From Zobellia galactanivorans (GTDB taxonomy: Bacteria; Bacteroidota; Bacteroidia; Flavobacteriales; Flavobacteriaceae): a stretch of 64,000 nt of DNA. Location: contig NC_015844.1 of the NCBI RefSeq assembly GCF_000973105.1, forward strand, positions 4,770,501 to 4,834,500, in the 5' to 3' direction. The notes under the pieces were generated by a model that did no database searches, was not told the DNA's origin, and saw only the letters and a program-made list of their open reading frames with translations. Below, in pieces: positions 1 to 64,000 of this stretch. Numbering within the stretch: the stretch's first letter is position 1; each line of letters starts with the position of its first letter. Position numbers and translations under genes: made by a program.

Positions 1-320
1 TCGGTCAGGTTTTCTGAAGTGCCAAAATCGGTATAAGTGATATTCTGGTTGACATAGGTACCCTCATAATTTATTTCCAACTGCTCAAAAAGAAGTCCGT
101 ACCGTAAAGATATATCGGAACCCCAAATATTACTTTCGGTATTGAGCAAGCTATGGTCACGTTGTTCGAACAGTACGCCCGCCTCGACTTGAAGCACATT
201 GCGGCCAACGGCATATGCACTGACCGAAAGTCCAGGCCTGTTGGAGTTGATTACATCGGTATATTGTGAAGCCCCAATAAAGGGTAGGGCAAAAAATAAA
301 GTCAAAAGATATTTTTTCAT
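1..320 (-). CDS. Outer-membrane transporter-like protein, 5' part only
   Basis: The gene runs off the left edge; about 106 N-terminal residues are visible. It opens with a signal peptide (MKKYLLTLFFALPFIGAS) followed by a stretch containing NSNRPGLS and alternating hydrophobic residues, as in beta-barrel outer-membrane proteins. This resembles the transporter family related to MetA-pathway phenol-degradation proteins, common in flavobacteria and of unproven substrate. The ATG at 318-320 is the only start that gives a proper signal peptide. The next gene is divergent, with 226 non-coding bases between them. The reading frame is certain; the family call is tentative because the barrel C-terminus is not in view. 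Confidence 0.6.
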   Translation of the reverse strand, partial: MKKYLLTLFFALPFIGASQYTDVINSNRPGLSVSAYAVGRNVLQVEAGVLFEQRDHSLLNTESNIWGSDISLRYGLLFEQLEINYEGTYVNQNITYTDFGTSENLT

Positions 321-516
321 CTTGGTGTCGCTAGATTAACTTTGAACTCGTATTCGTTTTGTAAAGGTAGAAGGCTATGAACGAACACCATTTTTTATAG
401 GCCAATACCTCCATAGTCTTGTATTTTGCGAGTTTTATGGGGTATACACATATATTTGAAATGGTACTTTAGTAATATTTTAGCACTTCTACACAGCTAT
501 TACAACGTTAGAATCG

Positions 517-524
517 TATTTTTG
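517..524 (+). promoter_or_regulatory. Putative -7 promoter element of the DUF4834 gene
   Basis: TATTTTTG matches the Bacteroidota -7 consensus TAnnTTTG and lies 22 bases before the start codon. No clear TTG is seen at the -33 position, so this is a moderate call. Confidence 0.4.
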
Positions 525-546
525 ATATAATTATTTCGAAAAAAGT

Positions 547-810
547 ATGGCATTTTTAAAAACTATATTGATCATCGTATTGATCTACTATCTGTTCAAG
601 TTGGTAGTAAAGATGTTCGCTCCTAAGATATTCGGTTATGCGGCCCGCAAAACACAAGAGCACTTTAATGAAAAGTTTGGGGGATTTGCACAACAAGAGC
701 AAGCGACCCAAGAGCGCGTCGGCGATGTTATTATAGAAAAAAAACCTTCCAAAGGCAGTAAATCAAATAATAAAGTAGGCGATTATATCGACTTTGAGGA
801 AGTAGAGTAA
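547..810 (+). CDS. DUF4834 family small membrane protein
   Basis: An 87-residue protein with one N-terminal membrane helix (about residues 4-24), a short basic and aromatic linker, and a charged acidic C-terminus ending in a DFEEVE tail. The segment KMFAPKIFGYAARK after the helix resembles the DUF4834 family of Bacteroidota. Its function is unknown. It stands just upstream of the YfhO gene in the same direction but 178 bases away, with its own promoter-like element. The start is fixed by the short leader and by the family's usual N-terminus beginning with the helix. Confidence 0.75.
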   Translation: MAFLKTILIIVLIYYLFKLVVKMFAPKIFGYAARKTQEHFNEKFGGFAQQEQATQERVGDVIIEKKPSKGSKSNNKVGDYIDFEEVE

Positions 811-956
811 TTGTATTCCCGTTTTTTCCATTTCTTTCGGTGCGGTGTCTTTTTCCCTCCCATCCCTTGGTTTATTTTTTTCGGTACGCTTGGGCCATAC
901 CTACGGCATTATAAGTTTAATAGTGCGTTCTGATTCCAAAGTAGCGATAAGTTCAT

Positions 957-964
957 TATTTTAG
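957..964 (+). promoter_or_regulatory. Putative -7 element before the YfhO gene
   Basis: TATTTTAG differs from TAnnTTTG by one base and ends 24 bases before the ATG of the YfhO-family gene. Confidence 0.35.
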
Positions 965-988
965 CCGAAACAATCGATATCTCCCATT

Positions 989-3445
989 ATGCAAAAAGGA
1001 TTGAAGGCCTTCTTCGTACATTTTTTTGTTACCGTATTCTTTGTTGTCGCCGCTTTGGCATATTTCTATCCCGTACTTCAGGGGAAGGTAATTGAACAGT
1101 CTGATATTGTTCAATTTACGGGAATGGCCAAAGAGCAGAATGATTTCAGGAAAAAGACCGGTGATGAACCGTATTGGACCAATAGCGCCTTCGGGGGCAT
1201 GCCCACATATCAATTGGGGGCATATTATCCACATGACTATATCAAGACATTAGACCGTGCGATTCGGTTTTTACCGAGGCCGGCCGACTACCTATTTCTT
1301 TATTTTATTGGCTTTTATATATTGCTTTGTTGTCTAAAGGTCGATTATCGTTTGGCCATTGTAGGCGCATTGGCATTTGGTTTTTCTACCTATTTCATCA
1401 TCATATTGGGGGTCGGGCATAATGCCAAGGCCCATGCCCTTGGATATTTACCCATGGTTTTGGGAGGGATTGTATTGGTGTTCCGCAAAAAATATCTTTG
1501 GGGTTTTATCCTTACCGCTTTTGCCATGGCCCTAGAAATAAAGGCCAACCACTACCAAATGACCTATTATTTCATGCTTTTAGTACTGATTCTAGGTGCG
1601 GTCTATCTTTATGACGCTATTCGCAACGGAAAGCTGGTACATTATTTCAGTTCGGTGGGTATTCTATTGGCGGCGGTTCTATTGGGTATTGCGGCCAATG
1701 CCACAAGCCTTATGGCCACAAAGGAATATGCCGATTGGAGTACCCGTGGAAAATCGGAACTTACGATCAATCCTGACGGTACGGCTAAGGAGAATACGAA
1801 CGGATTGGATAAATCCTACATCACACAATGGAGTTATGGGATTACCGAATCATTGAATCTTTTCGTACCCCGCTTGTTCGGTGGATCCAATAGTGAAAAT
1901 CTGGGGGAGAGTTCCAAAACTTTTAATTTCTTGGTCGACCAAGGAGTTTCCCGAAGTCAAGCTTTAAATTTCTCTAAGGGACTTCCTTTGTACTGGTCGG
2001 ATCAACCCGGTACATCGGGCCCTGCCTATATTGGCGCAATCATCTTCTTTCTTTTTGTTTTAGGACTCATTTTGGTCAAAGGAAAGACCAAATGGTGGCT
2101 TTTGGGCGGAGTGATTATGTCATTGTTACTTTCATGGGGAAAGAACTTTAGCCTATTGACCGACTTTATGATCGATTATTTTCCGCTATACGATAAGTTT
2201 CGGGCGGTGTCGTCCATACAGGTGATCTTGGAATTGTGTGCTCCCGTATTGGCCATTTTGGCCCTGCGTGAACTGTTTACACCTACTGTTCGGGTAGAGG
2301 AAAAACTCAATGCCTTAAAAATTTCCTTTTTTACCGTATTGGGCCTCTGTGTAGCCCTGTTTATCTTTAAAGCGGGCTTCGATTTTGTGGGGCCAAGTGA
2401 TGAATTCCTAAAAAGAAATTATGGAGACGAGCTCGTTTCCTTGATACAGGCCGACCGTAAGGCCGTATATAACTCCGATCTTTTGCGTTCGTTGATATAT
2501 GTTATTTTGGCCGCTTTGGCACTTTGGTTCTACATAAAGGGAAAGCTAAAGGAAAATTTGGCGATAGTGGCCCTTGGAGCTTTGATCGTATTTGACTTGG
2601 TCGGTGTTGGTTTGCGATACGTAGACGGTGAAGACTTTGTTTCAAAGAGAAGAATGACACAGCCTTTTCCCGAAACGGCCATAGATCAAGAAATCAGTAA
2701 GGATAAATCCATTTTTCGCGTATATGACCCCCAAGAAGGTATCAATGGGGCCCGTACATCGTATTATCACCAAAGTATCGGAGGTTATCACGCCGCCAAA
2801 CCGGCAGGTCTTGAAGACCTATTCAGCTTCTATATATACAAAGGGAATTTGGGGGTACTCAATATGCTCAATGTAAAATATGTAGTGCAGCAAGACGAAG
2901 AAGGCAAAAGCTACCCTGCGGTCAACCCCAACGCCAATGGCAATGCCTGGTTCGTAAGTAAAGTGCTCAAGGTAGATTCGGCCGATGAAGAAATCTTGGC
3001 CTTAAACGATTTGGATACAAAGACCGAAGCGGTCGTTAACCAAGCCAAGGTAAAAGAATTGGACCGATTGGAGTTTGCGCTTGATTCTACGGCTTCCATT
3101 CGCTTAACGGACTATAGGCCGAATCACTTGGTCTACGAATCGGCAAACCAGAATCCCGGACTGGCCGTTTTCTCCGAAATGTATTATCCACATGGATGGC
3201 ATGCCTATATCGATGGAAAACCACAAGATTTCTTTAGGGTAAACTATACGCTGCGGGCCATGGAAGTCCCACAAGGAAGCCATAAAATCGAGTTTATTTT
3301 CGAACCGGAGGTCGTGGCGACCGGGAGCAAGATTACCTTGGCCAGTAACATCCTTTTGGCCCTTATCGTTCTCGGCGGTATTGGTTTTACCTTTTTTGTC
3401 CCTAAGAAAGAAAAGGAACTGAACGACAAAAAAAATAGCTGGTAA
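989..3445 (+). CDS. YfhO family membrane protein
   Basis: An 818-residue integral membrane protein with an N-terminal helix, a large run of membrane helices through about residue 570, then a long soluble C-terminal region and a final helix near residues 785-805. This is the architecture of the YfhO family, which is related to GT-C-type membrane glycosyltransferases and in Firmicutes is linked to teichoic-acid glycosylation. The region around EMYYPHGWHAYIDG near residue 730 is typical of the C-terminal domain. It is followed after 38 bases by a glycosyltransferase and then a flippase on the same strand, which supports a role in assembling a surface glycan at the inner membrane. The substrate is unknown. 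Confidence 0.85.
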   Translation: MQKGLKAFFVHFFVTVFFVVAALAYFYPVLQGKVIEQSDIVQFTGMAKEQNDFRKKTGDEPYWTNSAFGGMPTYQLGAYYPHDYIKTLDRAIRFLPRPADYLFLYFIGFYILLCCLKVDYRLAIVGALAFGFSTYFIIILGVGHNAKAHALGYLPMVLGGIVLVFRKKYLWGFILTAFAMALEIKANHYQMTYYFMLLVLILGAVYLYDAIRNGKLVHYFSSVGILLAAVLLGIAANATSLMATKEYADWSTRGKSELTINPDGTAKENTNGLDKSYITQWSYGITESLNLFVPRLFGGSNSENLGESSKTFNFLVDQGVSRSQALNFSKGLPLYWSDQPGTSGPAYIGAIIFFLFVLGLILVKGKTKWWLLGGVIMSLLLSWGKNFSLLTDFMIDYFPLYDKFRAVSSIQVILELCAPVLAILALRELFTPTVRVEEKLNALKISFFTVLGLCVALFIFKAGFDFVGPSDEFLKRNYGDELVSLIQADRKAVYNSDLLRSLIYVILAALALWFYIKGKLKENLAIVALGALIVFDLVGVGLRYVDGEDFVSKRRMTQPFPETAIDQEISKDKSIFRVYDPQEGINGARTSYYHQSIGGYHAAKPAGLEDLFSFYIYKGNLGVLNMLNVKYVVQQDEEGKSYPAVNPNANGNAWFVSKVLKVDSADEEILALNDLDTKTEAVVNQAKVKELDRLEFALDSTASIRLTDYRPNHLVYESANQNPGLAVFSEMYYPHGWHAYIDGKPQDFFRVNYTLRAMEVPQGSHKIEFIFEPEVVATGSKITLASNILLALIVLGGIGFTFFVPKKEKELNDKKNSW

Positions 3446-3483
3446 AGGTTGAGTTATTCTGATATCCAACAATAAAATTATTT

Positions 3484-4755
3484 ATGAAGAAAGTCCTCAT
3501 CATCACCTATTACTGGCCTCCTGCGGGCGGCCCAGGGGTGCAGAGATGGCTAAAATTCGTTAAATACCTTCGTGATTTCGGTATTGAACCCTTGGTCTAC
3601 ATTCCCGAGAATCCGCATTACCCTATAGAAGACGCCACTTTGGCCTCTGAAGTTGTCGAAAACCTAACCGTTTATTCGCAGCCGCTTTTTGAGCCTTATG
3701 GCATAGCGAAGGTTTTCTCCTCAAAAAAAACAAAACGCATCAGTTCGGGAATTATCCAAACCAAAAACCAGTCGGTCTTTGAAAAGGCCATGCTTTGGGT
3801 GAGGGGCAATTTTTTTATTCCGGATGCCCGAAAGTACTGGGTAAAACCTTCGGTGAAATATTTGAGCGATATTATTGCCAAGGAAAAATTAAAAACCATT
3901 ATTACCACAGGCCCGCCACACAGTGTGCATCTCATTGGGCGAGAGTTGAAGAAATTACACGGTTTACAATGGTTGGCCGATTTTCGCGATCCATGGACCT
4001 CTATAGGCTACCATAAAGAACTGCGGCTTTCAAAAAATTCACAAAAAGAACACAAGGCCCTTGAGCATGCCGTACTCAATGAAGCCGATAAAATAGTGGT
4101 AACCAGTAAGACCACAAAAGAAGAGTTCGAAAGTATTACAAAACAGCCCATTTCGGTTATTACCAACGGTTATGATCTGGAGCATAGCGGGGAAGTAGAT
4201 TTGGATAAAGGATTTACCATTTCCCATATCGGTTCTTTGCTTAGCGGAAGAAATCCGGAAAACCTATGGAAAGTGCTCTCACAAATAGCAAGGGAAAATG
4301 CCGTCTTCAGGGGCGATTTACAGCTGGAGTTTATGGGAGTGGTAAGTCAAGATGTGATGGATACCATGTACCGTTATGAATTAGGGCCGTATATTAAAAT
4401 GAGGGGTTACGGTTCACATGCGGAAGCCTTACGAAAACAACAAAGCTCCCAATTGTTGCTTCTGGTAGAGATCGATAGCGAAGAAACCAAGGGAATTATC
4501 CCTGGCAAACTGTTTGAATACATGGCGGCGAAGCGACCTATTTTGGCGGTCGGCCCCCAAGGTTGGGAAGCGGGCGAGATCATTCAAGGTACAAACGCGG
4601 GCAAGGTATTCGACTACTCCGCCCTTGAGCCGTTAAAAAACACCATTTTAGCTTGGTATGAGGCCTATAAAAAAGGGAGTATTGTATCTGAATCGGTGGA
4701 TGTGGAGCGTTTTAGCAGACGCGCCCTAACCGAAGAACTTTCAAAACTCTTGTAA
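3484..4755 (+). CDS. Glycosyltransferase, GT4-like
   Basis: A 423-residue cytoplasmic glycosyltransferase of the GT-B fold. The N-terminal domain begins with a strand-loop motif (ITYYWPPAGGPGVQRW) seen in GT4 enzymes that accept polyprenyl-linked sugars. The C-terminal nucleotide-sugar site contains GKLFEYMAAKRPILAVGP, with the conserved glutamate that contacts the donor. The gene sits between the YfhO-family protein and the flippase. Its stop codon overlaps the next start in a TAATG junction (4753-4757), indicating translational coupling. It probably extends a lipid-linked oligosaccharide for capsule, O-antigen or glycoprotein assembly; donor and acceptor cannot be read from the sequence. 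Confidence 0.85.
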   Translation: MKKVLIITYYWPPAGGPGVQRWLKFVKYLRDFGIEPLVYIPENPHYPIEDATLASEVVENLTVYSQPLFEPYGIAKVFSSKKTKRISSGIIQTKNQSVFEKAMLWVRGNFFIPDARKYWVKPSVKYLSDIIAKEKLKTIITTGPPHSVHLIGRELKKLHGLQWLADFRDPWTSIGYHKELRLSKNSQKEHKALEHAVLNEADKIVVTSKTTKEEFESITKQPISVITNGYDLEHSGEVDLDKGFTISHIGSLLSGRNPENLWKVLSQIARENAVFRGDLQLEFMGVVSQDVMDTMYRYELGPYIKMRGYGSHAEALRKQQSSQLLLLVEIDSEETKGIIPGKLFEYMAAKRPILAVGPQGWEAGEIIQGTNAGKVFDYSALEPLKNTILAWYEAYKKGSIVSESVDVERFSRRALTEELSKLL

Positions 4756-6218
4756 TGGGAATTGTATTCAAGCAATCGCTCAACAATTCAATTATTACAT
4801 ACCTCGGTTTCGGACTCGGGGCACTGAATACTTTGGTTCTCTATTTGCAGTTTATGGACCCCGAGTATTACGGGCTCTTACAGGTGGTCTTGTCGGCCTC
4901 GGTCGTTTTAATGCCCTTATTGGCCTTTGGGGTACCGAATACGCTGGTCAAATTCTATAGTGGCTTCAACGATAGCAAATCTACTGACGGATTTTTGACC
5001 CTTATGCTTTTTTTGCCTTTGGCACTTATGCTTCCTATTGCCGGAATCACATATGTGGTGAACGATGCCATCGGAAGTTTTTTATCCAAGGAAAATCCCA
5101 TCGTAAAAGACTATGTGTGGCATATCTTTTTGATTGCCATGGTTATGGCCTATTTTGAAGTTTTTTACGCCTGGGCCAGGGTGCATATGAAATCGGTTTT
5201 CGGCAATTTCATGAAAGAGATTTTCGGTAGGGTGGGGCAGACTACGCTACTGGTCCTGTTATATTTTAAGGTGATTTCGGTTACGTCTTTTATAGATGGA
5301 CTCGTAATCGTCTATATTTTACGAATGCTCGTTATGAAATTATATGCCTATCGCTTACATAGGCCTCGATTGGTTTTTGACTTTCCTGAAAATACACCTA
5401 AAATCTTAGTATATAGTGCCCTTATTATCTTAGGCGGTTCCGTGGCCATTGTCTTATTGGAAATCGACAAGGTCATGATCAACCAATTTATCAAGATCGA
5501 GAATGTAGCCTACTACAGTGTGGCCAGCTTTATTGCTTTGGTCATAGCCGTACCCTCGCGGTCGATGCACCAGATAACCTACCCCCTTACCGCGGAACTC
5601 CTAAATAGAAAGGATGCTGTGGGGCTAAAGCGGCTTTACCAAAAAAGTTCGCTTACACTTTATGTTATTTCCGGACTGCTTTTTGTTCTTATCTTCCTTA
5701 ATCTCGACGATTTGTACAAATTGCTACCCGACGCCTATAGGCACGGGTATTTTATCTTTGTCTGGTTGGGACTCGCCAAGTTGTACGATGCCCTATTGGG
5801 GAATAATAATTCCATTCTTTACAATTCCGATTACTACAGGGCCGTATTGTTCATGGGGGTCTTTTTGGCCATTGTTACCGTGCTTCTAAATGTTTGGCTT
5901 ATACCGGCATACGGACTCGATGGTGCCGCAATCGCCAGTTTTTTGGCCTTTTTTATCTACAATACCGTAAAACTGGTCTATGTTAAGATGAAGTTCAACA
6001 TACTTCCTTTTACCAAGGAAACCATCGCGGTTACCCTATTGATGATCGGAACGGTATTGGTTTTTTACTTTGTTACGCTTCCCTTTCATCCAATTTTAAA
6101 TATCATGATCAAAGGACTGGGGATTAGCTTACTCTATGTTGGGGTGGTGTATAAATTCAAGATTTCAGAAGATGTTTACCAAGTGCTGAACGGTCTATTT
6201 GGAAAGAAAGGCGAATAG
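4755..6218 (+). CDS. Polysaccharide flippase (Wzx/MATE-like)
   Basis: A 487-residue protein made almost entirely of membrane helices (about 12-14), as in oligosaccharide flippases of the MOP superfamily. It starts with a FKQSLNNSIITYLGF segment and carries the polysaccharide-synthesis C-terminal domain. The family moves undecaprenyl-linked glycans from the cytoplasmic to the periplasmic face of the inner membrane. It overlaps the upstream glycosyltransferase by one base, so the two are almost certainly co-translated. With the YfhO gene they form a three-gene operon. No polymerase or ligase gene is next to it, so the final product is undefined. Confidence 0.88.
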   Translation: MGIVFKQSLNNSIITYLGFGLGALNTLVLYLQFMDPEYYGLLQVVLSASVVLMPLLAFGVPNTLVKFYSGFNDSKSTDGFLTLMLFLPLALMLPIAGITYVVNDAIGSFLSKENPIVKDYVWHIFLIAMVMAYFEVFYAWARVHMKSVFGNFMKEIFGRVGQTTLLVLLYFKVISVTSFIDGLVIVYILRMLVMKLYAYRLHRPRLVFDFPENTPKILVYSALIILGGSVAIVLLEIDKVMINQFIKIENVAYYSVASFIALVIAVPSRSMHQITYPLTAELLNRKDAVGLKRLYQKSSLTLYVISGLLFVLIFLNLDDLYKLLPDAYRHGYFIFVWLGLAKLYDALLGNNNSILYNSDYYRAVLFMGVFLAIVTVLLNVWLIPAYGLDGAAIASFLAFFIYNTVKLVYVKMKFNILPFTKETIAVTLLMIGTVLVFYFVTLPFHPILNIMIKGLGISLLYVGVVYKFKISEDVYQVLNGLFGKKGE

Positions 6219-6335
6219 TTTTACCTTAACATTTGATAGTCACTTTAATGTGGACATTCTGTCCAATTTTTACATTAAGCCATAAATGGCATTAGGCATT
6301 AAGAAATTAGATTTCAATTGATTTATTAAGAGTAC

Positions 6336-7118
6336 ATGGGGCATTTAGTTAGAGGTTGTTTGAGGGCATGTTTGCATTTAGAGTTCTATGAGACTTTGAC
6401 AAATGCCGAAATACGGGTTTATAAAGTACTACCGGAAGCCGATGAACTCCATATCGAAAAGGGTAAGCTTGTTATTTTATCTTCTAAGACCGTTATCCAA
6501 AAAACAAAACATCTTATAGGCAGTGGGTATACGGATGATGAGGGCAACTATAACATCCCTTTGTCCGATCGATACGGTAGTGGCCCCTTGGAAATTGATG
6601 TGGTGGTTAGTGATAAGGGCAAATCAAAAAAGGCGACGCACACGGTTCAGTTCACCCTAAGGCGGTTGAATCCGGTTTGGCGTAAGAATCAAGAAGATAA
6701 GGAGTTCATTTTTAATTATAGCTTCAATTTTAAGTTTTGGAACCAGGTTCGCACGGAACTTGATATATGGACGATTATCGGACATATACGTTCCAAAGAA
6801 GACCATAATACCCCTGTAAAGGGAGTGACCGTTGCGGCATTTGATACGGACTGGATCAATGACGACTTTTTAGGAAGTGCCCTGACCGATAGCAAGGGTC
6901 AGTTTCGAATAGATTATAAGGGACTTGATTTCAAACAGACATTTCTATCGCCGATGATCCGTGTTGAAACCCCGATATCTTCCATACCTGGACCAGGTGT
7001 TTATTTTAAAATATACTCTTCAGAAGGAGTTTTGTTGTACGAGGAAGACAGAAACAAGGGCAAGACCCAAGAAAGGAAGAATATCCCGCGTTGTTTCGAT
7101 ATTGACTTGTATATTTAA
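6336..7118 (+). CDS. Transthyretin-like two-domain protein of unknown function
   Basis: A 260-residue protein that I do not recognise as a named family. It contains two repeats of a transthyretin or carboxypeptidase-regulatory-like beta-sandwich pattern. The first has NAEIRVYKV followed by GYTDDEGNYNIPL (about residues 22-75); the second has IIGHI, PVKGVTVAAFDTDW and DSKGQFRIDY (about residues 145-205). No signal peptide is obvious: the N-terminus GHLVRGCLRACLHLEF is short and polar, so export is uncertain. It is flanked by 117 bases upstream and 53 downstream. Such domains usually mediate protein-protein or carbohydrate contacts. Confidence 0.55.
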   Translation: MGHLVRGCLRACLHLEFYETLTNAEIRVYKVLPEADELHIEKGKLVILSSKTVIQKTKHLIGSGYTDDEGNYNIPLSDRYGSGPLEIDVVVSDKGKSKKATHTVQFTLRRLNPVWRKNQEDKEFIFNYSFNFKFWNQVRTELDIWTIIGHIRSKEDHNTPVKGVTVAAFDTDWINDDFLGSALTDSKGQFRIDYKGLDFKQTFLSPMIRVETPISSIPGPGVYFKIYSSEGVLLYEEDRNKGKTQERKNIPRCFDIDLYI

Positions 7119-7134
7119 CACTAATTAAATTTTG
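7102..7134 (+). promoter_or_regulatory. Putative promoter of the DUF7009-oxidoreductase operon
   Basis: TTG at 7102-7104, a 21-base spacer, then TAAATTTTG at 7126-7134, close to the Bacteroidota TTG/TAnnTTTG consensus. A perfect inverted repeat (7136-7152) lies right at the expected transcription start. Confidence 0.4.
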
Positions 7135-7135
7135 A

Positions 7136-7152
7136 GACCATTTTTAATGGTC
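7136..7152. repeat. 7-bp inverted repeat at the presumed mRNA 5' end
   Basis: GACCATT / AATGGTC with a TTT loop, a perfect 7-bp palindrome. It has no T-tract and is too far from the preceding stop to look like a terminator. It may be an operator over the transcription start or a 5' stabilising hairpin. Confidence 0.5.
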
Positions 7153-7171
7153 GTTATCAATAGAACCTAAG

Positions 7172-7537
7172 ATGAAAATAAGGATCAAAGGTAATTCCGT
7201 TCGCGTACGGATTACAAAATCAGAAGTCACACAACTCTGCAAAGAAGGCGTGGTACAAGAGGTTACGCCATTTATAAGCGGTTCATTTACCTACGCCTTG
7301 CGTTCCCAAGATGTGTCTGGTCTTACGGCAGATTTTCAAGATAATACCATTACCGTAGTCTTGCCTCAAGAATTGGTGAAAGACTGGGAAGACAACAACC
7401 GCATAGGATTTAATGGTTCGGTCCCACTCGGAGATGGACAAAACCTATTACTTTTGGTTGAAAAAGACTTTACATGTATAGAGGATAGGGGGGAAGACGA
7501 GTCCGATAATTACCCTAACCCTAAATTGCAACACTAG
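7172..7537 (+). CDS. DUF7009 family protein
   Basis: A 121-residue cytoplasmic protein starting MKIRIKGNSVRVRITKSEV, the typical opening of DUF7009 proteins of Bacteroidota. Predicted to be mostly beta-strand, with an acidic C-terminus. The gene ends 9 bases before the TTG codon and 15 bases before the ATG of the molybdopterin oxidoreductase gene, so the two are co-transcribed. A plausible inferred role is as a small partner or maturation factor of that enzyme, but no biochemical role is known to me. The start is well defined by the conserved N-terminus. Confidence 0.75.
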   Translation: MKIRIKGNSVRVRITKSEVTQLCKEGVVQEVTPFISGSFTYALRSQDVSGLTADFQDNTITVVLPQELVKDWEDNNRIGFNGSVPLGDGQNLLLLVEKDFTCIEDRGEDESDNYPNPKLQH

Positions 7538-7552
7538 AAATATAAGTTGAGT

Positions 7553-9856
7553 ATGCAGAATGAAAACTTTCGAAGAAAGGTATCGGTCATTGGTTCCGAA
7601 GATTTCTCGAATATCAAGATAACAGAACCGGTACGGTACGCTGCCGGAAAATTAGGTGTAAAAGAGGCCTTGCGCCACGGATTTAAGGAAATGGGCATTG
7701 TACGCTCTATGCGTGCATTTTTAGAGCTGAACCAAGAAGACGGCTTTGACTGTCCGAGTTGCGCTTGGCCCAATCCGGAAAAACCTTCCACTATAGCGGA
7801 ATATTGTGAAAATGGGGCAAAGGCAGTTGCCGATGAGGCCACTACCGATAAGATCGGCCGAGAATTTTTCAAGAAGTATTCCGTAGAAGAGTTATCGAAA
7901 CTCACTGAATACCAATTGAACAAATTCGGTAGGCTTACCGAACCTCTTGTTCTTAGGCCGGGCAGTATTCACTACGAGCCTATCTCATGGCAAGAGTCAT
8001 ATGAACTTATTTCCGAAGAATTAGGGCGATTGAAATCACCCGATGATGCCATTTTTTATACTTCCGGGCGATCCAGTAACGAAGCGGCCTACCTTTACGG
8101 TATGTTTGCCAGGGCCCTAGGCACCAATAATATGCCCGACTGTTCCAATATGTGCCACGAATCAAGTGGCGTAGCCCTTTCAGAGACCTTGGGTATCGGT
8201 AAAGGTTCGGTAAAACTTGAAGACCTATACGGTGCCGATGTGGTAATCGTGGCCGGACAAAACCCGGGAACGAATCACCCCCGTATGCTTTCGGCCTTAG
8301 AAAAATGCAAGAAAAATGGAGGCAAGGTGATTAGTATCAATCCCCTTGAAGAATCCGGACTCATTAATTTCAAGAATCCACAACATGTAAAAGGACTCAT
8401 AGGTGGAGGTGAAAATCTTACCGATATTCATCTTCAGGTGCGTATCAATCAAGATATAGCCCTGATGAAATTGATTTTAAAACGACTGGCCGCCTTGGAT
8501 GAAGCCGGTCAGAAAGTATTTAACCATGATTTCTTGGGCGAGTATGTAGACGGTTACCAAGAACTTTTGGACGACTTGGCCCGCTACGACGAATCGTCAT
8601 TACTCGAACTATGTGGGGTAGAGGAAGCCATTATCGATGAAACCGTGGCCTTATTGGCTACAAGTAGTAATATCGTGATATGTTGGGCGATGGGACTGAC
8701 CCAGCATAAGAACGGTGTAGCTACTATTTGCGAATACTTGAACCTACTCTTGTTAAAAGGGTCCTTAGGAAAACCCAACGCTGGCACCTGTCCTGTACGC
8801 GGCCATAGCAACGTTCAGGGCGACCGTAGTGTGGGGATTATGCATTTTGTAAACCCAGAACTCAACGAGCGTATTGAAAAACATTTAGGCTTTAAGGCCC
8901 CTGATAAAGAGGGACTTGATGTTGTTGGGGCCATTAAGGCCATGCATGATGAAAGCGGTAAGGTTTTTATTTGTTTGGGAGGAAATTTTTTAATGGCGGC
9001 TTCCGATACCTTGTATACGGCCGAGGCCATGCAGAACTGTGAACTTACGGTTCAGATAAGTACGAAATTGAACCGATCGCATTTGGTGACCGGAAAAACG
9101 GCGCTCATTCTACCCACTTTCGGTAGGTCGGAAAAAGATATGAAAGGTGACAAGTTGAGATACCAGACCATGGAAGATAGCATGGGCCGTGTACGCCAAT
9201 CACGTGGACTTCTAAAACCGACCTCCGAGAACATAAAAAGTGAACCAGAGCTTATCGCCGAACTGGCCCATACTCATTTTGGAGCCGGGCATTCGGTAAA
9301 CTGGAAAGCCATGGGAGAGGATTATGAGCTAATTCGGGAGAGTATCGACTTAATCATCAAAGGGTTTGAAAATACAAAGGAAAGGTCAAAAGGAATAGGG
9401 TATTATCTACCCAACAATGTTCGTGATCTCGATTTTAGTATGCTGCCCAATGGTCGGGCCCAGCTGACCCGAAACCCCTTGCCCGAACACGATTTAAAGG
9501 ATGAAGAGCTCATGTTGATGACCATTCGCTCCCATGATCAGTTCAACACTACGATCTATGGAATGGATGACAGGTACCGCGGAATCTACAATGAAAGGCG
9601 GGTTCTTTTTATGAATGCCAAGGATATGGAAAAAAGGAACTTGAAAAAGATGGACGTGGTACATATTAAAAGTACCTATAATGGAAAGGTACGTACGGCA
9701 CATAAGTTTCTGGTAGTACCGTATAATATCCCTTCAGGTGATTTGGCCGCCTACTACCCTGAAACCAATGTCTTGGTGCCTTATGACCAATACGCCGATA
9801 AGAGCAAAACACCGATCAGTAAATCGATTAAGGTTACGGTTGAGAAAGCCATCTAA
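7553..9856 (+). CDS. FdhF/YdeP family molybdopterin oxidoreductase
   Basis: A large (767-residue) cytoplasmic molybdopterin-dependent oxidoreductase of the formate-dehydrogenase-alpha-like YdeP family. The N-terminal motif DCPSCAWP (Cys67 and Cys70) is characteristic of YdeP-type enzymes and probably contributes to an iron-sulfur site. The molybdopterin domain follows, with FYTSGRSSNEAAYL and the metal-region segment DCSNMCHESSG. The C-terminal molydopterin-dinucleotide-binding domain begins near residue 635 (TIRSHDQFNTTIYG). No in-frame TGA or selenocysteine is present. A TTG codon at 7547 would add two residues; the ATG at 7553 is preferred. The physiological substrate is unknown; E. coli YdeP is linked to acid resistance rather than proven formate oxidation. 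It follows the DUF7009 gene directly. Confidence 0.88.
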   Translation: MQNENFRRKVSVIGSEDFSNIKITEPVRYAAGKLGVKEALRHGFKEMGIVRSMRAFLELNQEDGFDCPSCAWPNPEKPSTIAEYCENGAKAVADEATTDKIGREFFKKYSVEELSKLTEYQLNKFGRLTEPLVLRPGSIHYEPISWQESYELISEELGRLKSPDDAIFYTSGRSSNEAAYLYGMFARALGTNNMPDCSNMCHESSGVALSETLGIGKGSVKLEDLYGADVVIVAGQNPGTNHPRMLSALEKCKKNGGKVISINPLEESGLINFKNPQHVKGLIGGGENLTDIHLQVRINQDIALMKLILKRLAALDEAGQKVFNHDFLGEYVDGYQELLDDLARYDESSLLELCGVEEAIIDETVALLATSSNIVICWAMGLTQHKNGVATICEYLNLLLLKGSLGKPNAGTCPVRGHSNVQGDRSVGIMHFVNPELNERIEKHLGFKAPDKEGLDVVGAIKAMHDESGKVFICLGGNFLMAASDTLYTAEAMQNCELTVQISTKLNRSHLVTGKTALILPTFGRSEKDMKGDKLRYQTMEDSMGRVRQSRGLLKPTSENIKSEPELIAELAHTHFGAGHSVNWKAMGEDYELIRESIDLIIKGFENTKERSKGIGYYLPNNVRDLDFSMLPNGRAQLTRNPLPEHDLKDEELMLMTIRSHDQFNTTIYGMDDRYRGIYNERRVLFMNAKDMEKRNLKKMDVVHIKSTYNGKVRTAHKFLVVPYNIPSGDLAAYYPETNVLVPYDQYADKSKTPISKSIKVTVEKAI

Positions 9857-9863
9857 AATAAAA

Positions 9864-9893
9864 CCCCCGCAGCAGACGAATCTACTGCGGGGG
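9864..9893 (-). terminator. Strong intrinsic terminator between convergent genes
   Basis: A GC-rich stem (CCCCCGCAG...CTGCGGGGG, then AGA/TCT) with a CGAA loop and one mismatch. A T-rich run follows on the minus strand, so it ends the Ser/Arg-rich gene. It lies 8 bases after the oxidoreductase stop and may act both ways. Confidence 0.85.
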
Positions 9894-9920
9894 CAACAAC
9901 TAACCAACCTAAAAACTATT

Positions 9921-11108
9921 TTAATATCTTCTTGAGCTTCTCGATGAAGTCGATCTTGAAGCGCTGTTGTTCGAGCTGCTTCTTGAAGGGGCTTTGCTCA
10001 CGGAACTTCTTGATGAACTACGGTTCGACACGCTGCTTCTACTCTGGGTAGGTGTCCGTTTTGTGCTTCGGACCGTGTTTTTATTTTGAGAAGAGCTATA
10101 GCGGTTACGGTTGCTAGAGCTTACCGCACTGCGCGTTGGTCTCTTGGCCGATGATGTTTTGGTCACCGTTGTTCTTTTGGTTACCGTACTTCTATTCGGT
10201 TTGCGTACGGTAGTCGTTTTTCGGGTTACAGAAGTACCGTTACTCGGGCGAACACGGGTCGATGACCGGTTTACCGTGGCCTTGCTGGTTTTTCCATTGC
10301 GCACCGCGCTACTTCTGTTCGTGCTTCTTACAGCGGCACTATGACGGGCCGTAGTATTCCTTGATTTAGAAACATTGCTGCTTCTATTGGAAGCCAAACT
10401 GTTAGTTCTGCGGGCACTGCTTCGTACGCTTACCCTTTTATCGTTTCTATATACCCTTGATCTTTCGCTCCTAATTTTATTATAGCGATGGGTTTTACCG
10501 ATTTTGGCATAGAATCGTCTTGTATTATGTCTGTAAGGAGAATAATAGGTATAACGAACAGGACTGTAATATCTTCTATAAGGCCTGTTGTACACAAGAC
10601 AAAAGCCAATTGACGGTCTGGTAAAAAAGGCATGGAAGGGTCTGTGGACATAGCGTCTGTTGTAAATGTTTATATACCCCGTATGATAATCATATAGACC
10701 TCTGTGGTTGTAATAGATGCTCATGCCTCCCAATCTACGGATGCGTCCGTTGTTATAACTTATGTCAACATCACCTATTTGGGTAACACGTCCGTAATAA
10801 TCGTAATAAATAGGTACGTTCTCTACTTGAATTACCGCACCGTAATCATCATATTGGGCGTACGGGCTATAATCATAACCAGAGTTAAAGGTAACACCGT
10901 TTCTACGTCCGGTGACGCGACCATCAATGTAAAAATCAAACTCACCATCAGGATATACCGAAAACGTAATGCCATTTTCGACAAAAATAAATGAGTCGTT
11001 GTATCCATAAGCATTGCGTTCTGCAACCTTATCTTCTACTGTAACTGTGGCCATGGCACCGGTAGTGCCTAAAATAAGGGCCGAAAAAAAGAGTAGTAAG
11101 TTTCTCAT
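9921..11108 (-). CDS. Exported Tyr-rich protein with a Ser/Arg-rich basic tail
   Basis: A 395-residue protein with a clear signal peptide (MRNLLLFFSALILGTTGAMA). Residues about 45-150 form a Tyr- and Gly-rich region with recurring pieces such as GRVTQIGDVDISYNNGR and RRLGGMSIYYNHRG, looking like short beta-repeats. Residues about 150-215 are Tyr/Arg-rich. From about 215 to the end the protein is almost only Ser, Arg, Thr, Asn and Lys (clusters such as RSSSRSSVSKAPSRSSS), strongly basic and presumably disordered. I do not know a named function. A polyanion-binding role (extracellular DNA, sulfated polysaccharide, LPS) is inferred from charge only. It is monocistronic and closed by the terminator at 9864-9893. 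Confidence 0.8.
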   Translation of the reverse strand: MRNLLLFFSALILGTTGAMATVTVEDKVAERNAYGYNDSFIFVENGITFSVYPDGEFDFYIDGRVTGRRNGVTFNSGYDYSPYAQYDDYGAVIQVENVPIYYDYYGRVTQIGDVDISYNNGRIRRLGGMSIYYNHRGLYDYHTGYINIYNRRYVHRPFHAFFTRPSIGFCLVYNRPYRRYYSPVRYTYYSPYRHNTRRFYAKIGKTHRYNKIRSERSRVYRNDKRVSVRSSARRTNSLASNRSSNVSKSRNTTARHSAAVRSTNRSSAVRNGKTSKATVNRSSTRVRPSNGTSVTRKTTTVRKPNRSTVTKRTTVTKTSSAKRPTRSAVSSSNRNRYSSSQNKNTVRSTKRTPTQSRSSVSNRSSSRSSVSKAPSRSSSNNSASRSTSSRSSRRY

Positions 11109-11293
11109 GCTATAAGGTTTTAAATTCCTGAGTGTAATTATTTACATTCGAGTTGTAATAAACAAACAGCGTGCCAAAAATCGGAACACAAATGCAACTA
11201 TCTGATATTGAGTTAATTAAATCGAATTGTTATTTTAAAAAGGGAGGAAATAGGCTTTATAAATAATTTGATACGGAATCAAATCCATAAAAA

Positions 11294-11324
11294 AGACCCC
11301 ATTCTTTAAGCTAAAATGGGGTCT
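11294..11324 (-). terminator. Intrinsic terminator of uvrA
   Basis: AGACCCCATT / AATGGGGTCT stem (10 bp) followed on the minus strand by a T-run, 31 bases beyond the uvrA stop codon. Confidence 0.85.
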
Positions 11325-11355
11325 CTAATTTGATTTGTAAGGGCTATACGGCTAG

Positions 11356-14133
11356 CTACAATTTTTCCTTTAGATACTTGGCCGTAAACGAAGTGCTGCT
11401 TTTGATTATTTCCTCGGGCGTGCCTTCCGCCAAAAGTTGCCCTCCATTTTCACCGCCTTCCGGGCCTAGATCAATAATATAGTCCGCACACTTGATGAGC
11501 TCTACATTATGTTCGATCACAATGACCGAATGGCCCTTTTCTATAAGGGCATCAAATGACTTCAAAAGTTTTTTGATATCGTGAAAATGTAGTCCTGTAG
11601 TGGGTTCGTCAAAAATGAACAAGGCCTTGTCCTTGGTCGTGCCCTTGACCAAAAAGGAAGCCAGTTTAATACGCTGTGCCTCACCGCCCGAAAGGGTAGA
11701 AGAAGACTGTCCAAGGGTTACATAGCCCAAGCCAACATCTTGTAAAGGTTTTAGTTTGTTTACGATCTTGTTTTGTTTATGGATATCAAAAAAGGCAATG
11801 GCATCATCAATGGTCATATTAAGAACGTCATCGATATTGGCCTCATGAAACTTTACTTCCAAGACTTCCTTTTTAAAACGCTTACCCCCACAGGTATCGC
11901 ATTGAAGGTGTACATCGGCCATAAACTGCATTTCTACCGTAATTTCGCCTTCCCCCTTACATTTTTCACACCGGCCTCCATCGACATTAAAAGAGAAGTG
12001 TTTGGCCTGATAAGCCCTGATTTTACTCAGTTTCTGTGCCGCAAAGAGGTTTCTGATATCATCGTAGGCCTTTATATAGGTCACGGGATTTGAGCGTGAA
12101 GACCTACCAATGGGGTTCTGGTCTACGAACTCGACATGTTTTATGGTCTTGTATTTTCCTTCTACTTTGGTATACTGTCCGGCCTTTTCGCCGTAACCAC
12201 CAACTTCCTTTAAAATAATAGGGTAGAGGAGTTTTTTGACCAAGGTACTCTTTCCACTACCGGAAACACCGGTTATTACGGTAAGCATGTTTAATGGAAA
12301 AGTAACATCTATATTTTTAAGGTTGTTTTCGCGGGCCCCTTTAATCGTAATATAATCGGGAGAGGTCCGTCTTTTTGTGGGCACACTGATTTCTTTCGTG
12401 CCGTTCAAGTATCCTGCAGTCAGTGAATTCGATTTTAAGATGTCGTCCAAGGTCCCATGGGCCACTACCTCACCGCCATGTGTTCCCGCTTCCGGGCCAA
12501 TATCTATGACTTCGTCGGCAGCCTTCATAATGTCTTCGTCGTGTTCGACTACGATTACGGTATTGCCCAAATCGCGTAAGGACAACAAAACATCGATCAG
12601 GTTTTCGGTGTCTTTAGGATGTAGTCCGATACTGGGTTCATCAAGAATATACATGCTTCCTACAAGGCTACTGCCCAAAGAGGTTGCTAGGTTGATCCGT
12701 TGGCTTTCACCACCCGATAAGGTATTCGACTTTCGGTTCATGGTCAGATAGCTTAATCCTACCTTATCGAGAAAACCGAGCCTGGTATTGATTTCCTTTA
12801 AAAGGCGGGAAGCGATTTTCGAATCGTATTTATCCAAAACCAAATCATCAAAAAACGGAATCAACTTTTTAATGGGAAGTTCGACCAAGTCGGAAATGTT
12901 CTTACCGGCAATTTTTACATAGTCCGTTTCCTTGCGCAGGCGTTTTCCGTGGCAAACGTTGCATTTGGTTTTTCCCCGGTAGCGCGAAAGCATCACCCGG
13001 TTTTGAATTTTATAGCTTTTTTCCTCTAGTTGACCAAAAAACTTATGTAGGCCGATAAAATGTTCGTTTCCGTCCCAGACCAGTTGTTTTTGTTCTTCGG
13101 AAAGTTCGAACCAAGGTTTGTGTATCGGGAAATCGAATTTGTAGGAAGAGTTTACCAGTTGGTCCCTGTACCACCCCATACTTTCGCCTCGCCATGGGAA
13201 AATGGCATTTTCATAAACAGAAAGGGCTGTATTGGGCACCACTAGGTCTTCATCAATACCGATAACATCGCCATAGCCTTCGCATTTCGGACAGGCCCCA
13301 TAAGGGTTGTTAAAACTGAACAGATGTACATTTGGTTCTAAAAACGTCATCCCATCAAGCTCAAACTTATTGCTGAAGGGAATGCGCTCTTTGCTGTTGA
13401 GTTCTTCAATGGCACATTCACCTTTTCCTTCAAAAAAAGCGGTATCGACGGCATTTGCCAAACGATTGTAGAAATCTTCGTCATCTTTGACAATAATCCG
13501 ATCGACGACCAAATCGAAATTCCGTGAAATATCATCAGGTACGTTGTCTATACGAAGTACTTCGCCCTTATATTTGATACGCGCGTAGCCTTGCTTTGAG
13601 AGCAATTGTAGTGATTTGATGGTATCTCGGTTCGCATCTATTTGGATCGGGGCCAATAAAAGTAACTTGGTGCCTTCCTCGTATGTCTTTACCTGTTCGA
13701 CCACATCGGTAACCGTATCTTTTTTGACCTCTCGCCCGGAAATAGGGGAGATGGTACGGCCGATACGGGCGTAGAGCAGTTTGAGGTAATCGTAAATTTC
13801 GGTGGTAGTACCTACGGTAGAACGTGGGTTGGTAGAATTCACCTTTTGTTCAATGGCGATGGCGGGCGCTATACCTTTTATATAATCAACCTTGGGTTTG
13901 TCTAGCTTGCCCAAGAATTGCCTTGCATAAGACGAAAGACTTTCTACATACCTTCTTTGGCCTTCGGCATAAAGCGTATCGAAAGCCAAACTCGATTTTC
14001 CGGAACCCGAAAGACCGGTAATGACCACCAATTTGTTTCGGGGGATGACAACGTCGATATTCTTTAAGTTGTGCAGTTTTGCTCCCTTAATGATTATGTT
14101 GTACTTGGGGTTTACGTCTACTATTTCTGCCAT
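11356..14133 (-). CDS. uvrA: Excinuclease ABC subunit UvrA
   Basis: UvrA scans DNA for bulky lesions as a dimer and loads UvrB in nucleotide excision repair. The 925-residue product has both ABC modules: Walker A GLSGSGKS at residues 40-47 and a second one (GVSGSGKST) in the C-terminal half, and two signatures (LSGGESQR, LSGGEAQR). It also has zinc-binding CxxC pairs: CPKC and CNVC in the first half, and CEKC...CDTC in the second half. I chose the ATG at 14131-14133 (MAEIVDVNPKYNIIIKG), which matches the family N-terminus; an in-frame start 42 bases upstream would add 14 unusual residues. It has the usual length for the family and is transcribed alone. Confidence 0.97.
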   Translation of the reverse strand: MAEIVDVNPKYNIIIKGAKLHNLKNIDVVIPRNKLVVITGLSGSGKSSLAFDTLYAEGQRRYVESLSSYARQFLGKLDKPKVDYIKGIAPAIAIEQKVNSTNPRSTVGTTTEIYDYLKLLYARIGRTISPISGREVKKDTVTDVVEQVKTYEEGTKLLLLAPIQIDANRDTIKSLQLLSKQGYARIKYKGEVLRIDNVPDDISRNFDLVVDRIIVKDDEDFYNRLANAVDTAFFEGKGECAIEELNSKERIPFSNKFELDGMTFLEPNVHLFSFNNPYGACPKCEGYGDVIGIDEDLVVPNTALSVYENAIFPWRGESMGWYRDQLVNSSYKFDFPIHKPWFELSEEQKQLVWDGNEHFIGLHKFFGQLEEKSYKIQNRVMLSRYRGKTKCNVCHGKRLRKETDYVKIAGKNISDLVELPIKKLIPFFDDLVLDKYDSKIASRLLKEINTRLGFLDKVGLSYLTMNRKSNTLSGGESQRINLATSLGSSLVGSMYILDEPSIGLHPKDTENLIDVLLSLRDLGNTVIVVEHDEDIMKAADEVIDIGPEAGTHGGEVVAHGTLDDILKSNSLTAGYLNGTKEISVPTKRRTSPDYITIKGARENNLKNIDVTFPLNMLTVITGVSGSGKSTLVKKLLYPIILKEVGGYGEKAGQYTKVEGKYKTIKHVEFVDQNPIGRSSRSNPVTYIKAYDDIRNLFAAQKLSKIRAYQAKHFSFNVDGGRCEKCKGEGEITVEMQFMADVHLQCDTCGGKRFKKEVLEVKFHEANIDDVLNMTIDDAIAFFDIHKQNKIVNKLKPLQDVGLGYVTLGQSSSTLSGGEAQRIKLASFLVKGTTKDKALFIFDEPTTGLHFHDIKKLLKSFDALIEKGHSVIVIEHNVELIKCADYIIDLGPEGGENGGQLLAEGTPEEIIKSSTSFTAKYLKEKL

Positions 14134-14251
14134 GTGCTTATCTAAGCTTACAAAGATACGATATGATGATTTCAATAGCTAAAATTGTACAGTTCACATT
14201 AAAAAATGTGTCGATAACGTCAGAAATTTTCTAAAGTCATTTAATTTTTTC

Positions 14252-14259
14252 TATATTTG
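14252..14259 (+). promoter_or_regulatory. -7 element of the first ECF sigma gene
   Basis: TATATTTG fits TAnnTTTG exactly. It leaves a leader of about 110 bases before the start codon at 14379, nearly the same length as predicted for the second copy. Confidence 0.55.
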
Positions 14260-14330
14260 ACCCCAACAAAATGTTAAGACGCCTATAGCGAAAAATTACT
14301 TTTAGAAAGATTAAAACATTATCTACCAGA

Positions 14331-14347
14331 CCTTTTCTATGAAAAGG
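14331..14347 (+). promoter_or_regulatory. Leader hairpin of the first sigma gene
   Basis: CCTTTTC - TAT - GAAAAGG, a perfect 7-bp stem in the 5' leader ending exactly 31 bases before the ATG. A counterpart at 15537-15550 has the same 31-base spacing to the second sigma gene. Confidence 0.55.
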
Positions 14348-14378
14348 ACGTCAGGTTTTAACTATTAAAGTAATTGTT

Positions 14379-14960
14379 ATGGATATATTGACAAAAGATT
14401 CCCTTCTTATTAAAAATTACATCTCGGGTGATGAAAAAGCTTTGGAGATTCTGATTGAAAAGCACAACCAGCGGCTCAGCAGTTTTATTTACTCCAAGGT
14501 AAACAACCGTGATATTACCGAAGACATTTTTCAAGACACCTTTATTAAGGTCATCAAAACACTTCGACGGGGCACCTATAATGAAGAAGGTAAATTTTTG
14601 CCATGGGTGATGCGTATCGCCCATAACCTTATTATAGACCACTTTAGAAAAAATAGCCGAATGCCTATGTTCGAGGGGTCCGATACTTTTGATATTTTCG
14701 CCCACATAGGGGACGAAAAGCTAAATATAGAACGACAGTTAATAAAAGACCAGATCGATTGTGACCTTGAAATTTTGGTAGATGAACTACCTGAAGACCA
14801 AAAGGAGGTTTTGGTCATGCGTATCTATAGGGATATGAGTTTTAAGGAAATCTCGGAAAATACCGGGGTAAGTATAAATACCGCACTGGGCCGTATGCGC
14901 TATGCCCTTATTAATTTGCGGAAGATTATTGAACAGAACAACATTGCTTTGACGAATTAA
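14379..14960 (+). CDS. ECF-type RNA polymerase sigma factor, copy 1
   Basis: A 193-residue sigma-70 family protein with region 2 (FIYSKV...TEDIFQDTFIKVIKTL, about residues 35-62) and region 4 with its helix-turn-helix (MSFKEISENTGVSINTALGRMRYAL, about 152-176, here split by description only). It directs core RNA polymerase to a special promoter set. It aligns without gaps to the second copy at 15582-16163, with 154 of 193 residues identical by hand count. No membrane or zinc-finger anti-sigma gene lies next to it; instead a 47-codon gene follows 73 bases downstream. The regulon is unknown. The start is supported by equal length in both copies. Confidence 0.92.
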   Translation: MDILTKDSLLIKNYISGDEKALEILIEKHNQRLSSFIYSKVNNRDITEDIFQDTFIKVIKTLRRGTYNEEGKFLPWVMRIAHNLIIDHFRKNSRMPMFEGSDTFDIFAHIGDEKLNIERQLIKDQIDCDLEILVDELPEDQKEVLVMRIYRDMSFKEISENTGVSINTALGRMRYALINLRKIIEQNNIALTN

Positions 14961-14997
14961 TTAACCATAGGTCGAAGCAATTCATTATATTTATATC

Positions 14998-15008
14998 AGT
15001 TGCGTTAT
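14998..15008 (+). promoter_or_regulatory. Conserved 11-mer before the first 47-codon gene
   Basis: AGTTGCGTTAT lies 25 bases before the ATG at 15034. The identical 11-mer lies 24 bases before the second mini-gene. It may be a promoter element or an RNA site; the bases around it are much less conserved. Confidence 0.45.
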
Positions 15009-15033
15009 TATGCGGTAACAATACTGAATATAT

Positions 15034-15177
15034 ATGGGAAAAATTTACGCTACAGAATCGGACAAATGTAGATTGGTAAAAGCGAAGCCTGAAACCGTTG
15101 AGTTTCTATTGGCTTATTCCAAATCTCTAAGTATTACAGAAGCCAAAGGTTTACAGTTTGAGTCAAATATGAACTGA
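15034..15177 (+). CDS. 47-residue conserved small protein, copy 1
   Basis: A short gene of 48 codons including the stop, downstream of the first sigma gene. The product starts MGKIYATE, contains VKAKPETVEFLLAYSK in the middle and ends LQFESNMN. It aligns without gaps over its full 47 residues to the second copy at 16235-16378 (19 identical residues plus many conservative ones such as V/I, Y/F, L/F). Its position immediately after a sigma gene in both copies, and a terminator 22 bases after its stop, argue that it is a real gene. It has no signal peptide or membrane helix. A role as a sigma modulator is inference. Confidence 0.7.
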   Translation: MGKIYATESDKCRLVKAKPETVEFLLAYSKSLSITEAKGLQFESNMN

Positions 15178-15198
15178 CGAATAACCTTATATTATATA

Positions 15199-15236
15199 AA
15201 AGGCCCTTGCACGAATTGTGCAAGGGCCTTTTTTGT
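15199..15236 (+). terminator. Intrinsic terminator of sigma cassette 1
   Basis: A 14-bp perfect stem (AAAGGCCCTTGCAC / GTGCAAGGGCCTTT) with a GAATT loop followed by a T-run. Confidence 0.93.
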
Positions 15237-15456
15237 AGGAAATAAGTACCCATAAAGCCTGTGTTTATAATAAGTATTGTATGATATGTATATTCTCCTT
15301 TTAAAACAATACCAGGCCATACATCTTCAGGGTATTGATTTTGTGTGGCTAACGCACTTCGAACCATTTTATTTTGTTGAAAAAGGGAAAAGTAGGTTTT
15401 CACATCAAAAACAAGCGGTTTTACAACAATGTTTTTTTCTAGACCCCTCTATTATC

Positions 15457-15464
15457 TAGTTTTA
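15457..15464 (+). promoter_or_regulatory. Possible -7 element of the second ECF sigma gene
   Basis: TAGTTTTA differs from TAnnTTTG at the last base. Its distance to the start codon (117 bases) is nearly the same as in copy 1 (119 bases), which is the main support. Confidence 0.35.
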
Positions 15465-15536
15465 TATCATAATTAATAACAAGGCCATCCACCAAAGGAT
15501 AAAATTACATTCTTAAAATAACTAAATAACGGTAGT

Positions 15537-15550
15537 CTTTCTTAGGAAAG
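15537..15550 (+). promoter_or_regulatory. Leader hairpin of the second sigma gene
   Basis: CTTTC - TTAG - GAAAG, a 5-bp stem ending exactly 31 bases before the ATG, like the 7-bp hairpin of copy 1. Stem length and loop differ, so the shape is kept more than the sequence. Confidence 0.5.
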
Positions 15551-15581
15551 TCTCAAATCTTAAACTAAAAAACCCTACACA

Positions 15582-16163
15582 ATGAACCAACAAATCGAAG
15601 ATTCAATACTAGTAAGAGATTATATCAGCGGAGACGAAAAAGCTCTTGAGATTTTGATCAACCGTCACAACCAAAGAATATCTAGTTTTATTTACTCTAA
15701 GGTTTTGGATCGCGATGTGACCGAAGATATTTTCCAGGACACATTTATTAAAGTGATCAAAACTTTAAAAAGAGGTTCATATAGTGAAGAGGGAAAGTTT
15801 TTACCTTGGGTAATGCGTATCGCCCATAACTTGATCATCGATCATTTTAGAAAGAACAAAAGGATGCCGATGTTCGAAGGAAATGATGATTTCAATATCT
15901 TTTCCGTAATCGGAGATGATAAGTTAAATGCGGAAAAGCAGCTTATTAAAGACCAAATTACTTCTGACCTTAAACATTTGATCGAAGAATTACCAGATGA
16001 TCAAAAAGAAGTTTTGGTAATGCGTATCTACAAAGACATGAGCTTTAAGGAAATCTCTGAAAACACCGGAGTAAGCATTAACACGGCCTTGGGAAGAATG
16101 CGTTATGCCCTTATTAACCTTAGAAAAATCATTGACAAACATAATATTGTTTTAACGAATTAA
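15582..16163 (+). CDS. ECF-type RNA polymerase sigma factor, copy 2
   Basis: A 193-residue paralogue of the sigma factor at 14379-14960. It has the same region 2 and region 4 blocks; the region 4 helix-turn-helix and the core-binding segment around FQDTFIKVIKTL are almost invariant. Differences cluster in the first 13 residues and in the linker between regions 2 and 4 (about residues 100-135). Because the DNA-reading helices are nearly unchanged, both copies probably recognise very similar promoters and differ in control. It is followed 71 bases downstream by its own 47-codon gene. No anti-sigma gene is adjacent. Confidence 0.92.
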   Translation: MNQQIEDSILVRDYISGDEKALEILINRHNQRISSFIYSKVLDRDVTEDIFQDTFIKVIKTLKRGSYSEEGKFLPWVMRIAHNLIIDHFRKNKRMPMFEGNDDFNIFSVIGDDKLNAEKQLIKDQITSDLKHLIEELPDDQKEVLVMRIYKDMSFKEISENTGVSINTALGRMRYALINLRKIIDKHNIVLTN

Positions 16164-16199
16164 TAAGTAGCTGAGAATTCTCAACAATATTTCCAATCT

Positions 16200-16210
16200 A
16201 GTTGCGTTAT
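16200..16210 (+). promoter_or_regulatory. Conserved 11-mer before the second 47-codon gene
   Basis: AGTTGCGTTAT, identical to 14998-15008 and at nearly the same distance (24 bases) from the start of the mini-gene. Confidence 0.45.
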
Positions 16211-16234
16211 CCATTGTATAACTATGCTACTATT

Positions 16235-16378
16235 ATGGAAAAAATTTACTCTGAAAACCTTGAAAGAGGCAATGCTGTAAAAGCTACGAAGGAAACAATC
16301 AACTTTTTACTAAGTTTTTCTAAACAATTTCATATTGTTGAATACAATAATTTTCGTTTTGAAAACAGCTTAAACTAA
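16235..16378 (+). CDS. 47-residue conserved small protein, copy 2
   Basis: The second member of the small-protein pair, also exactly 47 residues. It starts MEKIYSEN, has VKATKETINFLLSFSK in the centre and ends FRFENSLN. Shared residues with copy 1 include KIY near the start, VKA, ET, FLL, SK, and the FE plus terminal N. The conserved core looks like one amphipathic helix (about residues 17-31) followed by a strand. The stop lies just before the hairpin terminator at 16385-16403. No known family was recognised. Confidence 0.7.
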   Translation: MEKIYSENLERGNAVKATKETINFLLSFSKQFHIVEYNNFRFENSLN

Positions 16379-16384
16379 AGATAC

Positions 16385-16408
16385 AGACCCGTTTATCGGG
16401 TCTTTTTT
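16385..16408 (+). terminator. Terminator of sigma cassette 2, overlapping the nth 3' end
   Basis: AGACCCG - TTTAT - CGGGTCT stem followed by TTTTT. The last codons of the convergent nth gene are read from the same bases. Confidence 0.85.
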
Positions 16409-17055
16409 GTTTTGTAGTAAGCATCGATTACGGTCTTTCTACCGATGGTCTTTGTTATAATATCTTTTTCTAGATCCCATCCCCGGGCCGGAGAGTATTC
16501 CCTTCCGTACCAAATTATCTGAAGATGCAAGTCGTTCCAAAGTTCTTTTGGAAACAGGCGCTTGGCATCTTTTTCGGTTTGAACCACATTTTTACCATTC
16601 GAAAACCCCCAACGGTACATAAGCCTATGAATATGGGTGTCTACGGGAAAAGCAGGTATACCGAAAGCCTGTGAGACCACCACACTGGCCGTTTTATGTC
16701 CCACGGCGGGCAACTCTTCCAAAAGCGCTATGTCTTTCGGTACCTCGCCCTCGTATTTATCGATAAGTATTTTTGACAAGCCGTAGATTCCCTTTGATTT
16801 CATAGGGGAGAGGCCCACAGGCTTTATGATTTCACGAATTTCCTCTACCGACATCTTAACCATATCATACGGATTATCGGCCCTTTCAAATAATAGGGGG
16901 GTAATCTTGTTCACCCGAACATCGGTACTTTGTGCCGATAACAATACGGCGATCAACAAAGTATAAGGGTCTTTGTGGTCTAAGGGCACCGGTATAGAGG
17001 GATAAATATCACGTAAAGTCGTAATGGTGAAATCAATCTTTTCCGCTTTTGTCAT
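16393..17055 (-). CDS. nth: Endonuclease III, version without the iron-sulfur cluster
   Basis: A 220-residue base-excision DNA glycosylase/AP lyase. The helix-hairpin-helix motif LPAVGHKTA carries the catalytic Lys121, and VDTHIHR supplies Asp139, matching Lys120 and Asp138 of the E. coli enzyme; LLSAQSTD is also present. The usual C-terminal four-cysteine loop that holds a 4Fe-4S cluster is replaced by YGREYSPARGWDLEKD, and the whole protein contains no cysteine. Catalytic residues are intact, so it should be active. The 3' end overlaps the opposing terminator. It is divergent from bcp, with a 42-base gap. Confidence 0.93.
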   Translation of the reverse strand: MTKAEKIDFTITTLRDIYPSIPVPLDHKDPYTLLIAVLLSAQSTDVRVNKITPLLFERADNPYDMVKMSVEEIREIIKPVGLSPMKSKGIYGLSKILIDKYEGEVPKDIALLEELPAVGHKTASVVVSQAFGIPAFPVDTHIHRLMYRWGFSNGKNVVQTEKDAKRLFPKELWNDLHLQIIWYGREYSPARGWDLEKDIITKTIGRKTVIDAYYKTKKTR

Positions 17056-17097
17056 TTTTGTCTAATTTTAGCCTCGTATACAAAAAGAACGATAGCT

Positions 17098-17550
17098 ATG
17101 AATACATTACAAGTAGGGGACAAAGTACCCGATTTTTCAGCGAAAGACCAAGACGGGAATACAATTAAATTATCTGACTACAGCGGTAAAAAGCTCATTG
17201 TGTTCTTTTATCCGAAAGCGAGCACCCCAGGGTGTACGGCAGAAGCTTGTAACCTAAGGGACAATTACCAAGAACTTCAGGAACAAGGGTACGAACTATT
17301 GGGTGTTAGTGCCGATTCAGAAAAAAGACAGGGCAATTTTAAAAAGAAATACGGTTTTCCGTTTCCCTTGTTGGCCGATGAAGACCGTACGGTAATCAAT
17401 ACTTTCGGGGTATGGGGCCCTAAGAAATTTATGGGACGCGAATACGACGGTATCCACAGAAAGACCTTTGTCATCGATGAAAATGCGATAGTGACCAAGG
17501 TAATCGATAAGGTAAAGACCAAGGACCACGCCGCCCAACTATTGGACTGA
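17098..17550 (+). CDS. bcp: Thioredoxin-dependent peroxiredoxin (BCP/PrxQ type)
   Basis: A 150-residue thiol peroxidase that reduces hydrogen and organic peroxides with electrons from thioredoxin. The motif FYPKASTPGCTAEACNLR contains the peroxidatic Cys46 and the resolving Cys51 five residues later, the atypical two-cysteine pattern of BCP. Length and N-terminus (LQVGDKVPDFSAKDQDG) are standard. A TAATTTTAG stretch at 17063-17071 in the short divergent gap with nth may be its -7 element. The gene ends just before a hairpin terminator. Confidence 0.95.
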   Translation: MNTLQVGDKVPDFSAKDQDGNTIKLSDYSGKKLIVFFYPKASTPGCTAEACNLRDNYQELQEQGYELLGVSADSEKRQGNFKKKYGFPFPLLADEDRTVINTFGVWGPKKFMGREYDGIHRKTFVIDENAIVTKVIDKVKTKDHAAQLLD

Positions 17551-17580
17551 TTTTACATCCATACATTTGCGATATAAATT

Positions 17581-17604
17581 AAAGAGGGGCTTAGGCCCCT
17601 CTTT
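17581..17604. terminator. Bidirectional terminator between convergent genes
   Basis: AAAGAGGGGC - TTAG - GCCCCTCTTT, a perfect 10-bp stem between bcp and the convergent gene whose stop codon lies at 17605-17607. Confidence 0.88.
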
Positions 17605-19071
17605 CTATTTTACTTTATCTTCATCTTCCGATTTCAGCAGTTTTCTGGTAAACAGCTTTTCTTCTTTAATGATTTCGGGAATGCCTTTCGGTAACATGTC
17701 TTCCCAGCCTTCATCACCATTGATGATTTTCTTTAGCACGTCTCTCGAGAAAATATGCATGATTTCGGGGTCATAGTCTATAATGTCCATCACCTTACCG
17801 TTGTACTTGAAGAACTTGTAAAGCTCTTTCATTCTCGGGTGGACCTTAATGTTGTTACTGGTCATAATTTGACCGGTTTCAGCATTTTTCATAGGGTAGA
17901 GGTACACCTGAAGGTCTTTGAAGAACAACTTACCAAAGGCTTCCAAGATGCCTCCCGATAAATGTCGGTAATACTTTTCGTCAAAGATATCCACCAGATT
18001 GTTGACTCCCATGGTAAGACCTATTTTGGCCTTGGTATACCGATTGAAGTATTCTACCAGTTTATAGTATTCCTGAAATTTGGATATCATTACGTTGTGG
18101 CCGAGGGCACAGAGCAATTCGGCGCGATCCATAAAATCTTGTTCGTCTATTTCCCCCGAAGCCTTAAGGTTCGATAGGGTGATTTCAAAAATGACCATGG
18201 TGCTTTCTTGGTTGACCGCCGGATCTCGTATAAAAATGTCATACGATTTATGAAACATATCCATGTTCACTTTGGTAACCGGCCTAAAGCTTCCGCGCAG
18301 GGCCAAGATATTTTTTTTGTACAATGCGGCCGCCGGCAAGAAGTTGTTGCCATCAGGGCCGAACATCACCGCATCGGTCATGTCGTTTCGGATCAACTGC
18401 AAGCTCATCAATCGGTTGTCCACATCCTTAAAATTAGGACCTGAAAAGTTTACCATGTCGATTTCCACGGTATCCTTGTCAATGTGGTCATAGAGATACT
18501 TAAGCATCTTTTTTGGTTTGTGATACTTGTAAAAGGCACCGTAAATCAAATTAACGCCAAGAATTCCCAATGTTTCCTGTTGCAATCGGGCTTCGTTTTG
18601 TTTAAAACGAATGTGCAGTATGATTTCGTCCAACTCTTTTTGAGTGGGATCGAGTTGAAAACGGATGCCTACCCAGCCGTGACCCTTATATCTTTTCGAG
18701 AAATCAATGGTTGCCACTGTATTGGCATAGGAAAAGAAAAGTCGGTCTGGATGGGTCTCGCGGCTGATACGCTCTTCCATGAGCGTCATTTCATGCGAGA
18801 GCATCTTTTTTAAACGAGATTGTGTTACGTACCTACCATCGGTTTCAATACCGTAAATGGCATCGCTAAAATCTTTATCGTAGGCACTCATCGCCTTGGC
18901 AATAGTACCGGACGCTCCGCCCGAACGAAAGAAATGTCTCGCTGTTTCTTGGCCTGCGCCAATTTCAGCAAAAGTTCCGTAGATGTCAGGGTTTAGGTTG
19001 ATCCGTAAAGTTTTGGCTTTGATGGAAGGAATATTTTCAAAGGTGCTGTCCCTTTTTAGAACTGAGGCCAT
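17605..19071 (-). CDS. Conserved Bacteroidota protein of unknown function
   Basis: A 488-residue soluble protein of a family widespread in Bacteroidota. It has blocks such as FAEIGAGQETARHFFR (residues about 34-50), SGTIAKAMSAYDKDFSD, SRETHPDRLFFSYANTVAT and TLGILGVNLIYGA. There is no signal peptide, membrane helix or TonB-box, so automatic names sometimes given to this family (TonB-dependent receptor, nicotinate-nucleotide adenylyltransferase) are not supported by what I see. The glycine-rich blocks could form a nucleotide site, but this is a guess. The gene is transcribed alone, opposite to bcp and divergent from an MBL-fold gene. Confidence 0.8.
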   Translation of the reverse strand: MASVLKRDSTFENIPSIKAKTLRINLNPDIYGTFAEIGAGQETARHFFRSGGASGTIAKAMSAYDKDFSDAIYGIETDGRYVTQSRLKKMLSHEMTLMEERISRETHPDRLFFSYANTVATIDFSKRYKGHGWVGIRFQLDPTQKELDEIILHIRFKQNEARLQQETLGILGVNLIYGAFYKYHKPKKMLKYLYDHIDKDTVEIDMVNFSGPNFKDVDNRLMSLQLIRNDMTDAVMFGPDGNNFLPAAALYKKNILALRGSFRPVTKVNMDMFHKSYDIFIRDPAVNQESTMVIFEITLSNLKASGEIDEQDFMDRAELLCALGHNVMISKFQEYYKLVEYFNRYTKAKIGLTMGVNNLVDIFDEKYYRHLSGGILEAFGKLFFKDLQVYLYPMKNAETGQIMTSNNIKVHPRMKELYKFFKYNGKVMDIIDYDPEIMHIFSRDVLKKIINGDEGWEDMLPKGIPEIIKEEKLFTRKLLKSEDEDKVK

Positions 19072-19134
19072 TTAGTTGGATTTTGCTTTCAACAAAGTTA
19101 ACAAGTTCAGCTAATCTATTAAATTATTTAGTTA

Positions 19135-19142
19135 TAAATTTG
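19135..19142 (+). promoter_or_regulatory. -7 element abutting the MBL gene start
   Basis: TAAATTTG fits TAnnTTTG exactly and ends only 7 bases before the ATG at 19150, predicting a leaderless or nearly leaderless mRNA. Confidence 0.5.
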
Positions 19143-19149
19143 AGCTTAG

Positions 19150-19926
19150 ATGAGCGATGCGTTTAAAATTACATTTTTAGGTACGGGCACTTCTCAGGGA
19201 ATACCCGTAATAGGCAGTAATCACCCGGTTTGCCACAGTACGGACCCTAAGGACAAGAGGCTACGTGTATCCCTCTTGATATCATGGAAAGACTACAATT
19301 ATGTGATAGATTGCGGTCCTGATTTCAGGCAACAGATGTTGACCAGTCAGGTAAGCAAGCTCGATGGGGTCCTTTTCACCCATGAGCACTCCGATCATAC
19401 TGCGGGACTAGATGATATTCGTCCCTATTTCTTTAGACAGGGCGATATACCTATATATTTGCATAAACGCGTTGCCGATTCCCTTAAACGGCGTTTCGAT
19501 TATATTTTTGCGGATGAAAACCGATATCCCGGGGCACCGGCGGTGGCGGTCAACCTAATAGACAAAGACCATAGGTTTACTATCGGCGATGTTTCCGTTA
19601 TGCCGATCGAGGCCAGTCATAACCGAATCAAGGTACTGGGCTTTCGAATCAAACATTTTACTTACCTGACCGATGTAAAGACCATAAGCGATGAAGAGGC
19701 CGAAAAAGTAAAGGGCACTAAGTTTTTGGTAGTCAACGCACTTCGTGAAGAACCCCACCATTCGCATTTTAACCTAGAGGAAGCCTTGGCCTTCATCGAT
19801 AAGATTCAACCCGAAAAGGCCTACCTTACCCACATTAGCCATATGCTCGGCTTTCATGAGGAAGTTGAAAAAAAATTACCAAAAAATGTACATTTGGCTT
19901 ACGATAACTTGACCTTAACCGTTTAA
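19150..19926 (+). CDS. MBL-fold metallohydrolase, PhnP-like
   Basis: A 258-residue metallo-beta-lactamase-fold hydrolase. The metal motif THEHSDH at residues 77-83 supplies ligands; further His and Asp residues lie at EASHNRI and TYLTDVK, and a late ligand in LTHISHMLG. The N-terminal FLGTGTSQGIPV is typical of the PhnP/RNase Z-like branch, which hydrolyses cyclic phosphodiesters. No phn genes are nearby, so the substrate is unknown. It is followed 23 bases later by a small membrane-anchored protein in the same direction. Confidence 0.88.
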   Translation: MSDAFKITFLGTGTSQGIPVIGSNHPVCHSTDPKDKRLRVSLLISWKDYNYVIDCGPDFRQQMLTSQVSKLDGVLFTHEHSDHTAGLDDIRPYFFRQGDIPIYLHKRVADSLKRRFDYIFADENRYPGAPAVAVNLIDKDHRFTIGDVSVMPIEASHNRIKVLGFRIKHFTYLTDVKTISDEEAEKVKGTKFLVVNALREEPHHSHFNLEEALAFIDKIQPEKAYLTHISHMLGFHEEVEKKLPKNVHLAYDNLTLTV

Positions 19927-19948
19927 AGAGTAAATAATTCTTCATTTT

Positions 19949-20443
19949 ATGAAAAGTAAAATATTTTTATACCTCTTCATTTTTGTGTCACTGATCTGTC
20001 TTTACCTTTTTGTCAGCAACGGCAATATGGTAAAGGCCAAAGATTCCCGAATTAACAAACTTGGGGGGCAGATCGAGCAATTGCGCGATTCGGTTCGGGA
20101 TACGCAGCTGAAAGTTTTGGAAATGCAATATTTTTCCTTGGAAAACAACGATGATGCCTTGGCCTATTACGACCATTTGGAATTGGAGGACCCATCCCGT
20201 TATATTGCCGACAAGCTATTGGAAACCAATGAAAGCAAGGGTGACAATCCTTTGGTGCCGTATGAGGGTATGGATAGCGACTTTAAGATCAACAAGATCA
20301 AAGTCTTGAACCACAAATGGATATTGACCGATTTTTCGGACGGAAAATATTGGGGAGAGCTATTGATCAAGTACGAGCTAAAAGATGATCTAAGCGTCGA
20401 TTTTACAATGCTTGACCATTTGCTTTATACACGAAGTGAATAG
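19949..20443 (+). CDS. Membrane-anchored protein with a short coiled coil
   Basis: A 164-residue protein with one N-terminal membrane helix (about residues 5-23), then a heptad-like coiled-coil stretch (SRINKLGGQIEQLRDSVRD, about 33-51), and a soluble C-terminal domain of about 90 residues with KVLNHKWILTDFSDGKYWGE. The body should be periplasmic. I do not recognise a named family; related flavobacterial proteins are sometimes labelled hydrolase without visible catalytic motifs. It is probably co-transcribed with the MBL-fold gene and converges with the next gene, with stop codons adjacent. Confidence 0.7.
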   Translation: MKSKIFLYLFIFVSLICLYLFVSNGNMVKAKDSRINKLGGQIEQLRDSVRDTQLKVLEMQYFSLENNDDALAYYDHLELEDPSRYIADKLLETNESKGDNPLVPYEGMDSDFKINKIKVLNHKWILTDFSDGKYWGELLIKYELKDDLSVDFTMLDHLLYTRSE

Positions 20444-21103
20444 CTATATTTTACCTTCCAACCACTTTTTGAACGAATGGAAATTTTGGGGAGCGACTCC
20501 GTGTCCCACAGGAAACTCTTCGTATAAGTGGTCAATGTCGAGGTTTTTAAGAAACTCAGGGGCTTTCTGCGCCCATTCAGGGGGAATCACTTGATCCACC
20601 TGACCATGTGAAGCATAGATTTTTAAGTTGGAGTGGTCCTTTTCTTGATAGCCTTCTTTTAAGATCGCTTCGTTGATATAACCGCTCAAGGCCACCACGT
20701 TTTTTATTTTCTCGGGATAGGATATGGCTACGGCATAGCTCAATATCGTTCCTTGGCTAAAACCTAAAATGGTGACACGTTCCGCATCAAGGGCATAAGT
20801 CGCACAGGCCTCATCTATAAAGGCCACGATTTTATCCCTAGAACTTTTGGCCTGTTCATCATCGCTCCATTTGCCCTGTTGGGCATCAAAATTAATGGCG
20901 TACCACGCGTAACCAAAAGGCTCCAAGGGGTAAGGGGCCCGAACCGAGATGATACAAAGTTCTTCGGGAAGTTCCGGCGCAAAGGAAAACAAGTCTTCCT
21001 CATTACTTCCATAGCCATGGAACATAAAAAGAACCGGGGCTTTTCCTTCTTTGAGGCTAGAGGGTCTGATCAGGTGTTCTAATGATAGGGGGGCTGTTGT
21101 CAT
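20444..21103 (-). CDS. Carboxylesterase/phospholipase family alpha/beta-hydrolase
   Basis: A 219-residue cytoplasmic hydrolase of the YpfH / carboxylesterase-phospholipase group. The catalytic triad is readable: Ser116 in GFSQG, Asp170 in HGQVDQVIP and His201 in VGHGV; FHGYGSNEED supplies the oxyanion loop. It probably acts on short-chain esters or lysophospholipids. The ATG at 21101-21103 overlaps the TGA of the upstream DUF4870-like gene in an ATGA junction, which fixes the start and implies translational coupling; an upstream in-frame codon would add six residues. It converges with the coiled-coil protein gene. Confidence 0.9.
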   Translation of the reverse strand: MTTAPLSLEHLIRPSSLKEGKAPVLFMFHGYGSNEEDLFSFAPELPEELCIISVRAPYPLEPFGYAWYAINFDAQQGKWSDDEQAKSSRDKIVAFIDEACATYALDAERVTILGFSQGTILSYAVAISYPEKIKNVVALSGYINEAILKEGYQEKDHSNLKIYASHGQVDQVIPPEWAQKAPEFLKNLDIDHLYEEFPVGHGVAPQNFHSFKKWLEGKI

Positions 21104-21423
21104 TGGATAAATGTAAACCATTTTTGAAAGAAATCACCAACTAGGGGAACGGACTGTTTTTTTCCGTTCAGGGCTCCGAGAAAGCCGTACCACCAAAGTA
21201 CAAAATAACAGATGTACAGGCCGTACCAAGCATACTCATTGAACCACTGGCTCAAAAATAGGGCAAAGCCCAAAAAAAAGAGGTGAAGCCCAAAGGCCTG
21301 TCTCGTGTGAAAGCGGGCGAACTCATTTTTGGCATCGGAGTTCATGCTTATGGCAATAAGCGAACCTATAATGGTAAAATAAGCCGTTAAGGCCGTGGTT
21401 TTTCCTTCCTTTACTGTATTCAT
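21100..21423 (-). CDS. DUF4870-like small membrane protein, copy B
   Basis: A 107-residue protein with three or four membrane helices, starting MNTVKEGKTTALTAYFTIIG. It contains NEFARFHTRQAFGLHLFF, the same pattern as NEFAKFHIGQALRAW in the neighbouring gene 21513-21827, and ends with VPLVGDFFQKW against VPLVGDIG. The pair are tandem paralogues. The annotated start is chosen because the preceding open frame encodes unconvincing Arg/Gly-rich sequence overlapping the neighbour gene. Function unknown. It is coupled to the downstream hydrolase through an ATGA overlap. Confidence 0.8.
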   Translation of the reverse strand: MNTVKEGKTTALTAYFTIIGSLIAISMNSDAKNEFARFHTRQAFGLHLFFLGFALFLSQWFNEYAWYGLYICYFVLWWYGFLGALNGKKQSVPLVGDFFQKWFTFIQ

Positions 21424-21460
21424 GCCGTCAAAGTTAAGATATGAGCTAGTCTTGCACAAA

Positions 21461-21490
21461 AAAAAGAGACCCCTATAAGGTCCCTTTTTT
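21461..21490 (-). terminator. Weak terminator between the DUF4870-like paralogues
   Basis: AAGAGACC / GGTCCCTT stem with one mismatch and A/T-rich tails; a T-run follows on the minus strand. It separates copy A from copy B. Confidence 0.6.
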
Positions 21491-21512
21491 GTATCGTATA
21501 TAAATAAAGGGC

Positions 21513-21827
21513 TTACCCGATATCGCCGACCAATGGAATTTTCTCCGCCTTCCCGTTTACGGCGTTCATAAGGCCTATAACGGCCAAAATCAACCCGATG
21601 TATTGAAGGTAACTGAGCAGGCCTATTCCCGTGACCACAATCAACACGGCAGCGATAATCGATACCACAATTCCCGTAAGCCATGCCCTAAGGGCCTGCC
21701 CGATATGGAACTTGGCGAACTCATTCTGTTCTTTGTTGTTCATGATGTAGGCCACTAAGGTTCCTATTAATGTAATGTAGCTGATAATTGCCATGGTTTT
21801 ACCCTTGTCGATCGTAGTTTGGTCCAT
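21513..21827 (-). CDS. DUF4870-like small membrane protein, copy A
   Basis: A 104-residue membrane protein with three predicted helices (about residues 15-30, 50-68 and 70-88). The motif NEFAKFHIGQALRAWL between helices is the hallmark of DUF4870-like proteins. Polar ends begin MDQTTIDKGKTMA and end VPLVGDIG. No function is established. It is a paralogue of the next gene downstream but has its own weak terminator, so the two may be expressed at different levels. Confidence 0.82.
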   Translation of the reverse strand: MDQTTIDKGKTMAIISYITLIGTLVAYIMNNKEQNEFAKFHIGQALRAWLTGIVVSIIAAVLIVVTGIGLLSYLQYIGLILAVIGLMNAVNGKAEKIPLVGDIG

Positions 21828-21852
21828 TGTGTTGGTTTTAGGTGTTATTTTT

Positions 21853-23115
21853 TTATGCTTCCTCCGTAACGAACAATCCTTTATTGATTGTTCCGTATAC
21901 TTTCCCTTTTAATGGGGAACCCATATACATACTGTTCTTTGAGGTAGAGCTTATATGTCCTTCTTCAAAGATATAGTTTACTTCGGGATCGAACAAGGTA
22001 AGGCAGGCTTTTTCCCCTTCCTTTAAAACCGGTGATTTTAATCCGTAGCGTTCCCTTCCTTTCGTCAACAAGCCTATGGTAGTTTCGGTGTCCAAAAGGG
22101 TATTGAGGCTGCCAAAAGCACTTTCAAGTCCGATACTTCCGTAAGAAGCATTGTCGAATTCCACACGTTTTTCCTCAATGTTCATAGGGCTGTGGTCGCT
22201 GGCGACAAAGTCGATAATACCGTCTTTTAACCCCTTGATAAGGGCCTTCGCATCGGTCTTTGTCCGTAAAGGTGGCAGGGTCTTATAGGCCGAATCGAAT
22301 TCCTCAAGGCAGTCATCGGTAAAACTTAGGTTATGTACGGCAACGCTGCAGCTTACATCTAAACCTTTCTTTTTGGCCTCGGCAATCAATTTCACCGATT
22401 TGGCCGTAGAAATAGTGGGTATGTGTAGTTTTCCTCCTGTATATTCCAAGATAAAAAGGTCTCTGGCCACTTGCAGTTCTTCCGCTAAAATAGGAATCCC
22501 TTTAAGTCCTAGTTTGGTCGACACCTCGCCTTCATTGACAATGCCCTTACCGGCGATTCGGGTATCCATGGGGAAGGAGTAGACCAGTCCCTCAAAATTC
22601 TGGACATATTGCAAGGCAATTTTCAAGAGGTTGGGATTGGTCAACGGTTTTTTAAAGTCGAAAAATCCGACCGCCCCGGCATTTTTCATATCGTACAATT
22701 CGGCCAGGTCTATGCCTTTGGCATCTACCGTTAAGGTGCCCAAGGGGTGAAGGGAGGTCAATTGATCGGCCGCTGCATTTTTTAAGAACACAATAGACGA
22801 ACTACTATCGGGTGCGGGATGGGTACTGGGGTTGAGGACTATATCGGTAAAGCCGCTCAGGGCCGCGGTATGTAGACCGTTGGCGATGGTTTCCCGTTCT
22901 TCATAGCCAGGTTCCCCGAAGGCCACGCTACTATCGAACCAACCGATGGAAACATGAAGGTTTTTATGTTTAATGACCCTTGTTTTTCCTTCGGGCTCTA
23001 TTTTGGCCGCTATCTTGGCAATAGTTCCCTTTTTGATAAGTATGTCGCGGGTCTTTAAATGAAGCTCTTCGCTGTTTTGATCAATTATTTTCGCCGATTT
23101 TAAGAGGATGTTCAT
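21853..23115 (-). CDS. Dihydroorotase-like amidohydrolase lacking metal ligands
   Basis: A 420-residue protein of the dihydroorotase family (pyrimidine synthesis, cytoplasm). The fold signature is clear, but the canonical DxHxH metal site after the first strand reads FDSSVAFGEPG: Ser63 and Ala65 replace the two histidines. The usual HxxH near STA reads HIPT (Thr234 for the second His). Asp307 in ASDHSP is retained, as is His261. It is therefore probably not a conventional dihydroorotase; in some bacteria inactive PyrC-like proteins act as structural partners of aspartate transcarbamoylase. No other pyr gene is nearby. Its start overlaps the upstream stop in an ATGA junction. Confidence 0.85.
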   Translation of the reverse strand: MNILLKSAKIIDQNSEELHLKTRDILIKKGTIAKIAAKIEPEGKTRVIKHKNLHVSIGWFDSSVAFGEPGYEERETIANGLHTAALSGFTDIVLNPSTHPAPDSSSSIVFLKNAAADQLTSLHPLGTLTVDAKGIDLAELYDMKNAGAVGFFDFKKPLTNPNLLKIALQYVQNFEGLVYSFPMDTRIAGKGIVNEGEVSTKLGLKGIPILAEELQVARDLFILEYTGGKLHIPTISTAKSVKLIAEAKKKGLDVSCSVAVHNLSFTDDCLEEFDSAYKTLPPLRTKTDAKALIKGLKDGIIDFVASDHSPMNIEEKRVEFDNASYGSIGLESAFGSLNTLLDTETTIGLLTKGRERYGLKSPVLKEGEKACLTLFDPEVNYIFEEGHISSTSKNSMYMGSPLKGKVYGTINKGLFVTEEA

Positions 23116-25031
23116 TTAAGATATTTTTGAATGAGTACTTCAACAAACAGCAAAAGCAGCGCTAAAATAACAAACCATTTCCAAAGCTCGGTTACGCTGT
23201 TGTCTTTTTCAATGGTGTCGAATAGCGATGCAATAGAGGTTGCGGACAGATCGCTTCCCAATTGCTCGGTATTCAAATAGGCCAATTTGCTTTCGTTTCG
23301 GTTGTGGTTAAAGCTTATATTCTTTGTAGTTTTCTGGTCTTCCATCACCGCATAGATGCCGTCTTCCTGTAGGTCGCCATTAAAGAAAAGAGATACTTTA
23401 TGGGCCAGTGACCGCTGTTGCGGAATAAATTCAAAGTCCGGTTTCTTTAATTTCAAGATATGGTCCGGGGCAAGGGTAGTAGCAATGTCTATGGTCGTAG
23501 ATTCTCCCAATACGGTATAAAGCGGAGGGAGTTTTAAACTGCCCATGGCCATATTGTAAAAGGTAGGTACGACCAGGGGGGATTTGGTGAAATTCGAATT
23601 TTCGGGTCCCAGGGATGCCGTGAACAAAAAGAAGGACTCATCGCCCACTAAAAAGGGTATACCGCCCTGAAAACCCAATGCCGTTGGTGCCGAGGTCTTG
23701 ATTTGATAGAATTCGGAAGCTTTCGGATATTGAAAATTGGTAACGTTTTTTTCAAATACGTTTTGGTACAAAGGATGCGAAAAAGAGATGTTGGTAATCT
23801 CGCGTTCATCACGAAGCGATTGGACAAAGCTTGTGGCGTAATTTGAGGTCAATAGATTGTATGAATCCATATCAATACCTACGGCGGGTATAATGGTCAA
23901 ATGCCCCCCATTTGCGATAAAAGCCTTTAGGCTGGTCGTCAAGGAGGCAGGAATTTGCGGCAGATCGTTAAGCACGATCAGGTGTTGTGCAGCAAGAGTG
24001 CTATAATTTAGGTTTTTGAGCTCAAAGGCCGTATAGGCAAACTCGTCTTCGGTAAAAATACGTTTCAGAAAATCGTTTTTTTGGTTGCCCACCGACAAAA
24101 CCTTTATTTTTTCCCGTTCGCCTATGTTGAAAAAGAGTCGGTTGTCATAGCTTAATCCAGAATCATCGATTTCGATTTTCCCATTGAAAACCTCGTTTTT
24201 AGGAAGGCTGAAACTTATGGTAACTGTCGGGGATGCGTCAAAGGAAGCCGAAGTTTTTGCAGCCAATTTATCACCGTTGAACAAGGAGACCGGAACACTT
24301 TCTTTTTGGTTGGTACTTGATAATTCTACCGAAAGCGTAAGGTTTTCCGAGGTTTCCGAGGTAATATAAGCCGAGTCTATGGCGACATTGGTAACCGCAT
24401 CCGCTCCCAAACGCACCAAGTGCAGCTGTAATCGAGATAACTTTTCGGCAGAACCACCGGCCATACGCTGTTGAAAGTCGGAAAGGACGATCAAGTTTTT
24501 CTCCGTTGAAGGGTCGGAAGAAAAGAGGGTCTGCCCCTTTAGGAACACTTCGTTGATCTTCAACTGTTTGTTATGGAAACCCAAGGCGAGAAGTTCATTT
24601 TGAATATCTTGAAGACTCGTGTTTCTAAACGTTTTGGTGTTGGTGAACAGTGAAAAGCGTTCCGTTTTAGGAAGCTTTTTAATCAAGTCCTGAACAGCAT
24701 TTTCCAATAGGGTAGTGCCTTCGCTCTTGAGTTGCATACTAAAGGAATCATCTAAATAGATAACCGTTTCCTTTTGTTTAAGGGCGGACTTTTCAGCGAA
24801 AAAAGGTTGTGAAAAGGCAAAGACCAAGGCAGCTAAGAGCGACATTCGGGTAAACAATAGCAACCATTTTTTAAGGGTGTTGCTCTGTCTCGACTCCGAA
24901 ACGACCTTCTTTAGGAACTTGACATTGGTGAAGGGCGTTTTCTTGAAACGTCGTAATTGGAACAAATGAATGAAAATAGGGATCAGGAGGAGAAAAAGGG
25001 CCCAAAAAAGTTCCGGATATTTAAACTGCAT
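23112..25031 (-). CDS. BatA-domain membrane protein with vWA-like region
   Basis: A 639-residue inner-membrane protein. The N-terminal double-membrane-helix BatA domain is seen as PELFWALFLLLIPIFIHLF and a second helix near residues 55-75. A vWA-like segment follows, with VIYLDDSFSMQL (a MIDAS-type DxSxS motif), then a large periplasmic part and a final helix near 615-633. The ATG at 25029-25031 was chosen because the BatA domain begins there; an earlier codon would add ten residues. Such proteins lie in aerotolerance-like loci, but here no other bat or MoxR gene is adjacent. It overlaps the dihydroorotase-like gene by four bases. Confidence 0.88.
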   Translation of the reverse strand: MQFKYPELFWALFLLLIPIFIHLFQLRRFKKTPFTNVKFLKKVVSESRQSNTLKKWLLLFTRMSLLAALVFAFSQPFFAEKSALKQKETVIYLDDSFSMQLKSEGTTLLENAVQDLIKKLPKTERFSLFTNTKTFRNTSLQDIQNELLALGFHNKQLKINEVFLKGQTLFSSDPSTEKNLIVLSDFQQRMAGGSAEKLSRLQLHLVRLGADAVTNVAIDSAYITSETSENLTLSVELSSTNQKESVPVSLFNGDKLAAKTSASFDASPTVTISFSLPKNEVFNGKIEIDDSGLSYDNRLFFNIGEREKIKVLSVGNQKNDFLKRIFTEDEFAYTAFELKNLNYSTLAAQHLIVLNDLPQIPASLTTSLKAFIANGGHLTIIPAVGIDMDSYNLLTSNYATSFVQSLRDEREITNISFSHPLYQNVFEKNVTNFQYPKASEFYQIKTSAPTALGFQGGIPFLVGDESFFLFTASLGPENSNFTKSPLVVPTFYNMAMGSLKLPPLYTVLGESTTIDIATTLAPDHILKLKKPDFEFIPQQRSLAHKVSLFFNGDLQEDGIYAVMEDQKTTKNISFNHNRNESKLAYLNTEQLGSDLSATSIASLFDTIEKDNSVTELWKWFVILALLLLFVEVLIQKYLK

Positions 25032-25141
25032 TTCCTGAATTGAGATGGTAAAGATATACATTTCACGCTTTATAACATGGCTTAGTGAAAAGTTATTTTA
25101 CAAGGGCGGTATCTTGCCAAATAGCGACCCTAGCCTTAAAA

Positions 25142-26149
25142 TTAACAGAAAAAAAAGTAATCTACCATAGGTTTTTGTCCTAGGCCTGAAAAGAACTTTC
25201 TGATATACTGCTGGGCTTCTTCATTGGCTACGGTAACGATACTTTGGGGATTGGGGAGTTCCTTGAGTTTACTGAAGTGCAGCATTTCCTTCCCATATAT
25301 ATGTTTGCCTATCTTTTTCGGGTTGTCGCATAGCCAATAAAAGTCGATGTTTTGCGCTTGCAGGCCTTTTGCTATTTCCTTCCCTTTGGTACCGGCACCC
25401 CAAACCGTCAACGGTCGGTCGGGCTCGTGGTTCAGTTTGAGGAAATATCTAAGTTTGATGTCTAGAAAATAATTCTGGGCATAGTGTTCACTGGTCCTAG
25501 AGGTACGGGTGTCGTAATCGCGCCAATAATGTAGGAGTTTAGAACAGGGAATACATTTTAATCCGTTTTGGTAGAAACGAAAAGTAAGGTCGTAATCTTC
25601 TGGATAGAGGTCCGGTTCAAAGGCCCCGCAACGCTCAAAATCTTCGCGATAGGCCATCCAACAAGGGGAGGGGATAACACATTCCTTATAGATCTCGGAA
25701 TAATTGTCCCCTGTTTGGGTGAGTTGGTTCAACCATTGTTCATAACGTTCGTAACCATTGCTGATACCGCGGTGCGAAAAATAACGGACCTGTCCGACGG
25801 CGAGGTGGCCTTTTCCGTGTTCCAATAAAGATTCCGCCATGGTTTTTAACTTGTCTTCCGTCATAATATCGTCGGAATCCATTCGGGTGACAAACTCCCC
25901 CTTACTATGCTTATATGCCATTCTTAGGCCTTCGATAATGCCATTTCCTTCATTATCAAACAAATGTATACGAGGCTCGTTTTTAGCATAAGATTCCACC
26001 AAATTTTTACTGCCATCACTACTACCATCATTAACGGCCAGTACCTCCCAATTCGGGTAAGTCTGCTTTAAGATGGAGTCAATACACTGGGAAAGAAAGG
26101 CTTCGGTGTTCTTAAAAGGGATGAGTATGCTAACAAGGGGCTGTTCCAT
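25142..26149 (-). CDS. Glycosyltransferase family 2 with a C-terminal Rossmann-like region
   Basis: A 335-residue GT-A enzyme. The nucleotide-sugar site reads VSILIPFKNTEAFL, NDGSSDGS (residues 40-47) and the metal-binding RMDSDD near residue 90; the ED of YPEDYDL near residue 185 is the likely acceptor-side base. After about residue 245 comes a domain opening LTVWGAGTKGKEIAKGL, a Rossmann-type glycine motif, unusual as an appendage. The ATG at 26147-26149 gives the standard N-terminus; six extra residues upstream are possible. It lies alone between the BatA gene and tRNA-Ser. The acceptor is unknown. Confidence 0.87.
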   Translation of the reverse strand: MEQPLVSILIPFKNTEAFLSQCIDSILKQTYPNWEVLAVNDGSSDGSKNLVESYAKNEPRIHLFDNEGNGIIEGLRMAYKHSKGEFVTRMDSDDIMTEDKLKTMAESLLEHGKGHLAVGQVRYFSHRGISNGYERYEQWLNQLTQTGDNYSEIYKECVIPSPCWMAYREDFERCGAFEPDLYPEDYDLTFRFYQNGLKCIPCSKLLHYWRDYDTRTSRTSEHYAQNYFLDIKLRYFLKLNHEPDRPLTVWGAGTKGKEIAKGLQAQNIDFYWLCDNPKKIGKHIYGKEMLHFSKLKELPNPQSIVTVANEEAQQYIRKFFSGLGQKPMVDYFFFC

Positions 26150-26238
26150 AAGGGGGCAATTTAGCAAAATTGAAGGCGAATTTTAATTTGAAAAGAATAA
26201 AAAATAACAAAACATTTTACAGAGTAGAAAAAGGTTAC

Positions 26239-26246
26239 TATATTTG
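26239..26246 (+). promoter_or_regulatory. -7 promoter element of tRNA-Ser
   Basis: TATATTTG fits TAnnTTTG; a T-rich -33-like segment (TTTTAC, 26215-26220) lies 18 bases upstream. The tRNA begins 35 bases after the element. Confidence 0.6.
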
Positions 26247-26281
26247 CACCCGCATTCAGGGAATACCTGATGAGGCACTCA

Positions 26282-26366
26282 GGAGAAATGGCAGAGTGGT
26301 CGAATGCGGCAGTCTTGAAAACTGTTGAGGGTCACACCTCCGGGGGTTCGAATCCCTCTTTCTCCG
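26282..26366 (+). tRNA. tRNA-Ser(TGA)
   Basis: An 85-base tRNA with acceptor stem GGAGAAA/TTTCTCC (26282-26288 and 26359-26365), discriminator G at 26366, D-arm GGCAGAGTGGTCGAA, anticodon loop CTTGAAA with anticodon TGA at 26316-26318, a long variable arm and T-loop GGTTCGAATCC. The long variable arm and the anticodon assign it to serine (UCA/UCN codons). The 3' CCA is not encoded. No integrase or repeated 3' end was seen, so it is not marked as an attachment site. Confidence 0.97.
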
Positions 26367-26391
26367 CAAGCAAGCAGTAGCTTGTAAAAAT

Positions 26392-26427
26392 AAAATCCTA
26401 TCAAGTTTTCTTGGTAGGATTTTTTAT
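26392..26427 (+). terminator. Terminator of the tRNA-Ser gene
   Basis: A 14-bp stem with one G-T pair (AAAATCCTATCAAG / CTTGGTAGGATTTT) and a short T loop, followed by a T-run. Confidence 0.9.
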
Positions 26428-26743
26428 TTAGGGCCGGTTTGGTGATGTTGCTTTTGCTTCCTTGACCTATCTATTATTACCTAGCCAATAATCAGAAGTG
26501 CTTTACCACATATCCAGATAAAATAAAAACAGGAATCCCGTAAGCTTTGTCTAAAAAGTAATAGAAAGCTTTTCCCAATCTTTTTTTACGCCCTATTCTT
26601 AAGGATAGTTTATTTTTAGGCCTTAGTAGATGCCCGTGAAAGACAAAAATGTGCTCCGATTTTTTCAACATTGATTGCGAATGCACATAATCTTAAAACA
26701 AAGGCCGAACATATATAACCGTTACAGCAAAAACGAAGCGCTA
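26428..26743. other. Spacer without a supported gene
   Basis: About 315 bases between the tRNA terminator and the PD40 lipoprotein gene. A 64-codon open frame on the minus strand (26492-26686) has no family-like features, start context or partner. No clear promoter or hairpin was found. Confidence 0.5.
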
Positions 26744-27925
26744 ATGACTAAAATACTTCTGTCCTATATTTTTATTCTTGGCTTAATGGGCTGTGCGTCG
26801 CGAGAGGAGCCTGTCGATTATTTGAACCAAAACCTTCCTGGTGCTACTCCTGTTATCTTCGCGCCGGATATCGTTTCCCTCAAAGGTCGATTCGAGCACG
26901 GTATCTCGTTTACGCCCGATACGCGACAATTGGCCTTTGGTATCTTAAACCCAAGCGATTTTAGTGGAAGCATATTCTATTCGGAAAAGACAAGTGGTAA
27001 GTGGACTACCCCCGAGATTTTTAAATCTTTGGAAAACAAAAGTGTATTCCTACCTTATTTTACACCCGATGGGGAATCCCTGCTTTACGCCCAAAGCATA
27101 GCGGATACGAACAACCTGTATGTCACCGATATTTGGAGAGTGAAACAGGAAAATGGCGGTTGGGGCGTACCTAAAAAAATGCATGTCCCTATTAACTCCA
27201 CAAGCAGGGAAGCCAATGCTAGTATGACATATGACGGAAGCCTCTATTTTTCGTCGAATAGAAATTGTCAAGGAATCGAAAACTGCTCCACGGCAGATTT
27301 GTTCTATTCCACAATGGAGGACAAGACCTATCAAAGCGCGAAAGGAGTTTCCGAATTAAATTCGCCAAACGATGAAGAAAGTGTATTTATCTCTCCAAAT
27401 GAAGATTATATCCTGTTTTGCAGATATACCGATGACAATTCTTTTGTGGACCTATACATCAGTTACCGCGACTACCATAAACAATGGACCCCGGCAGTAG
27501 CTCTTGATGCCCCAATAAATTCCAAAGATTGGGACCGCAGACCCTTTGTAAGCATTGACAACAAATTTCTGTTTTTTACGCGTTTACAGATCGGGGAAAA
27601 GGGCCTGACCGAATCCGATATTTATTGGACCAATACGTCAAAGGTCTTTAAACCCTTTGTTTTTCACCCACTGGAAGATATCACGGTACCGCTTGGAGAA
27701 AAATTCACCTTGACCCTTCCATCGGATTATTTTAAAGATATTGATAACGGCAATTTGGTGTTGGACTGTAATCATGACCAATTCGATTGGTTGACATTCG
27801 ATAATAAAAATATGACCCTATCGGGTGTGCCCGCCTATGAAGGCCATTTTGAATTGACATTTACGGCCGTGGACGAATTTATGAATCGCACTGAAGACAG
27901 CATAAGCATATCAGTCACGAAATAA
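26744..27925 (+). CDS. PD40 beta-propeller lipoprotein with Ig-like domain
   Basis: A 393-residue outer-membrane or periplasmic lipoprotein. The ATG at 26744 gives a lipoprotein signal peptide with lipobox LMGC; a longer frame would add an unlikely 23-residue extension. Residues about 45-300 hold WD40-like PD40 propeller blades, seen in repeats such as GISFTPDTRQLAFG, PYFTPDGESLLYA, SMTYDGSLYFSSNR and FISPNEDYILFC. The last 90 residues resemble a putative Ig/cadherin-like domain (VPLGEKFTLTLPSDYF...LSGVPAYEGHFELT). These folds bind proteins, peptidoglycan or glycans; the ligand is unknown. A Crp/Fnr gene follows 38 bases later. Confidence 0.82.
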   Translation: MTKILLSYIFILGLMGCASREEPVDYLNQNLPGATPVIFAPDIVSLKGRFEHGISFTPDTRQLAFGILNPSDFSGSIFYSEKTSGKWTTPEIFKSLENKSVFLPYFTPDGESLLYAQSIADTNNLYVTDIWRVKQENGGWGVPKKMHVPINSTSREANASMTYDGSLYFSSNRNCQGIENCSTADLFYSTMEDKTYQSAKGVSELNSPNDEESVFISPNEDYILFCRYTDDNSFVDLYISYRDYHKQWTPAVALDAPINSKDWDRRPFVSIDNKFLFFTRLQIGEKGLTESDIYWTNTSKVFKPFVFHPLEDITVPLGEKFTLTLPSDYFKDIDNGNLVLDCNHDQFDWLTFDNKNMTLSGVPAYEGHFELTFTAVDEFMNRTEDSISISVTK

Positions 27926-27963
27926 GCGCTGTACAGGAAACATACGAACGCAAAGCACAAAGC

Positions 27964-28545
27964 ATGATGAACGAACTATTAATCCAGAATATCGAAAAAA
28001 GCCTGCAACTTTCTAAACCGGAACTGGAGCAGCTTTGTAGTTATTTTGAACCAAAAGTTATTCAAAAAAAAGAGTTTTTATTGACTCAGGGCAGTGTTTG
28101 TAAGTTTGAAGGTTTTGTTTTGGAAGGGTGTTTCAGGGTATTTATCCTAGATAAAAAAGGAAAAGAAAATACCTTGTATTTCGCGATCAAGGATTGGTGG
28201 CTTATGGATATAGATAGCTTTATGAATCAGAACCCCTCCAATTTGAACATACAGGCATTGGAGGACAGTAAAATACTTCTCATCAACAGGAAAGATAAAT
28301 TAACACTTTACGATACCATTCCCGCGACCGAGAAACTCTTCCGTATTATGTCGCAGAAAGCCATCGTAGCATGGCAACGCCGTTTGATTAACAACCATTG
28401 CCAAACAGCAAAGGAAAGATACCACGATTTTGCGGAGACCTATCCCAATATAGTGTCAAAACTGACAGACAAACAAATAGCAAGCTACTTAGGCATTACC
28501 CATGAGTTTTTGAGTAAAATTAAAAAATCGTCCAAAGGCCTATAA
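27964..28545 (+). CDS. Crp/Fnr family transcriptional regulator
   Basis: A 193-residue cytoplasmic regulator with an N-terminal cyclic-nucleotide-binding-like jelly roll (about residues 20-130, containing EGCFRVFILDKKGKENTLYF) and a C-terminal winged helix-turn-helix (TDKQIASYLGITHEFLSKIKK, about 168-188, described by parts). This subfamily is common in Bacteroidota and often controls its neighbours. No cysteine cluster for an Fnr-type iron-sulfur sensor is visible, so the inducer is unknown. Two adjacent ATG codons could serve as start. The HbpS-like and propeller-Dabb genes downstream are candidate targets. Confidence 0.87.
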   Translation: MMNELLIQNIEKSLQLSKPELEQLCSYFEPKVIQKKEFLLTQGSVCKFEGFVLEGCFRVFILDKKGKENTLYFAIKDWWLMDIDSFMNQNPSNLNIQALEDSKILLINRKDKLTLYDTIPATEKLFRIMSQKAIVAWQRRLINNHCQTAKERYHDFAETYPNIVSKLTDKQIASYLGITHEFLSKIKKSSKGL

Positions 28546-28556
28546 AATTTCAATAG

Positions 28557-28580
28557 AGTTGAACTTGTTCAACTTTTTTT
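28557..28580 (+). terminator. Hairpin with T-run after the Crp/Fnr gene, possibly also an operator
   Basis: AGTTGAAC - TT - GTTCAACT, a perfect 8-bp inverted repeat continuing into seven T residues, as in an intrinsic terminator. It also lies just upstream of the -7-like TAATTTTTG (28594-28602) of the next gene, so a dual role as a regulator-binding site is possible. Confidence 0.6.
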
Positions 28581-28626
28581 CTAGAATAGTTCATAATTTT
28601 TGCAGGATACAATTATAAATAGGATT

Positions 28627-29124
28627 ATGGACTTACGAAAACACTTCAAAATAGGTATCGCTACGCTTGCATTACTATTGTTAACAGGGAAAGGACAGGC
28701 ACAGATGGCCAAAGATATTACACACGACCAAGCCCATACAGCCCTTTTGGCCGCAAAGAAAAAAGCAGAGGAATCGAAGGTCTGCGTCAATATTGCCGTA
28801 GTCGATGCCGGAGCCAACCTAAAAGCCTTTATACGAATGGATGAGTCTTTTCTCGGAAGTATTGATGTTGCCATAAAAAAGGCAAAAACAGCCCGATATT
28901 TCAACATTGATACCGGAAAATTAGGGGAGTTGACACAACCAGGGGGTATCATTTATAACATAGAACACTCTAACGGAGGTTTGATTACTTTTCCGGGAGG
29001 CATACCCATCAAAAATCAAGAGGGCCAAATCATTGGGGCGATAGGTGTAAGTGGCGGTACCATAGACGAAGACCGTACTATTGCCATGGCCGGAGCAAGC
29101 TCGATTATAGATGGATCAAATTAG
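28627..29124 (+). CDS. Exported HbpS/GlcG-family protein
   Basis: A 165-residue protein with a signal peptide (about residues 1-26, ending GQAQ) and one HbpS/GlcG-like domain. Family blocks are VNIAVVDAGANLKAFIRMD, AIKKAKTARYF, the substrate-side GGLITFPGGIPI, and IGAIGVSGGT. In Streptomyces HbpS binds haem and senses redox stress; other members have no proven function. The ATG at 28627 was chosen because a nine-residue longer frame would spoil the signal peptide. It is followed 14 bases later by the propeller-Dabb gene, so the two exported proteins are probably made together under the upstream Crp/Fnr regulator. Confidence 0.82.
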   Translation: MDLRKHFKIGIATLALLLLTGKGQAQMAKDITHDQAHTALLAAKKKAEESKVCVNIAVVDAGANLKAFIRMDESFLGSIDVAIKKAKTARYFNIDTGKLGELTQPGGIIYNIEHSNGGLITFPGGIPIKNQEGQIIGAIGVSGGTIDEDRTIAMAGASSIIDGSN

Positions 29125-29138
29125 AAAAGCATAAGATT

Positions 29139-30659
29139 ATGAATTGCATAAAAAAAGTCGTTCTCGCCATAGTTTTGGTTTTCTCCCAAGTAGGCCTGGC
29201 CCAAGTATCCGAAGAACTAATGCTTTACCGAAAAGACTTTAAAAGTATATCGGGAAACAATACGGTTTCGGTAACGAGCTATGAAAAAGGGGGCGCTCAC
29301 TACGTATTTGCCGGAGGTGTTGGAAATATAGATGTCTACAGCCTAAGCAAAGAAGGCATACTTACCCCGATAAGCAATCATGAACTCTACCGGAAAGAAG
29401 GACCGGCAAGGGGCATGGTGGCCGATAACATTAATGGCACCGACTTTCTCTTTGTAGCCAACAAACACGGAAACGTAATCGAGACTTTTGAAATTTTGAA
29501 CAACGGTTCCCTTAAAAGGGTGGCCTTGGTTGAAGATACGGAGGAGACCTACCTAGGAACGGCCATTACTTTAGAGGTTATTCATATGAACAAATCGTCA
29601 TACCTATTTATTGGCGGACTAGAGGAAACACCTGGCTTAAGCAGTTTCAAAATTCAGAACGACGGAAAATTGACCCATGTACAGTCTATGAAAGACGATG
29701 ATACCATTCATACCGATGGTGTCATAGGAATGTTCACCCATAAAATCAAGGGGAAAACCTTTCTATATACAAGTGGATTTCAAGATAATGGGGTGAGTAG
29801 TTTTAGGGTGTATGAAGATGGTAGGTTTAAAAACATCAACAATATAAGCGACAATACAACCGATAGATTCCTAACCGGGGCCTACCCGGTGACCGGTGTC
29901 ACATTGGGCAACAACAATTATGTGATTGTAGGTCACAGACACCATAAGTATTACAAGAGAGGGGGCTTTATAAAAAGACCGGATTTCGTTTATCACGGCG
30001 ATGGGGTAAGTGTTTTTAAAGTGAACAAAAAAGGCGGGCTCGAGCCTCATTTTGTCCTAAAGGATGATGACACTACCAAATTGCAGGGGCAAACTAGAAT
30101 TGAAGTGGTTTCAATAGATAATAATGAAGCTATTTTGGCGGTCGGAACCAGGGATGATGCTAGTATACAACTGTGTAAACTCAATGAAGAAGGCATACTA
30201 TCACCCATAAATTATTTGGAAACAGGGTTTTCCATCTATTACGGTTTAAGGTCCCATACGATAGAAGGAAGCCATTTTCTTATTGCCGGTTCTTTCCGAT
30301 TTGATTTAAAAAAGATAGCCACCTACAAAGTTTCCCCGAAAATCAATAGGGAGGGCAAAGTTTTAAGACATATGGTCGGCCTGAAATACAAAGAGGAAGC
30401 TACCGATGAACAGGTAGCGGAAGCAGTCAAAGCTTTTGTTGATTTGGGTAAAGACATTCCTGAAATTGCCGATATAGAGTGGGGGATAAATGATAGCGCC
30501 GAAGGGAACAGCAAAGGTTTGACCCATTGCTTTACCCTGACCTTCAATGATGAGCATGCTAGGGAAATCTACCTTTTCCATAAAGCGCATTTAGATTTGG
30601 TAAGCCAGATAGGACCTATAATTGCCGATGTTTTGGTATTGGATTATTGGACCGATTAG
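29139..30659 (+). CDS. Exported beta-propeller fused to a Dabb domain
   Basis: A 506-residue protein with a signal peptide (residues 1-21, ending GLAQ). Residues about 35-400 form a lactonase-like seven-bladed propeller, with repeated blades such as FAGGVGNIDVYSLSKEGIL, LFVANKHGNVIETFEIL and LYTSGFQDNGVSSFRVYEDG. From about residue 408 a complete Dabb (stress-responsive dimeric alpha/beta barrel) domain follows: VLRHMVGLKYKEEATDEQV, then HCFTLTFNDEHAREIYLFH and a final VLVLDYW. A propeller with an appended Dabb domain in one exported chain is an unusual arrangement. Its substrate is unknown. Confidence 0.82.
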   Translation: MNCIKKVVLAIVLVFSQVGLAQVSEELMLYRKDFKSISGNNTVSVTSYEKGGAHYVFAGGVGNIDVYSLSKEGILTPISNHELYRKEGPARGMVADNINGTDFLFVANKHGNVIETFEILNNGSLKRVALVEDTEETYLGTAITLEVIHMNKSSYLFIGGLEETPGLSSFKIQNDGKLTHVQSMKDDDTIHTDGVIGMFTHKIKGKTFLYTSGFQDNGVSSFRVYEDGRFKNINNISDNTTDRFLTGAYPVTGVTLGNNNYVIVGHRHHKYYKRGGFIKRPDFVYHGDGVSVFKVNKKGGLEPHFVLKDDDTTKLQGQTRIEVVSIDNNEAILAVGTRDDASIQLCKLNEEGILSPINYLETGFSIYYGLRSHTIEGSHFLIAGSFRFDLKKIATYKVSPKINREGKVLRHMVGLKYKEEATDEQVAEAVKAFVDLGKDIPEIADIEWGINDSAEGNSKGLTHCFTLTFNDEHAREIYLFHKAHLDLVSQIGPIIADVLVLDYWTD

Positions 30660-30752
30660 TATGGGCCCTTTTTATAAACCTATATTTTAAAAGGAAAATT
30701 TTTTAACTTGTTCATTCTTAATTCCAATGATTCGTTTTCCTAAAGATTTGCA

Positions 30753-31217
30753 ATGCAGATAAAAAGAATAACAAGTTCCGAACTTAGTTTGGTCGTCAAG
30801 CTCTTCGATAAATATCGGGTATTTTACGAGCAAGCATCGGACCTTCAATTGGCCCATGACTTTTTACAGTCGCGAATGGAGCATAATGAGTCCATAATCT
30901 TCGTGGCATTAACCGAGAAGGACGGAGAAATAATCCCTGTTGGCTTTACGCAACTTTATCCTAAATTTTCATCCGTACGTGCGGTAAAAAATTGGATACT
31001 CAACGACCTGTTTGTCGAGGCAAAACACAGAAAACAGGGGATAGGGGAAGCCCTGGTCAAGACGGCCATGGAATTTGCCCAAAGCAAAGGCGCAAAATTT
31101 GTTGAACTTTCAACGGCCGTCGACAATTTTGCGGCACAAGGTCTGTATGAAAGCCTAGGGTTTAAAAAACTAAAACCCGACGCAGGCTTCATCGATTATC
31201 GGATCGAGGTAGCTTAG
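30753..31217 (+). CDS. GNAT family N-acetyltransferase
   Basis: A 154-residue cytoplasmic acetyl-CoA-dependent transferase. The pyrophosphate-binding motif A is RKQGIGEALVKTA (about residues 91-103), preceded by a NDLFVEAKHR strand and followed by VELSTAVDNFAAQGLYESLGF, the typical GNAT end. The acceptor (amine, protein, antibiotic) cannot be inferred. It lies alone, 93 bases after the propeller-Dabb gene and 191 bases before the metal-efflux locus. Confidence 0.88.
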   Translation: MQIKRITSSELSLVVKLFDKYRVFYEQASDLQLAHDFLQSRMEHNESIIFVALTEKDGEIIPVGFTQLYPKFSSVRAVKNWILNDLFVEAKHRKQGIGEALVKTAMEFAQSKGAKFVELSTAVDNFAAQGLYESLGFKKLKPDAGFIDYRIEVA

Positions 31218-31395
31218 CGCTTCATAGGCCAAGGCACTCAATAAGCCATTAAAATTTATACCAGCGGGGCTGTACTAGAGAATAGTGTTTTAGTTCGATA
31301 TATTCAAGGGATTCAAACCCAAAAATGATAACGTAGACAGATTCTATATTAGCGAAGAATTGATTTCTCCGGGATGAAGCAAACCCACAAATCAC

Positions 31396-31403
31396 TACCT
31401 TTA
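31396..31403 (+). promoter_or_regulatory. Putative -7 element abutting a GTG start
   Basis: TACCTTTA, one base from TAnnTTTG, ends 5 bases before the GTG codon of the efflux locus's first gene. It suggests a leaderless mRNA or a downstream start. Confidence 0.35.
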
Positions 31404-31408
31404 TACTC

Positions 31409-31807
31409 GTGAGTAGACTCGTTTCCATATCACTATCATTTGTTATTCTATTGCAAAGCTTTGGAATAAGTCTCTATGATATTTCCCAAATAGACAAATT
31501 TATAGAGCACGCCCAATTTCATAGTGAGCAATATGGAGATAATGTTTTTGTGTTCATTTCAAAACATTATGGGGAGTTAAAAGCAATTCATAACGAAGAG
31601 CACCAAGAAGAAAAAGAGGATCATGAGCAGTTGCCGTTTCAACAACAATCACACTTTTCATCCCTTACGGCCCTCGTCTTAAACTCCCAAAAAGAAGATT
31701 TTAAAACGGTTGAAATTCCGGAATATAAATCGCATAATTTCTTTTATCAGGCACCCTCCTCCTCACTTCATTCAGAGGGAATCCTTCAGCCGCCCCGGCA
31801 TTCATAA
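31409..31807 (+). CDS. Small exported His/Glu-rich protein of the metal-efflux locus
   Basis: A 132-residue protein from a GTG start, with an N-terminal hydrophobic signal (about residues 3-22) and a mature part rich in His, Glu and Gln: HAQFHSEQYGD, SKHYGELKAIHNEEHQEEKEDHEQ. The C-terminus ends with ILQPPRHS. Many histidines among acidic residues suggest periplasmic metal binding. It directly precedes the CzcA-type RND pump, 79 bases away, and such proteins are regular in flavobacterial efflux loci. No function is proven. Alternative starts inside the signal are possible. Confidence 0.7.
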   Translation: MSRLVSISLSFVILLQSFGISLYDISQIDKFIEHAQFHSEQYGDNVFVFISKHYGELKAIHNEEHQEEKEDHEQLPFQQQSHFSSLTALVLNSQKEDFKTVEIPEYKSHNFFYQAPSSSLHSEGILQPPRHS

Positions 31808-31886
31808 AATAATCGCGTTCATTTTTTTTAAGGTCCGTTCACTCTGGTGAATCAACGGACGACTAACGTTTATTATTTCATAAAAA

Positions 31887-34800
31887 ATGCTATCATATAT
31901 CATTAATTTCAGCATAAGGAACAAGCTGATCGTTCTATTGTTTACAAGCTTTATTATAGGTTTTGGCTTGTACTCCTTGACCCAAATACCTATTGGTGCG
32001 GTACCCGATGTCACCAATAATCAGGTGCAGGTCATTACTACGTCTCGCAACCTTTCGACCCAAGATATCGAACAGTTTATAACCTATCCTATTGAGTTGG
32101 AAATGGCAAATTTACCGGGGGTACAAGAAATCCGGTCCATTTCTAAATTCGGATTGTCCGTAGTCACCATTGTCTTTGACGACGATTTGGGCACTTATTT
32201 GCCACGTCAACTTATTGCGGAAAAAATCAAATCGGCATCGGAAAAAATCCCCGACGGTTTTGGAGTTCCTGAAATGGGGCCGATAACTACAGGGCTTGGC
32301 GAAATCTACCAATACATTCTTGACGTAAATCCCGAGTTTAAGGATCGTTATAGCATAGAAGACTTGCGTACCATTCAAGATTGGGTGGTCAAACGACAAC
32401 TTTCAGGGATCCCCGGTGTGGTTGAAGTCAATACTTGGGGAGGTTTCCTTAAGCAATACGAGGTAGCGATCAATACAGAAAAATTAAATGCCATGAACAT
32501 CACCGCCCAAGAGGTGTTCAATGCCTTGGAGGCAAACAATAGTGTCACTGGAGGCGGGTATATAGAAAAGGTGAATCAAGCCTATTTTATTCGAGGGGAA
32601 GGCTTGATAACGTCTTTGGACGACATTGGACATATTGTAGTGAAAAACGAGGGAGACTTACCGATTTATATCAAAGATGTCGCCAGCGTAGGCTTTGGAA
32701 GTGCCACGCGATTCGGTGCTATTACCGGTAATGGTCAAGGTGAAAAGGTTTTGGGGCAGGTAATGATGTTGAAGGACGCCAATTCAAAAAAAGTAATCGA
32801 GGCGGTAAAGGAGCGCGTGGCCTCCATTTCAAAATCACTCCCGGAAGGCGTGTATATCAACGCTTTTCTAGACCGTAGCGAACTTATAGCTAAAACCACC
32901 TTTACCGTATCGGAGAACCTGATCCTAGGATGTTTGATCGTAATCTTCGTGGTGGTCCTCTTATTGGGGAACTTCCGTTCGGGACTGGTCGTTGCCTCGG
33001 TAATCCCCCTCTGTCTTCTTTTTGCGCTATCGCTTATGTATGTTTTTGGTGTGGACGCCAATTTAATGAGCCTAGGTGCCATTGACTTTGGAATTATCAT
33101 TGATGGTGCGGTGATTATAGTGGAGTTCATCGCCTTTCAGATCACCCGGAAAAAAGATGAGATTATCGCCGTTTCAAGAGTCGAGCAACAACGGATAAAG
33201 GATAGAATTACGGTTACAGGAGCTTCAAAAATGATGAATTCCGCCATTTTTGGGCAGTTGATCATTTTGATCGTATTCATCCCTATTCTTTCCCTATCCG
33301 GAGTGGAGGGGAAAATGTTCAAACCAATGGCCCTGACCTTTAGCTTTGCCCTTATAGGTGCCATGTTACTGTGCTTTACCTATGTACCCGTAGCGGCCTC
33401 CTTGTTTTTAAAACCCTCTACCGTATCCGACAAGAACATCTCCGTACGTATTATGAAATGGTTGAGGGCCAAATATGAACCGATTATTCACTGGGCCCTT
33501 CACAGCAGGCCTATTGTTTTAGGAATAGCAGCTTTGCTCTTAGCGGTGTCAGTGTTTCTATATTCCAATATGGGAGGCGAATTTGTACCTACCTTGGATG
33601 AGGGTGATTTTGTTATCCAACCGGTATTAAAGACTGGAACGTCTTTAAGTAACACGGTAAAAATCACAACGGAAATAGAGAAGATTTTATTGGATAAATT
33701 TCCGGAGGTGAAACAGGTTGTAACCCGTATTGGCGCCGCGGAAGTACCTACCGACCCCATGTCTATGGAAGAAAGCGATGTTATTATTGTACTGAAACCA
33801 AAAAGTGAGTGGACTTCGGCCGATTCCAAAGACGAGTTGGCCGATAGGTTTAAGGAAGCCCTTGCCGTCATACCCGGAATGGAAGTAGAATTTACCCAGC
33901 CCATTGAGATGCGGTTTAACGAACTTATTACCGGGGTCCGTGCCGATATAGCCATTAAGATATTTGGGGACGATCTTGATATTTTGGCCCAAAAAGGAAA
34001 CGAAATAGGTGCCCTGATCGAAAAAGTAGATGGGGCTGCCGATATTTCGGTAGAGAAAATTGCCGGCCTGCCCGAAATGAACGTAAAGTTCAACCGGGCC
34101 AAAATTGCTCGGTACGGACTCAACATCCAAGAGGTGAACGACATGGTTTCCATGGGCTTTGCCGGCCGTAGTGCAGGAAACGTTTTTGAAGGGGAACGCC
34201 GTTTTGACCTTGTTGTTCGATTGGACAAAAACTTGCGGCAAGATATCGATAACCTAAAAAATCTTTATATCGATGTGCCTAGGGGAGGTAAAGTTCCTTT
34301 GAGTGAATTGGCGGATATCACCTATCAAAAGGGGGCGGCCAAAATATCACGTGACGACACCAAACGCAGGATCGTAGTGGGGGTCAATGTGCGTAATCGC
34401 GATTTACAATCGGTGGTAGACGATGTACAGCGCTTGATCAACGAGAACATAAGCCTACCTGTTGGGTATACGATTGCCTACGGAGGCCAATTCGAGAACC
34501 TCCAAAGTGCAAAATCGAGGTTGTTGGTTGCCGTGCCCATTGCCCTTATCCTGATTTTTGTCTTGCTCTATTTTGCTTTTAGCTCGGTCAAAGAAGCCCT
34601 GATGATCTATTCGGCCATACCTCTGGCAGCGGTGGGCGGTGTACTCTTACTATGGTTAAGGGGTTTACCTTTCAGTATATCCGCAGGGGTCGGTTTTATC
34701 GCCTTGTTCGGAATTGCCGTACTCAACGGTATCGTGTTGATCGAGCATTTTAAAGAATTGGAAAAGGAAGGAGGCTACAGTGATATCAATGAACTGATCA

Positions 34801-36218
34801 AACATGGCGCCATAGACCGATTGCGAGCGGTATTGCTCACGGCAATGGCCGCGGCACTGGGCTTCTTGCCCATGGCGATTTCAACGAATGCCGGGGCCGA
34901 AGTGCAGCGGCCATTGGCCACGGTAGTTATTGGAGGATTGATTACCGCCACCCTTTTGACCTTAGTGGTTTTACCGGTACTGTATGCCTATTTCCACTCC
35001 TTGAAAGAAAAAGCCAAACCAAACGCCAATCAGCTCATGGGCTTACTAATGCTTTTTGGCTTGATGACCCTACCCGCCCATGCACAGCAAGCCCCAATGG
35101 ATCTTGAAAATTTGATTACAACGGCCGTTGAAAATAACGCAGGCCTCAATGCGAATAGGCTAGAGGTAGAGCAATCCCATGCCTTAATCAACAGTGCATT
35201 TAGCTTTGATAAGACCCAAGTGTATTACGAGTTTGACGAAAATAACTTGGCTGCGAACAATGAAGCCTTACGCGTCTATGGCGTGCAACAAGACTTTCGG
35301 TTTCCAACCGTATATTTTTCCGAAAGGAAAGTGAACAAGGCCAACCACAACTTGGCAACGAGTTCCTTTGACATCAAGAAAAAGGCCTTGGAACGAAAGG
35401 TCACGGCAGCTTATTATACTTATCAAATCGCCCGAGAGAAAGAGCAAGTGTTAAGAACACTTGACAGTCTCTATTCCAACTTTTCCCATATGGCGGCGAG
35501 ACGTTTTGAATTGGGCGAGACCAATTACCTGGAAAAAATCACGGCTGCCTCTAAGCAAAAACAAATCAATATAAAGTATCTCGAGTCACAACAGAACGTA
35601 AGCAGGGCCTATGTTGACTTAACGAAAACGGTGCAATCGGAAAACCCGTTGAAGATAGCAAATGCACGGGAGCTAAAAGTGGGACTTAAAACTGTGGATC
35701 TTGAAGGAAGTTCGGAAATGGAATTTTACCAAAATAGGATAGCCTTATTTCAAGTACAGCGTAAGTTGGAGAAACAACGGCTCTTGCCCGACATTAGCCT
35801 GAACTACTTTCAGGGAACGAATTCGGGGCTGAACAGTAATCTGTACGGCTATCAATTGGGGGTAAAGATTCCTCTTTTGTTCGGAGGGCAAGCTTCTAAA
35901 ATAAAGGCCGCAGGCATTGCCGAAGCGATAGCTTCGGAAGAATTCAATGAATATGAAATTCAACTTACGGCCAAGTATAGGGCATTAAAGGACCAGATGG
36001 ACCAGTTGTCGCAGGCACTTACTTACTACGAAGAGGAAGGGTCCGCCTTATCCGATGAAATTTTAAAAACGGCCAATGGTAGCTTCAAAAACGGCGAAGT
36101 CGATTTTTACCAGTATATACAGAGTTTGGAAAGTGCTTATGAAGTGAAACTGGATTATCTGGACAAACTCGAAGAGTACAACGGCATCGTTATCGCCATA
36201 AATTACTTAACCCTTTAA
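31887..36218 (+). CDS. CzcA-type RND heavy-metal pump fused to a TolC-like domain
   Basis: A 1443-residue fusion. Residues 1 to about 1045 form a complete heavy-metal RND exporter (helices near 11-30, 340-370, 385-420 and so on). The proton-relay helix reads GAIDFGIIIDGAVIIVEF, with Asp400, Asp406 and Glu413 in the places of CzcA Asp402/Asp408/Glu415, pointing to divalent cations (Zn, Co, Cd, Ni) rather than Cu/Ag. From about residue 1049 a signal-like segment (LMGLLMLFGLMTLPAHAQQ) leads into an outer-membrane-efflux (TolC-like) domain of about 375 residues with coiled-coil helices. It is co-directional with the adaptor 10 bases downstream. Confidence 0.93.
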   Translation: MLSYIINFSIRNKLIVLLFTSFIIGFGLYSLTQIPIGAVPDVTNNQVQVITTSRNLSTQDIEQFITYPIELEMANLPGVQEIRSISKFGLSVVTIVFDDDLGTYLPRQLIAEKIKSASEKIPDGFGVPEMGPITTGLGEIYQYILDVNPEFKDRYSIEDLRTIQDWVVKRQLSGIPGVVEVNTWGGFLKQYEVAINTEKLNAMNITAQEVFNALEANNSVTGGGYIEKVNQAYFIRGEGLITSLDDIGHIVVKNEGDLPIYIKDVASVGFGSATRFGAITGNGQGEKVLGQVMMLKDANSKKVIEAVKERVASISKSLPEGVYINAFLDRSELIAKTTFTVSENLILGCLIVIFVVVLLLGNFRSGLVVASVIPLCLLFALSLMYVFGVDANLMSLGAIDFGIIIDGAVIIVEFIAFQITRKKDEIIAVSRVEQQRIKDRITVTGASKMMNSAIFGQLIILIVFIPILSLSGVEGKMFKPMALTFSFALIGAMLLCFTYVPVAASLFLKPSTVSDKNISVRIMKWLRAKYEPIIHWALHSRPIVLGIAALLLAVSVFLYSNMGGEFVPTLDEGDFVIQPVLKTGTSLSNTVKITTEIEKILLDKFPEVKQVVTRIGAAEVPTDPMSMEESDVIIVLKPKSEWTSADSKDELADRFKEALAVIPGMEVEFTQPIEMRFNELITGVRADIAIKIFGDDLDILAQKGNEIGALIEKVDGAADISVEKIAGLPEMNVKFNRAKIARYGLNIQEVNDMVSMGFAGRSAGNVFEGERRFDLVVRLDKNLRQDIDNLKNLYIDVPRGGKVPLSELADITYQKGAAKISRDDTKRRIVVGVNVRNRDLQSVVDDVQRLINENISLPVGYTIAYGGQFENLQSAKSRLLVAVPIALILIFVLLYFAFSSVKEALMIYSAIPLAAVGGVLLLWLRGLPFSISAGVGFIALFGIAVLNGIVLIEHFKELEKEGGYSDINELIKHGAIDRLRAVLLTAMAAALGFLPMAISTNAGAEVQRPLATVVIGGLITATLLTLVVLPVLYAYFHSLKEKAKPNANQLMGLLMLFGLMTLPAHAQQAPMDLENLITTAVENNAGLNANRLEVEQSHALINSAFSFDKTQVYYEFDENNLAANNEALRVYGVQQDFRFPTVYFSERKVNKANHNLATSSFDIKKKALERKVTAAYYTYQIAREKEQVLRTLDSLYSNFSHMAARRFELGETNYLEKITAASKQKQINIKYLESQQNVSRAYVDLTKTVQSENPLKIANARELKVGLKTVDLEGSSEMEFYQNRIALFQVQRKLEKQRLLPDISLNYFQGTNSGLNSNLYGYQLGVKIPLLFGGQASKIKAAGIAEAIASEEFNEYEIQLTAKYRALKDQMDQLSQALTYYEEEGSALSDEILKTANGSFKNGEVDFYQYIQSLESAYEVKLDYLDKLEEYNGIVIAINYLTL

Positions 36219-36228
36219 TATTAGCATT

Positions 36229-37377
36229 ATGCAACGCACTATATACAACATCACAACATTAAGCTTGTTTATGATCCTTCTGGGCTGTGGCAGTAAAGCC
36301 TCGGAAGATAAATCAGCCGCAGACCAGAACACCCAAAAGATAGACCATAGGCTCTTTGTTTCCAAGGCCCAATTTGAACGCAGTGAGATGGCCTTGGGCC
36401 ATATAGAGGTAAAATCCTTTCCCATAACCATACAGAGTTCGGGAACGATAGATGTACCCCCTGAAAACAGGGCATCGGTCAGTGCTACTATGGGCGGATA
36501 CATCAAGACCGTGCCCTTATTGATAGGGGATAAGGTTCGTAAAGGACAAGTTTTGCTAACCCTTGAAAACCCCGATTTTATCAGGTTGCAGCAAGATTAT
36601 ATGGAGGTCAACGAAAAATTGGCCTTTTTAAAGTCGGAATACGAACGACAAAAAACGATGATGGCAGAGCATATTACGTCCCAAAAAAGTTTTTTACAAG
36701 CCGAGAGCACCTACAAAACCGCTTTGGCAACATACAATGGCCTTCGTAAGCAACTAACACTTCTGAATATTTCCCCTTCCCAGGTCGAAAGTGGAAATAT
36801 AAGTTCAATAGTAAGTATTTATGCCCCGATTTCAGGGAGTATTACCAAGGTAAACGTGAGTCGTGGCACCTACGTGTCCCCGGCCTCATCAATCATGGAA
36901 ATCATAAACAATGACCATATCCACCTAGAATTATCGGTCTTTGAAAAAGATATCATGAAATTAAAAAAAGGGCAGGAAATCAATTTTAAGGTCCCTGAAT
37001 CTTCCACCGATGTTTTTGAGGCAGAAGTTCACTTAATCGGTACGGCCATAGAAGACAATCGCACCATCAAGGTACACGGACATCTTAAAAATGAAGAACA
37101 GGCGCATTTCTTACCGGGAATGTTCGTAGAGGCCGAAATCATTACGGATACGACCGAAGTCAACGCCATAACCGAAACGGCTGTTGTAGCCATCGAGAAT
37201 GCGCATTCACTCCTAAAGCTAAACGAGACAACGGAGGATGGTTATTATTTTGACCAGGTTTCGGTAAAGACCGGTTCTACATACAATGGGGAAGTAGCTC
37301 TAGCCGATATGCAAGGTGTTACTACCAAAGATACGGTATTGATTAAAGGAGCCTTTCACCTTTTGGGTGGTGACTGA
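36229..37377 (+). CDS. RND periplasmic adaptor (CzcB/CusB-like lipoprotein)
   Basis: A 382-residue membrane-fusion protein that joins the inner-membrane pump to the outer-membrane channel. The lipoprotein signal ends at LLGC (Cys20). The sequence then shows the split biotinyl-lipoyl pattern: SATMGGYIKTVPLLIGDKVRKGQVLLTLE (about residues 84-112) and APISGSITKVNVSRGTYV (about 200-217), around a coiled-coil hairpin, followed by the beta-barrel segment VHLIGTAIEDNRTIKVHG. No His-rich extra metal domain is seen. It starts 10 bases after the pump-TolC gene. A convergent gene follows 47 bases later, without a clear terminator between. Confidence 0.92.
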   Translation: MQRTIYNITTLSLFMILLGCGSKASEDKSAADQNTQKIDHRLFVSKAQFERSEMALGHIEVKSFPITIQSSGTIDVPPENRASVSATMGGYIKTVPLLIGDKVRKGQVLLTLENPDFIRLQQDYMEVNEKLAFLKSEYERQKTMMAEHITSQKSFLQAESTYKTALATYNGLRKQLTLLNISPSQVESGNISSIVSIYAPISGSITKVNVSRGTYVSPASSIMEIINNDHIHLELSVFEKDIMKLKKGQEINFKVPESSTDVFEAEVHLIGTAIEDNRTIKVHGHLKNEEQAHFLPGMFVEAEIITDTTEVNAITETAVVAIENAHSLLKLNETTEDGYYFDQVSVKTGSTYNGEVALADMQGVTTKDTVLIKGAFHLLGGD

Positions 37378-37424
37378 TTTGATAAATCATAAAATGCAAT
37401 GAACTGAAGGTTGAATAAATCCGC

Positions 37425-38300
37425 TTATTCTTCGAGTCCCAAAACTTTCCATTGGCCATCTATCTTGTAGGTGTTGAGCCTTTGTCTGGATAGCCCGCCA
37501 TCGGGGTAGCGACAGATTTCGGTGACGATGCAATGTTCGTCGGATAGGTTTTGTCTTTGAAAGGCTCTTTTAATGCCGTTGAACTTGGGCATTCCGTTTT
37601 CTTGCATGTTTTTTATAAAGGAAAGCCTAAGTACTTCGGCAGTGTTTTGGATAAGTTCTTCATCAATCTCGATTTGTACGCTTTTCTTGAGGAGGAACTC
37701 GGCTTCTTTTCTAAAATCCTTACAGTTTAATGATTTTTCCAGGTCGTCTTGGTCATAAGCTTCCTCTAAGGCCAATATGGCGCCTTCGGGTGTGTCGTGG
37801 TCGGGGAGAAAATGATCTTCCCCTTCATCTATGACTATTCCACCTAGGCTTTTATCAAAATTTTGAAGGGCATCACCCGTTAATCCTTCCCTAATAGCCC
37901 TTAAAGTGTAGCCTCCGATCAACCTCCCATTTTCTACGATCATCCAATCGGAAACATGGTCAAAAGCGATTCCTATATTTTCGTCAAGGCTTACATTTTT
38001 AACATCGATAGGCTCATTGCCGACCCGACCGTAAACATTCCCCTCAAGGTCAAAATTGGGTTCTAAAAGCCATATGTGTTCTACATTGCTCCCGTCTTCT
38101 ATTCGGGCTTTAACGGAAAAGTAGGCCTGTCCTTCCTTGGGGTTTTCCGTGCAGGTTTTAAAATAATGGAAGGTTAATCTGGCCTTTTCCATTGCCCAAT
38201 TCATCCTTTCATCTTCATTGGGCATATCGTAAACATCTGGGTTTCCCTTACGTTTCCTGATGTTCTGTTTTCTGCCGAATATTTTCTTTATGATGCCCAT
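37425..38300 (-). CDS. DUF2314-containing protein
   Basis: A 291-residue cytoplasmic protein. Residues about 35-140 contain the DUF2314 pattern: AYFSVKARIEDGSNVEHIWL, a GRVGNEPIDVKNV segment, and DWMIVENGRLIGGYTLRA. The rest (about 150-291) is rich in acidic and hydrophobic residues and includes EGAILALEEAYDQDDLEKSL, with a C-terminal SRQRLNTYKIDGQWKVLG strand that looks like an NTF2-type ending. Function unknown; DUF2314 proteins often occur near toxin-immunity or cell-surface genes in other bacteria, but nothing of that sort is present here. Convergent with the efflux adaptor. Confidence 0.75.
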   Translation of the reverse strand: MGIIKKIFGRKQNIRKRKGNPDVYDMPNEDERMNWAMEKARLTFHYFKTCTENPKEGQAYFSVKARIEDGSNVEHIWLLEPNFDLEGNVYGRVGNEPIDVKNVSLDENIGIAFDHVSDWMIVENGRLIGGYTLRAIREGLTGDALQNFDKSLGGIVIDEGEDHFLPDHDTPEGAILALEEAYDQDDLEKSLNCKDFRKEAEFLLKKSVQIEIDEELIQNTAEVLRLSFIKNMQENGMPKFNGIKRAFQRQNLSDEHCIVTEICRYPDGGLSRQRLNTYKIDGQWKVLGLEE

Positions 38301-38370
38301 AGTAGGATTTTTTAATAGTTAATACAGTTGTTTTTAATAGAAGCTCATTTCGAAATATGTGATTCAAACC

Positions 38371-38769
38371 TTATAAATTTCTATGGACGCCATCAACATA
38401 TACCCAATGACCATTTTCTTTGCTAAAGTTCGATTTTTCATATATAACGCCCATTTGACCGTTTTCCATATAATAGGCCTTGAATTCTACGGTGCCCGAA
38501 CTATCGGTTTCGCTTCCTTCGGAAGTATATAAGACCTCAAGTTTTAACCAGTTTACCGCCTTGGCCCAGGTCTTTATCCTACGTTTTTCAATTTTGTTTG
38601 GTCGGGTAGTGCTGTGGTGGCTTTTTTGTAGATAATCGATGTCCCCTAAAACAAAGGCACTATAACGGGAACGCATTAGAGCCTCGGCCGTGGCTACGCT
38701 ACGAATATCCGTATGGGCTTTTTTACAGCAGTCGCTATAGTTCACTTGAGGGTTGCAAGGACATGGCAT
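38371..38769 (-). CDS. YchJ-family protein with SEC-C-type zinc motif
   Basis: A 132-residue protein beginning MPCPCNPQVNYSDCC, the cysteine-rich N-terminal motif of YchJ proteins (CxC...CC) that resembles the SecA C-terminal zinc-binding tail. The remaining domain, with RSRYSAFVLGDIDYLQKSHH and a C-terminal FSKENGHWVYVDG, is NTF2-like. The family is widespread but its function is not established. It is 70 bases upstream of the DUF2314 gene on the same strand, so the two may be co-transcribed. Confidence 0.87.
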   Translation of the reverse strand: MPCPCNPQVNYSDCCKKAHTDIRSVATAEALMRSRYSAFVLGDIDYLQKSHHSTTRPNKIEKRRIKTWAKAVNWLKLEVLYTSEGSETDSSGTVEFKAYYMENGQMGVIYEKSNFSKENGHWVYVDGVHRNL

Positions 38770-38912
38770 ACGAAGAGATTTAAGACTTAAAACTACATAT
38801 TTCGAAGAGCTTGTAAAAATTATATTCGACCTATGTAGGTGAATTTCCGTTTTTCTAAACCAGAGGTGCCGTATTTTAAGATTATGGCCAGATAATTTTT
38901 AATCAGATATAG

Positions 38913-38920
38913 TATCTTAG
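38913..38920 (+). promoter_or_regulatory. Putative -7 element before the isomerase-like gene
   Basis: TATCTTAG differs by one base from TAnnTTTG and ends 25 bases before the ATG at 38946. Confidence 0.35.
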
Positions 38921-38945
38921 CTTATTACAGAAAACTCAACGACAA

Positions 38946-39803
38946 ATGAAAACATTTAAAGTACTATGTATGTGCCTACTAATGGCAAGCAGCTCATTTA
39001 TCAACGCCCAAGACAGTTACGGGGGCCTCGCTCTATATACCCTAAGGGATGACATGGCTTCCGATGTGGAGAGCACCTTGAGAGCGGTAGCCGATGCCGG
39101 TTACAAGTATATTGAAGCGGCAGGATATGAGGACGGAAAGTTCTACGGAATGACGCCATTGGAATTTAAAAAGAAGTTAAAAGAACTAGGCTTGAAGCCC
39201 ATAAGCAGTCATCAGGGAAGTGTGACCCTTGAAAATGCCGATGCCATGATTATCGATGTAAAAACAGCCGGGTTTAAGTACTTTGTGGTTCCCGTACCCC
39301 CGATGGGACTCTTTACGGTTGACGAGGAAACCATGACAATGGGTATGACGGGAGGTGCCGAGAATTTGGCGGGAATTTTAGATATACTGGGTGAAAAATG
39401 CAAGAAAGCGGGACTCAAGTTGTTGTACCACAATCATGACTTTGAATTTGAGAAGGATGAAAATGGGGTAGTGGTCATCGATTATCTTTTAGAACACTGC
39501 AATCCGAAATGGGTCAATTTTCAAATGGACTTATTTTGGGTGACCAAAGCAGGTGCCGATCCTGTAGCCTATTTCAAAAAATATCCGAAGCGATTTAAGA
39601 TATGGCATGTAAAAGACATGAACGAAGACGGTTGGTTCGCACCGGTAGGTACGGGAAGTATCGATTTTGCCCGAATCTTAAAAGAGAAGAAATTATCCGG
39701 TATGAAATACTATATGGTGGAACAGGATAAAACCTATAAAACAACACCATTGGAAGCCATTAAGATAAGTAGAAAAGGACTCGAAAAATACGGGTTTCAT
39801 TAA
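38946..39803 (+). CDS. Exported sugar phosphate isomerase/epimerase-like TIM barrel
   Basis: A 285-residue xylose-isomerase-like TIM-barrel protein with a signal peptide (residues 1-22, ending FINAQ). Metal and substrate residues of the family are in place: LLYHNHDFEFE, QMDLFWVTKAG, WHVKDMNEDG and the late MVEQDKTYK. Such exported members are frequent in Bacteroidota carbohydrate metabolism and act on sugars or inositols, with a divalent metal. No glycoside hydrolase or transporter is adjacent, so the substrate is open. It is monocistronic: a terminator starts 20 bases after the stop. Confidence 0.9.
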   Translation: MKTFKVLCMCLLMASSSFINAQDSYGGLALYTLRDDMASDVESTLRAVADAGYKYIEAAGYEDGKFYGMTPLEFKKKLKELGLKPISSHQGSVTLENADAMIIDVKTAGFKYFVVPVPPMGLFTVDEETMTMGMTGGAENLAGILDILGEKCKKAGLKLLYHNHDFEFEKDENGVVVIDYLLEHCNPKWVNFQMDLFWVTKAGADPVAYFKKYPKRFKIWHVKDMNEDGWFAPVGTGSIDFARILKEKKLSGMKYYMVEQDKTYKTTPLEAIKISRKGLEKYGFH

Positions 39804-39823
39804 GTAATATAGATTACTAAATA

Positions 39824-39855
39824 AAAAACCACCGTCATGCAAGGGTGGTTTTTTT
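39824..39855 (+). terminator. Terminator of the isomerase-like gene
   Basis: AAAAACCACC / GGTGGTTTTT stem (10 bp) with a 10-base loop and a following T-run. Confidence 0.88.
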
Positions 39856-39886
39856 ATGGCTTATATCAAGGGTTTGGCCCGCTTTT

Positions 39887-39907
39887 AAATGTTAAAGTTT
39901 AACATTT
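39887..39907. repeat. Perfect 10-bp inverted repeat upstream of the siderophore receptor
   Basis: AAATGTTAAA - G - TTTAACATTT, a palindrome about 55 bases upstream of the -33 element of the receptor promoter. It has no T-run and is far from the previous stop, so an operator is more likely than a terminator. It does not match the classical Fur box. Confidence 0.6.
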
Positions 39908-39961
39908 ACGATTTGTATATCAACAAGTTAATTATCTCTATTTAGATTTAGTATAAATAAT

Positions 39962-39992
39962 TTGGATGTTTTGCAATGTCGCTATATTTTTG
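39962..39992 (+). promoter_or_regulatory. Promoter of the siderophore-receptor operon
   Basis: TTG at 39962-39964, a 20-base spacer, and TATTTTTG at 39985-39992, in good agreement with the Bacteroidota consensus. Leader of about 35 bases. Confidence 0.6.
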
Positions 39993-40033
39993 CGTCGAAT
40001 TTAACTATTTGTAACAATTCTAAATAAAAACCA

Positions 40034-42418
40034 ATGAGATTTTCTCTACTATTCCTCCTTGGATTCAGCTTTTTTTGGGGGCATGCACAAGAAGCACAGT
40101 ATAGCATTAACGGAAGGGTAACGAGCAATGACGGAGAGCCTGTGGCCTATGCCCATGTTGCCATACTGAAAGCCAAGAACGGAGCGGCTGCAAACGAAAA
40201 TGGGGAATATAAAATTACCGGGGTGGTACCTGGCTCCTACGAATTACAGGTCAGTGCCGTTGGGTTTAAAACCATAAAAAAAGCGGTAAACCTTAGCGAT
40301 AGAGATATTACGGTCGACTTTTCCGTTCGTATGGATACCGAGCTTGAAGAAGTAGAAGTATTCGGTTCGCGTTATGAACATCCTGACAAAATAGAGGCCT
40401 TGACCCGTTTGCCATTGGCCACCTATGAGCAGATCCAAAGTATCTCGGTAATTTCTGAAAAAGTCATCGAAGACCAAGGTACCCTTACCATTGCCGATGC
40501 TACCAAAAACGTACCGGGGGTATATTCCTTTGCTACTTATGGAAATCGTAGCGAAAGTATGTCTTCACGAGGGTTTAGGGGCATTCCTATTTTAAAGAAC
40601 GGGGTACGTGTGCATTCCGATTTTAGGGGTACGGGTATCCTTACCGATATGCAAGGGGTTGACAACATTCAAGTCCTAAAAGGGGCAGCTTCCATTACCC
40701 AGGGCGTCGCCACCGATTTGGGTAGTCCTGGTGGGGTCATCAATATCGTTACCAAAACTCCCAAGTATCAATTTGGCGGTCAAGCCTCTTTTAGAGGGGG
40801 GAGCTTCGGGCAGACCCGTCCCACATTCGATGTTTACGGACCATTGACCGAAAAGCAAAACACCGCCTTTCGAATCAACGGGGCCTTGGAACAAGCCGAT
40901 AGCTATCGCGCCGGGGTTTCTTCCCAACGTTTTTACATTAACCCTTCCTTTGAATGGCGTATCGACGAGGGAACCACATTGACCATGGAAATGGATTATT
41001 TTGATGACAGTAGGACTCCCGATCCAGGTACGGTAAATTTGGCAGAAAACGACACCAATGCCATATATGACCTTCCCCATAGTCAGTTTTTAGGCTATAA
41101 AAATGATAAAAGCCTTACCCAGAACCTGAATTATTCCGCTCGCTTTAAAAAGACGCTCTCCGATAAATTGAGCTTGAATGCGGCTTATTTCGCCTCGAGT
41201 TTGGATCTAGATCTTAAAAATGCCAGTTTAGGAGGCGCCATTACCGACGGGGAAGGCAACACGGTTTACAATCTAAGGACGCGAGGGTATGCTATATCTA
41301 CCAGGGAAGATAAAAACAGTGTGCTTCAAATAGACCTTATCGGTGACGATATGCAAACAGGTTCTATCGGACACACCTTTCAGGTAGGTATGGATTATAG
41401 AACTTCTAAGTACAACACCTCTAGCAGTAGTGTAGCCGTGCTGGACACCTTGGACGTTTTCTCTACCATATCGAATCAACTGCCCGACGACCTTGGTCTA
41501 AGCGACCCAAGTACGGCCGGATCCGAGTCTAGGTCCATAGGCTTTGTGGCCCAAGACGTTATTACCTTCAACTCTTGGTTAAAATCGTTTTTAGGCTTCC
41601 GTTACAGTACTACGGAAACCAGTACCGAGACCGAAACTACGGATAGCGATGCCTTCAATCCCCTTGGTGGTATTATTGTTTCGCCTATGGAGAACCTTAA
41701 CGTGTTCGCTTCCTACACCAATAGCTCCTACCCAAGAACAGGTACCCGTTTAGGGGAAGACGGTAAGGAATTGGGTAACGAGCGTTTTGATCAGTTCGAA
41801 GCCGGTATTAAGACCAACTGGCTCGATAGTCGCTTGCGCTTTAACCTGACCTATTTCAAAATCAACAATAAGAACATTAATCTTCCCGTATATGACGAGA
41901 ACTGGATCGCTACCGGATTCTATCAAAAAGGAGGAAACGACCAAAGACAAGGGGTAGAAGTAGAACTTACCGGGCGTATACTTGAAAACTTCGAAGTCAT
42001 AACCGGATATTCGTACATCGATGCCCAATATAAAGAACACACTTCCTATGTGTATGGTTCCGCACCCTTGAATACGCCTAAGCATACGTTTAACGTGTAC
42101 GGTAATTACGCCTTTAGAAACAGCTTGAAAGGCTTGTCAATAGGAGCCGGCGCCTATTATACGGGTGAACGGCCGATCAATGATTGGAGTGCCGGAGCCG
42201 TAACCCACGAGGGTATCGTTCCTGGCCAAAAACCTTTTGATGTTGAGGCCTATACCTTGGTGAACGCACAAGTCGCCTACCGAATTAACGAAAACTGGGG
42301 CGTGCGTGTCTTGATGAACAACATTTTTGATGAAATCGGTTACAATGCCTACCGTACCCGATATATCAATCAAACCGACCCTAGAAGTTTCTATGGGATG
42401 ATTACTTATAAGTTTTAG
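40034..42418 (+). CDS. TonB-dependent siderophore receptor
   Basis: A 794-residue outer-membrane receptor. Signal peptide (1-18, ending GHAQ), then a carboxypeptidase-like N-domain (about 24-105) and a plug domain (about 125-240) with VISEKVIEDQGTLTIAD and a GVVNI-type loop at SPGGVINIVTK. The beta-barrel ends with a terminal aromatic residue in MITYKF. The C-terminal YINQTDPRSFYG signature is that of the FhuA/FpvA-type ferric-siderophore receptors. It is paired, 37 bases downstream, with a PepSY-domain membrane reductase, which agrees with siderophore-bound iron uptake. The inverted repeat at 39887-39907 may regulate it. Confidence 0.93.
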   Translation: MRFSLLFLLGFSFFWGHAQEAQYSINGRVTSNDGEPVAYAHVAILKAKNGAAANENGEYKITGVVPGSYELQVSAVGFKTIKKAVNLSDRDITVDFSVRMDTELEEVEVFGSRYEHPDKIEALTRLPLATYEQIQSISVISEKVIEDQGTLTIADATKNVPGVYSFATYGNRSESMSSRGFRGIPILKNGVRVHSDFRGTGILTDMQGVDNIQVLKGAASITQGVATDLGSPGGVINIVTKTPKYQFGGQASFRGGSFGQTRPTFDVYGPLTEKQNTAFRINGALEQADSYRAGVSSQRFYINPSFEWRIDEGTTLTMEMDYFDDSRTPDPGTVNLAENDTNAIYDLPHSQFLGYKNDKSLTQNLNYSARFKKTLSDKLSLNAAYFASSLDLDLKNASLGGAITDGEGNTVYNLRTRGYAISTREDKNSVLQIDLIGDDMQTGSIGHTFQVGMDYRTSKYNTSSSSVAVLDTLDVFSTISNQLPDDLGLSDPSTAGSESRSIGFVAQDVITFNSWLKSFLGFRYSTTETSTETETTDSDAFNPLGGIIVSPMENLNVFASYTNSSYPRTGTRLGEDGKELGNERFDQFEAGIKTNWLDSRLRFNLTYFKINNKNINLPVYDENWIATGFYQKGGNDQRQGVEVELTGRILENFEVITGYSYIDAQYKEHTSYVYGSAPLNTPKHTFNVYGNYAFRNSLKGLSIGAGAYYTGERPINDWSAGAVTHEGIVPGQKPFDVEAYTLVNAQVAYRINENWGVRVLMNNIFDEIGYNAYRTRYINQTDPRSFYGMITYKF

Positions 42419-42455
42419 AATCAATTAGGGTGCCGAACCAACCAATACGAAGGCA

Positions 42456-43610
42456 ATGCAGAAATATAGCTTGAGAAAATTTATCAACGATGTACATTTA
42501 TGGCTAGGATTGGCCAGTGGTATTGTTTTGTTCCTTGTTTGTTTGAGTGGCACCCTACTTGTTTTTGAAGATGAAATAAAGTCGTTTTTTACCGATGATT
42601 TTGTAGTCGAGGCTACCCAAGGGGAGAAAATGTCGATCGAGCTGCTCTCCGACAAATTGAAGGAAGAGGGCGATATCACTGCGGTAACCCTCCCTGCCAC
42701 GGCGAAGGAGCCTTATCTCTTTTCCATAAAGACCGACCCCAAACAACGAAGGGGGAGTACGTATTATGTAAACCCCTATACGGGAGAGTACCAAAAGGAA
42801 TTGAAGTCCTCCCTCGATGGATTTTTTATGACCATGTTCCGCCTGCACCGTTGGTTGTTGCTCGATATAGAAATAGGAAGGCCTATTGTGGGGATAGCCA
42901 CGATCATATTCTTGATCCTATCCATCAGTGGAATCGTTTTATGGTTCCCCAAGCGGTTAAAATGGAAAAATTTCAAGCCAGGCTTTAAAATTAAGTTTTC
43001 GGCCAACTGGAAGCGTATTAACCATGATTTACACAATACTTTGGGTTTTTATGCCTGTATTTTTTTGGTGATTATGTGTTTGACCGGACTTTGTTGGTCC
43101 TTTCAGTGGTACCGAGATGCCGGAAGCGCAGTGCTTGGGGCTAAAATATTCGGAAATCGAGGAGGTGGCCCTAAGGTAAGCTCTTCCCTCGCCAAGGATG
43201 CGAAAGTAGTGTCCGTAGCCGAAATACTGGAGGTGGTCAATACAGAACTGGCCTATGAAGGACAGATTAGGCTTGCTCTGCCCAAAACCGAAACAGAAGT
43301 ATACACCATTACCAAAAATGATGCTTCAGGACGCTCTCCTGTCATTACCGATAAATTGGTTTTGGATCGAGACGGTACGGTCTTAAAAAAGGAAATATTT
43401 GACGAGAAACCCCTGAACGTTCAGGTCGCGTCTTTGATCAGACCTTTACACCTAGGCGATATCTATGGTAGCTTTTCAAAGACCTTATACTTTTTGGCCT
43501 GCCTGATCGCCACAAGTTTACCTATTACGGGAACATTGATCTGGTGGAACAAGTTGCAGAAAAAAAGAAAACGAAAAAAAGGAAAGGCCCTAAGGCTGGA
43601 AACGGTTTAG
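42456..43610 (+). CDS. PepSY-associated membrane protein, siderophore-reductase-like
   Basis: A 384-residue inner-membrane protein of the PepSY_TM (PiuB-like) family. Membrane helices lie near residues 13-35, 140-165, 190-215 and 345-365. Conserved histidines are found at NDVHLWLG (His14), FRLHRWLLLD, NHDLHNTLGF and RPLHLGDIYG. Members with this layout are thought to reduce ferric siderophores on the periplasmic side, using haem held by the histidines. The adjacent siderophore receptor supports that role. The basic C-terminal tail KKRKRKKGK is cytoplasmic. A terminator follows 17 bases after the stop. Confidence 0.9.
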   Translation: MQKYSLRKFINDVHLWLGLASGIVLFLVCLSGTLLVFEDEIKSFFTDDFVVEATQGEKMSIELLSDKLKEEGDITAVTLPATAKEPYLFSIKTDPKQRRGSTYYVNPYTGEYQKELKSSLDGFFMTMFRLHRWLLLDIEIGRPIVGIATIIFLILSISGIVLWFPKRLKWKNFKPGFKIKFSANWKRINHDLHNTLGFYACIFLVIMCLTGLCWSFQWYRDAGSAVLGAKIFGNRGGGPKVSSSLAKDAKVVSVAEILEVVNTELAYEGQIRLALPKTETEVYTITKNDASGRSPVITDKLVLDRDGTVLKKEIFDEKPLNVQVASLIRPLHLGDIYGSFSKTLYFLACLIATSLPITGTLIWWNKLQKKRKRKKGKALRLETV

Positions 43611-43627
43611 TTGCTCGACTTTTATTC

Positions 43628-43667
43628 AAAAGGATGCCTATCGTTCGCTGTTGGCATCCTTTTTTTT
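43628..43667 (+). terminator. Terminator of the siderophore operon
   Basis: AAAAGGATGCC / GGCATCCTTTT, an 11-bp stem, followed by a T-run. Confidence 0.92.
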
Positions 43668-43760
43668 ATACTTAGGCTTCACTTTCATATGGGGATGCTT
43701 AGCCGCCAGTCCCTTACCCTACAAAACCAATTTTGTTGATAATTTCTTTGCCCCGGATTC

Positions 43761-43790
43761 TTGAAATGAAGTGGGAAGCCATTAATTTTG
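43761..43790 (+). promoter_or_regulatory. Near-perfect promoter of the 119-residue gene
   Basis: TTG at 43761-43763, a 19-base spacer and TAATTTTG at 43783-43790 match TTG-N19-TAnnTTTG fully. The leader is only about 10 bases. Confidence 0.7.
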
Positions 43791-43806
43791 CGGGCTTTCA
43801 ACAATC

Positions 43807-44166
43807 ATGAGACAACTAAAAGTAGGCGATAAATTATACAATACAAAGCAAGAAGGGTTTAACGACTTTGTCAGGTACTCCTTTTCCGAAGTAGTAAGAC
43901 TTACCAAAACCTTGGCGGTTCTAAGAAATGGGGTCAAACTTATTAATCAGCCTAGAATATCCTATATAACCGAAGATATTGGCTACTCGGTAAACCGACA
44001 AAAAGGGGTACATTGGCACTTGGTATCCTTAGAGGCCATACGAAAGGCCCAGATTGAAAACGAAAAAATTGCGGCTTACGAATGGTTTGAGAATAAAAAG
44101 TTTTCCTTGCAAGAAAAGCAATGGATATACAAACAGTTCAAAAAAATGAGCGAAGGCGAACAATAG
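43807..44166 (+). CDS. Uncharacterised 119-residue protein
   Basis: A soluble protein of 119 residues that I do not recognise. It begins MRQLKVGDKLYNTKQEG, giving a beta-rich N-terminal half (VVRLTKTLAVLRNG, RISYITEDIGYSV), followed by a helical, charged C-terminus (KAQIENEKIAAYEWFENKKFSLQEKQWIYKQF, in parts). No signal peptide or membrane helix. It has an excellent promoter and no operon partner. The N-terminal part recalls small barrel folds that bind RNA or protein, but this is only a visual impression. Confidence 0.7.
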   Translation: MRQLKVGDKLYNTKQEGFNDFVRYSFSEVVRLTKTLAVLRNGVKLINQPRISYITEDIGYSVNRQKGVHWHLVSLEAIRKAQIENEKIAAYEWFENKKFSLQEKQWIYKQFKKMSEGEQ

Positions 44167-44267
44167 GTATGGGAGACTTAATCTGCCTCCAATTCCTCAA
44201 TGAGTTTTAACCAAATCAAGGCCGATACTTCTTTGACCATAACTACCAGTTTTAGTAACTTGCCGTA

Positions 44268-44834
44268 ATGAAAAAAAGAAAATTTAGTATCGCTGATATT
44301 TTACTGTTCGTATTTATTCTGCTCTTGGTCATACCCCAGACCAGAAAGCCTATTCAGGTAGCTTTGAGCAGTGTAAAAATGCAGTTCTTTTCACCATCAC
44401 CCCTTGATAAGGAAGACCAAGCGAAACTTAGTCCCTTTGCATATAAGGTCAGTACTTTAGACGGTACGAATACCTCCATAGAGATAGGGGGCAATAAGGT
44501 TACCTTTATTGGCTATTGGGCTACTTGGTGCCCGCCTTGTATTGCAGAAATGCCCAGTATTCAAAAGCTATACGATGATTATGGTACTTCGGTCGAGTTT
44601 GTACTGCTGACCCACGAAAAAACGGAAGTGGTACAGCGTTTTTTAGATAAAAAGAAATTCAGTCTACCGGTATATATTCCAAGAATGCAGGCTCCTGAAT
44701 TGCTTCACGGCAATAGTATACCTACCAATTTTATCATTGACAGATCAGGAAAGATCATCATAAAGGAAACAGGGGCCACCGATTGGAATGCCGAAAAAAT
44801 CAGAACGATTTTAGACGGACTCATCGCTTCTTGA
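44268..44834 (+). CDS. TlpA-type thiol-disulfide oxidoreductase, membrane-anchored
   Basis: A 188-residue protein with one N-terminal membrane helix (about residues 9-25) and a periplasmic thioredoxin-like domain. The active site is FIGYWATWCPPCIAEMPS with Cys88-Pro-Pro-Cys91, and the cis-proline loop SIPTNFIID follows near residue 150. Proteins of this type keep disulfides reduced, for example in cytochrome c maturation or oxidative defence. The next gene is convergent (DUF983). Confidence 0.92.
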   Translation: MKKRKFSIADILLFVFILLLVIPQTRKPIQVALSSVKMQFFSPSPLDKEDQAKLSPFAYKVSTLDGTNTSIEIGGNKVTFIGYWATWCPPCIAEMPSIQKLYDDYGTSVEFVLLTHEKTEVVQRFLDKKKFSLPVYIPRMQAPELLHGNSIPTNFIIDRSGKIIIKETGATDWNAEKIRTILDGLIAS

Positions 44835-44855
44835 TTCTATTTTGGAAAGTACACC

Positions 44856-45251
44856 TTAGGTCCTTTGTTTCCTTTTAAGGGATTGACCATAGTGCATAAA
44901 AAAATTGATCCAAATGTTTCGGGAAAGCCGAAGCACTATGGGCAAGACCAATACCATTTCTACAACGATAATGGCGTAGGTGCTTATCAAGCCTAGACCG
45001 ATTATCAGATAACAAAGGAAAAAAGCAAAGCCAGCAAAACAGAGTCCTACGGGATAACTTACATACATGGCACCGTAGAAAAAGGAAGGTTCTATTTTGT
45101 ACTTGGTATGACAGTGACTACAGCGCTCTCTCATTTTTAGGGTGCTTGAAAGTTTATACGGATTGGCAGTGGTATACATACTTTCGCTTTGGCAAACGGG
45201 GCAAGTACCCGTAAATATGCTGTAAATCTTTGTGCCCTTTAAAAATTTCAT
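44856..45251 (-). CDS. DUF983 membrane protein
   Basis: A 131-residue protein with two CxxC pairs in the N-terminal part (CPVC at 17-20, CSHC at 44-47), a likely zinc ribbon, then two membrane helices (about residues 60-105). The motif EPSFFYGAMYVSYPVG links the ribbon to the helices and is typical of DUF983. No function is established. It is divergent from the AraC regulator; the 200-base region between them holds direct and inverted repeats that could act on either gene. Confidence 0.87.
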   Translation of the reverse strand: MKFLKGTKIYSIFTGTCPVCQSESMYTTANPYKLSSTLKMRERCSHCHTKYKIEPSFFYGAMYVSYPVGLCFAGFAFFLCYLIIGLGLISTYAIIVVEMVLVLPIVLRLSRNIWINFFMHYGQSLKRKQRT

Positions 45252-45286
45252 ATGCTATTTTTTTCTAGTACAAGAACCTCATGTTA

Positions 45287-45356
45287 TGAACTAATGTGAC
45301 ATACAGACCTTCTTGCACTTTTTGAACCAATGTAACACCAAAACAGACTGGTTGCA
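45287..45356. repeat. Two imperfect direct repeats in the DUF983-AraC intergenic region
   Basis: Repeat A (45287-45317) begins TGAACTAATGTGACA and contains CAGACC and TTGCA. Repeat B (45323-45356) begins TGAACCAATGTAACA and contains CAGACT and TTGCA. The first 15 bases differ at only two positions and start 36 bases apart. The layout is typical of tandem binding sites for an AraC-type dimer. Confidence 0.65.
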
Positions 45357-45373
45357 TTGCTATTATATAGCAA
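45357..45373. repeat. 7-bp inverted repeat downstream of the direct repeats
   Basis: TTGCTAT - TAT - ATAGCAA, a perfect palindrome directly following repeat B. It lies about 80 bases before the AraC GTG start and could be a further operator. Confidence 0.55.
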
Positions 45374-45449
45374 AATTAATAGTAATACTGATGTTAAGTC
45401 TTACAGCTTTATCGCCATTTTTTGTACTTTTAAGACATATTTGCATCTC

Positions 45450-46325
45450 GTGAAAATTGTACCGGTCTTACATATAGAACAATTTGAAGAAGAACATTCT
45501 TCGGTCGATTTTTATAGTAACGCCTTGGCCGCCCACCTCAAAAAGAACGAAACCATCGTGCATAGGCCACACAAACACGATTTTTTTCTTTGTGTGTTAT
45601 TTTTAAAGGGTAGGGGTGTTCATGAAATCGATTTTAGTTCCTACCCCATTGAAAAGGGAAGCCTCTTCTTCTTAAAACCTGGGCAAACCCATAGTTGGAA
45701 GTTCGACTCTGCAGTGGAAGGTTATATCTTTTTTCACACCCAATCCTTCTTTGAGTTGAATATTTCCGGGGTTAAGTTGCATCAATTTCCGTTTTACTAT
45801 TCCTATAAAAATCCCCCTAACCTGACCTTGTCACCAGAAGCGCTTCAAGATATAGCGGTACGTTTCAATGAAATCAACCAAGAATATCATGCTAATGCAG
45901 TCTACAAAAGGCAGAAATTGGCAAGTCTGATCAACTTGGCCTACATTGACCTTAGTCGATATTATGCCGCTTTTGACACTACGCAGAATGTATTGTCGCC
46001 CACCTATTTAAAAATTCTTTCTGAATTGGAGCAAACGGTGGAGCAATATTACAGAAGTGAGAAACAGGCCCGTTTTTATGCGGACAAACTCCATATTACC
46101 ACAAAACATTTGAACCGCGTTACCAAGAGCACCTTAGGCAAGACCACGACCGAATTGATCAATGACCGTATTCTTTTGGAAGCCAAACGGCTCATTGTAC
46201 ATTCCCAGACATCTTTGGCCCATGTCGCCGAATTCTTGGGCTATGAAGATTATGCCTATTTTTCAAGGGTTTTTAAGGCAAAGACTCAGAGTACGCCTTT
46301 GGAGTTTAAAAAGCGTTATCAATAA
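45450..46325 (+). CDS. AraC family transcriptional regulator
   Basis: A 291-residue regulator. The N-terminal cupin (about residues 10-130) contains RPHKHDFFLCVLFLKGRG, HEIDFSSYPIEKGSLFFL and KPGQTHSW; the C-terminal double helix-turn-helix (about 190-290) has KQARFYADKLHITTKHLNRV and ...LAHVAEFLGYEDYAYFSRVFK. I chose the GTG at 45450 because it gives the usual VPVLHIEQF opening; the longer open frame from 45357 has no ATG before that point. A near-consensus -7 element (CATATTTG, 45436-45443) ends only 6 bases before the GTG. The effector is unknown. Confidence 0.88.
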   Translation: MKIVPVLHIEQFEEEHSSVDFYSNALAAHLKKNETIVHRPHKHDFFLCVLFLKGRGVHEIDFSSYPIEKGSLFFLKPGQTHSWKFDSAVEGYIFFHTQSFFELNISGVKLHQFPFYYSYKNPPNLTLSPEALQDIAVRFNEINQEYHANAVYKRQKLASLINLAYIDLSRYYAAFDTTQNVLSPTYLKILSELEQTVEQYYRSEKQARFYADKLHITTKHLNRVTKSTLGKTTTELINDRILLEAKRLIVHSQTSLAHVAEFLGYEDYAYFSRVFKAKTQSTPLEFKKRYQ

Positions 46326-46341
46326 AACGCAAGGAAACGCT

Positions 46342-47106
46342 CTAGAATTTTTCAAAAACCCCCAAGCCGAAAAGGGCGAAGTCGTATTTTACCGGGTCGC
46401 TAGGATCTAGTTTACGTAGGTTTTTGTCAAGTTCGGCCAAGGCTTTGGCATCGTTCTGTTTACGGCCGAGGAGTTTTAACTTTCTACCTACGTTTCCAGA
46501 GTGCACATCCAGGGGACAGGATAGTTGGCTGGGTGAAATGCGCTTCCAGATACCGAAATCTACGGAAGTGGCGTTGCTACGTACCATCCAACGTAAAAAC
46601 ATATTGATCCGTTTGGCGGCCGAACCCTTTAAGGGGTCGCTCACATGTTTTTGGGTACGTATGGGGTGGGGGAGTTCAAAAAAAGTCTTTTTAAAAGCCG
46701 ATATGGCCGTTTGCATCGAGTCTTCCTCGGCATGTTCGGCAAAAACCGCTTCCAGTCCCCCGTGATTGATATAAATGTTTTGGAGGCTTTTGATAAAATA
46801 GTCCAGATCCTCACTGTTGAAGGTCCGGTGCACAAAACCCGAGAGTCGTTCCGCATCGTCGGGTCTGTAGTCAAGTACAAAATCATAGGGTGAATTGCCC
46901 ATTAGGTCCATCAGCCTATTGGCATTGTTGATAATGCTCTTGCGATTGCCCCAGGCAATAGTGGCCGTGAGGAAGGCACTGATTTCGATATCTTCTTTGC
47001 GTAAAAATTTATGGGGAATTTGAATGGGATCCGTTTCCAAAAATTTCGGATGCTCATACTGTAAGACCTTGGCGTCTAAAAATTCCTTTAGTTCGGTGCG
47101 GTTCAT
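46342..47106 (-). CDS. TIGR02757 family protein
   Basis: A 254-residue cytoplasmic protein of TIGR02757, a family of Bacteroidota with distant similarity to HhH-type DNA glycosylases. Blocks include FLETDPIQIPHKFLR, ISAFLTATIAWGNRKSI, GSAAKRINMFLRWMVRSN and CPLDVHSGNVGRKL; the last has an Asp-Val-His, resembling the Val-Asp-Thr-His of endonuclease III-like proteins. Its function is not known. It converges with the AraC regulator, leaving 16 bases, and is 32 bases downstream of the LolD-like gene on the same strand. Confidence 0.87.
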   Translation of the reverse strand: MNRTELKEFLDAKVLQYEHPKFLETDPIQIPHKFLRKEDIEISAFLTATIAWGNRKSIINNANRLMDLMGNSPYDFVLDYRPDDAERLSGFVHRTFNSEDLDYFIKSLQNIYINHGGLEAVFAEHAEEDSMQTAISAFKKTFFELPHPIRTQKHVSDPLKGSAAKRINMFLRWMVRSNATSVDFGIWKRISPSQLSCPLDVHSGNVGRKLKLLGRKQNDAKALAELDKNLRKLDPSDPVKYDFALFGLGVFEKF

Positions 47107-47138
47107 TCGATGCTTTCTTTAAACAGGGGCAGTGGGTT

Positions 47139-47831
47139 TTAAAGCTCCGTAACATCGGCCACCACTTCCTTGTTTACGATGAGTCCGTCTACCATGGTCA
47201 GCTTTCGGTCGGCCATATCTGCCAGCTGCTCATTATGGGTGACGATAACGAAGGTTTGTCCGAACTCGTCACGGAGTTCAAAAAAGAGTTTGTGCAAATT
47301 GTCGGCACTTTCCGAATCAAGGTTCCCGCTAGGCTCGTCCGCAAAAATAATTGAAGGGTCGTTGACCAAAGCCCGGGCGACGGCCACCCTTTGTTGCTCC
47401 CCCCCGGAAAGTTCGTTCGGCTTATGGTTATATCGGGCCGATAGTCCTAAAAAATCCAATAGCTGCTTCGCTTTTTTTTCGGCCTGTGCCTTAGGTGTTT
47501 TTTTAATAAATGCAGGAATACAGACATTTTCAAGTGCCGTAAATTCGGGGAGCAATTGGTGGAATTGAAAAATAAAACCAATATGTTCGTTTCTGAATCT
47601 GGCCAAGTTTTTGTCCGACAATTGGGTGACTTCGGTATCGTGGATCAGCAATTTGCTGTCCGACGGATTCGATTGAACGTCTAGCGTGCCAAGAATCTGC
47701 AATAAGGTCGTTTTTCCGGCCCCGGAAGCCCCCACTATGGAAATGACCTCGCCTTTCTTAATATGAAGGTCTACCCCCTTTAATACTTCTAAATCGCCGT
47801 AAAACTTTTTAATATTATTGGCTTTGATCAT
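47139..47831 (-). CDS. LolD-like ABC transporter ATPase
   Basis: A 230-residue ATP-binding protein of the LolD/MacB subgroup. Walker A is [11 protein letters not shown] (about residues 34-44), the signature LSGGEQQR, and Walker [13 protein letters not shown]. The LolCDE system releases lipoproteins from the inner membrane; MacB-like systems export peptides. The permease partner is not adjacent, so which of these applies cannot be decided. It is divergent from folE and probably co-transcribed with the TIGR02757 gene. Confidence 0.88.
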
Positions 47832-47965
47832 ATATCTTGATGCTTAATCCCCGTGAATTTTATCAAAAAACGTGTACTAAATTTTAATACGAGGGTAAAA
47901 GTAATGAAAATTGCCGTTTGCGAAGGCTTCACTTTACACCCTGTTTTTGTTCCGAAAAGAATAAA

Positions 47966-47997
47966 TTGGCGCATTGGTGCAGAAAACTGTACTTTTG
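47966..47997 (+). promoter_or_regulatory. Promoter of folE
   Basis: TTG at 47966-47968, a 21-base spacer, and TACTTTTG at 47990-47997 (exact TAnnTTTG). The leader is about 36 bases. Confidence 0.6.
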
Positions 47998-48039
47998 TCG
48001 ACTATTTATATCCTTACGGTAACGAAATAAAAGAGCTAT

Positions 48040-48639
48040 ATGGCACCCTATAGAAATTTAGAAGAATATGATTTGGAAATTACTTCGGAAGTCAAAGACC
48101 GATTTTCAAAAATTATCGATGGAATAGGGGAGGACGTTACTCGCGAAGGATTGGTAAAAACTCCCGAAAGAGCGGCCAAGGCGATGCTTTTCCTTACCCA
48201 GGGATACCAACAGGATGCCGTTGAGATTCTTGAAGGGGCGATGTTCAAGGAAGATTATGACGATATGGTCATTATCAAGGACATTGAACTGTATTCGCTC
48301 TGCGAGCACCACATGCTGCCTTTCTTTGGCAAGGCACACGTGGCCTACATTCCTAACGGACATATTGTGGGGCTAAGTAAAATCCCAAGGGTGGTCGATG
48401 TTTTTGCCCGTCGCCTTCAAGTACAGGAACGTTTGACCCATGATATTCTCGAATGCATCAACAACACCCTTAAGCCAAAAGGTGTGGCAGTGGTTATTGA
48501 AGCATCACATATGTGCATGATGATGCGTGGGGTTCAAAAACAAAATTCCGTGACAACCACCTCTGGCTTTCGTGGACAGTTCGAAAAAATCGAGACCCGA
48601 AACGAGTTTTTAAAACTGATCAGTTCCGATTTGTCTTAA
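48040..48639 (+). CDS. folE: GTP cyclohydrolase I
   Basis: A 199-residue enzyme that converts GTP to dihydroneopterin triphosphate, the first step of folate and tetrahydropterin synthesis; it works as a decamer in the cytoplasm. The zinc ligands are visible as Cys88 and His91 in [10 protein letters not shown] and Cys159 in HMCMMMRG. Active-site [11 protein letters not shown] and QERLTHD are also present. Length and C-terminus ([10 protein letters not shown]) are standard. The ATG at 48040 fits the family N-terminus and the promoter. Confidence 0.97.
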
Positions 48640-48718
48640 GCCCATAACGGAGCACTTCGACTAAATTATTTTTTGGCATTCTTATTGCTTTTGATAGTAA
48701 GAATAAATACTTTTCAAT

Positions 48719-49024
48719 ATGTCAAAAAATAAGGACGAGAAATATAAAAAACTACTTCTAGGCCTGCTCTTCGATGGTATAGGTATGCTTTCCTTCGTTA
48801 TTCCGTTTATCGGGGAGTTCTCCGATATTGTATGGGCGCCTTTGGCCGGTTGGCTGATGACACGTATGTACAAGGGAAAAATCGGGCAAGGTGCCGGTAT
48901 CATCACTTTTTTAGAGGAAATTGTTCCGGGTCTAGATGTGATACCCACCTTTACCTTGATGTGGTTGTACACCTATGTTTTTAAAAAAGCCGATGCTGCC
49001 GAAACCACAGAAATAAATCCCTGA
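48719..49024 (+). CDS. Small membrane protein of unknown function
   Basis: A 101-residue protein with two to three membrane helices (about residues 12-30, 36-50, 72-90) and charged ends (SKNKDEKYKK at the start, KKADAAETTEINP at the end). The middle contains GEFSDIVWAPLAGWLMTRMYKGKIGQ and a GIITFLEEIVPGLDVIP loop. Similar small membrane proteins are common in flavobacteria with no assigned function. It stands alone between folE and the sulfite-oxidase-like gene. Confidence 0.75.
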   Translation: MSKNKDEKYKKLLLGLLFDGIGMLSFVIPFIGEFSDIVWAPLAGWLMTRMYKGKIGQGAGIITFLEEIVPGLDVIPTFTLMWLYTYVFKKADAAETTEINP

Positions 49025-49277
49025 TTTTTGCTCGGGAATAGGTTAATGGGAATTTTCATATGACCTAAAAAGTCTATAGATTTAATAGGTATTTAGCTAC
49101 AGTATTCATTTGTAATCGATTAGGGTGGCTTTTTAACAAAAGCCCGCAATCCCAATGTTTAAAGGGCTTTAAATTCTTTATTTTATTTTGTTTAAGTTTT
49201 TTTGATCGACTTAAAACTAAATCCTTAAAAAAAAATTAAAATCAAACAATAGCACAGGGTAGTATATTAAATATCTA

Positions 49278-49285
49278 TAACTTTG
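49278..49285 (+). promoter_or_regulatory. -7 element of the sulfite-oxidase operon
   Basis: TAACTTTG matches TAnnTTTG and ends 22 bases before the ATG at 49308. No clear TTG at -33. Confidence 0.5.
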
Positions 49286-49307
49286 AGAGTAAACCAGACC
49301 TAAATTT

Positions 49308-50528
49308 ATGCAAAGAAGAAAGTTTATTGGAAGAGCGGCCCTTGCATCTCTAGCGGGTATAATCGGTGCCGACATTGTCTACGGATCAAAAATGGCGGAA
49401 AACTATGTACCCTTGGCTCTTCAGGATCCCGACCCTTTTAAGTTGTTCAACAAAGACAAGGAGATGGTCGTACTCAACGACAAACCATGGAATATGGAGG
49501 CCCAGGCCCATCTTTTAGACGATAAGGTCACACCGAACAAGTATATTTTTGTCCGTAATAATGGACTCATACCTGAGGCAATAGATGTAAAAAATTGGAC
49601 GCTTACCATCGATGGTGAGTCCGTCAAACAAAAAAAGACCTATACCCTTGAGGAGCTCAAATCAAAGTTTAAGCACCATACCTATCAATTGACCTTAGAA
49701 TGTGGCGGTAACGGAAGGAGCGAATTCGACCCACCCGCTAAGGGAAACCAATGGACGGTAGGCGCGGTGTATTGCGCAAGTTGGACCGGTGTTCGGCTTC
49801 GTGACGTTCTCGAAGATGTTGGCATAAAAGACGACGCCGTGTATTTTGGCTACCATGCGGCCGATATCCACCTGAGCCGAGACCCTGGAAAAGAACCTAT
49901 ATCAAGAGGGGCCCCTATGGCTAAGGCCATGCAAGACGAAACCCTATTGGCCTTTAAAATGAACGGCGAAGATATCCCCTTGGCACATGGGTATCCACTT
50001 AGGGTAATTGCCGGCGGCTGGCCTGCATCGGTGTCGGGCAAATGGTTACAGCGTATCAGTATTAGAAATATCGTTCACGACGGCACCAAAATGACAGGCA
50101 CCGCATACAGGGTTCCCTGCAAACCTGTTGCCCCAGGGGAAAAAGTAGCGGACGAAGATATGTGCATTATAGAGTCGATGCCGGTAAAGTCACTGATTAC
50201 CTATCCGAAATCGGGCGCCACTATTCCCGAAGGAAAAAAATTAACGGTCAGGGGCCATGCCTGGGCCGGGGAGCTAGAGGTTGCCAAAATGGAATACTCT
50301 ATTGATTTTGGTTCTACCTGGAAGCAATGTAACCTTGAAAAACCTGCCAACCGATTGGCTTGGCAGCATTTTTCTGCCCAAGTGGAATTTCCACAACAAG
50401 GGTACTACGAGGTTTGGGCGCGCGCGACCGATTCAAACGGATTTAGCCAGCCCATGTTATTACCGGGGTGGAACCCCAAAGGCTACCTGAACAATGCCTG
50501 TCATAGAATAGCCGTAAAAGTTGCATAG
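49308..50528 (+). CDS. Sulfite-oxidase-type molybdopterin enzyme, exported
   Basis: A 406-residue molybdenum enzyme with a Tat-type signal (RRKFIGRAALASLAG, residues 3-17), so it should fold in the cytoplasm and act in the periplasm. The SUOX fold shows the molybdenum-ligating Cys132 in LECGGNGRSEF and substrate-side RVIAGGWPASVSGKW. The C-terminal dimerisation domain begins near residue 285 (ITYPKSGATIPEGKK). A membrane-bound c-type cytochrome gene starts directly after its stop, so electrons from the oxidation probably pass to that cytochrome, as in SorAB sulfite dehydrogenases. Sulfite is the likely but unproven substrate. Confidence 0.88.
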   Translation: MQRRKFIGRAALASLAGIIGADIVYGSKMAENYVPLALQDPDPFKLFNKDKEMVVLNDKPWNMEAQAHLLDDKVTPNKYIFVRNNGLIPEAIDVKNWTLTIDGESVKQKKTYTLEELKSKFKHHTYQLTLECGGNGRSEFDPPAKGNQWTVGAVYCASWTGVRLRDVLEDVGIKDDAVYFGYHAADIHLSRDPGKEPISRGAPMAKAMQDETLLAFKMNGEDIPLAHGYPLRVIAGGWPASVSGKWLQRISIRNIVHDGTKMTGTAYRVPCKPVAPGEKVADEDMCIIESMPVKSLITYPKSGATIPEGKKLTVRGHAWAGELEVAKMEYSIDFGSTWKQCNLEKPANRLAWQHFSAQVEFPQQGYYEVWARATDSNGFSQPMLLPGWNPKGYLNNACHRIAVKVA

Positions 50529-51017
50529 ATGAAGAAGCCGAACCACGACAAACTGAAACAGGAATTTCGGGGATTCTACAGGGTATTGATCCTTACCTGT
50601 ACCATAGTAGCTATTTTTGCGGTCGGATTGATCTACCTTTTGGTCGACCCCGATCTATCGGCCTTTAAGAATAACGGACCTGATGCCGAGATAGTCACCG
50701 TGCCGGTAGAGGAAGATGATTTTGACAAAATAGAAAACGGGATCCACGTACGGACCGGTTTTGTCGATGCCCCGGGAATGATGGAGACCGTTCAAAATTG
50801 CACTAATTGCCATTCCGCAAAACTGGTGATCCAAAACCGAATGAACAAGGAGCGCTGGAAGGCCACGATCAGATGGATGCAGGAAACCCAGAATTTATGG
50901 GATTTAGGGAAGAATGAAGATATTATCATCGATTATTTAGTAACCAACTATCCCCCCAAGAAAAAAGGCCGAAGGGAAGTTTTAACCGATATTGATTGGT
51001 ATGAACTGAAAGATTGA
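50529..51017 (+). CDS. Membrane-anchored monohaem cytochrome c
   Basis: A 162-residue protein with one N-terminal membrane helix (about residues 18-38) and a periplasmic domain with a single haem-binding motif CTNCH at residues 91-95; Met117 in the WMQET segment is a candidate second axial ligand. It starts at the base after the stop of the sulfite-oxidase-type gene and is thus its likely electron acceptor, comparable to SorB. It is shorter and membrane-bound, unlike soluble SorB. Partner enzyme and cytochrome are well matched in context. Confidence 0.85.
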   Translation: MKKPNHDKLKQEFRGFYRVLILTCTIVAIFAVGLIYLLVDPDLSAFKNNGPDAEIVTVPVEEDDFDKIENGIHVRTGFVDAPGMMETVQNCTNCHSAKLVIQNRMNKERWKATIRWMQETQNLWDLGKNEDIIIDYLVTNYPPKKKGRREVLTDIDWYELKD

Positions 51018-51062
51018 ACACCTTTTTTCGACCAATACCCAAGTTTATAGCTTGCTTTTATT

Positions 51063-51959
51063 ATGGAAAAATATCTTGATGCATTTCTCAATTCCTTTAT
51101 GGGTACACTCAATTGGACCTGGAAGTCGATTGTATTTGAAGTCCCTTGGTACACCAATTATTTTTGGGGAATCATCTTGCTCTCCATATTGGTCTGGATT
51201 CTCGAAATTGCTTTCCCGTGGCGCAAAAACCAAGCCGTTTTTCGAAAGGATTTTTGGTTGGATGCCTTTTACATCTTTTTTAATTTTTTCCTTTTCACCA
51301 TAGTTATTAGTGGATTTTATAAGTGTTTGGAACTATTGTTCTTAGATATAGGGATAGCATCCAATACTTTAGCATTGGTCGATTTAAAGGAATGGCCGGA
51401 AATCTTTCAACTATTGGTCTTTTTCGTGCTCTTGGATTTCGTGCAATGGTTTACCCATATGCTACTTCATAGATATGCCTTTTTATGGGAATTCCATAAG
51501 GTGCACCACAGTGTAAAGGAAATGGGTTTTGCAGCCCATATGCGCTACCATTGGATGGAAAATATTTTTTATAAGCCCTTAAAAACTTTTGCAGTAATGA
51601 TATTGGGAGGCTTTGAGCCGGAGCAGGCCTATATTGTTCATTTTGTTGCTATTGCCATCGGTCATTTAAACCATTCCAACATTAAACTTACCTGGGGACC
51701 GTTAAAATATATCTTCAATAATCCGGTCATGCATTTGTACCACCATGCCTATGAACTTCCCGAAGGAAGAAAGAATGGCGTTAATTACGGCATAAGCTTG
51801 AGTATGTGGGACTATCTTTTTAAAACCGACTACATCCCCGAAGATAGTGGCCTCGTTCCTCTGGGCTACGAAGGGGACAACGAGATGCCCAAGGGCTTTA
51901 TTGGCCAGTTCGTTTATGGTTTTCATTCCAAGCGAAAAAACAAAGCCACAAACCCATAG
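51063..51959 (+). CDS. Sterol desaturase/fatty acid hydroxylase family protein
   Basis: A 298-residue integral membrane protein with about four helices and the three histidine boxes of the di-iron family: HMLLH (132-136), HKVHH (145-149), and HLYHH (224-228), with additional His201 in GHLNHSN. Members hydroxylate or desaturate fatty acids, sterols or carotenoids. It lies 45 bases after the cytochrome gene in the same direction. Whether the cytochrome supplies electrons to this enzyme, or the two merely share a transcript, cannot be told. The substrate is unknown. Confidence 0.9.
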   Translation: MEKYLDAFLNSFMGTLNWTWKSIVFEVPWYTNYFWGIILLSILVWILEIAFPWRKNQAVFRKDFWLDAFYIFFNFFLFTIVISGFYKCLELLFLDIGIASNTLALVDLKEWPEIFQLLVFFVLLDFVQWFTHMLLHRYAFLWEFHKVHHSVKEMGFAAHMRYHWMENIFYKPLKTFAVMILGGFEPEQAYIVHFVAIAIGHLNHSNIKLTWGPLKYIFNNPVMHLYHHAYELPEGRKNGVNYGISLSMWDYLFKTDYIPEDSGLVPLGYEGDNEMPKGFIGQFVYGFHSKRKNKATNP

Positions 51960-52003
51960 GAAGCTTTCCTGTCGGCCTGCGGCTTCGCATCTTTTTAAAA
52001 GGG

Positions 52004-54223
52004 TTAAAGCGGAATGCTTATCCCTAAATTTATATTCCTTCCAATATTCGCTATACCATCGGTTTTCAGACGGGACAAGTGCGAAATATAATCGGTGTTT
52101 AAAATATTGTTGGCGCTAACGCGAATATCGATAGGGTAACCAAAAAGAAGGGTCTTTCCTCCAAGCCCCAAGCTCAAAAGGTTATACCCGTCTGAAGCGA
52201 GTTCAAATCCACTGACCTTATCCTGTTTAAAAACGGATTTAAGCGTGACGAAAGCATAGTAGTTCTCTAGCCAACTGTTACTTTTGGTGAATTCCGTACG
52301 TAGGGTGTTGTTCAGGGCGTTTGCAGGAATCAAAGGCAAATAGCTGTCGTCTTTAAGTTTTCCGGTAACCATTTCAAAACTACTCTCAATATGTAGCCAA
52401 TCTAAGGGATGTGGATGTATATGTAATCCGATTTCCCCGCCGTAGAGTTTGGCGTCTTGCTGTTCGTATAAGAAAACAGTATTTCCGTCGATGGTCTGAC
52501 CATTGGATTGAATAAAGATATAATCGTTTACTGCGTTGTAAAACCCGTTGACATAGAACTCTACGTGTTCGTTTTTATATTCTAGAGAGATGTCGGTCTG
52601 CAGGTTTTGTTCGTTGCTCAAATCGGCATTACCTATTTCGTAGCGGTTCGTGCCTTCGTGTACCCCGTTAGAAGTCAATTCGGCCAAATTGGGCGCCCTA
52701 AAACCCGAAGCCAGGTTAATTCGGGCGGTAAGCCGTTTTAAGGGTTCCAGCTTATAACCAATGGCGGCATTCACACTATTGAAGTCCCGATCTATCGGAG
52801 CGATATACCCCTCTTCACCGGAGATCCCGTTTTCCTCACCGCTCAGGGTACGCCGATCATAGCGGAGTCCGAGCTGTAGGTCGCTATTGTTCTCAAAATG
52901 AAGGTGTGATGTGGCCAAGAAACCGATGTCGTTGGTCGTGGCATCGGGAATCAGGACTTCTTCCCCGAAATTGGTATTGGTTTGGTGCATTCCTTGCGCA
53001 CCGACAATAGTTTCCCAGTTGCCCCATTTTGGCAAGTGATAGAGAAGATTGTAGTTGAAAGTGGCCAAATCCATATCAAGGGCGGCACCTTCTTCCCCTT
53101 CCTCAAACTCTTTTCTAGTATTAAAGGTATAGCCCAAAATGGTTTCCAAACTTGACGCTCCAAAGAAAATATTGGTTTTTGAACTTACAATATGGTTATC
53201 TATTTTTTGAAAGGGGGAAAGGGGTGCGCGTTCATTGGTCTGAGCACCTATTTCTTCTGGAATACCCAGTTTTAGGTAATTGTAGTTATAACGAAGTTCC
53301 GTTTTAAAATTGCTTTCCTGATAGGCGATACCCGTTTTTACATCGTGTTCCTGAAACCTCGAATTGGTTACCGTTACATCATCGCCTGTGTGATAATCGG
53401 TATGACTGGCCGTGCTCCCCCTTAAAATAAACTTGAACTTTTCCCCAGAGGTTTTAAACCCGGCATTGGCATTAAGCCCTTCGGTGTTTGAAAAATAATT
53501 AAGATTAAGGTCGCCTTCGGTACTGTTCGCCACTGCAAACTTTTCAGGGTTAAGGTAGAGTACCCCGCCCATGGCATCTGAGCCGTAAAGGAGGGAAGCA
53601 GGTCCCTTTATAACCTCTACACTCTCAATACCTGCATCACTTATACCAAGACCGTGTTCATCTCCAAACTGTTGATTTTCAAGTCGAATGCCTTGGGTAT
53701 ACACGAGTACACGGTTAGAACTAAGTCCTCGTATGACCGGCTTGCCTATTCCAAGGCCGGTAGAGACACTTTCCACCCCTGGAACATTGGTAATCCCGTC
53801 GGAAAGCGTAACCGCCCCCTTGGTCTTAAGGCTCTTGATATCGGCCCTTTCTACCTTCATCACATTTTCACGCTGTAGCTTATGAAAGGGGGTCGAAACG
53901 ATAATTTCTTCCATTTCAATGGCACTGGATGCCAATTGGGCATCATAAGTGTTGTTGCCGGTCGTGATTAAAATAGACTTCGACAAAGTTTGAAAACCAA
54001 TGTGGGAGATAACAATCTTATAGCTCCCCGTTGGCAGGTTGTTCAATTCATAACTTCCGTTTTCATCGGTGACCGTACCCTTTTCCAACTGTGGAAAATA
54101 GACCTCCGCACCAAATAATTTCGTGTTTCCCCTTGGATCGGTAACAGTTCCCGATAAAGCGTTTTGGGCGTGTACATAAGTTCCCAACATTGCAAAAAGC
54201 AATGCATATATAAAGCGTTCCAT
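52004..54223 (-). CDS. TonB-dependent receptor, ZnuD-like
   Basis: A 739-residue outer-membrane receptor: signal peptide (1-20, ending VHAQ), a carboxypeptidase-like domain (about 22-100), a plug (about 105-225) with PVIRGLSSNRVLVYTQGIR, QFGDEHGLGISD and EVIKGPASLLYGSDAMGG, and a barrel ending GISIPL, without a terminal aromatic. The plug wording resembles ZnuD-type zinc receptors; histidines such as DEHGLG and ASHTDYHTGDD are consistent with metal binding. It lies 53 bases downstream of a His/Cys-rich small exported protein, as in other flavobacterial metal loci. Metal specificity is inference. Confidence 0.9.
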   Translation of the reverse strand: MERFIYALLFAMLGTYVHAQNALSGTVTDPRGNTKLFGAEVYFPQLEKGTVTDENGSYELNNLPTGSYKIVISHIGFQTLSKSILITTGNNTYDAQLASSAIEMEEIIVSTPFHKLQRENVMKVERADIKSLKTKGAVTLSDGITNVPGVESVSTGLGIGKPVIRGLSSNRVLVYTQGIRLENQQFGDEHGLGISDAGIESVEVIKGPASLLYGSDAMGGVLYLNPEKFAVANSTEGDLNLNYFSNTEGLNANAGFKTSGEKFKFILRGSTASHTDYHTGDDVTVTNSRFQEHDVKTGIAYQESNFKTELRYNYNYLKLGIPEEIGAQTNERAPLSPFQKIDNHIVSSKTNIFFGASSLETILGYTFNTRKEFEEGEEGAALDMDLATFNYNLLYHLPKWGNWETIVGAQGMHQTNTNFGEEVLIPDATTNDIGFLATSHLHFENNSDLQLGLRYDRRTLSGEENGISGEEGYIAPIDRDFNSVNAAIGYKLEPLKRLTARINLASGFRAPNLAELTSNGVHEGTNRYEIGNADLSNEQNLQTDISLEYKNEHVEFYVNGFYNAVNDYIFIQSNGQTIDGNTVFLYEQQDAKLYGGEIGLHIHPHPLDWLHIESSFEMVTGKLKDDSYLPLIPANALNNTLRTEFTKSNSWLENYYAFVTLKSVFKQDKVSGFELASDGYNLLSLGLGGKTLLFGYPIDIRVSANNILNTDYISHLSRLKTDGIANIGRNINLGISIPL

Positions 54224-54276
54224 AATAATTATGATTTAAAGTAATTCTTAAAATAAGGTGCTGTAAATCGAGGTAA

Positions 54277-54606
54277 TTATGAAAGTTGGGGTGGTCCCCT
54301 AAGTACAAAATGTAGTTTTTGGTATTTGCTTAAAAAGAAGTAGAAATTGTTGGTATTCTCCCTAGTGATTTCAGGGGTATAAGGTGTAAAGGCAATTAAG
54401 AAAGGAGTGAACTGAGGGGAGAGATGGAACTTTTGAAAATCACAATCCAACTCGGCTTCATGCACGTGAAGGCTATCGGCTTCGGTACACTCTTCGGAAT
54501 GGTGTTCGTAAAGGGCGTGTGCAAGTTTAGTGATCGAAGGTGCAAGGATACAGACCACCAGCAAAACGGAAATCGTTGAAGTTAAAATGCCGATGATTTT
54601 ATTCAT
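54277..54606 (-). CDS. Small His/Cys-rich exported protein preceding a TonB receptor
   Basis: A 109-residue protein with an N-terminal hydrophobic signal (about residues 4-22) and a mature part starting HALYEHHSEECTEADSLHVH and DCDFQKF: His30, His35, His36, Cys40, His47, His49 and Cys55 form a likely metal-binding set. The C-terminus ends LRGPPQLS. Proteins with this pattern (HAL...H-H...C...H-H...CDF) are recurrent in flavobacteria in front of TonB receptors; no function is proven. It resembles, in layout but not in sequence, the His-rich protein at 31409-31807. Confidence 0.75.
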   Translation of the reverse strand: MNKIIGILTSTISVLLVVCILAPSITKLAHALYEHHSEECTEADSLHVHEAELDCDFQKFHLSPQFTPFLIAFTPYTPEITRENTNNFYFFLSKYQKLHFVLRGPPQLS

Positions 54607-54658
54607 GCCACAAAACTAGAAAAAATTACAGTAGTCGTTTCGTTAAAGAATTGGTAAA

Positions 54659-54961
54659 TTATTTAAGCAAGAAGCCTAGGCCAAGCCTGTGGATCATTTT
54701 CTTTTCAAAATTCCAGAAGAACCGAAACTGACCAAAGAGCCATCCAAAGGCCACCAAAAGCACTTGGTAAATAGGGAATATCAAGAAAATACGTGCCGTC
54801 CAGTATAACCAGGCACTCGTAGTTTCGCTGTCAAGACCTATAAAAGAAGTAATGGGGGCAGCAAGTTTGGTAGCACAGGAGCCGGTAATGGCAAAGACCA
54901 AAAAAATGACGGCTAACTGAAAATTGGAGTCTACGCCCCAGCGTTGTTTAAGTTTTTTCAT
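54659..54961 (-). CDS. DUF6787 family membrane protein
   Basis: A 100-residue protein with two membrane helices (about residues 15-33 and 54-75). It begins KKLKQRWGVDSNFQLAVIF and contains ITGSCATKLAAP and a C-terminal FRFFWNFEKKMIHRLGLG, the blocks of DUF6787, a Bacteroidota family without assigned function. It is 27 bases downstream of the DUF6146 gene on the same strand, so both are probably on one transcript. Confidence 0.75.
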   Translation of the reverse strand: MKKLKQRWGVDSNFQLAVIFLVFAITGSCATKLAAPITSFIGLDSETTSAWLYWTARIFLIFPIYQVLLVAFGWLFGQFRFFWNFEKKMIHRLGLGFLLK

Positions 54962-54988
54962 AACAAGAATCTAGACAAATATAGGGAA

Positions 54989-55444
54989 TCAAATTCTTGG
55001 TACAAAAGGCCCTAGTCGCTGATTGTATTTTCTTTGGAAATAAATAAAGTAATTATAGAGCTTGTAATTCACCTCGTAGCCGTAATCCGTATGAAAATCA
55101 TAGTTGATCTGCTGCTCATAAAGATTGGGGTCATAGCGCATGGGCTGCATTACCCTTTGGTTGTAGTTGGTGACGAAAATCTGGTTTCTGCTTTCAAGAA
55201 ACTCTTGGGAGTAATAGTTTCGGGGTTTGGCTATGCTCTCTAACCAAAAATTGAAACCGGGTTCAATGATGATAATTTCGTATTCGGTGGCATCGTCGGC
55301 AATTTTTACCGTATCCGCCTCCTTTTGACGAAAGGCAGCTTTCTCTTTATCGGATATTACGGTTTCTTTTGAACTTGAACAACTGCCCGCTATCATTACG
55401 AAAAAAAGACCGAGTGTGCCTAAAACTAAATATATCTTTTTCAT
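54989..55444 (-). CDS. DUF6146 family lipoprotein
   Basis: A 151-residue lipoprotein: signal peptide with lipobox AGSC at about residue 22 followed by SSSKE. The domain has EYEIIIIEPGFNFWLE, RNYYSQEFLESRNQIFVTNYN and a tyrosine-rich C-terminus (LYNYFIYFQRKYNQRLGPFVPRI, in parts). This matches DUF6146, which is restricted to Bacteroidota and has no known function. It is exported to the periplasm or outer membrane. It has a 104-base gap to the DUF937 gene, which carries its own terminator. Confidence 0.77.
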   Translation of the reverse strand: MKKIYLVLGTLGLFFVMIAGSCSSSKETVISDKEKAAFRQKEADTVKIADDATEYEIIIIEPGFNFWLESIAKPRNYYSQEFLESRNQIFVTNYNQRVMQPMRYDPNLYEQQINYDFHTDYGYEVNYKLYNYFIYFQRKYNQRLGPFVPRI

Positions 55445-55491
55445 AGCTTCATCTTTTAGCAGTATTGCAACAACTTCTATACCAATTTACA

Positions 55492-55527
55492 AAAAAAAGC
55501 CGCTTGTATCAACAAACGACTTTTAGT
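55492..55527 (-). terminator. Imperfect terminator after the DUF937 gene
   Basis: On the minus strand AAAAGTCGTTTGTTGATACAAG-type arms pair imperfectly (TTGT/ACAA and AAAAG/CTTTT with two mismatches) and are followed by a T-run, 22 bases beyond the stop codon. Confidence 0.6.
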
Positions 55528-55548
55528 GATTTTGCAAATGTAAGTGGT

Positions 55549-56181
55549 CTATTTTCCGAAGAGACCGCCTAGCATACCGCCAATTCCTCCTTTTTTACCA
55601 CCAAGGGCCATAGAGGCTACATCGTCAAGTATACTTCCGTCACCGTCGGAATCTAAAAAAGATTCGATCAAAGACTGTTGTTGGTTACCGGAATCACCGC
55701 CACCCATCAAGTTTCCTAAAAGGTCGCCAATGCCATTGGAATCGCTAACGTTCTGTTCTTTGGTCTGTTTTCCTAGGTATCCTAATAGAATAGGGGCCGC
55801 TACTTTCAATATGGTAGCAACGGAACCTGCATCCATTCCTGACTTTTGGCTTAATGCATTTTCAACCTGAGCCTGTTTTCCTCCTAGGACATGACCAAGA
55901 ATACCTGCACCATCGTCCATTACCGATTGATCCACACCTCCACTGAAAAGTCCGCCAAGATTATCTAAGATACCCCCGTCGTGCTTGCCCGATAGGGCGC
56001 TCATCAATCCTTGTGCCCCCTCGGGAGAAGACGCATTTTTTTTCATTGCGCCCATTAAAACGGGGAGGGCCATACTAAGCACACTACCGGTTTGGTCGGT
56101 AGAGTTGCCCGTTTGGCTGGCTACGCCGCTTATTAATTGTTTGCCCATAGGGCTGCTTAGTAAGTCTAATAATCCTGACAT
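55549..56181 (-). CDS. DUF937 domain protein
   Basis: A 210-residue, low-complexity, Gly/Ala/Ser/Met-rich cytoplasmic protein. It begins MSGLLDLLSSPMGKQLISG, contains repeated short helices such as LSMALPVLMGAMKKNA and VATILKVAAPILLGYLG (the DUF937 signature), and an Asp-rich segment SFLDSDGDGSILDD resembling a Ca-binding loop. The C-terminus is glycine-rich (GGKKGGIGGMLGGLFG). DUF937 proteins have no proven function. It is preceded by 279 bases without a gene and followed by a terminator. Confidence 0.83.
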   Translation of the reverse strand: MSGLLDLLSSPMGKQLISGVASQTGNSTDQTGSVLSMALPVLMGAMKKNASSPEGAQGLMSALSGKHDGGILDNLGGLFSGGVDQSVMDDGAGILGHVLGGKQAQVENALSQKSGMDAGSVATILKVAAPILLGYLGKQTKEQNVSDSNGIGDLLGNLMGGGDSGNQQQSLIESFLDSDGDGSILDDVASMALGGKKGGIGGMLGGLFGK

Positions 56182-56460
56182 AATGTTTAGTGTTTATGTG
56201 TTTATGTGTTTATAATTGATTAACAATTTACGAAAAGATTCGGTCAAAAATACTAGAAAGGAAGAAGAACCCTTATAATCTCTTGCCCAAACCTTCATTA
56301 TACAAAATATACCTATCTGATTCGTAATGAGTTGCCGACAAGAATTCCGTAGAAAAGCGAAAAAAGTCTTGTGGTTTTATCCGTAGAGGTTTAATTGAAA
56401 AAAATCCCCACCGAACGATACCTTGTTCAACGAGGTTATGGTAAACGTATTGTACTCGAC

Positions 56461-57411
56461 TTATTTTAATAGTGTAATGATCTGTTCTGCCAATTCGGTG
56501 GAAATACGGTTCTGTGCTTCGCCGGTTGCGGCACCTATATGGGGTGTAAGCGAAATATTCGGGTGCATCAATATCCTAATTTCAGGTGAAGGCTCCGATT
56601 CATACACATCAAGTCCCGCAAAGGAGACGTTCCCGTTTTCAAGGGCATCTACCAAAGCGACTTCATCGAGTACACCTCCACGGGCGGCATTTACGATACC
56701 GACCCCAGGTTTCATTTGCTCAAATTCCTTTTTTCCCAAAACATAACTTTTTTGAGCAGGAACGTGAAGCGTAATAAAATCGGCGGTTGAAACCAATTCG
56801 TCCTTAGTTTGTGACTCAAAATCAAAAGTTAGCGATCGTCCGTCGAAAAAGGGCAGCTCGATCGATGCCTTTTCAAGAAATGGATCGTGGTAGATGACTT
56901 TCATACCTACGCCCAGTGCAATTTTGGCCGTGGCCTGACCGATTCTTCCAAAACCGATAATACCCAGGGTCTTTCCCCGTAGCTCCATTCCGGCAGCGTA
57001 GGATTTCTTCAATTGCTTGAACTTGCTATCACCTTCAAGCGGCATATTCCTATTGGCATCGTGCAAATACCTGACTCCCCCAAAAAGATGGGCGAACACA
57101 AGTTCGGCCACGGATGAAGATGAAGCCGAAGGGGTATTGATAACATGAAGCCCCTTGCCCTTGGCGTATTCCACATCAATATTGTCCATTCCGACCCCGC
57201 CTCTTCCTATAAGTTTTAGGCTAGGGCAGTTGTCGATAAGGTCTTTACGCACCTGTGTGGCACTGCGCACCAACAGACCGTTTATTTGATTATCGTTAAT
57301 GAAATTCTGTAATTGTTCTTGGGCCACCCTAGTGGTCAGTACTTCAAAACCAGAATCTTCAAGTACTTTGATGCCCGCTTGGGCCATTCCGTCATTTGCA
57401 AGTATTTTCAT
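56461..57411 (-). CDS. serA: D-2-hydroxyacid dehydrogenase, 3-phosphoglycerate dehydrogenase type
   Basis: A 316-residue NAD-dependent dehydrogenase. The nucleotide site is GIIGFGRIGQATA, and the catalytic triad lies in NAARGGVLDE (Arg), YESEPS (Glu) and TPHIGAATGEA (His). It is the short form without the C-terminal ACT regulatory domain found in E. coli SerA. Placed directly after serC on the same strand, it most likely oxidises 3-phosphoglycerate in serine synthesis. The ATG at 57409-57411 is the natural start; a TTG nine bases upstream is less likely. A hairpin at 57441-57488 separates it from serC. Confidence 0.9.
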   Translation of the reverse strand: MKILANDGMAQAGIKVLEDSGFEVLTTRVAQEQLQNFINDNQINGLLVRSATQVRKDLIDNCPSLKLIGRGGVGMDNIDVEYAKGKGLHVINTPSASSSSVAELVFAHLFGGVRYLHDANRNMPLEGDSKFKQLKKSYAAGMELRGKTLGIIGFGRIGQATAKIALGVGMKVIYHDPFLEKASIELPFFDGRSLTFDFESQTKDELVSTADFITLHVPAQKSYVLGKKEFEQMKPGVGIVNAARGGVLDEVALVDALENGNVSFAGLDVYESEPSPEIRILMHPNISLTPHIGAATGEAQNRISTELAEQIITLLK

Positions 57412-57440
57412 CTGATTCAAATATTGGTTTGTATTGAAAT

Positions 57441-57488
57441 AAAAAGGCCGTCCGTCGGCAAGGCATGTACCAACGGTCGTCCTTTTTT
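57441..57488 (-). terminator. Long hairpin between serC and serA
   Basis: On the minus strand a long imperfect stem (AAAAAGG...CCTTTTT with inner CG and CCGT/ACGG pairs) spans nearly the whole intergenic space and is flanked by T-rich sequence. It could terminate or attenuate transcription before serA. Confidence 0.6.
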
Positions 57489-57517
57489 ATGATCTTAATT
57501 TTATAGGGAACAGGCTG

Positions 57518-58582
57518 TTATCCTTTTCTTTCCATTTCGCTCATCACATCTACCAAAACCCCTACACTTTCTAGGGAAAGGGCATTGTACATAGAGGCGC
57601 GATATCCACCTACGGATCGGTGACCGTTGATTCCGTTGATTCCGGCTTCCTTCCAAAGGGCATCGAAGGTTTCTTTTAGCCTATCATCGGCCAGGTTAAA
57701 GGTAGCATTCATGTTCGAACGGTCTTCTTTCTTGGCAAAACCTTGAAATACAGGATTCAGATCAATTTCAGAATAAAGCAATTGCGCCTTCTTCTCATTG
57801 ATTTCCTCAATCGCCGCAATACCGCCCAAGTCTTTGAGCCACTCTAATGTCAACATGGAGGTATAAACCGCAAATACCGGAGGGGTATTGAACATACTAT
57901 CTTTGGAAATATGCACTTGGTAGTCGAGCATACTTGGGATTTTTCTTGAGACCTTCCCTAGAATATCATCTTTTACCACGACCAAGGTTGTACCGGCGGG
58001 GCCCATATTTTTTTGTGCTCCGGCGTAAATCAGGTCAAATTGGGTGAAATCAAGTTGTCGCGAAAAGATATCGGAACTCATATCGCAAACCAAAGGCACA
58101 TTTGTCTTTGGAAATTTCTTGATCTGCGTACCGAAAATAGTATTGTTCGAAGTTAAATGAAGATAGTCTAAACCTTCGGGTATGGCATAGCCTTTCGGGA
58201 TATAGTTAAAGTTCTCGTCTTTTGATGATCCAACTTCCATAATATCCCCGAACATTTTAGCCTCTTTAATGGCCTTTTCGCTCCAGGTACCGGTATTTAA
58301 ATACCCTGCCTTGTTTTCAAGAAGGTTATAGGCCGTCATAAGAAACTGCATACTTGCCCCACCTTGAAGAAAAAGTGCTGAATATCCTTTGCCTTCCAAG
58401 CCCAAAAGCTCTAGGGCAAGACTACGTGCCTTTTCCATGACTTCAACGAAGTCTTTGCTTCTATGGGAAATTTCTATAAGCGAAAGTCCCGATTCGTTAA
58501 AGTCCATTATAGCTTCAGAAGCTTTTAGAAATACCTCTTGCGGTAGTACACAGGGTCCGGCACTAAAATTGTGTTTTTTCAT
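57518..58582 (-). CDS. serC: Phosphoserine aminotransferase
   Basis: A 354-residue PLP enzyme of serine (and pyridoxal phosphate) synthesis that transfers an amino group from glutamate to 3-phosphohydroxypyruvate. The N-terminus NFSAGPCVLPQEV is the family hallmark; PLP is bound by Lys191 in YAGAQKNMGPAG, and ISHRSKDF supplies phosphate contacts. It heads the serC-serA pair, with the LuxC-like reductase upstream on the same strand. Confidence 0.97.
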   Translation of the reverse strand: MKKHNFSAGPCVLPQEVFLKASEAIMDFNESGLSLIEISHRSKDFVEVMEKARSLALELLGLEGKGYSALFLQGGASMQFLMTAYNLLENKAGYLNTGTWSEKAIKEAKMFGDIMEVGSSKDENFNYIPKGYAIPEGLDYLHLTSNNTIFGTQIKKFPKTNVPLVCDMSSDIFSRQLDFTQFDLIYAGAQKNMGPAGTTLVVVKDDILGKVSRKIPSMLDYQVHISKDSMFNTPPVFAVYTSMLTLEWLKDLGGIAAIEEINEKKAQLLYSEIDLNPVFQGFAKKEDRSNMNATFNLADDRLKETFDALWKEAGINGINGHRSVGGYRASMYNALSLESVGVLVDVMSEMERKG

Positions 58583-58658
58583 AAGGTGTAAAATAATTTA
58601 AGAGGATAAAGGTCTTGAATTTAAGGGAAAACGTAACTATTTATCACGAAAAATTCCA

Positions 58659-59699
58659 TTAGTTTTTTAACAGGAAGTCAACAGTGTCAAGGTTGTCGGC
58701 GTAGTCCGTCAGCGAGGGTTGTTGGGTCTTTCCAAAAGGTATTTCCCCCTCTACGACACCTTGCCCCACAATGCACTGTAGTTCATCCGTGTCAGACGCA
58801 AGCCTTTCCTTCAATGAAGAAAGGTCCTTATAACGTTCGTAGAAGAGCGAAGCAATAGGGGAGCTATAGCTTTTATCTTCCTTAAGGGTCAAAAATCCGT
58901 TATCGAGTATCTTAAACTCCGACATCAGATAGACCGCTTTATTATAATCGTAGTTATTCGCATATTTAACGTGCTCTACAATAGGGTGGTGGGGGTACAC
59001 GGCCTTAAAAAGCGTATCGAAATCATAGGTATCGGGAACAAATATCTTACTGACACTTCTACACCCCAAACCGTAATAACGGAATACATCTTCCCCTAGG
59101 GCATTGAGCTGTTCCGTCGATTCGTTTCCGGTCAAAACGGCAACCGAGTTTCTGTTTTTTCGAATAATATTGGGTACCTTACTGAAATAGTGCTCAAAAT
59201 AGCGGGAGGTATTATTGCTTCCTGTAGCGATTACGGCATCGAAGCCCTCTAGACGCCCATCGGAAATTTCAATGCTGTCTTTTAAGGAAGGTTCAATAGA
59301 AACCAAGTAATCCTTAATAAAGATATTGAGCACATTATCGTTGGAAGACAATTTGGCCAACACCTTGTTTCCGGTAATGAGTACCGACAGAAAGTCGTGA
59401 AACCCAACTAAGGGAATGTTTCCTGCCATGATCAGGGCCACCGTTTTCGGGCGGTTCTGTTTGACGTCGTAGGCAGATAGCCAAGCGGTAAGATTTTCAT
59501 CGGTAAGCAATTCGCCCCAGCTTTTGAGTGCGTGTATTACATTTTCCCGGGTAAACCAACCATTTTTATGTTTGGATAGGACAATGGCCTCGTCTAATTT
59601 TCGCGACCATTCATCGTTTGGTGTTTCCAATGTAACAAACTCCCTAAGAAAGTGGCCGAGTTTAACAAAAGCAATAAAAGTTTTGTGATGGTCGTTCAT
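58659..59699 (-). CDS. LuxC-like acyl-CoA reductase
   Basis: A 346-residue protein of the LuxC acyl-reductase family. Visible blocks are AGNIPLVGFHDFLSVLITGN (about residues 94-113), DAVIATGSNNTSRYFEHYF with a glycine-rich nucleotide site, and RYYGLGCRSVSKIFVP, whose Cys is the likely acyl-thioester nucleophile. LuxC reduces acyl-CoA or acyl-protein to an aldehyde using NADPH. There is no luxAB, luxD or luxE here, so light production is not indicated. The gene is divergent from a ferredoxin gene and near serC-serA, an arrangement that recurs in Bacteroidota. The ATG at 59697-59699 was chosen over an upstream TTG. Confidence 0.87.
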   Translation of the reverse strand: MNDHHKTFIAFVKLGHFLREFVTLETPNDEWSRKLDEAIVLSKHKNGWFTRENVIHALKSWGELLTDENLTAWLSAYDVKQNRPKTVALIMAGNIPLVGFHDFLSVLITGNKVLAKLSSNDNVLNIFIKDYLVSIEPSLKDSIEISDGRLEGFDAVIATGSNNTSRYFEHYFSKVPNIIRKNRNSVAVLTGNESTEQLNALGEDVFRYYGLGCRSVSKIFVPDTYDFDTLFKAVYPHHPIVEHVKYANNYDYNKAVYLMSEFKILDNGFLTLKEDKSYSSPIASLFYERYKDLSSLKERLASDTDELQCIVGQGVVEGEIPFGKTQQPSLTDYADNLDTVDFLLKN

Positions 59700-59703
59700 A
59701 TAT

Positions 59704-59734
59704 TTGTTCAAAATTGTATTCCGAAGTACCTTTG
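59704..59734 (+). promoter_or_regulatory. Promoter of the ferredoxin gene
   Basis: TTG at 59704-59706, a 20-base spacer and TACCTTTG at 59727-59734, full consensus. It overlaps the 5' region of the divergent LuxC-like gene; the ferredoxin leader is about 90 bases. Confidence 0.65.
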
Positions 59735-59792
59735 TGCAAAAGTAAGAATACTGAATCGATTTTTGCTTTTAAGATTAAAATGAAAATATAAC

Positions 59793-59812
59793 GAACGGGT
59801 TAAAGTCCGTTC
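59793..59812 (+). promoter_or_regulatory. Hairpin in the ferredoxin mRNA leader
   Basis: GAACGG / CCGTTC, a 6-bp perfect stem ending 17 bases before the start codon. No T-run follows. A regulatory or stabilising leader hairpin is possible. Confidence 0.4.
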
Positions 59813-59829
59813 AGCTTAATAAAACGAAT

Positions 59830-60183
59830 ATGGCGATAGTTATAACGGATGAATGCATCAATTGCGGGGCTTGTGAGCCTGAGTGTCCGAATACTGCAAT
59901 TTACGAAGGAGCTGATGAATGGCGTTACAGTGATGGCACTTCTCTCGAAGGGGATGTTGTGCTTCCAAACGGTAAGGCGGTGAACGCAGACGAGGTACAA
60001 GAACCGATCAGTGATGAGATCTATTATATCTCACCTGATAAATGCACCGAATGCATGGGCTTTCATGAAGAGCCACAGTGTGCAGCGGTCTGCCCGGTAG
60101 ATTGTTGTGTGCCTGATGATGAACACGTAGAGTCGGAAGAGACCCTTTTGGCCAAACAAAAATTCATGCACCCCGACAGCTAG
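59830..60183 (+). CDS. Dicluster 4Fe-4S ferredoxin
   Basis: A 117-residue ferredoxin with two iron-sulfur sites. The first is Cys9-x2-Cys12-x2-Cys15-x3-Cys19 ([13 protein letters not shown]); the second is Cys72-x2-Cys75-x8-Cys84-x3-Cys88, with an extra Cys92 and Cys93. An insert of about 50 residues separates the two motifs, unlike short clostridial ferredoxins. This resembles the 2[4Fe-4S] Allochromatium-like type with an unusual second loop. It may supply electrons to the divergent LuxC-like reductase; this is only context. It is monocistronic with a terminator at 60223-60249. Confidence 0.92.
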
Positions 60184-60222
60184 GGCGTTGGGCTAATTTT
60201 TTAATCGAAAGACATTACATAG

Positions 60223-60249
60223 AAACCTGGGCACTGCCCGGGTTTTTTG
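60223..60249 (+). terminator. Terminator of the ferredoxin gene
   Basis: AAACCTGGGC - ACT - GCCCGGGTTT, a 10-bp stem with one T-G pair, followed by a T-run. Confidence 0.9.
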
Positions 60250-60275
60250 TTTCTTGATATTCACATAGACAAAAT

Positions 60276-60303
60276 AAAAGCCGCCTAGTTATAGGCGGCT
60301 TTT
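60276..60303 (-). terminator. Terminator of the STN-type TonB receptor gene
   Basis: AAAAGCCGCCTA - GTTA - TAGGCGGCTTTT, a perfect 12-bp stem, 32 bases beyond the receptor's stop codon; a T-rich run follows on the minus strand. Confidence 0.9.
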
Positions 60304-60335
60304 GTTCAAGCAATAATATACTTAAATGTAATAGC

Positions 60336-63300
60336 TTAGAACTTATAGTTCAACGATAAGTTGAACATGGTTCCTAATTGACTGAAATGGTAGCCGTCAT
60401 AAGTCATTTGAGAATACCTTTGGTTGAAGGTAATCAGGTTAGAAGGCGAATTCACGACCGCGGCACCATCTAATATTGCCTGACCGGTTGCCGTAGCATC
60501 AACAAAACTCCATTCGGGCAATACATTAAATAAATTGTTGACATTCAATGCAATCGTAAACTTTTCGGTTGCATTAAAATTTATCCCTAAATCGGTCACG
60601 ATTTTTGGGGTAAACTCTGTACTCAAATCAGAACCGCCATCTGCTGCGGCCCCTGCAGGAATATCGGCAGCATTAATAAAAATGTCTTCAAGGTCTTGCA
60701 ATCCTTGTTGTTGGAACCTTGTTTTTCCGAAATAGGTATTGTTCAGGGAGAAACCGAATTTATTGATATTATAGTTTATTCCAAAAATCCACTTCGTTTC
60801 AGGACGAGAAGTAAAAAACAAGGCCTCTTGGGTTCCGTTCACTACGGATTGACCTGAGTTTTCCACTAGAGGAATGTTCTTGACCGGACCATCAAGTTCG
60901 TTTTGAATCGTATAGTTTCCCGATAAATTCAAATCTAGACTACCTGCCCCAAGTGCAATGCCCCTATAAGCAAGAACTACATCTACACCCGAAGTCCTTG
61001 TATCAATGGCGTTCGAGAAAAAGCTAACATCACTTAAATTATTGTTCGCCAAAAGAACGTCTAACGGGTTGGCAGCATCGCCGCTTCCTCCAATTTCATT
61101 CCCCAATACAATTCTATCTTCTACGGCAATATTGTAGTAATCGAAAGTATAGCTGAATTTATTGGCTATTTTCCCACCAAAGCCAATGGTAAAGTTCGTA
61201 GACGTTTCGGCATCCAATTGCGGTATGCCCAAAAGTTTGGCTTGTGTAGACACGTTGTTGATCAAACCACCTACTTGAATACCTTGACCGGGAACAAAAC
61301 TATACTGGGCTTTCTGAGTGTAGATCTGATGTAAGGTAGGCGCCCTAAATCCAGAAGAGATCGAACCTCTTAAGGTAAACGCATCAGCCACTTTGTAACG
61401 TGAGCTAAACTTATATACAAAAGCATTGCCAAAATCAGAATAGTTTTCCGTTCTAATAGTACCACTTAACAAGAACGCATCGGTTACGTCGTAATCTAAA
61501 CTTAAATAGCCCCCAATGTTATACCTGTTGAATTTACCGGAGTTTTGTGGAGAGGCACCCGCAAATGAATCGGCACCGCCACCATCATATGAAGCTAGTT
61601 CCCCTTCTATGATTTCAAAAGTTTCTGTTCTGAACTCAGCACCGACACCTATACTTATTTTATCGGATAGCAATCTTGAGATATCAATATTCCCAACGTT
61701 GTGTGTGAATTTGGTTCCACCAGGATTGAAGGATTGTTGACTATTTTCACGATACAACTGCGAACCTTCCGTGATTTCCCCATCATCTACCGAACCATTT
61801 CCATTGGCATCGAGAAAGACCGAAGGGGAGTATACAAAATTAGGATTGTGTGAATTATTGACCTTATAGGTCTGTAAGTTACCACCAGTGGTAAAACTAG
61901 CGTCTATATTCCAATCATTAATGGTCGACTTGAATCCGATAGTACCGTTATAATCACTAAGCAAACCCTCAAAGGTAGGTACATAACCTACATAAGCACC
62001 GTTAGGGCCATCAGGAAAAAAGTCGGTCAAGTAGCTCGAATAATCCGTTCCGTCAATATCAAGCGGTGATAATGACTCGGCTTGCCTCCAGTAGGGGGTT
62101 CTATAGTTGGCAAAACTGTTTACCGCCTTATACACATAAGCTGCATTTCCGTATAGTTGTGTGTTATCACTTAAATCATAGCCGAAATTGACCGAAAATT
62201 TGGCCGCTGCCGTTTCTGGAGAACCATTGATGTTGCCCGCATCAGGGGTTTCTGCCAAGAAGTTGTTTACCAGGTTCAACCCTGCCTGGTTTCTAGCGAT
62301 CAAACTCGCTTCATCATGACCGTTTTCGTAGTTTTCCGTATCCAGCGGGTCCCGATAAACAAAATCAGCGTATTCACCGCCGGCATCTACCGTTCCAGGT
62401 CGATTGGCCTGGTTTACTTTAGATAAATCAATGGTGTAATTGATAAAACCCTTGTCTTCGCCTATTGAACTTCCATTATTCAAGGATACCCCGAACATTT
62501 CACCGTCACCTTCCGAGGTAATTCCCGTACGCACCGTGGCGGAACCTTCATTGGGACTATCTTTAAGGATGATATTCATAACACCGGCAATGGCATCGGA
62601 ACCATATTGGGCCGAAGCACCATCCCTAAGGATTTCCACTCTTTTTATGGCGTCTGTCGGTATGGCGGAAATATCCGCACCGGTTTCACCACGTCCCGGT
62701 GAGGTTTGTGTGTACAAAAGGGCACTCAAGTTCTTACGTTTACCATTTATCAAGATCAGGGTCCTACTTGGACCCATATTACGAATTTCATAAGGATCGA
62801 GTAAGGAGGTGGCATCGTTTACGGGTGTTTGAACCGTGTTGAACGAGGGAATTCTATACTGTAAAGCTTTATCAAATGTCGCTTGCCCTGTAGAAGTTAA
62901 TTCCTTGACACCCACAACGTCAACGGGTAACGGTGTATCCGTGTTGCTTCGAGGAGCGGTTCGCGACCCTACAACAATAAACTCCTCCAATTGTACGCCC
63001 TCACTAAGCGATACGTTTATAACCGATTTTCCCGCTACCTTTTTTTCCGTGGTCGGAAATCCTATATAACTATAGACCAAGGTGGCATTATCGGAAACCT
63101 CAATGGTATAATTTCCGTCAAAATCGGTAGTGGTACCATTGGTCGTTCCCTTTTCCACCACATTAACACCTGCTAGCGGGTTGCCATCTTGATCTTCAAC
63201 CTTTCCTGAAACGGATTGCTGAAGTACGGATAGATCCAAAGTGGTAGTGTGGCCCAAAGTATTAAGAAAAAGCTTCTTAGTTTTTATTTTCTCGGCTTTC

Positions 63301-63608
63301 TTGTGGTATACGACATAATAGCTATTGCCCAAATACTCAAAGTCAAAACTGGTTTTACTCTCGAGTTTATGTATGATTTTATTGAGCTTATTATATCGGT
63401 ATTCCTCAGGATTTAGATTCTCCCCAGATATAAGGCTGGCATTATACGTAAAAAAAACCTTGTGTTTTTTACTTATCTCGGCGAGAAAATCGGAAAGGGT
63501 AACGTAATTTTCCGCTTCCCTGTCAAGGTTTTTGTCCGAAGCCTGAATCGGAATACTTCCGATCAACAGGCTAGCGGCTAACAGTGTTTTCATAATAGTG
63601 TTTCTCAT
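60336..63608 (-). CDS. TonB-dependent receptor with N-terminal STN signalling domain
   Basis: A 1090-residue outer-membrane receptor. Order: signal peptide (1-23), STN domain (about 34-102, with LSDFLAEISKKHKVFF and FEYLGNSYYVVY), carboxypeptidase-like domain (about 132-201), TonB-box-like EEFIVVGSR (208-216), plug (about 220-345, with PSRTLILINGKRK and DGASAQYGSDAIAGVMNI) and a barrel ending in Phe (SLNYKF). STN domains signal through a FecR partner to an ECF sigma factor; the fecR-like gene is directly upstream (63629-64000). Ligand unknown; such receptors import glycans or metal chelates. A second in-frame ATG lies five codons downstream. Confidence 0.92.
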   Translation of the reverse strand: MRNTIMKTLLAASLLIGSIPIQASDKNLDREAENYVTLSDFLAEISKKHKVFFTYNASLISGENLNPEEYRYNKLNKIIHKLESKTSFDFEYLGNSYYVVYHKKAEKIKTKKLFLNTLGHTTTLDLSVLQQSVSGKVEDQDGNPLAGVNVVEKGTTNGTTTDFDGNYTIEVSDNATLVYSYIGFPTTEKKVAGKSVINVSLSEGVQLEEFIVVGSRTAPRSNTDTPLPVDVVGVKELTSTGQATFDKALQYRIPSFNTVQTPVNDATSLLDPYEIRNMGPSRTLILINGKRKNLSALLYTQTSPGRGETGADISAIPTDAIKRVEILRDGASAQYGSDAIAGVMNIILKDSPNEGSATVRTGITSEGDGEMFGVSLNNGSSIGEDKGFINYTIDLSKVNQANRPGTVDAGGEYADFVYRDPLDTENYENGHDEASLIARNQAGLNLVNNFLAETPDAGNINGSPETAAAKFSVNFGYDLSDNTQLYGNAAYVYKAVNSFANYRTPYWRQAESLSPLDIDGTDYSSYLTDFFPDGPNGAYVGYVPTFEGLLSDYNGTIGFKSTINDWNIDASFTTGGNLQTYKVNNSHNPNFVYSPSVFLDANGNGSVDDGEITEGSQLYRENSQQSFNPGGTKFTHNVGNIDISRLLSDKISIGVGAEFRTETFEIIEGELASYDGGGADSFAGASPQNSGKFNRYNIGGYLSLDYDVTDAFLLSGTIRTENYSDFGNAFVYKFSSRYKVADAFTLRGSISSGFRAPTLHQIYTQKAQYSFVPGQGIQVGGLINNVSTQAKLLGIPQLDAETSTNFTIGFGGKIANKFSYTFDYYNIAVEDRIVLGNEIGGSGDAANPLDVLLANNNLSDVSFFSNAIDTRTSGVDVVLAYRGIALGAGSLDLNLSGNYTIQNELDGPVKNIPLVENSGQSVVNGTQEALFFTSRPETKWIFGINYNINKFGFSLNNTYFGKTRFQQQGLQDLEDIFINAADIPAGAAADGGSDLSTEFTPKIVTDLGINFNATEKFTIALNVNNLFNVLPEWSFVDATATGQAILDGAAVVNSPSNLITFNQRYSQMTYDGYHFSQLGTMFNLSLNYKF

Positions 63609-63628
63609 AGTAATGATTTGATTTTGAG

Positions 63629-64000
63629 TTAATTTTTAAACATTAAAAGTCTATTGTCTTTCTCGACAATTCGGGTTCCTGTCGATTTTTCTATAGCCGA
63701 CAAACAGATTTTTAGATTTTGGTTGGGGATGCCTCCCGTAAGTTTTTGATGTTTTAGTTCTTCGTCAATGAATTCCGTTTTTAGGCCATAGGCCTGTTCT
63801 ATATTTTTCATGACCTCATATACCGAGGTGTTGTTGAATATATAGGTTCCTTCACGCCATAAGGAATAGGAAAGTTCTTGGGTCACCCTGTCGTGGGTTA
63901 TGGCCTTGTCTTCATTGGAATACGATACCAATTCGCCCGGTTTCATTTTTTGGGAGGTGCCGTTCCCCAGCAAAAGCTCAATGCAGCCTTCATCTAAAAG
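63629..64000 (-). CDS. FecR family anti-sigma factor, C-terminal part
   Basis: The gene enters from beyond the right edge; about 123 C-terminal residues are seen. They include the end of the FecR domain (TQELSYSLWREGTYIFNNTS) followed by the STN-like C-terminal domain (VYEVMKNIEQAYGLKTEF and LTGGIPNQNLKICLSAI). FecR sits in the inner membrane, holds an ECF sigma factor and responds to the adjacent TonB receptor, whose start is 20 bases downstream. The cognate sigma gene is expected just outside the window. Confidence 0.9.
   Translation of the reverse strand, partial: LLDEGCIELLLGNGTSQKMKPGELVSYSNEDKAITHDRVTQELSYSLWREGTYIFNNTSVYEVMKNIEQAYGLKTEFIDEELKHQKLTGGIPNQNLKICLSAIEKSTGTRIVEKDNRLLMFKN

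Follow-up and report, generated by a model that had tools for sequence, protein, structure and literature searches.

The 64,000-nucleotide stretch of Zobellia galactanivorans DNA analysed here (the window) carries two tandem modules, in each of which a gene for a stress sigma factor of the ECF type is followed by a gene for a 47-residue protein. We propose that this small protein is probably a soluble descendant of class I anti-sigma factors, reduced to the helix that would bind sigma region 2 (sigma2) and probably working in a feedback loop. The observations computed here are that the small gene is coding, that it is linked to the sigma gene, that it resembles longer homologues, that a conserved element precedes it and that its product coevolves with the sigma factor.

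The tandem modules are flanked by uvrA and nth (Table 1). A preliminary description of this DNA had reported the module twice in tandem; its coordinates for the sigma and small genes, all on the forward strand, are correct, and its hand-counted identities (154/193 for the sigmas, 19/47 without gaps for the small proteins) are exact. Both window sigmas match PF04542 and either PF04545 or PF08281 above cut-off, which places them among ECF sigma factors, and a Pfam scan gave no match to sigma region 3 in either copy; TIGR02937 likewise scores above its cut-off. Region 4.2 is identical in the two, and no alignment columns told first from second sigma copies at the chosen threshold. The module was duplicated within one clade of Flavobacteriaceae. 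The preliminary description had argued from co-duplication to a functional tie between the two genes; because the pairing extends well beyond the duplicated modules, and a single copy is the rule in most of the genomes searched, co-duplication is the weaker argument.

Table 1. Features of the two tandem modules (positions within the window)
Feature	Position	Strand	Evidence
SigmaA-type box TATATTTG before sigma copy 1	14252..14259	+	12/12 aligned copy-1 leaders; consensus TAnnTTTG (PMC9723704)
ECF sigma factor copy 1, 193 aa	14379..14960	+	PF04542 5e-15, PF04545 4e-9, TIGR02937 1e-25
Promoter-like element, small gene 1	14982..15008	+	weak -35 ~14982-14988, -10 CGTTAT 15003-15008; window's second-best core-motif score, 15.9
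Putative 47-aa helix-4-only anti-sigma-like protein copy 1	15034..15177	+	dN/dS 0.128 (9 species), family alignment
Intrinsic terminator 1	15198..15236	+	-26.7 kcal/mol, z -7.2 (stretch 15195-15240), then T run; absent from pattern scan
ECF sigma factor copy 2, 193 aa	15582..16163	+	PF04542 7e-14, PF08281 1e-10
Promoter-like element, small gene 2	16184..16210	+	-35 ACAATAT 16184-16190, -10 CGTTAT 16205-16210; window's best core-motif score, 20.7
Putative 47-aa helix-4-only anti-sigma-like protein copy 2	16235..16378	+	dN/dS 0.086, AF2 model
Intrinsic terminator 2	16385..16410	+	pattern scan, scored on both strands; z -3.8 (stretch 16378-16415); overlaps nth end

The preliminary description had named Ka/Ks as a check on the small ORF, and at a dN/dS of 0.09-0.13 the ORF is protein-coding; length changes among its relatives stay in frame. 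A chance ORF was excluded by shuffles and conservation: dinucleotide shuffling of both stretches (2000 pairs) produced an ATG ORF of at least 40 aa in both members of 5 pairs, and a 47-aa ORF of the same length in both in 0/2000. The protein consists of a short start, M.K.Y/T, a segment corresponding to a fourth helix, P..ET..FLL.YSK.L, and a short tail whose terminal Asn is present in 224/228 small proteins. No family in Pfam or NCBIfam matches the two window proteins, a zinc-binding HxxxCxxC motif occurs in 0/228 small proteins and 0/13 long forms, and no transmembrane helix was found among the 228, for which the highest 19-residue hydropathy was 1.41 with the 173-aa long form L139 left out.

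The small ORF follows 42/42 sigma copies in close relatives. Conservation outside this genome, a further check named at the outset, was borne out: the small gene stands behind 90/90 sigma genes at 80 named loci, mostly from Flavobacteriaceae, as against 0/129 for control ORFs. Of 296 genomes from the host’s order, 158 have the small gene; each of these also carries the sigma, and none has the small gene without it. At further loci, a partner, short or long, was recognised in 73/102 and not in the other 29; 42 of those 73 partner proteins are themselves rows of the profiles used, and L146 and L171 were counted as long in this survey by length only. More generally, the sequences from which the profiles A1, A3 and A4 were built necessarily match them, and this applies to 36/228 small proteins. 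The ECF subfamily of the window sigmas is present in 178/198 Bacteroidia genomes. Because the small gene has a coding signature, is a constant neighbour, never occurs without the sigma in the 296 genomes and coevolves with sigma region 2 (below), its functional tie to the sigma, as first suggested in the preliminary description, is well supported.

RslA and MucA are class I anti-sigma factors, and it is to this class that the longer homologues point. In some families the same gene position holds a 72-90-aa protein, and an AF2 model of an 88-aa long form has helices at 7-14, 20-32, 34-51 and 59-78 (pLDDT 81.5), so that these homologues, on the one member modelled, have the predicted four-helix fold of class I and are encoded beside an ECF sigma. 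The best 17 Foldseek matches of the long form all fall on anti-sigma chains, from the five factors RslA, ChrR, RskA, MucA and RsiW, with weak individual E-values of 0.2-3; the cited part of PMC7406223 includes ChrR, RskA, RsiW and RseA in class I (ASDI). Four long forms scanned gave no match to anti-sigma Pfam families and, in two of the four, weak NCBIfam anti-sigma matches (best 0.0033); a sequence search of long forms against solved anti-sigma structures found none. The short protein aligns with the start and fourth helix of the long form (profile-profile E 4e-12), and helices 1-3 are missing from it in the alignment. The AF2 model of the copy-2 protein (mean pLDDT 78.7) likewise has one helix, at 19-31, with strands at 32-37 and 40-45, in place of the class I three-helix sigma4-binding bundle. 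Lacking helices 1-3, the short form therefore lacks the sigma4 contact. The suggestion of a new kind of sigma modulator has to be amended: the protein is apparently a class I factor stripped to its fourth helix rather than one unrelated to anti-sigma factors. Long forms fall into three separate groups in the tree, with 6 changes, at least 3 of them forced by starred branches and the bootstrap unsettled; the labels of L146, L171 and the f6 loci L092-L094 were set to short by eye.

Coupling analysis of 228 related sigma-small pairs (effective number 138) pointed to an interface with sigma region 2. The top couplings, sigma I26-small L25 (z 7.6) and sigma K60-small F28 (z 6.6), exceed all pairing permutations (4.5-5.6), of which there were only 5 and in which shuffling removes kinship along with pairing. 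Both stay in the top 18 of 9071 across 12 subsamples; under other settings, pairs such as sigma 96-small 31 were level with them. Coupled pairs in sigma4 made up 0/20 of the top pairs and 5 of the top 40, where about 11 would be expected by length. Sigma I26 aligns to RpoE residue 26, a helix-4 contact in four crystal structures, and the anti-sigma crystal structures described in the cited part of PMC7406223 have contacts to both sigma2 and sigma4. Likeness to helix 4 and coupling to sigma2 together suggest that the 47-aa protein carries a putative sigma2-binding fourth helix.

Coevolution reveals a contact and not its sign, and a lone helix may bind sigma weakly. The small protein could bind sigma2 and yet help, escorting the sigma or changing its promoter use in the manner of a chaperone, stabiliser or co-factor. 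We consider this unlikely: full inhibition is indeed less certain because the hold that ordinary anti-sigma factors have on sigma4 has been lost, and the Asn-ending tail is missing in long forms such as L173, L175 and L162, but the protein resembles anti-sigma factors and its gene lies downstream of the sigma gene, where inhibitors are usually co-encoded.

As with class I anti-sigma factors, the small gene lies directly behind an ECF sigma gene, the long homologues share the four-helix plan and resemble the class in fold, and helix 4 of the short form couples to sigma2; unlike class I, the short form has no helices 1-3, sigma4 contact, membrane segment or sensor part, and it has an Asn-ending tail and its own ECF-type promoter-like element. 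CnrY (class II) is similarly a minimal sigma-binding part of few helices with the last on sigma2 (cited part of PMC7406223), though by description CnrY places two helices on sigma4 and sigma2 where one is predicted here. CfrX of Pseudomonas SigX is also a small soluble putative anti-sigma factor of an ECF sigma (cited part of PMC8999054) but, compared by description, is predicted at 84 aa in P. aeruginosa (cited part of PMC7641640). EcfO-Reo of Bacteroides and Phocaeicola is a Bacteroidota pair of ECF sigma and anti-sigma genes; we rejected it as nearest relative since Reo reaches across the whole envelope, with its ends in the cytoplasm and at the surface (cited part of PMC13114119), unlike a 47-aa protein with no membrane segment. 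PorX-SigP of Porphyromonas, in which SigP (known from P. gingivalis) is the sigma of type IX secretion, is, by description, another Bacteroidota ECF system.

Upstream of the small gene lies a conserved ECF-type promoter-like element, ACAATA-N15-CGTTAT. CGTT occurs at most 100 nt away in 225/228 cases. CAATA-N14-16-CGTT occurs in 153/228, and its controls gave 0 and 2. The CGTTAT box resembles the CGT -10 box of the SM6 promoters of F. psychrophilum, which cover type IX secretion genes (PMC9723704). A sigmaA promoter of consensus TAnnTTTG (PMC9723704) before the small gene was rejected, with loose TA-N2/3-TTT boxes only in part of 42 intergenic stretches. An exact-pattern regulon search gave 6 matches and its backward control 8. 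A profile model of 40 sites, scoring at most 150 first-pass candidates per genome search, gave 14 matches in the own genome against 7 for its backward control; the window elements ranked 1 and 3, one of them itself among the model's rows and the second a single base away from a row, and the rank-2 match falls inside a 173-aa reading frame. An ORF of at least 100 aa lay downstream of 3/12 non-window forward matches and 2/7 backward ones. Candidate envelope-gene promoters (sites 26-39 nt ahead of lipoprotein, TPR and CarboxypepD_reg-like genes, and a match before gldK) were discarded, the backward control being equal, and no convincing element site was found for gldN. Because the backward control did as well as the forward motif, a regulon is unsupported.

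From these data we infer binding to the sigma, its inhibition, feedback, and recognition of the CGTTAT element by the sigma. A class I ancestor would have lost helices 1-3, the sigma4-binding bundle, and kept its start, helix 4 and tail. Helix 4 would lie on sigma regions 2.1-2.2, competing with RNA polymerase core binding. Sigma copy 1 is itself probably transcribed from a sigmaA-type promoter, and the sigma would drive expression of its partner through the element between both genes, giving negative feedback.

This anti-sigma model leaves the synonymous-site constraint of the small gene unexplained. Among 18 single-copy relatives, codons 2-6 and about 34-48 are constrained (mean z 2.84, against 0.71 in the sigma), and dS is about half that of the sigma. 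These values, and the analogy with Rfp11 of F. psychrophilum, a ‘putative regulatory RNA’ with an ECF-type CGT promoter that is conserved in other species (PMC9723704), would fit a transcript that is mainly a regulatory or dual-function RNA with the peptide secondary. We think this quite unlikely given that the coding signature is strong and that length changes keep the frame, the more so as the synonymous excess is not significant over all 42 copies (P 0.09) and nothing convincing by way of conserved structure was found in the intergenic region or small ORF except the terminator. A known RNA family was also rejected: at gathering score, Rfam matched only a tRNA elsewhere across the window and 11 relative loci, and matches near the modules were sub-threshold. 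For the single-copy relatives, folding gave z -2.4 with the complete ORF and z -4.1 with intergenic region plus ORF, yet the stem is short (-1.07 kcal/mol) and was given no weight. A decayed anti-sigma factor in another role, with sigma binding lost, is very unlikely: little of the ancestral domain is left and three genomes of one family have the gene at a distance from the sigma, but the sigma is kept in every small-positive genome and the small protein is coupled to sigma2.

If the reduced anti-sigma reading is confirmed, one helix can suffice for anti-sigma control, and the family offers a natural test of the extent to which RNA polymerase is blocked when sigma2 is the sole site bound. The cited part of PMC7406223 counts a class I anti-sigma neighbour for only 6% of Bacteroidetes ECF sigma factors and raises the question whether synteny has been lost or control mostly takes another form. 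The window-type subfamily often has a partner so short that both window members escape Pfam and NCBIfam. We put forward only tentatively, as a doubtful but possible extension, that single-helix anti-sigma peptides are the usual partner of a very widespread Bacteroidia ECF sigma, arose more than once by losing the sigma4-binding bundle, are driven by their own sigma from a dedicated promoter, and have an mRNA also constrained as RNA, whose transcript may be both feedback peptide and regulatory RNA; if true, this would help to account for the figure of 6%.

After duplication, region 4.2 was kept identical, probably with the same -35 recognition, and the partners diverged. The window copies therefore probably differ in control, and for the same reason their modules form a natural test of partner specificity. 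The leaders of the two copies are unlike each other, with no sigmaA-type box seen in the copy-2 leader. Hairpins had been described in both leaders, but their folding does not stand out from that of shuffled sequence (z -1.2 and -0.2); the terminators described after both modules fold far better than shuffles.

The pairing of an ECF sigma factor gene with a downstream 47-codon gene, twice in succession, is real and wider than the preliminary description could see. The sigma proteins are identical at 154 of 193 positions and the small proteins at 19 of 47, as had been counted by hand. Within sigma regions whose boundaries we set ourselves, the copies show no difference among the 31 positions of region 4.2 (the helix-turn-helix), 10 differences among the 35 of the linker and 9 among the 24 of the N-terminal stretch. 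Each module had also been described as carrying a leader hairpin and a terminator; the terminators of both fold far better than shuffled sequences, but the sigma leaders fold no better than shuffles. The window's copy-2 sigma leader (15415-15431 and the remainder) shows no TAnnTTTG box; across 12 aligned genomes this leader has blocks in common that resemble GCGGTTTTACAACAATG and CTAGTTTTA..TCA. The only Rfam match in the window at gathering score is a tRNA gene, and a search of Pfam and NCBIfam with both small proteins gave no match at E up to 1.

Coordinates of the sigma/small-gene modules and other features in the window
Feature	Position	Strand	Remark
Two sigma + small-gene modules, head-to-tail	14252-16408	+	between uvrA and nth
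Sigma copy 1	14379-14960	+	
Small gene 1	15034-15177	+	
Sigma copy 2	15582-16163	+	
Small gene 2	16235-16378	+	
uvrA	11356-14175	-	name assigned from sequence
nth	16393-17055	-	name assigned from sequence
tRNA gene	26282-26366		

Two checks had been proposed for the 47-residue ORF, its Ka/Ks and its conservation outside this genome, and on both it behaves as a constrained, retained coding gene. For small genes 1 and 2, dN/dS across nine species of the genus comes to 0.128 and 0.086, compared with 0.027 and 0.011 for the sigmas. These values exclude infinite distances, which arose in 2 and 0 of the 36 pairs of small genes and in 6 and 1 of the sigma pairs. Variable sites are concentrated at codon position 3. 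Among 30 loci of close relatives, a 46-50-aa ORF of the small family comes next after all 42 sigma genes; 41 of these ORFs were found by rule and one (L030), missed by the pattern, was added after reading by eye, while in another locus (L033) the shorter of two possible starts was used. Synonymous codons are also more alike in the small ORF than in the sigma gene across 18 single-copy relatives (mean z of 2.84 for 29 conserved columns versus 0.71 for 138), mostly at codons 2-6 and about 34-48, but the excess falls short of significance when all 42 copies are included (P 0.09). Within the genus, small-gene dS amounts to about half the sigma value, and codon 5 is TAC in 42/42 copies. In the window's two small ORFs the constraint lies at codons 2-6, and in relatives L021-L038 at codons about 34-48. 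A search for a conserved RNA fold that would account for it gave none that was convincing.

The sigma factor is present in 52 of 60 near relatives and 229 of 296 genomes sampled from the order (threshold 1e-30 in both), and in 178 of 198 genomes of the class (threshold 1e-35). Our small-protein profile matches 158 of the 296 genomes, every one with the sigma, and the small gene occurs in 0/67 sigma-less genomes, although the Fisher value for this co-occurrence is too optimistic because the genomes are related. Some of the 71 sigma-only genomes come from families whose partner escaped this first, too narrow profile. All 90 sigma genes of 80 named genome loci, most of them from Flavobacteriaceae, carry a small ORF, and all 90 small proteins end in Asn, whereas 0/129 reverse-strand control ORFs match the family. 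A further 102 sigma loci, nearly all from other families, comprise 58 with a short partner, 15 with one called long and 29 with none recognised; 42 of these 73 partner proteins are themselves rows of the profiles that detected them. Two module copies occur in nine genomes of the genus and three others among the 60 near relatives; 10 of the 80 named loci likewise have two. A quick sigma tree gathers 17 of 21 first copies into one group and places 5 of 6 single copies of the duplicated clade with second copies, which argues that the duplication is old and that copy 1 was lost in places. One genome (G246, locus L102) has a second, diverged sigma copy distant from the first and without a recognisable small partner.

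The long partners, which some families encode in the same position and which are proteins of 72-90 aa plus one of 173 aa, align as M.KTFT, a first helix of the type LIRf.YnE, two further helices and P..sS...IL..S. The structure model of an 88-aa form has helices at 7-14, 20-32, 34-51 and 59-78 (mean pLDDT 81.5), with its last nine residues unordered. Foldseek returned 44 matches at E up to 10. The top 17 are all anti-sigma chains from five proteins, with probabilities falling from 0.97 to 0.38 and none reaching E 0.001; sequence search with the long form found no solved anti-sigma structure. When the class-wide short family was aligned to the long family with hhalign, the start and the fourth helix aligned and helices 1-3 were missing (probability 97.6%, E 4e-12), and the Flavobacteriaceae short family alone aligned over helix 4 only (probability 77%, E 1.9e-5), these values being single comparisons rather than database E-values. 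Long forms occupy three separate parts of the sigma tree amid short ones. From the likeness of the long fold to anti-sigma factors in other phyla, we infer that the short forms arose by repeated loss of the helix bundle rather than repeated gain. The 47-residue protein itself is modelled with moderate confidence as a helix (19-31) and two strands (32-37 and 40-45). Hydropathy revealed a membrane segment in 0 of 228 small proteins, and 224 of the 228 end in Asn.

Mean-field direct coupling analysis of 228 distinct sigma/small pairs (effective number 138) gave as its top couplings sigma I26-small L25 (z 7.6) and sigma K60-small F28 (z 6.6). Maxima in five pairing permutations were 4.5-5.6, from which the third real pair, at 5.1, is not distinct. 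Over 12 subsamples of 70%, the two top pairs ranked 1-18 and 1-13 of 9071, respectively, and under two alternative settings both stayed within the top four, accompanied by pairs such as sigma 96-small 31. Sigma region 4, 27% of the protein, is absent from the 20 best coupled pairs and enters five of the best 40. On the helix of the short protein, L25 and F28 are separated by one turn. In the alignment with E. coli RpoE, I26 falls at residue 26 and K60 at residue 59, numbered with a three-residue offset that we take to apply. In a published contact table, RpoE 26 touches anti-sigma helix 4 residues 55, 56 and 59 in four crystal structures, and RpoE 58 touches anti-sigma residue 63 (PMC7406223, Table 2). 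The coupling pattern is that expected were helix 4, the sigma2-binding helix of class I anti-sigma factors, still docked on sigma2, and the computation supports a predicted contact of the small protein with sigma2.

A motif search upstream of the 228 small ORFs, seeded with CGTT, recovered ACAATAA-N14-CGTTAT at a median of 25 nt before the ATG. CGTT lies within 100 nt upstream of 225 of these ORFs, and CAATA followed by CGTT at 14-16 nt precedes 153 (29 of 36 outside the order), against 0 and 2 in a pair of controls. Of the 164 ORFs with boxes 8-22 nt apart, 117 have 15 as the first spacer found. The best two matches in the window are those of small genes 1 and 2, six sites exceed the threshold against one in the control, and the leaders of the window's sigma genes are far weaker matches, at -1.2 and -1.9. 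A CGT box of F. psychrophilum, SM6, has been linked to ECF factors, in a list that includes GldN, PorU, an ECF/anti-sigma pair and the putative RNA Rfp11 (PMC9723704). Since its geometry and CGT -10 box match, the element fits an ECF promoter, and this sigma may be what reads it. Rfp11, a putative regulatory RNA listed with an ECF-type CGT promoter (PMC9723704, Table 2C), may be the small gene's transcript.

The best explanation is that the small protein is a putative soluble anti-sigma factor reduced to helix 4, which would probably form a feedback loop with its sigma. The component parts are already of known kinds; a class-wide anti-sigma factor trimmed to helix 4, with its own ECF-type promoter-like element, is to our knowledge new, and searches of open-licence literature brought up no paper that, judged by title and abstract start, describes the small protein (subscription journals and preprints lay outside this scope).

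A 40-site profile gave 14 matches in the Zobellia genome, with the window's two elements ranking 1 and 3, partly by construction. An ORF of at least 100 aa lies downstream of 3 of the 12 matches outside the window and of 2 of 7 from the reversed motif, and because this backward control does as well, we withdrew the reading of these matches as envelope-gene promoters; motif search in this genome gave no support for a regulon over that control. One match precedes gldK, such matches as a group being no better than the backward control, and a lipoprotein gene that has a CGTT-type match in each of two species from the genus (71 of 122 residues identical) is a lead only. Searches of five other genomes recovered the genome's own small-gene element in three, at E up to 1.5.

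The small gene is located away from the sigma in three genomes, all of one family, with one match to each per genome. A CGTTA box lies shortly upstream of the chosen start in all three, with low full-motif scores (9.7, 2.7 and -3.3), and its retention by unlinked genes weakly favours action of the small protein in trans.
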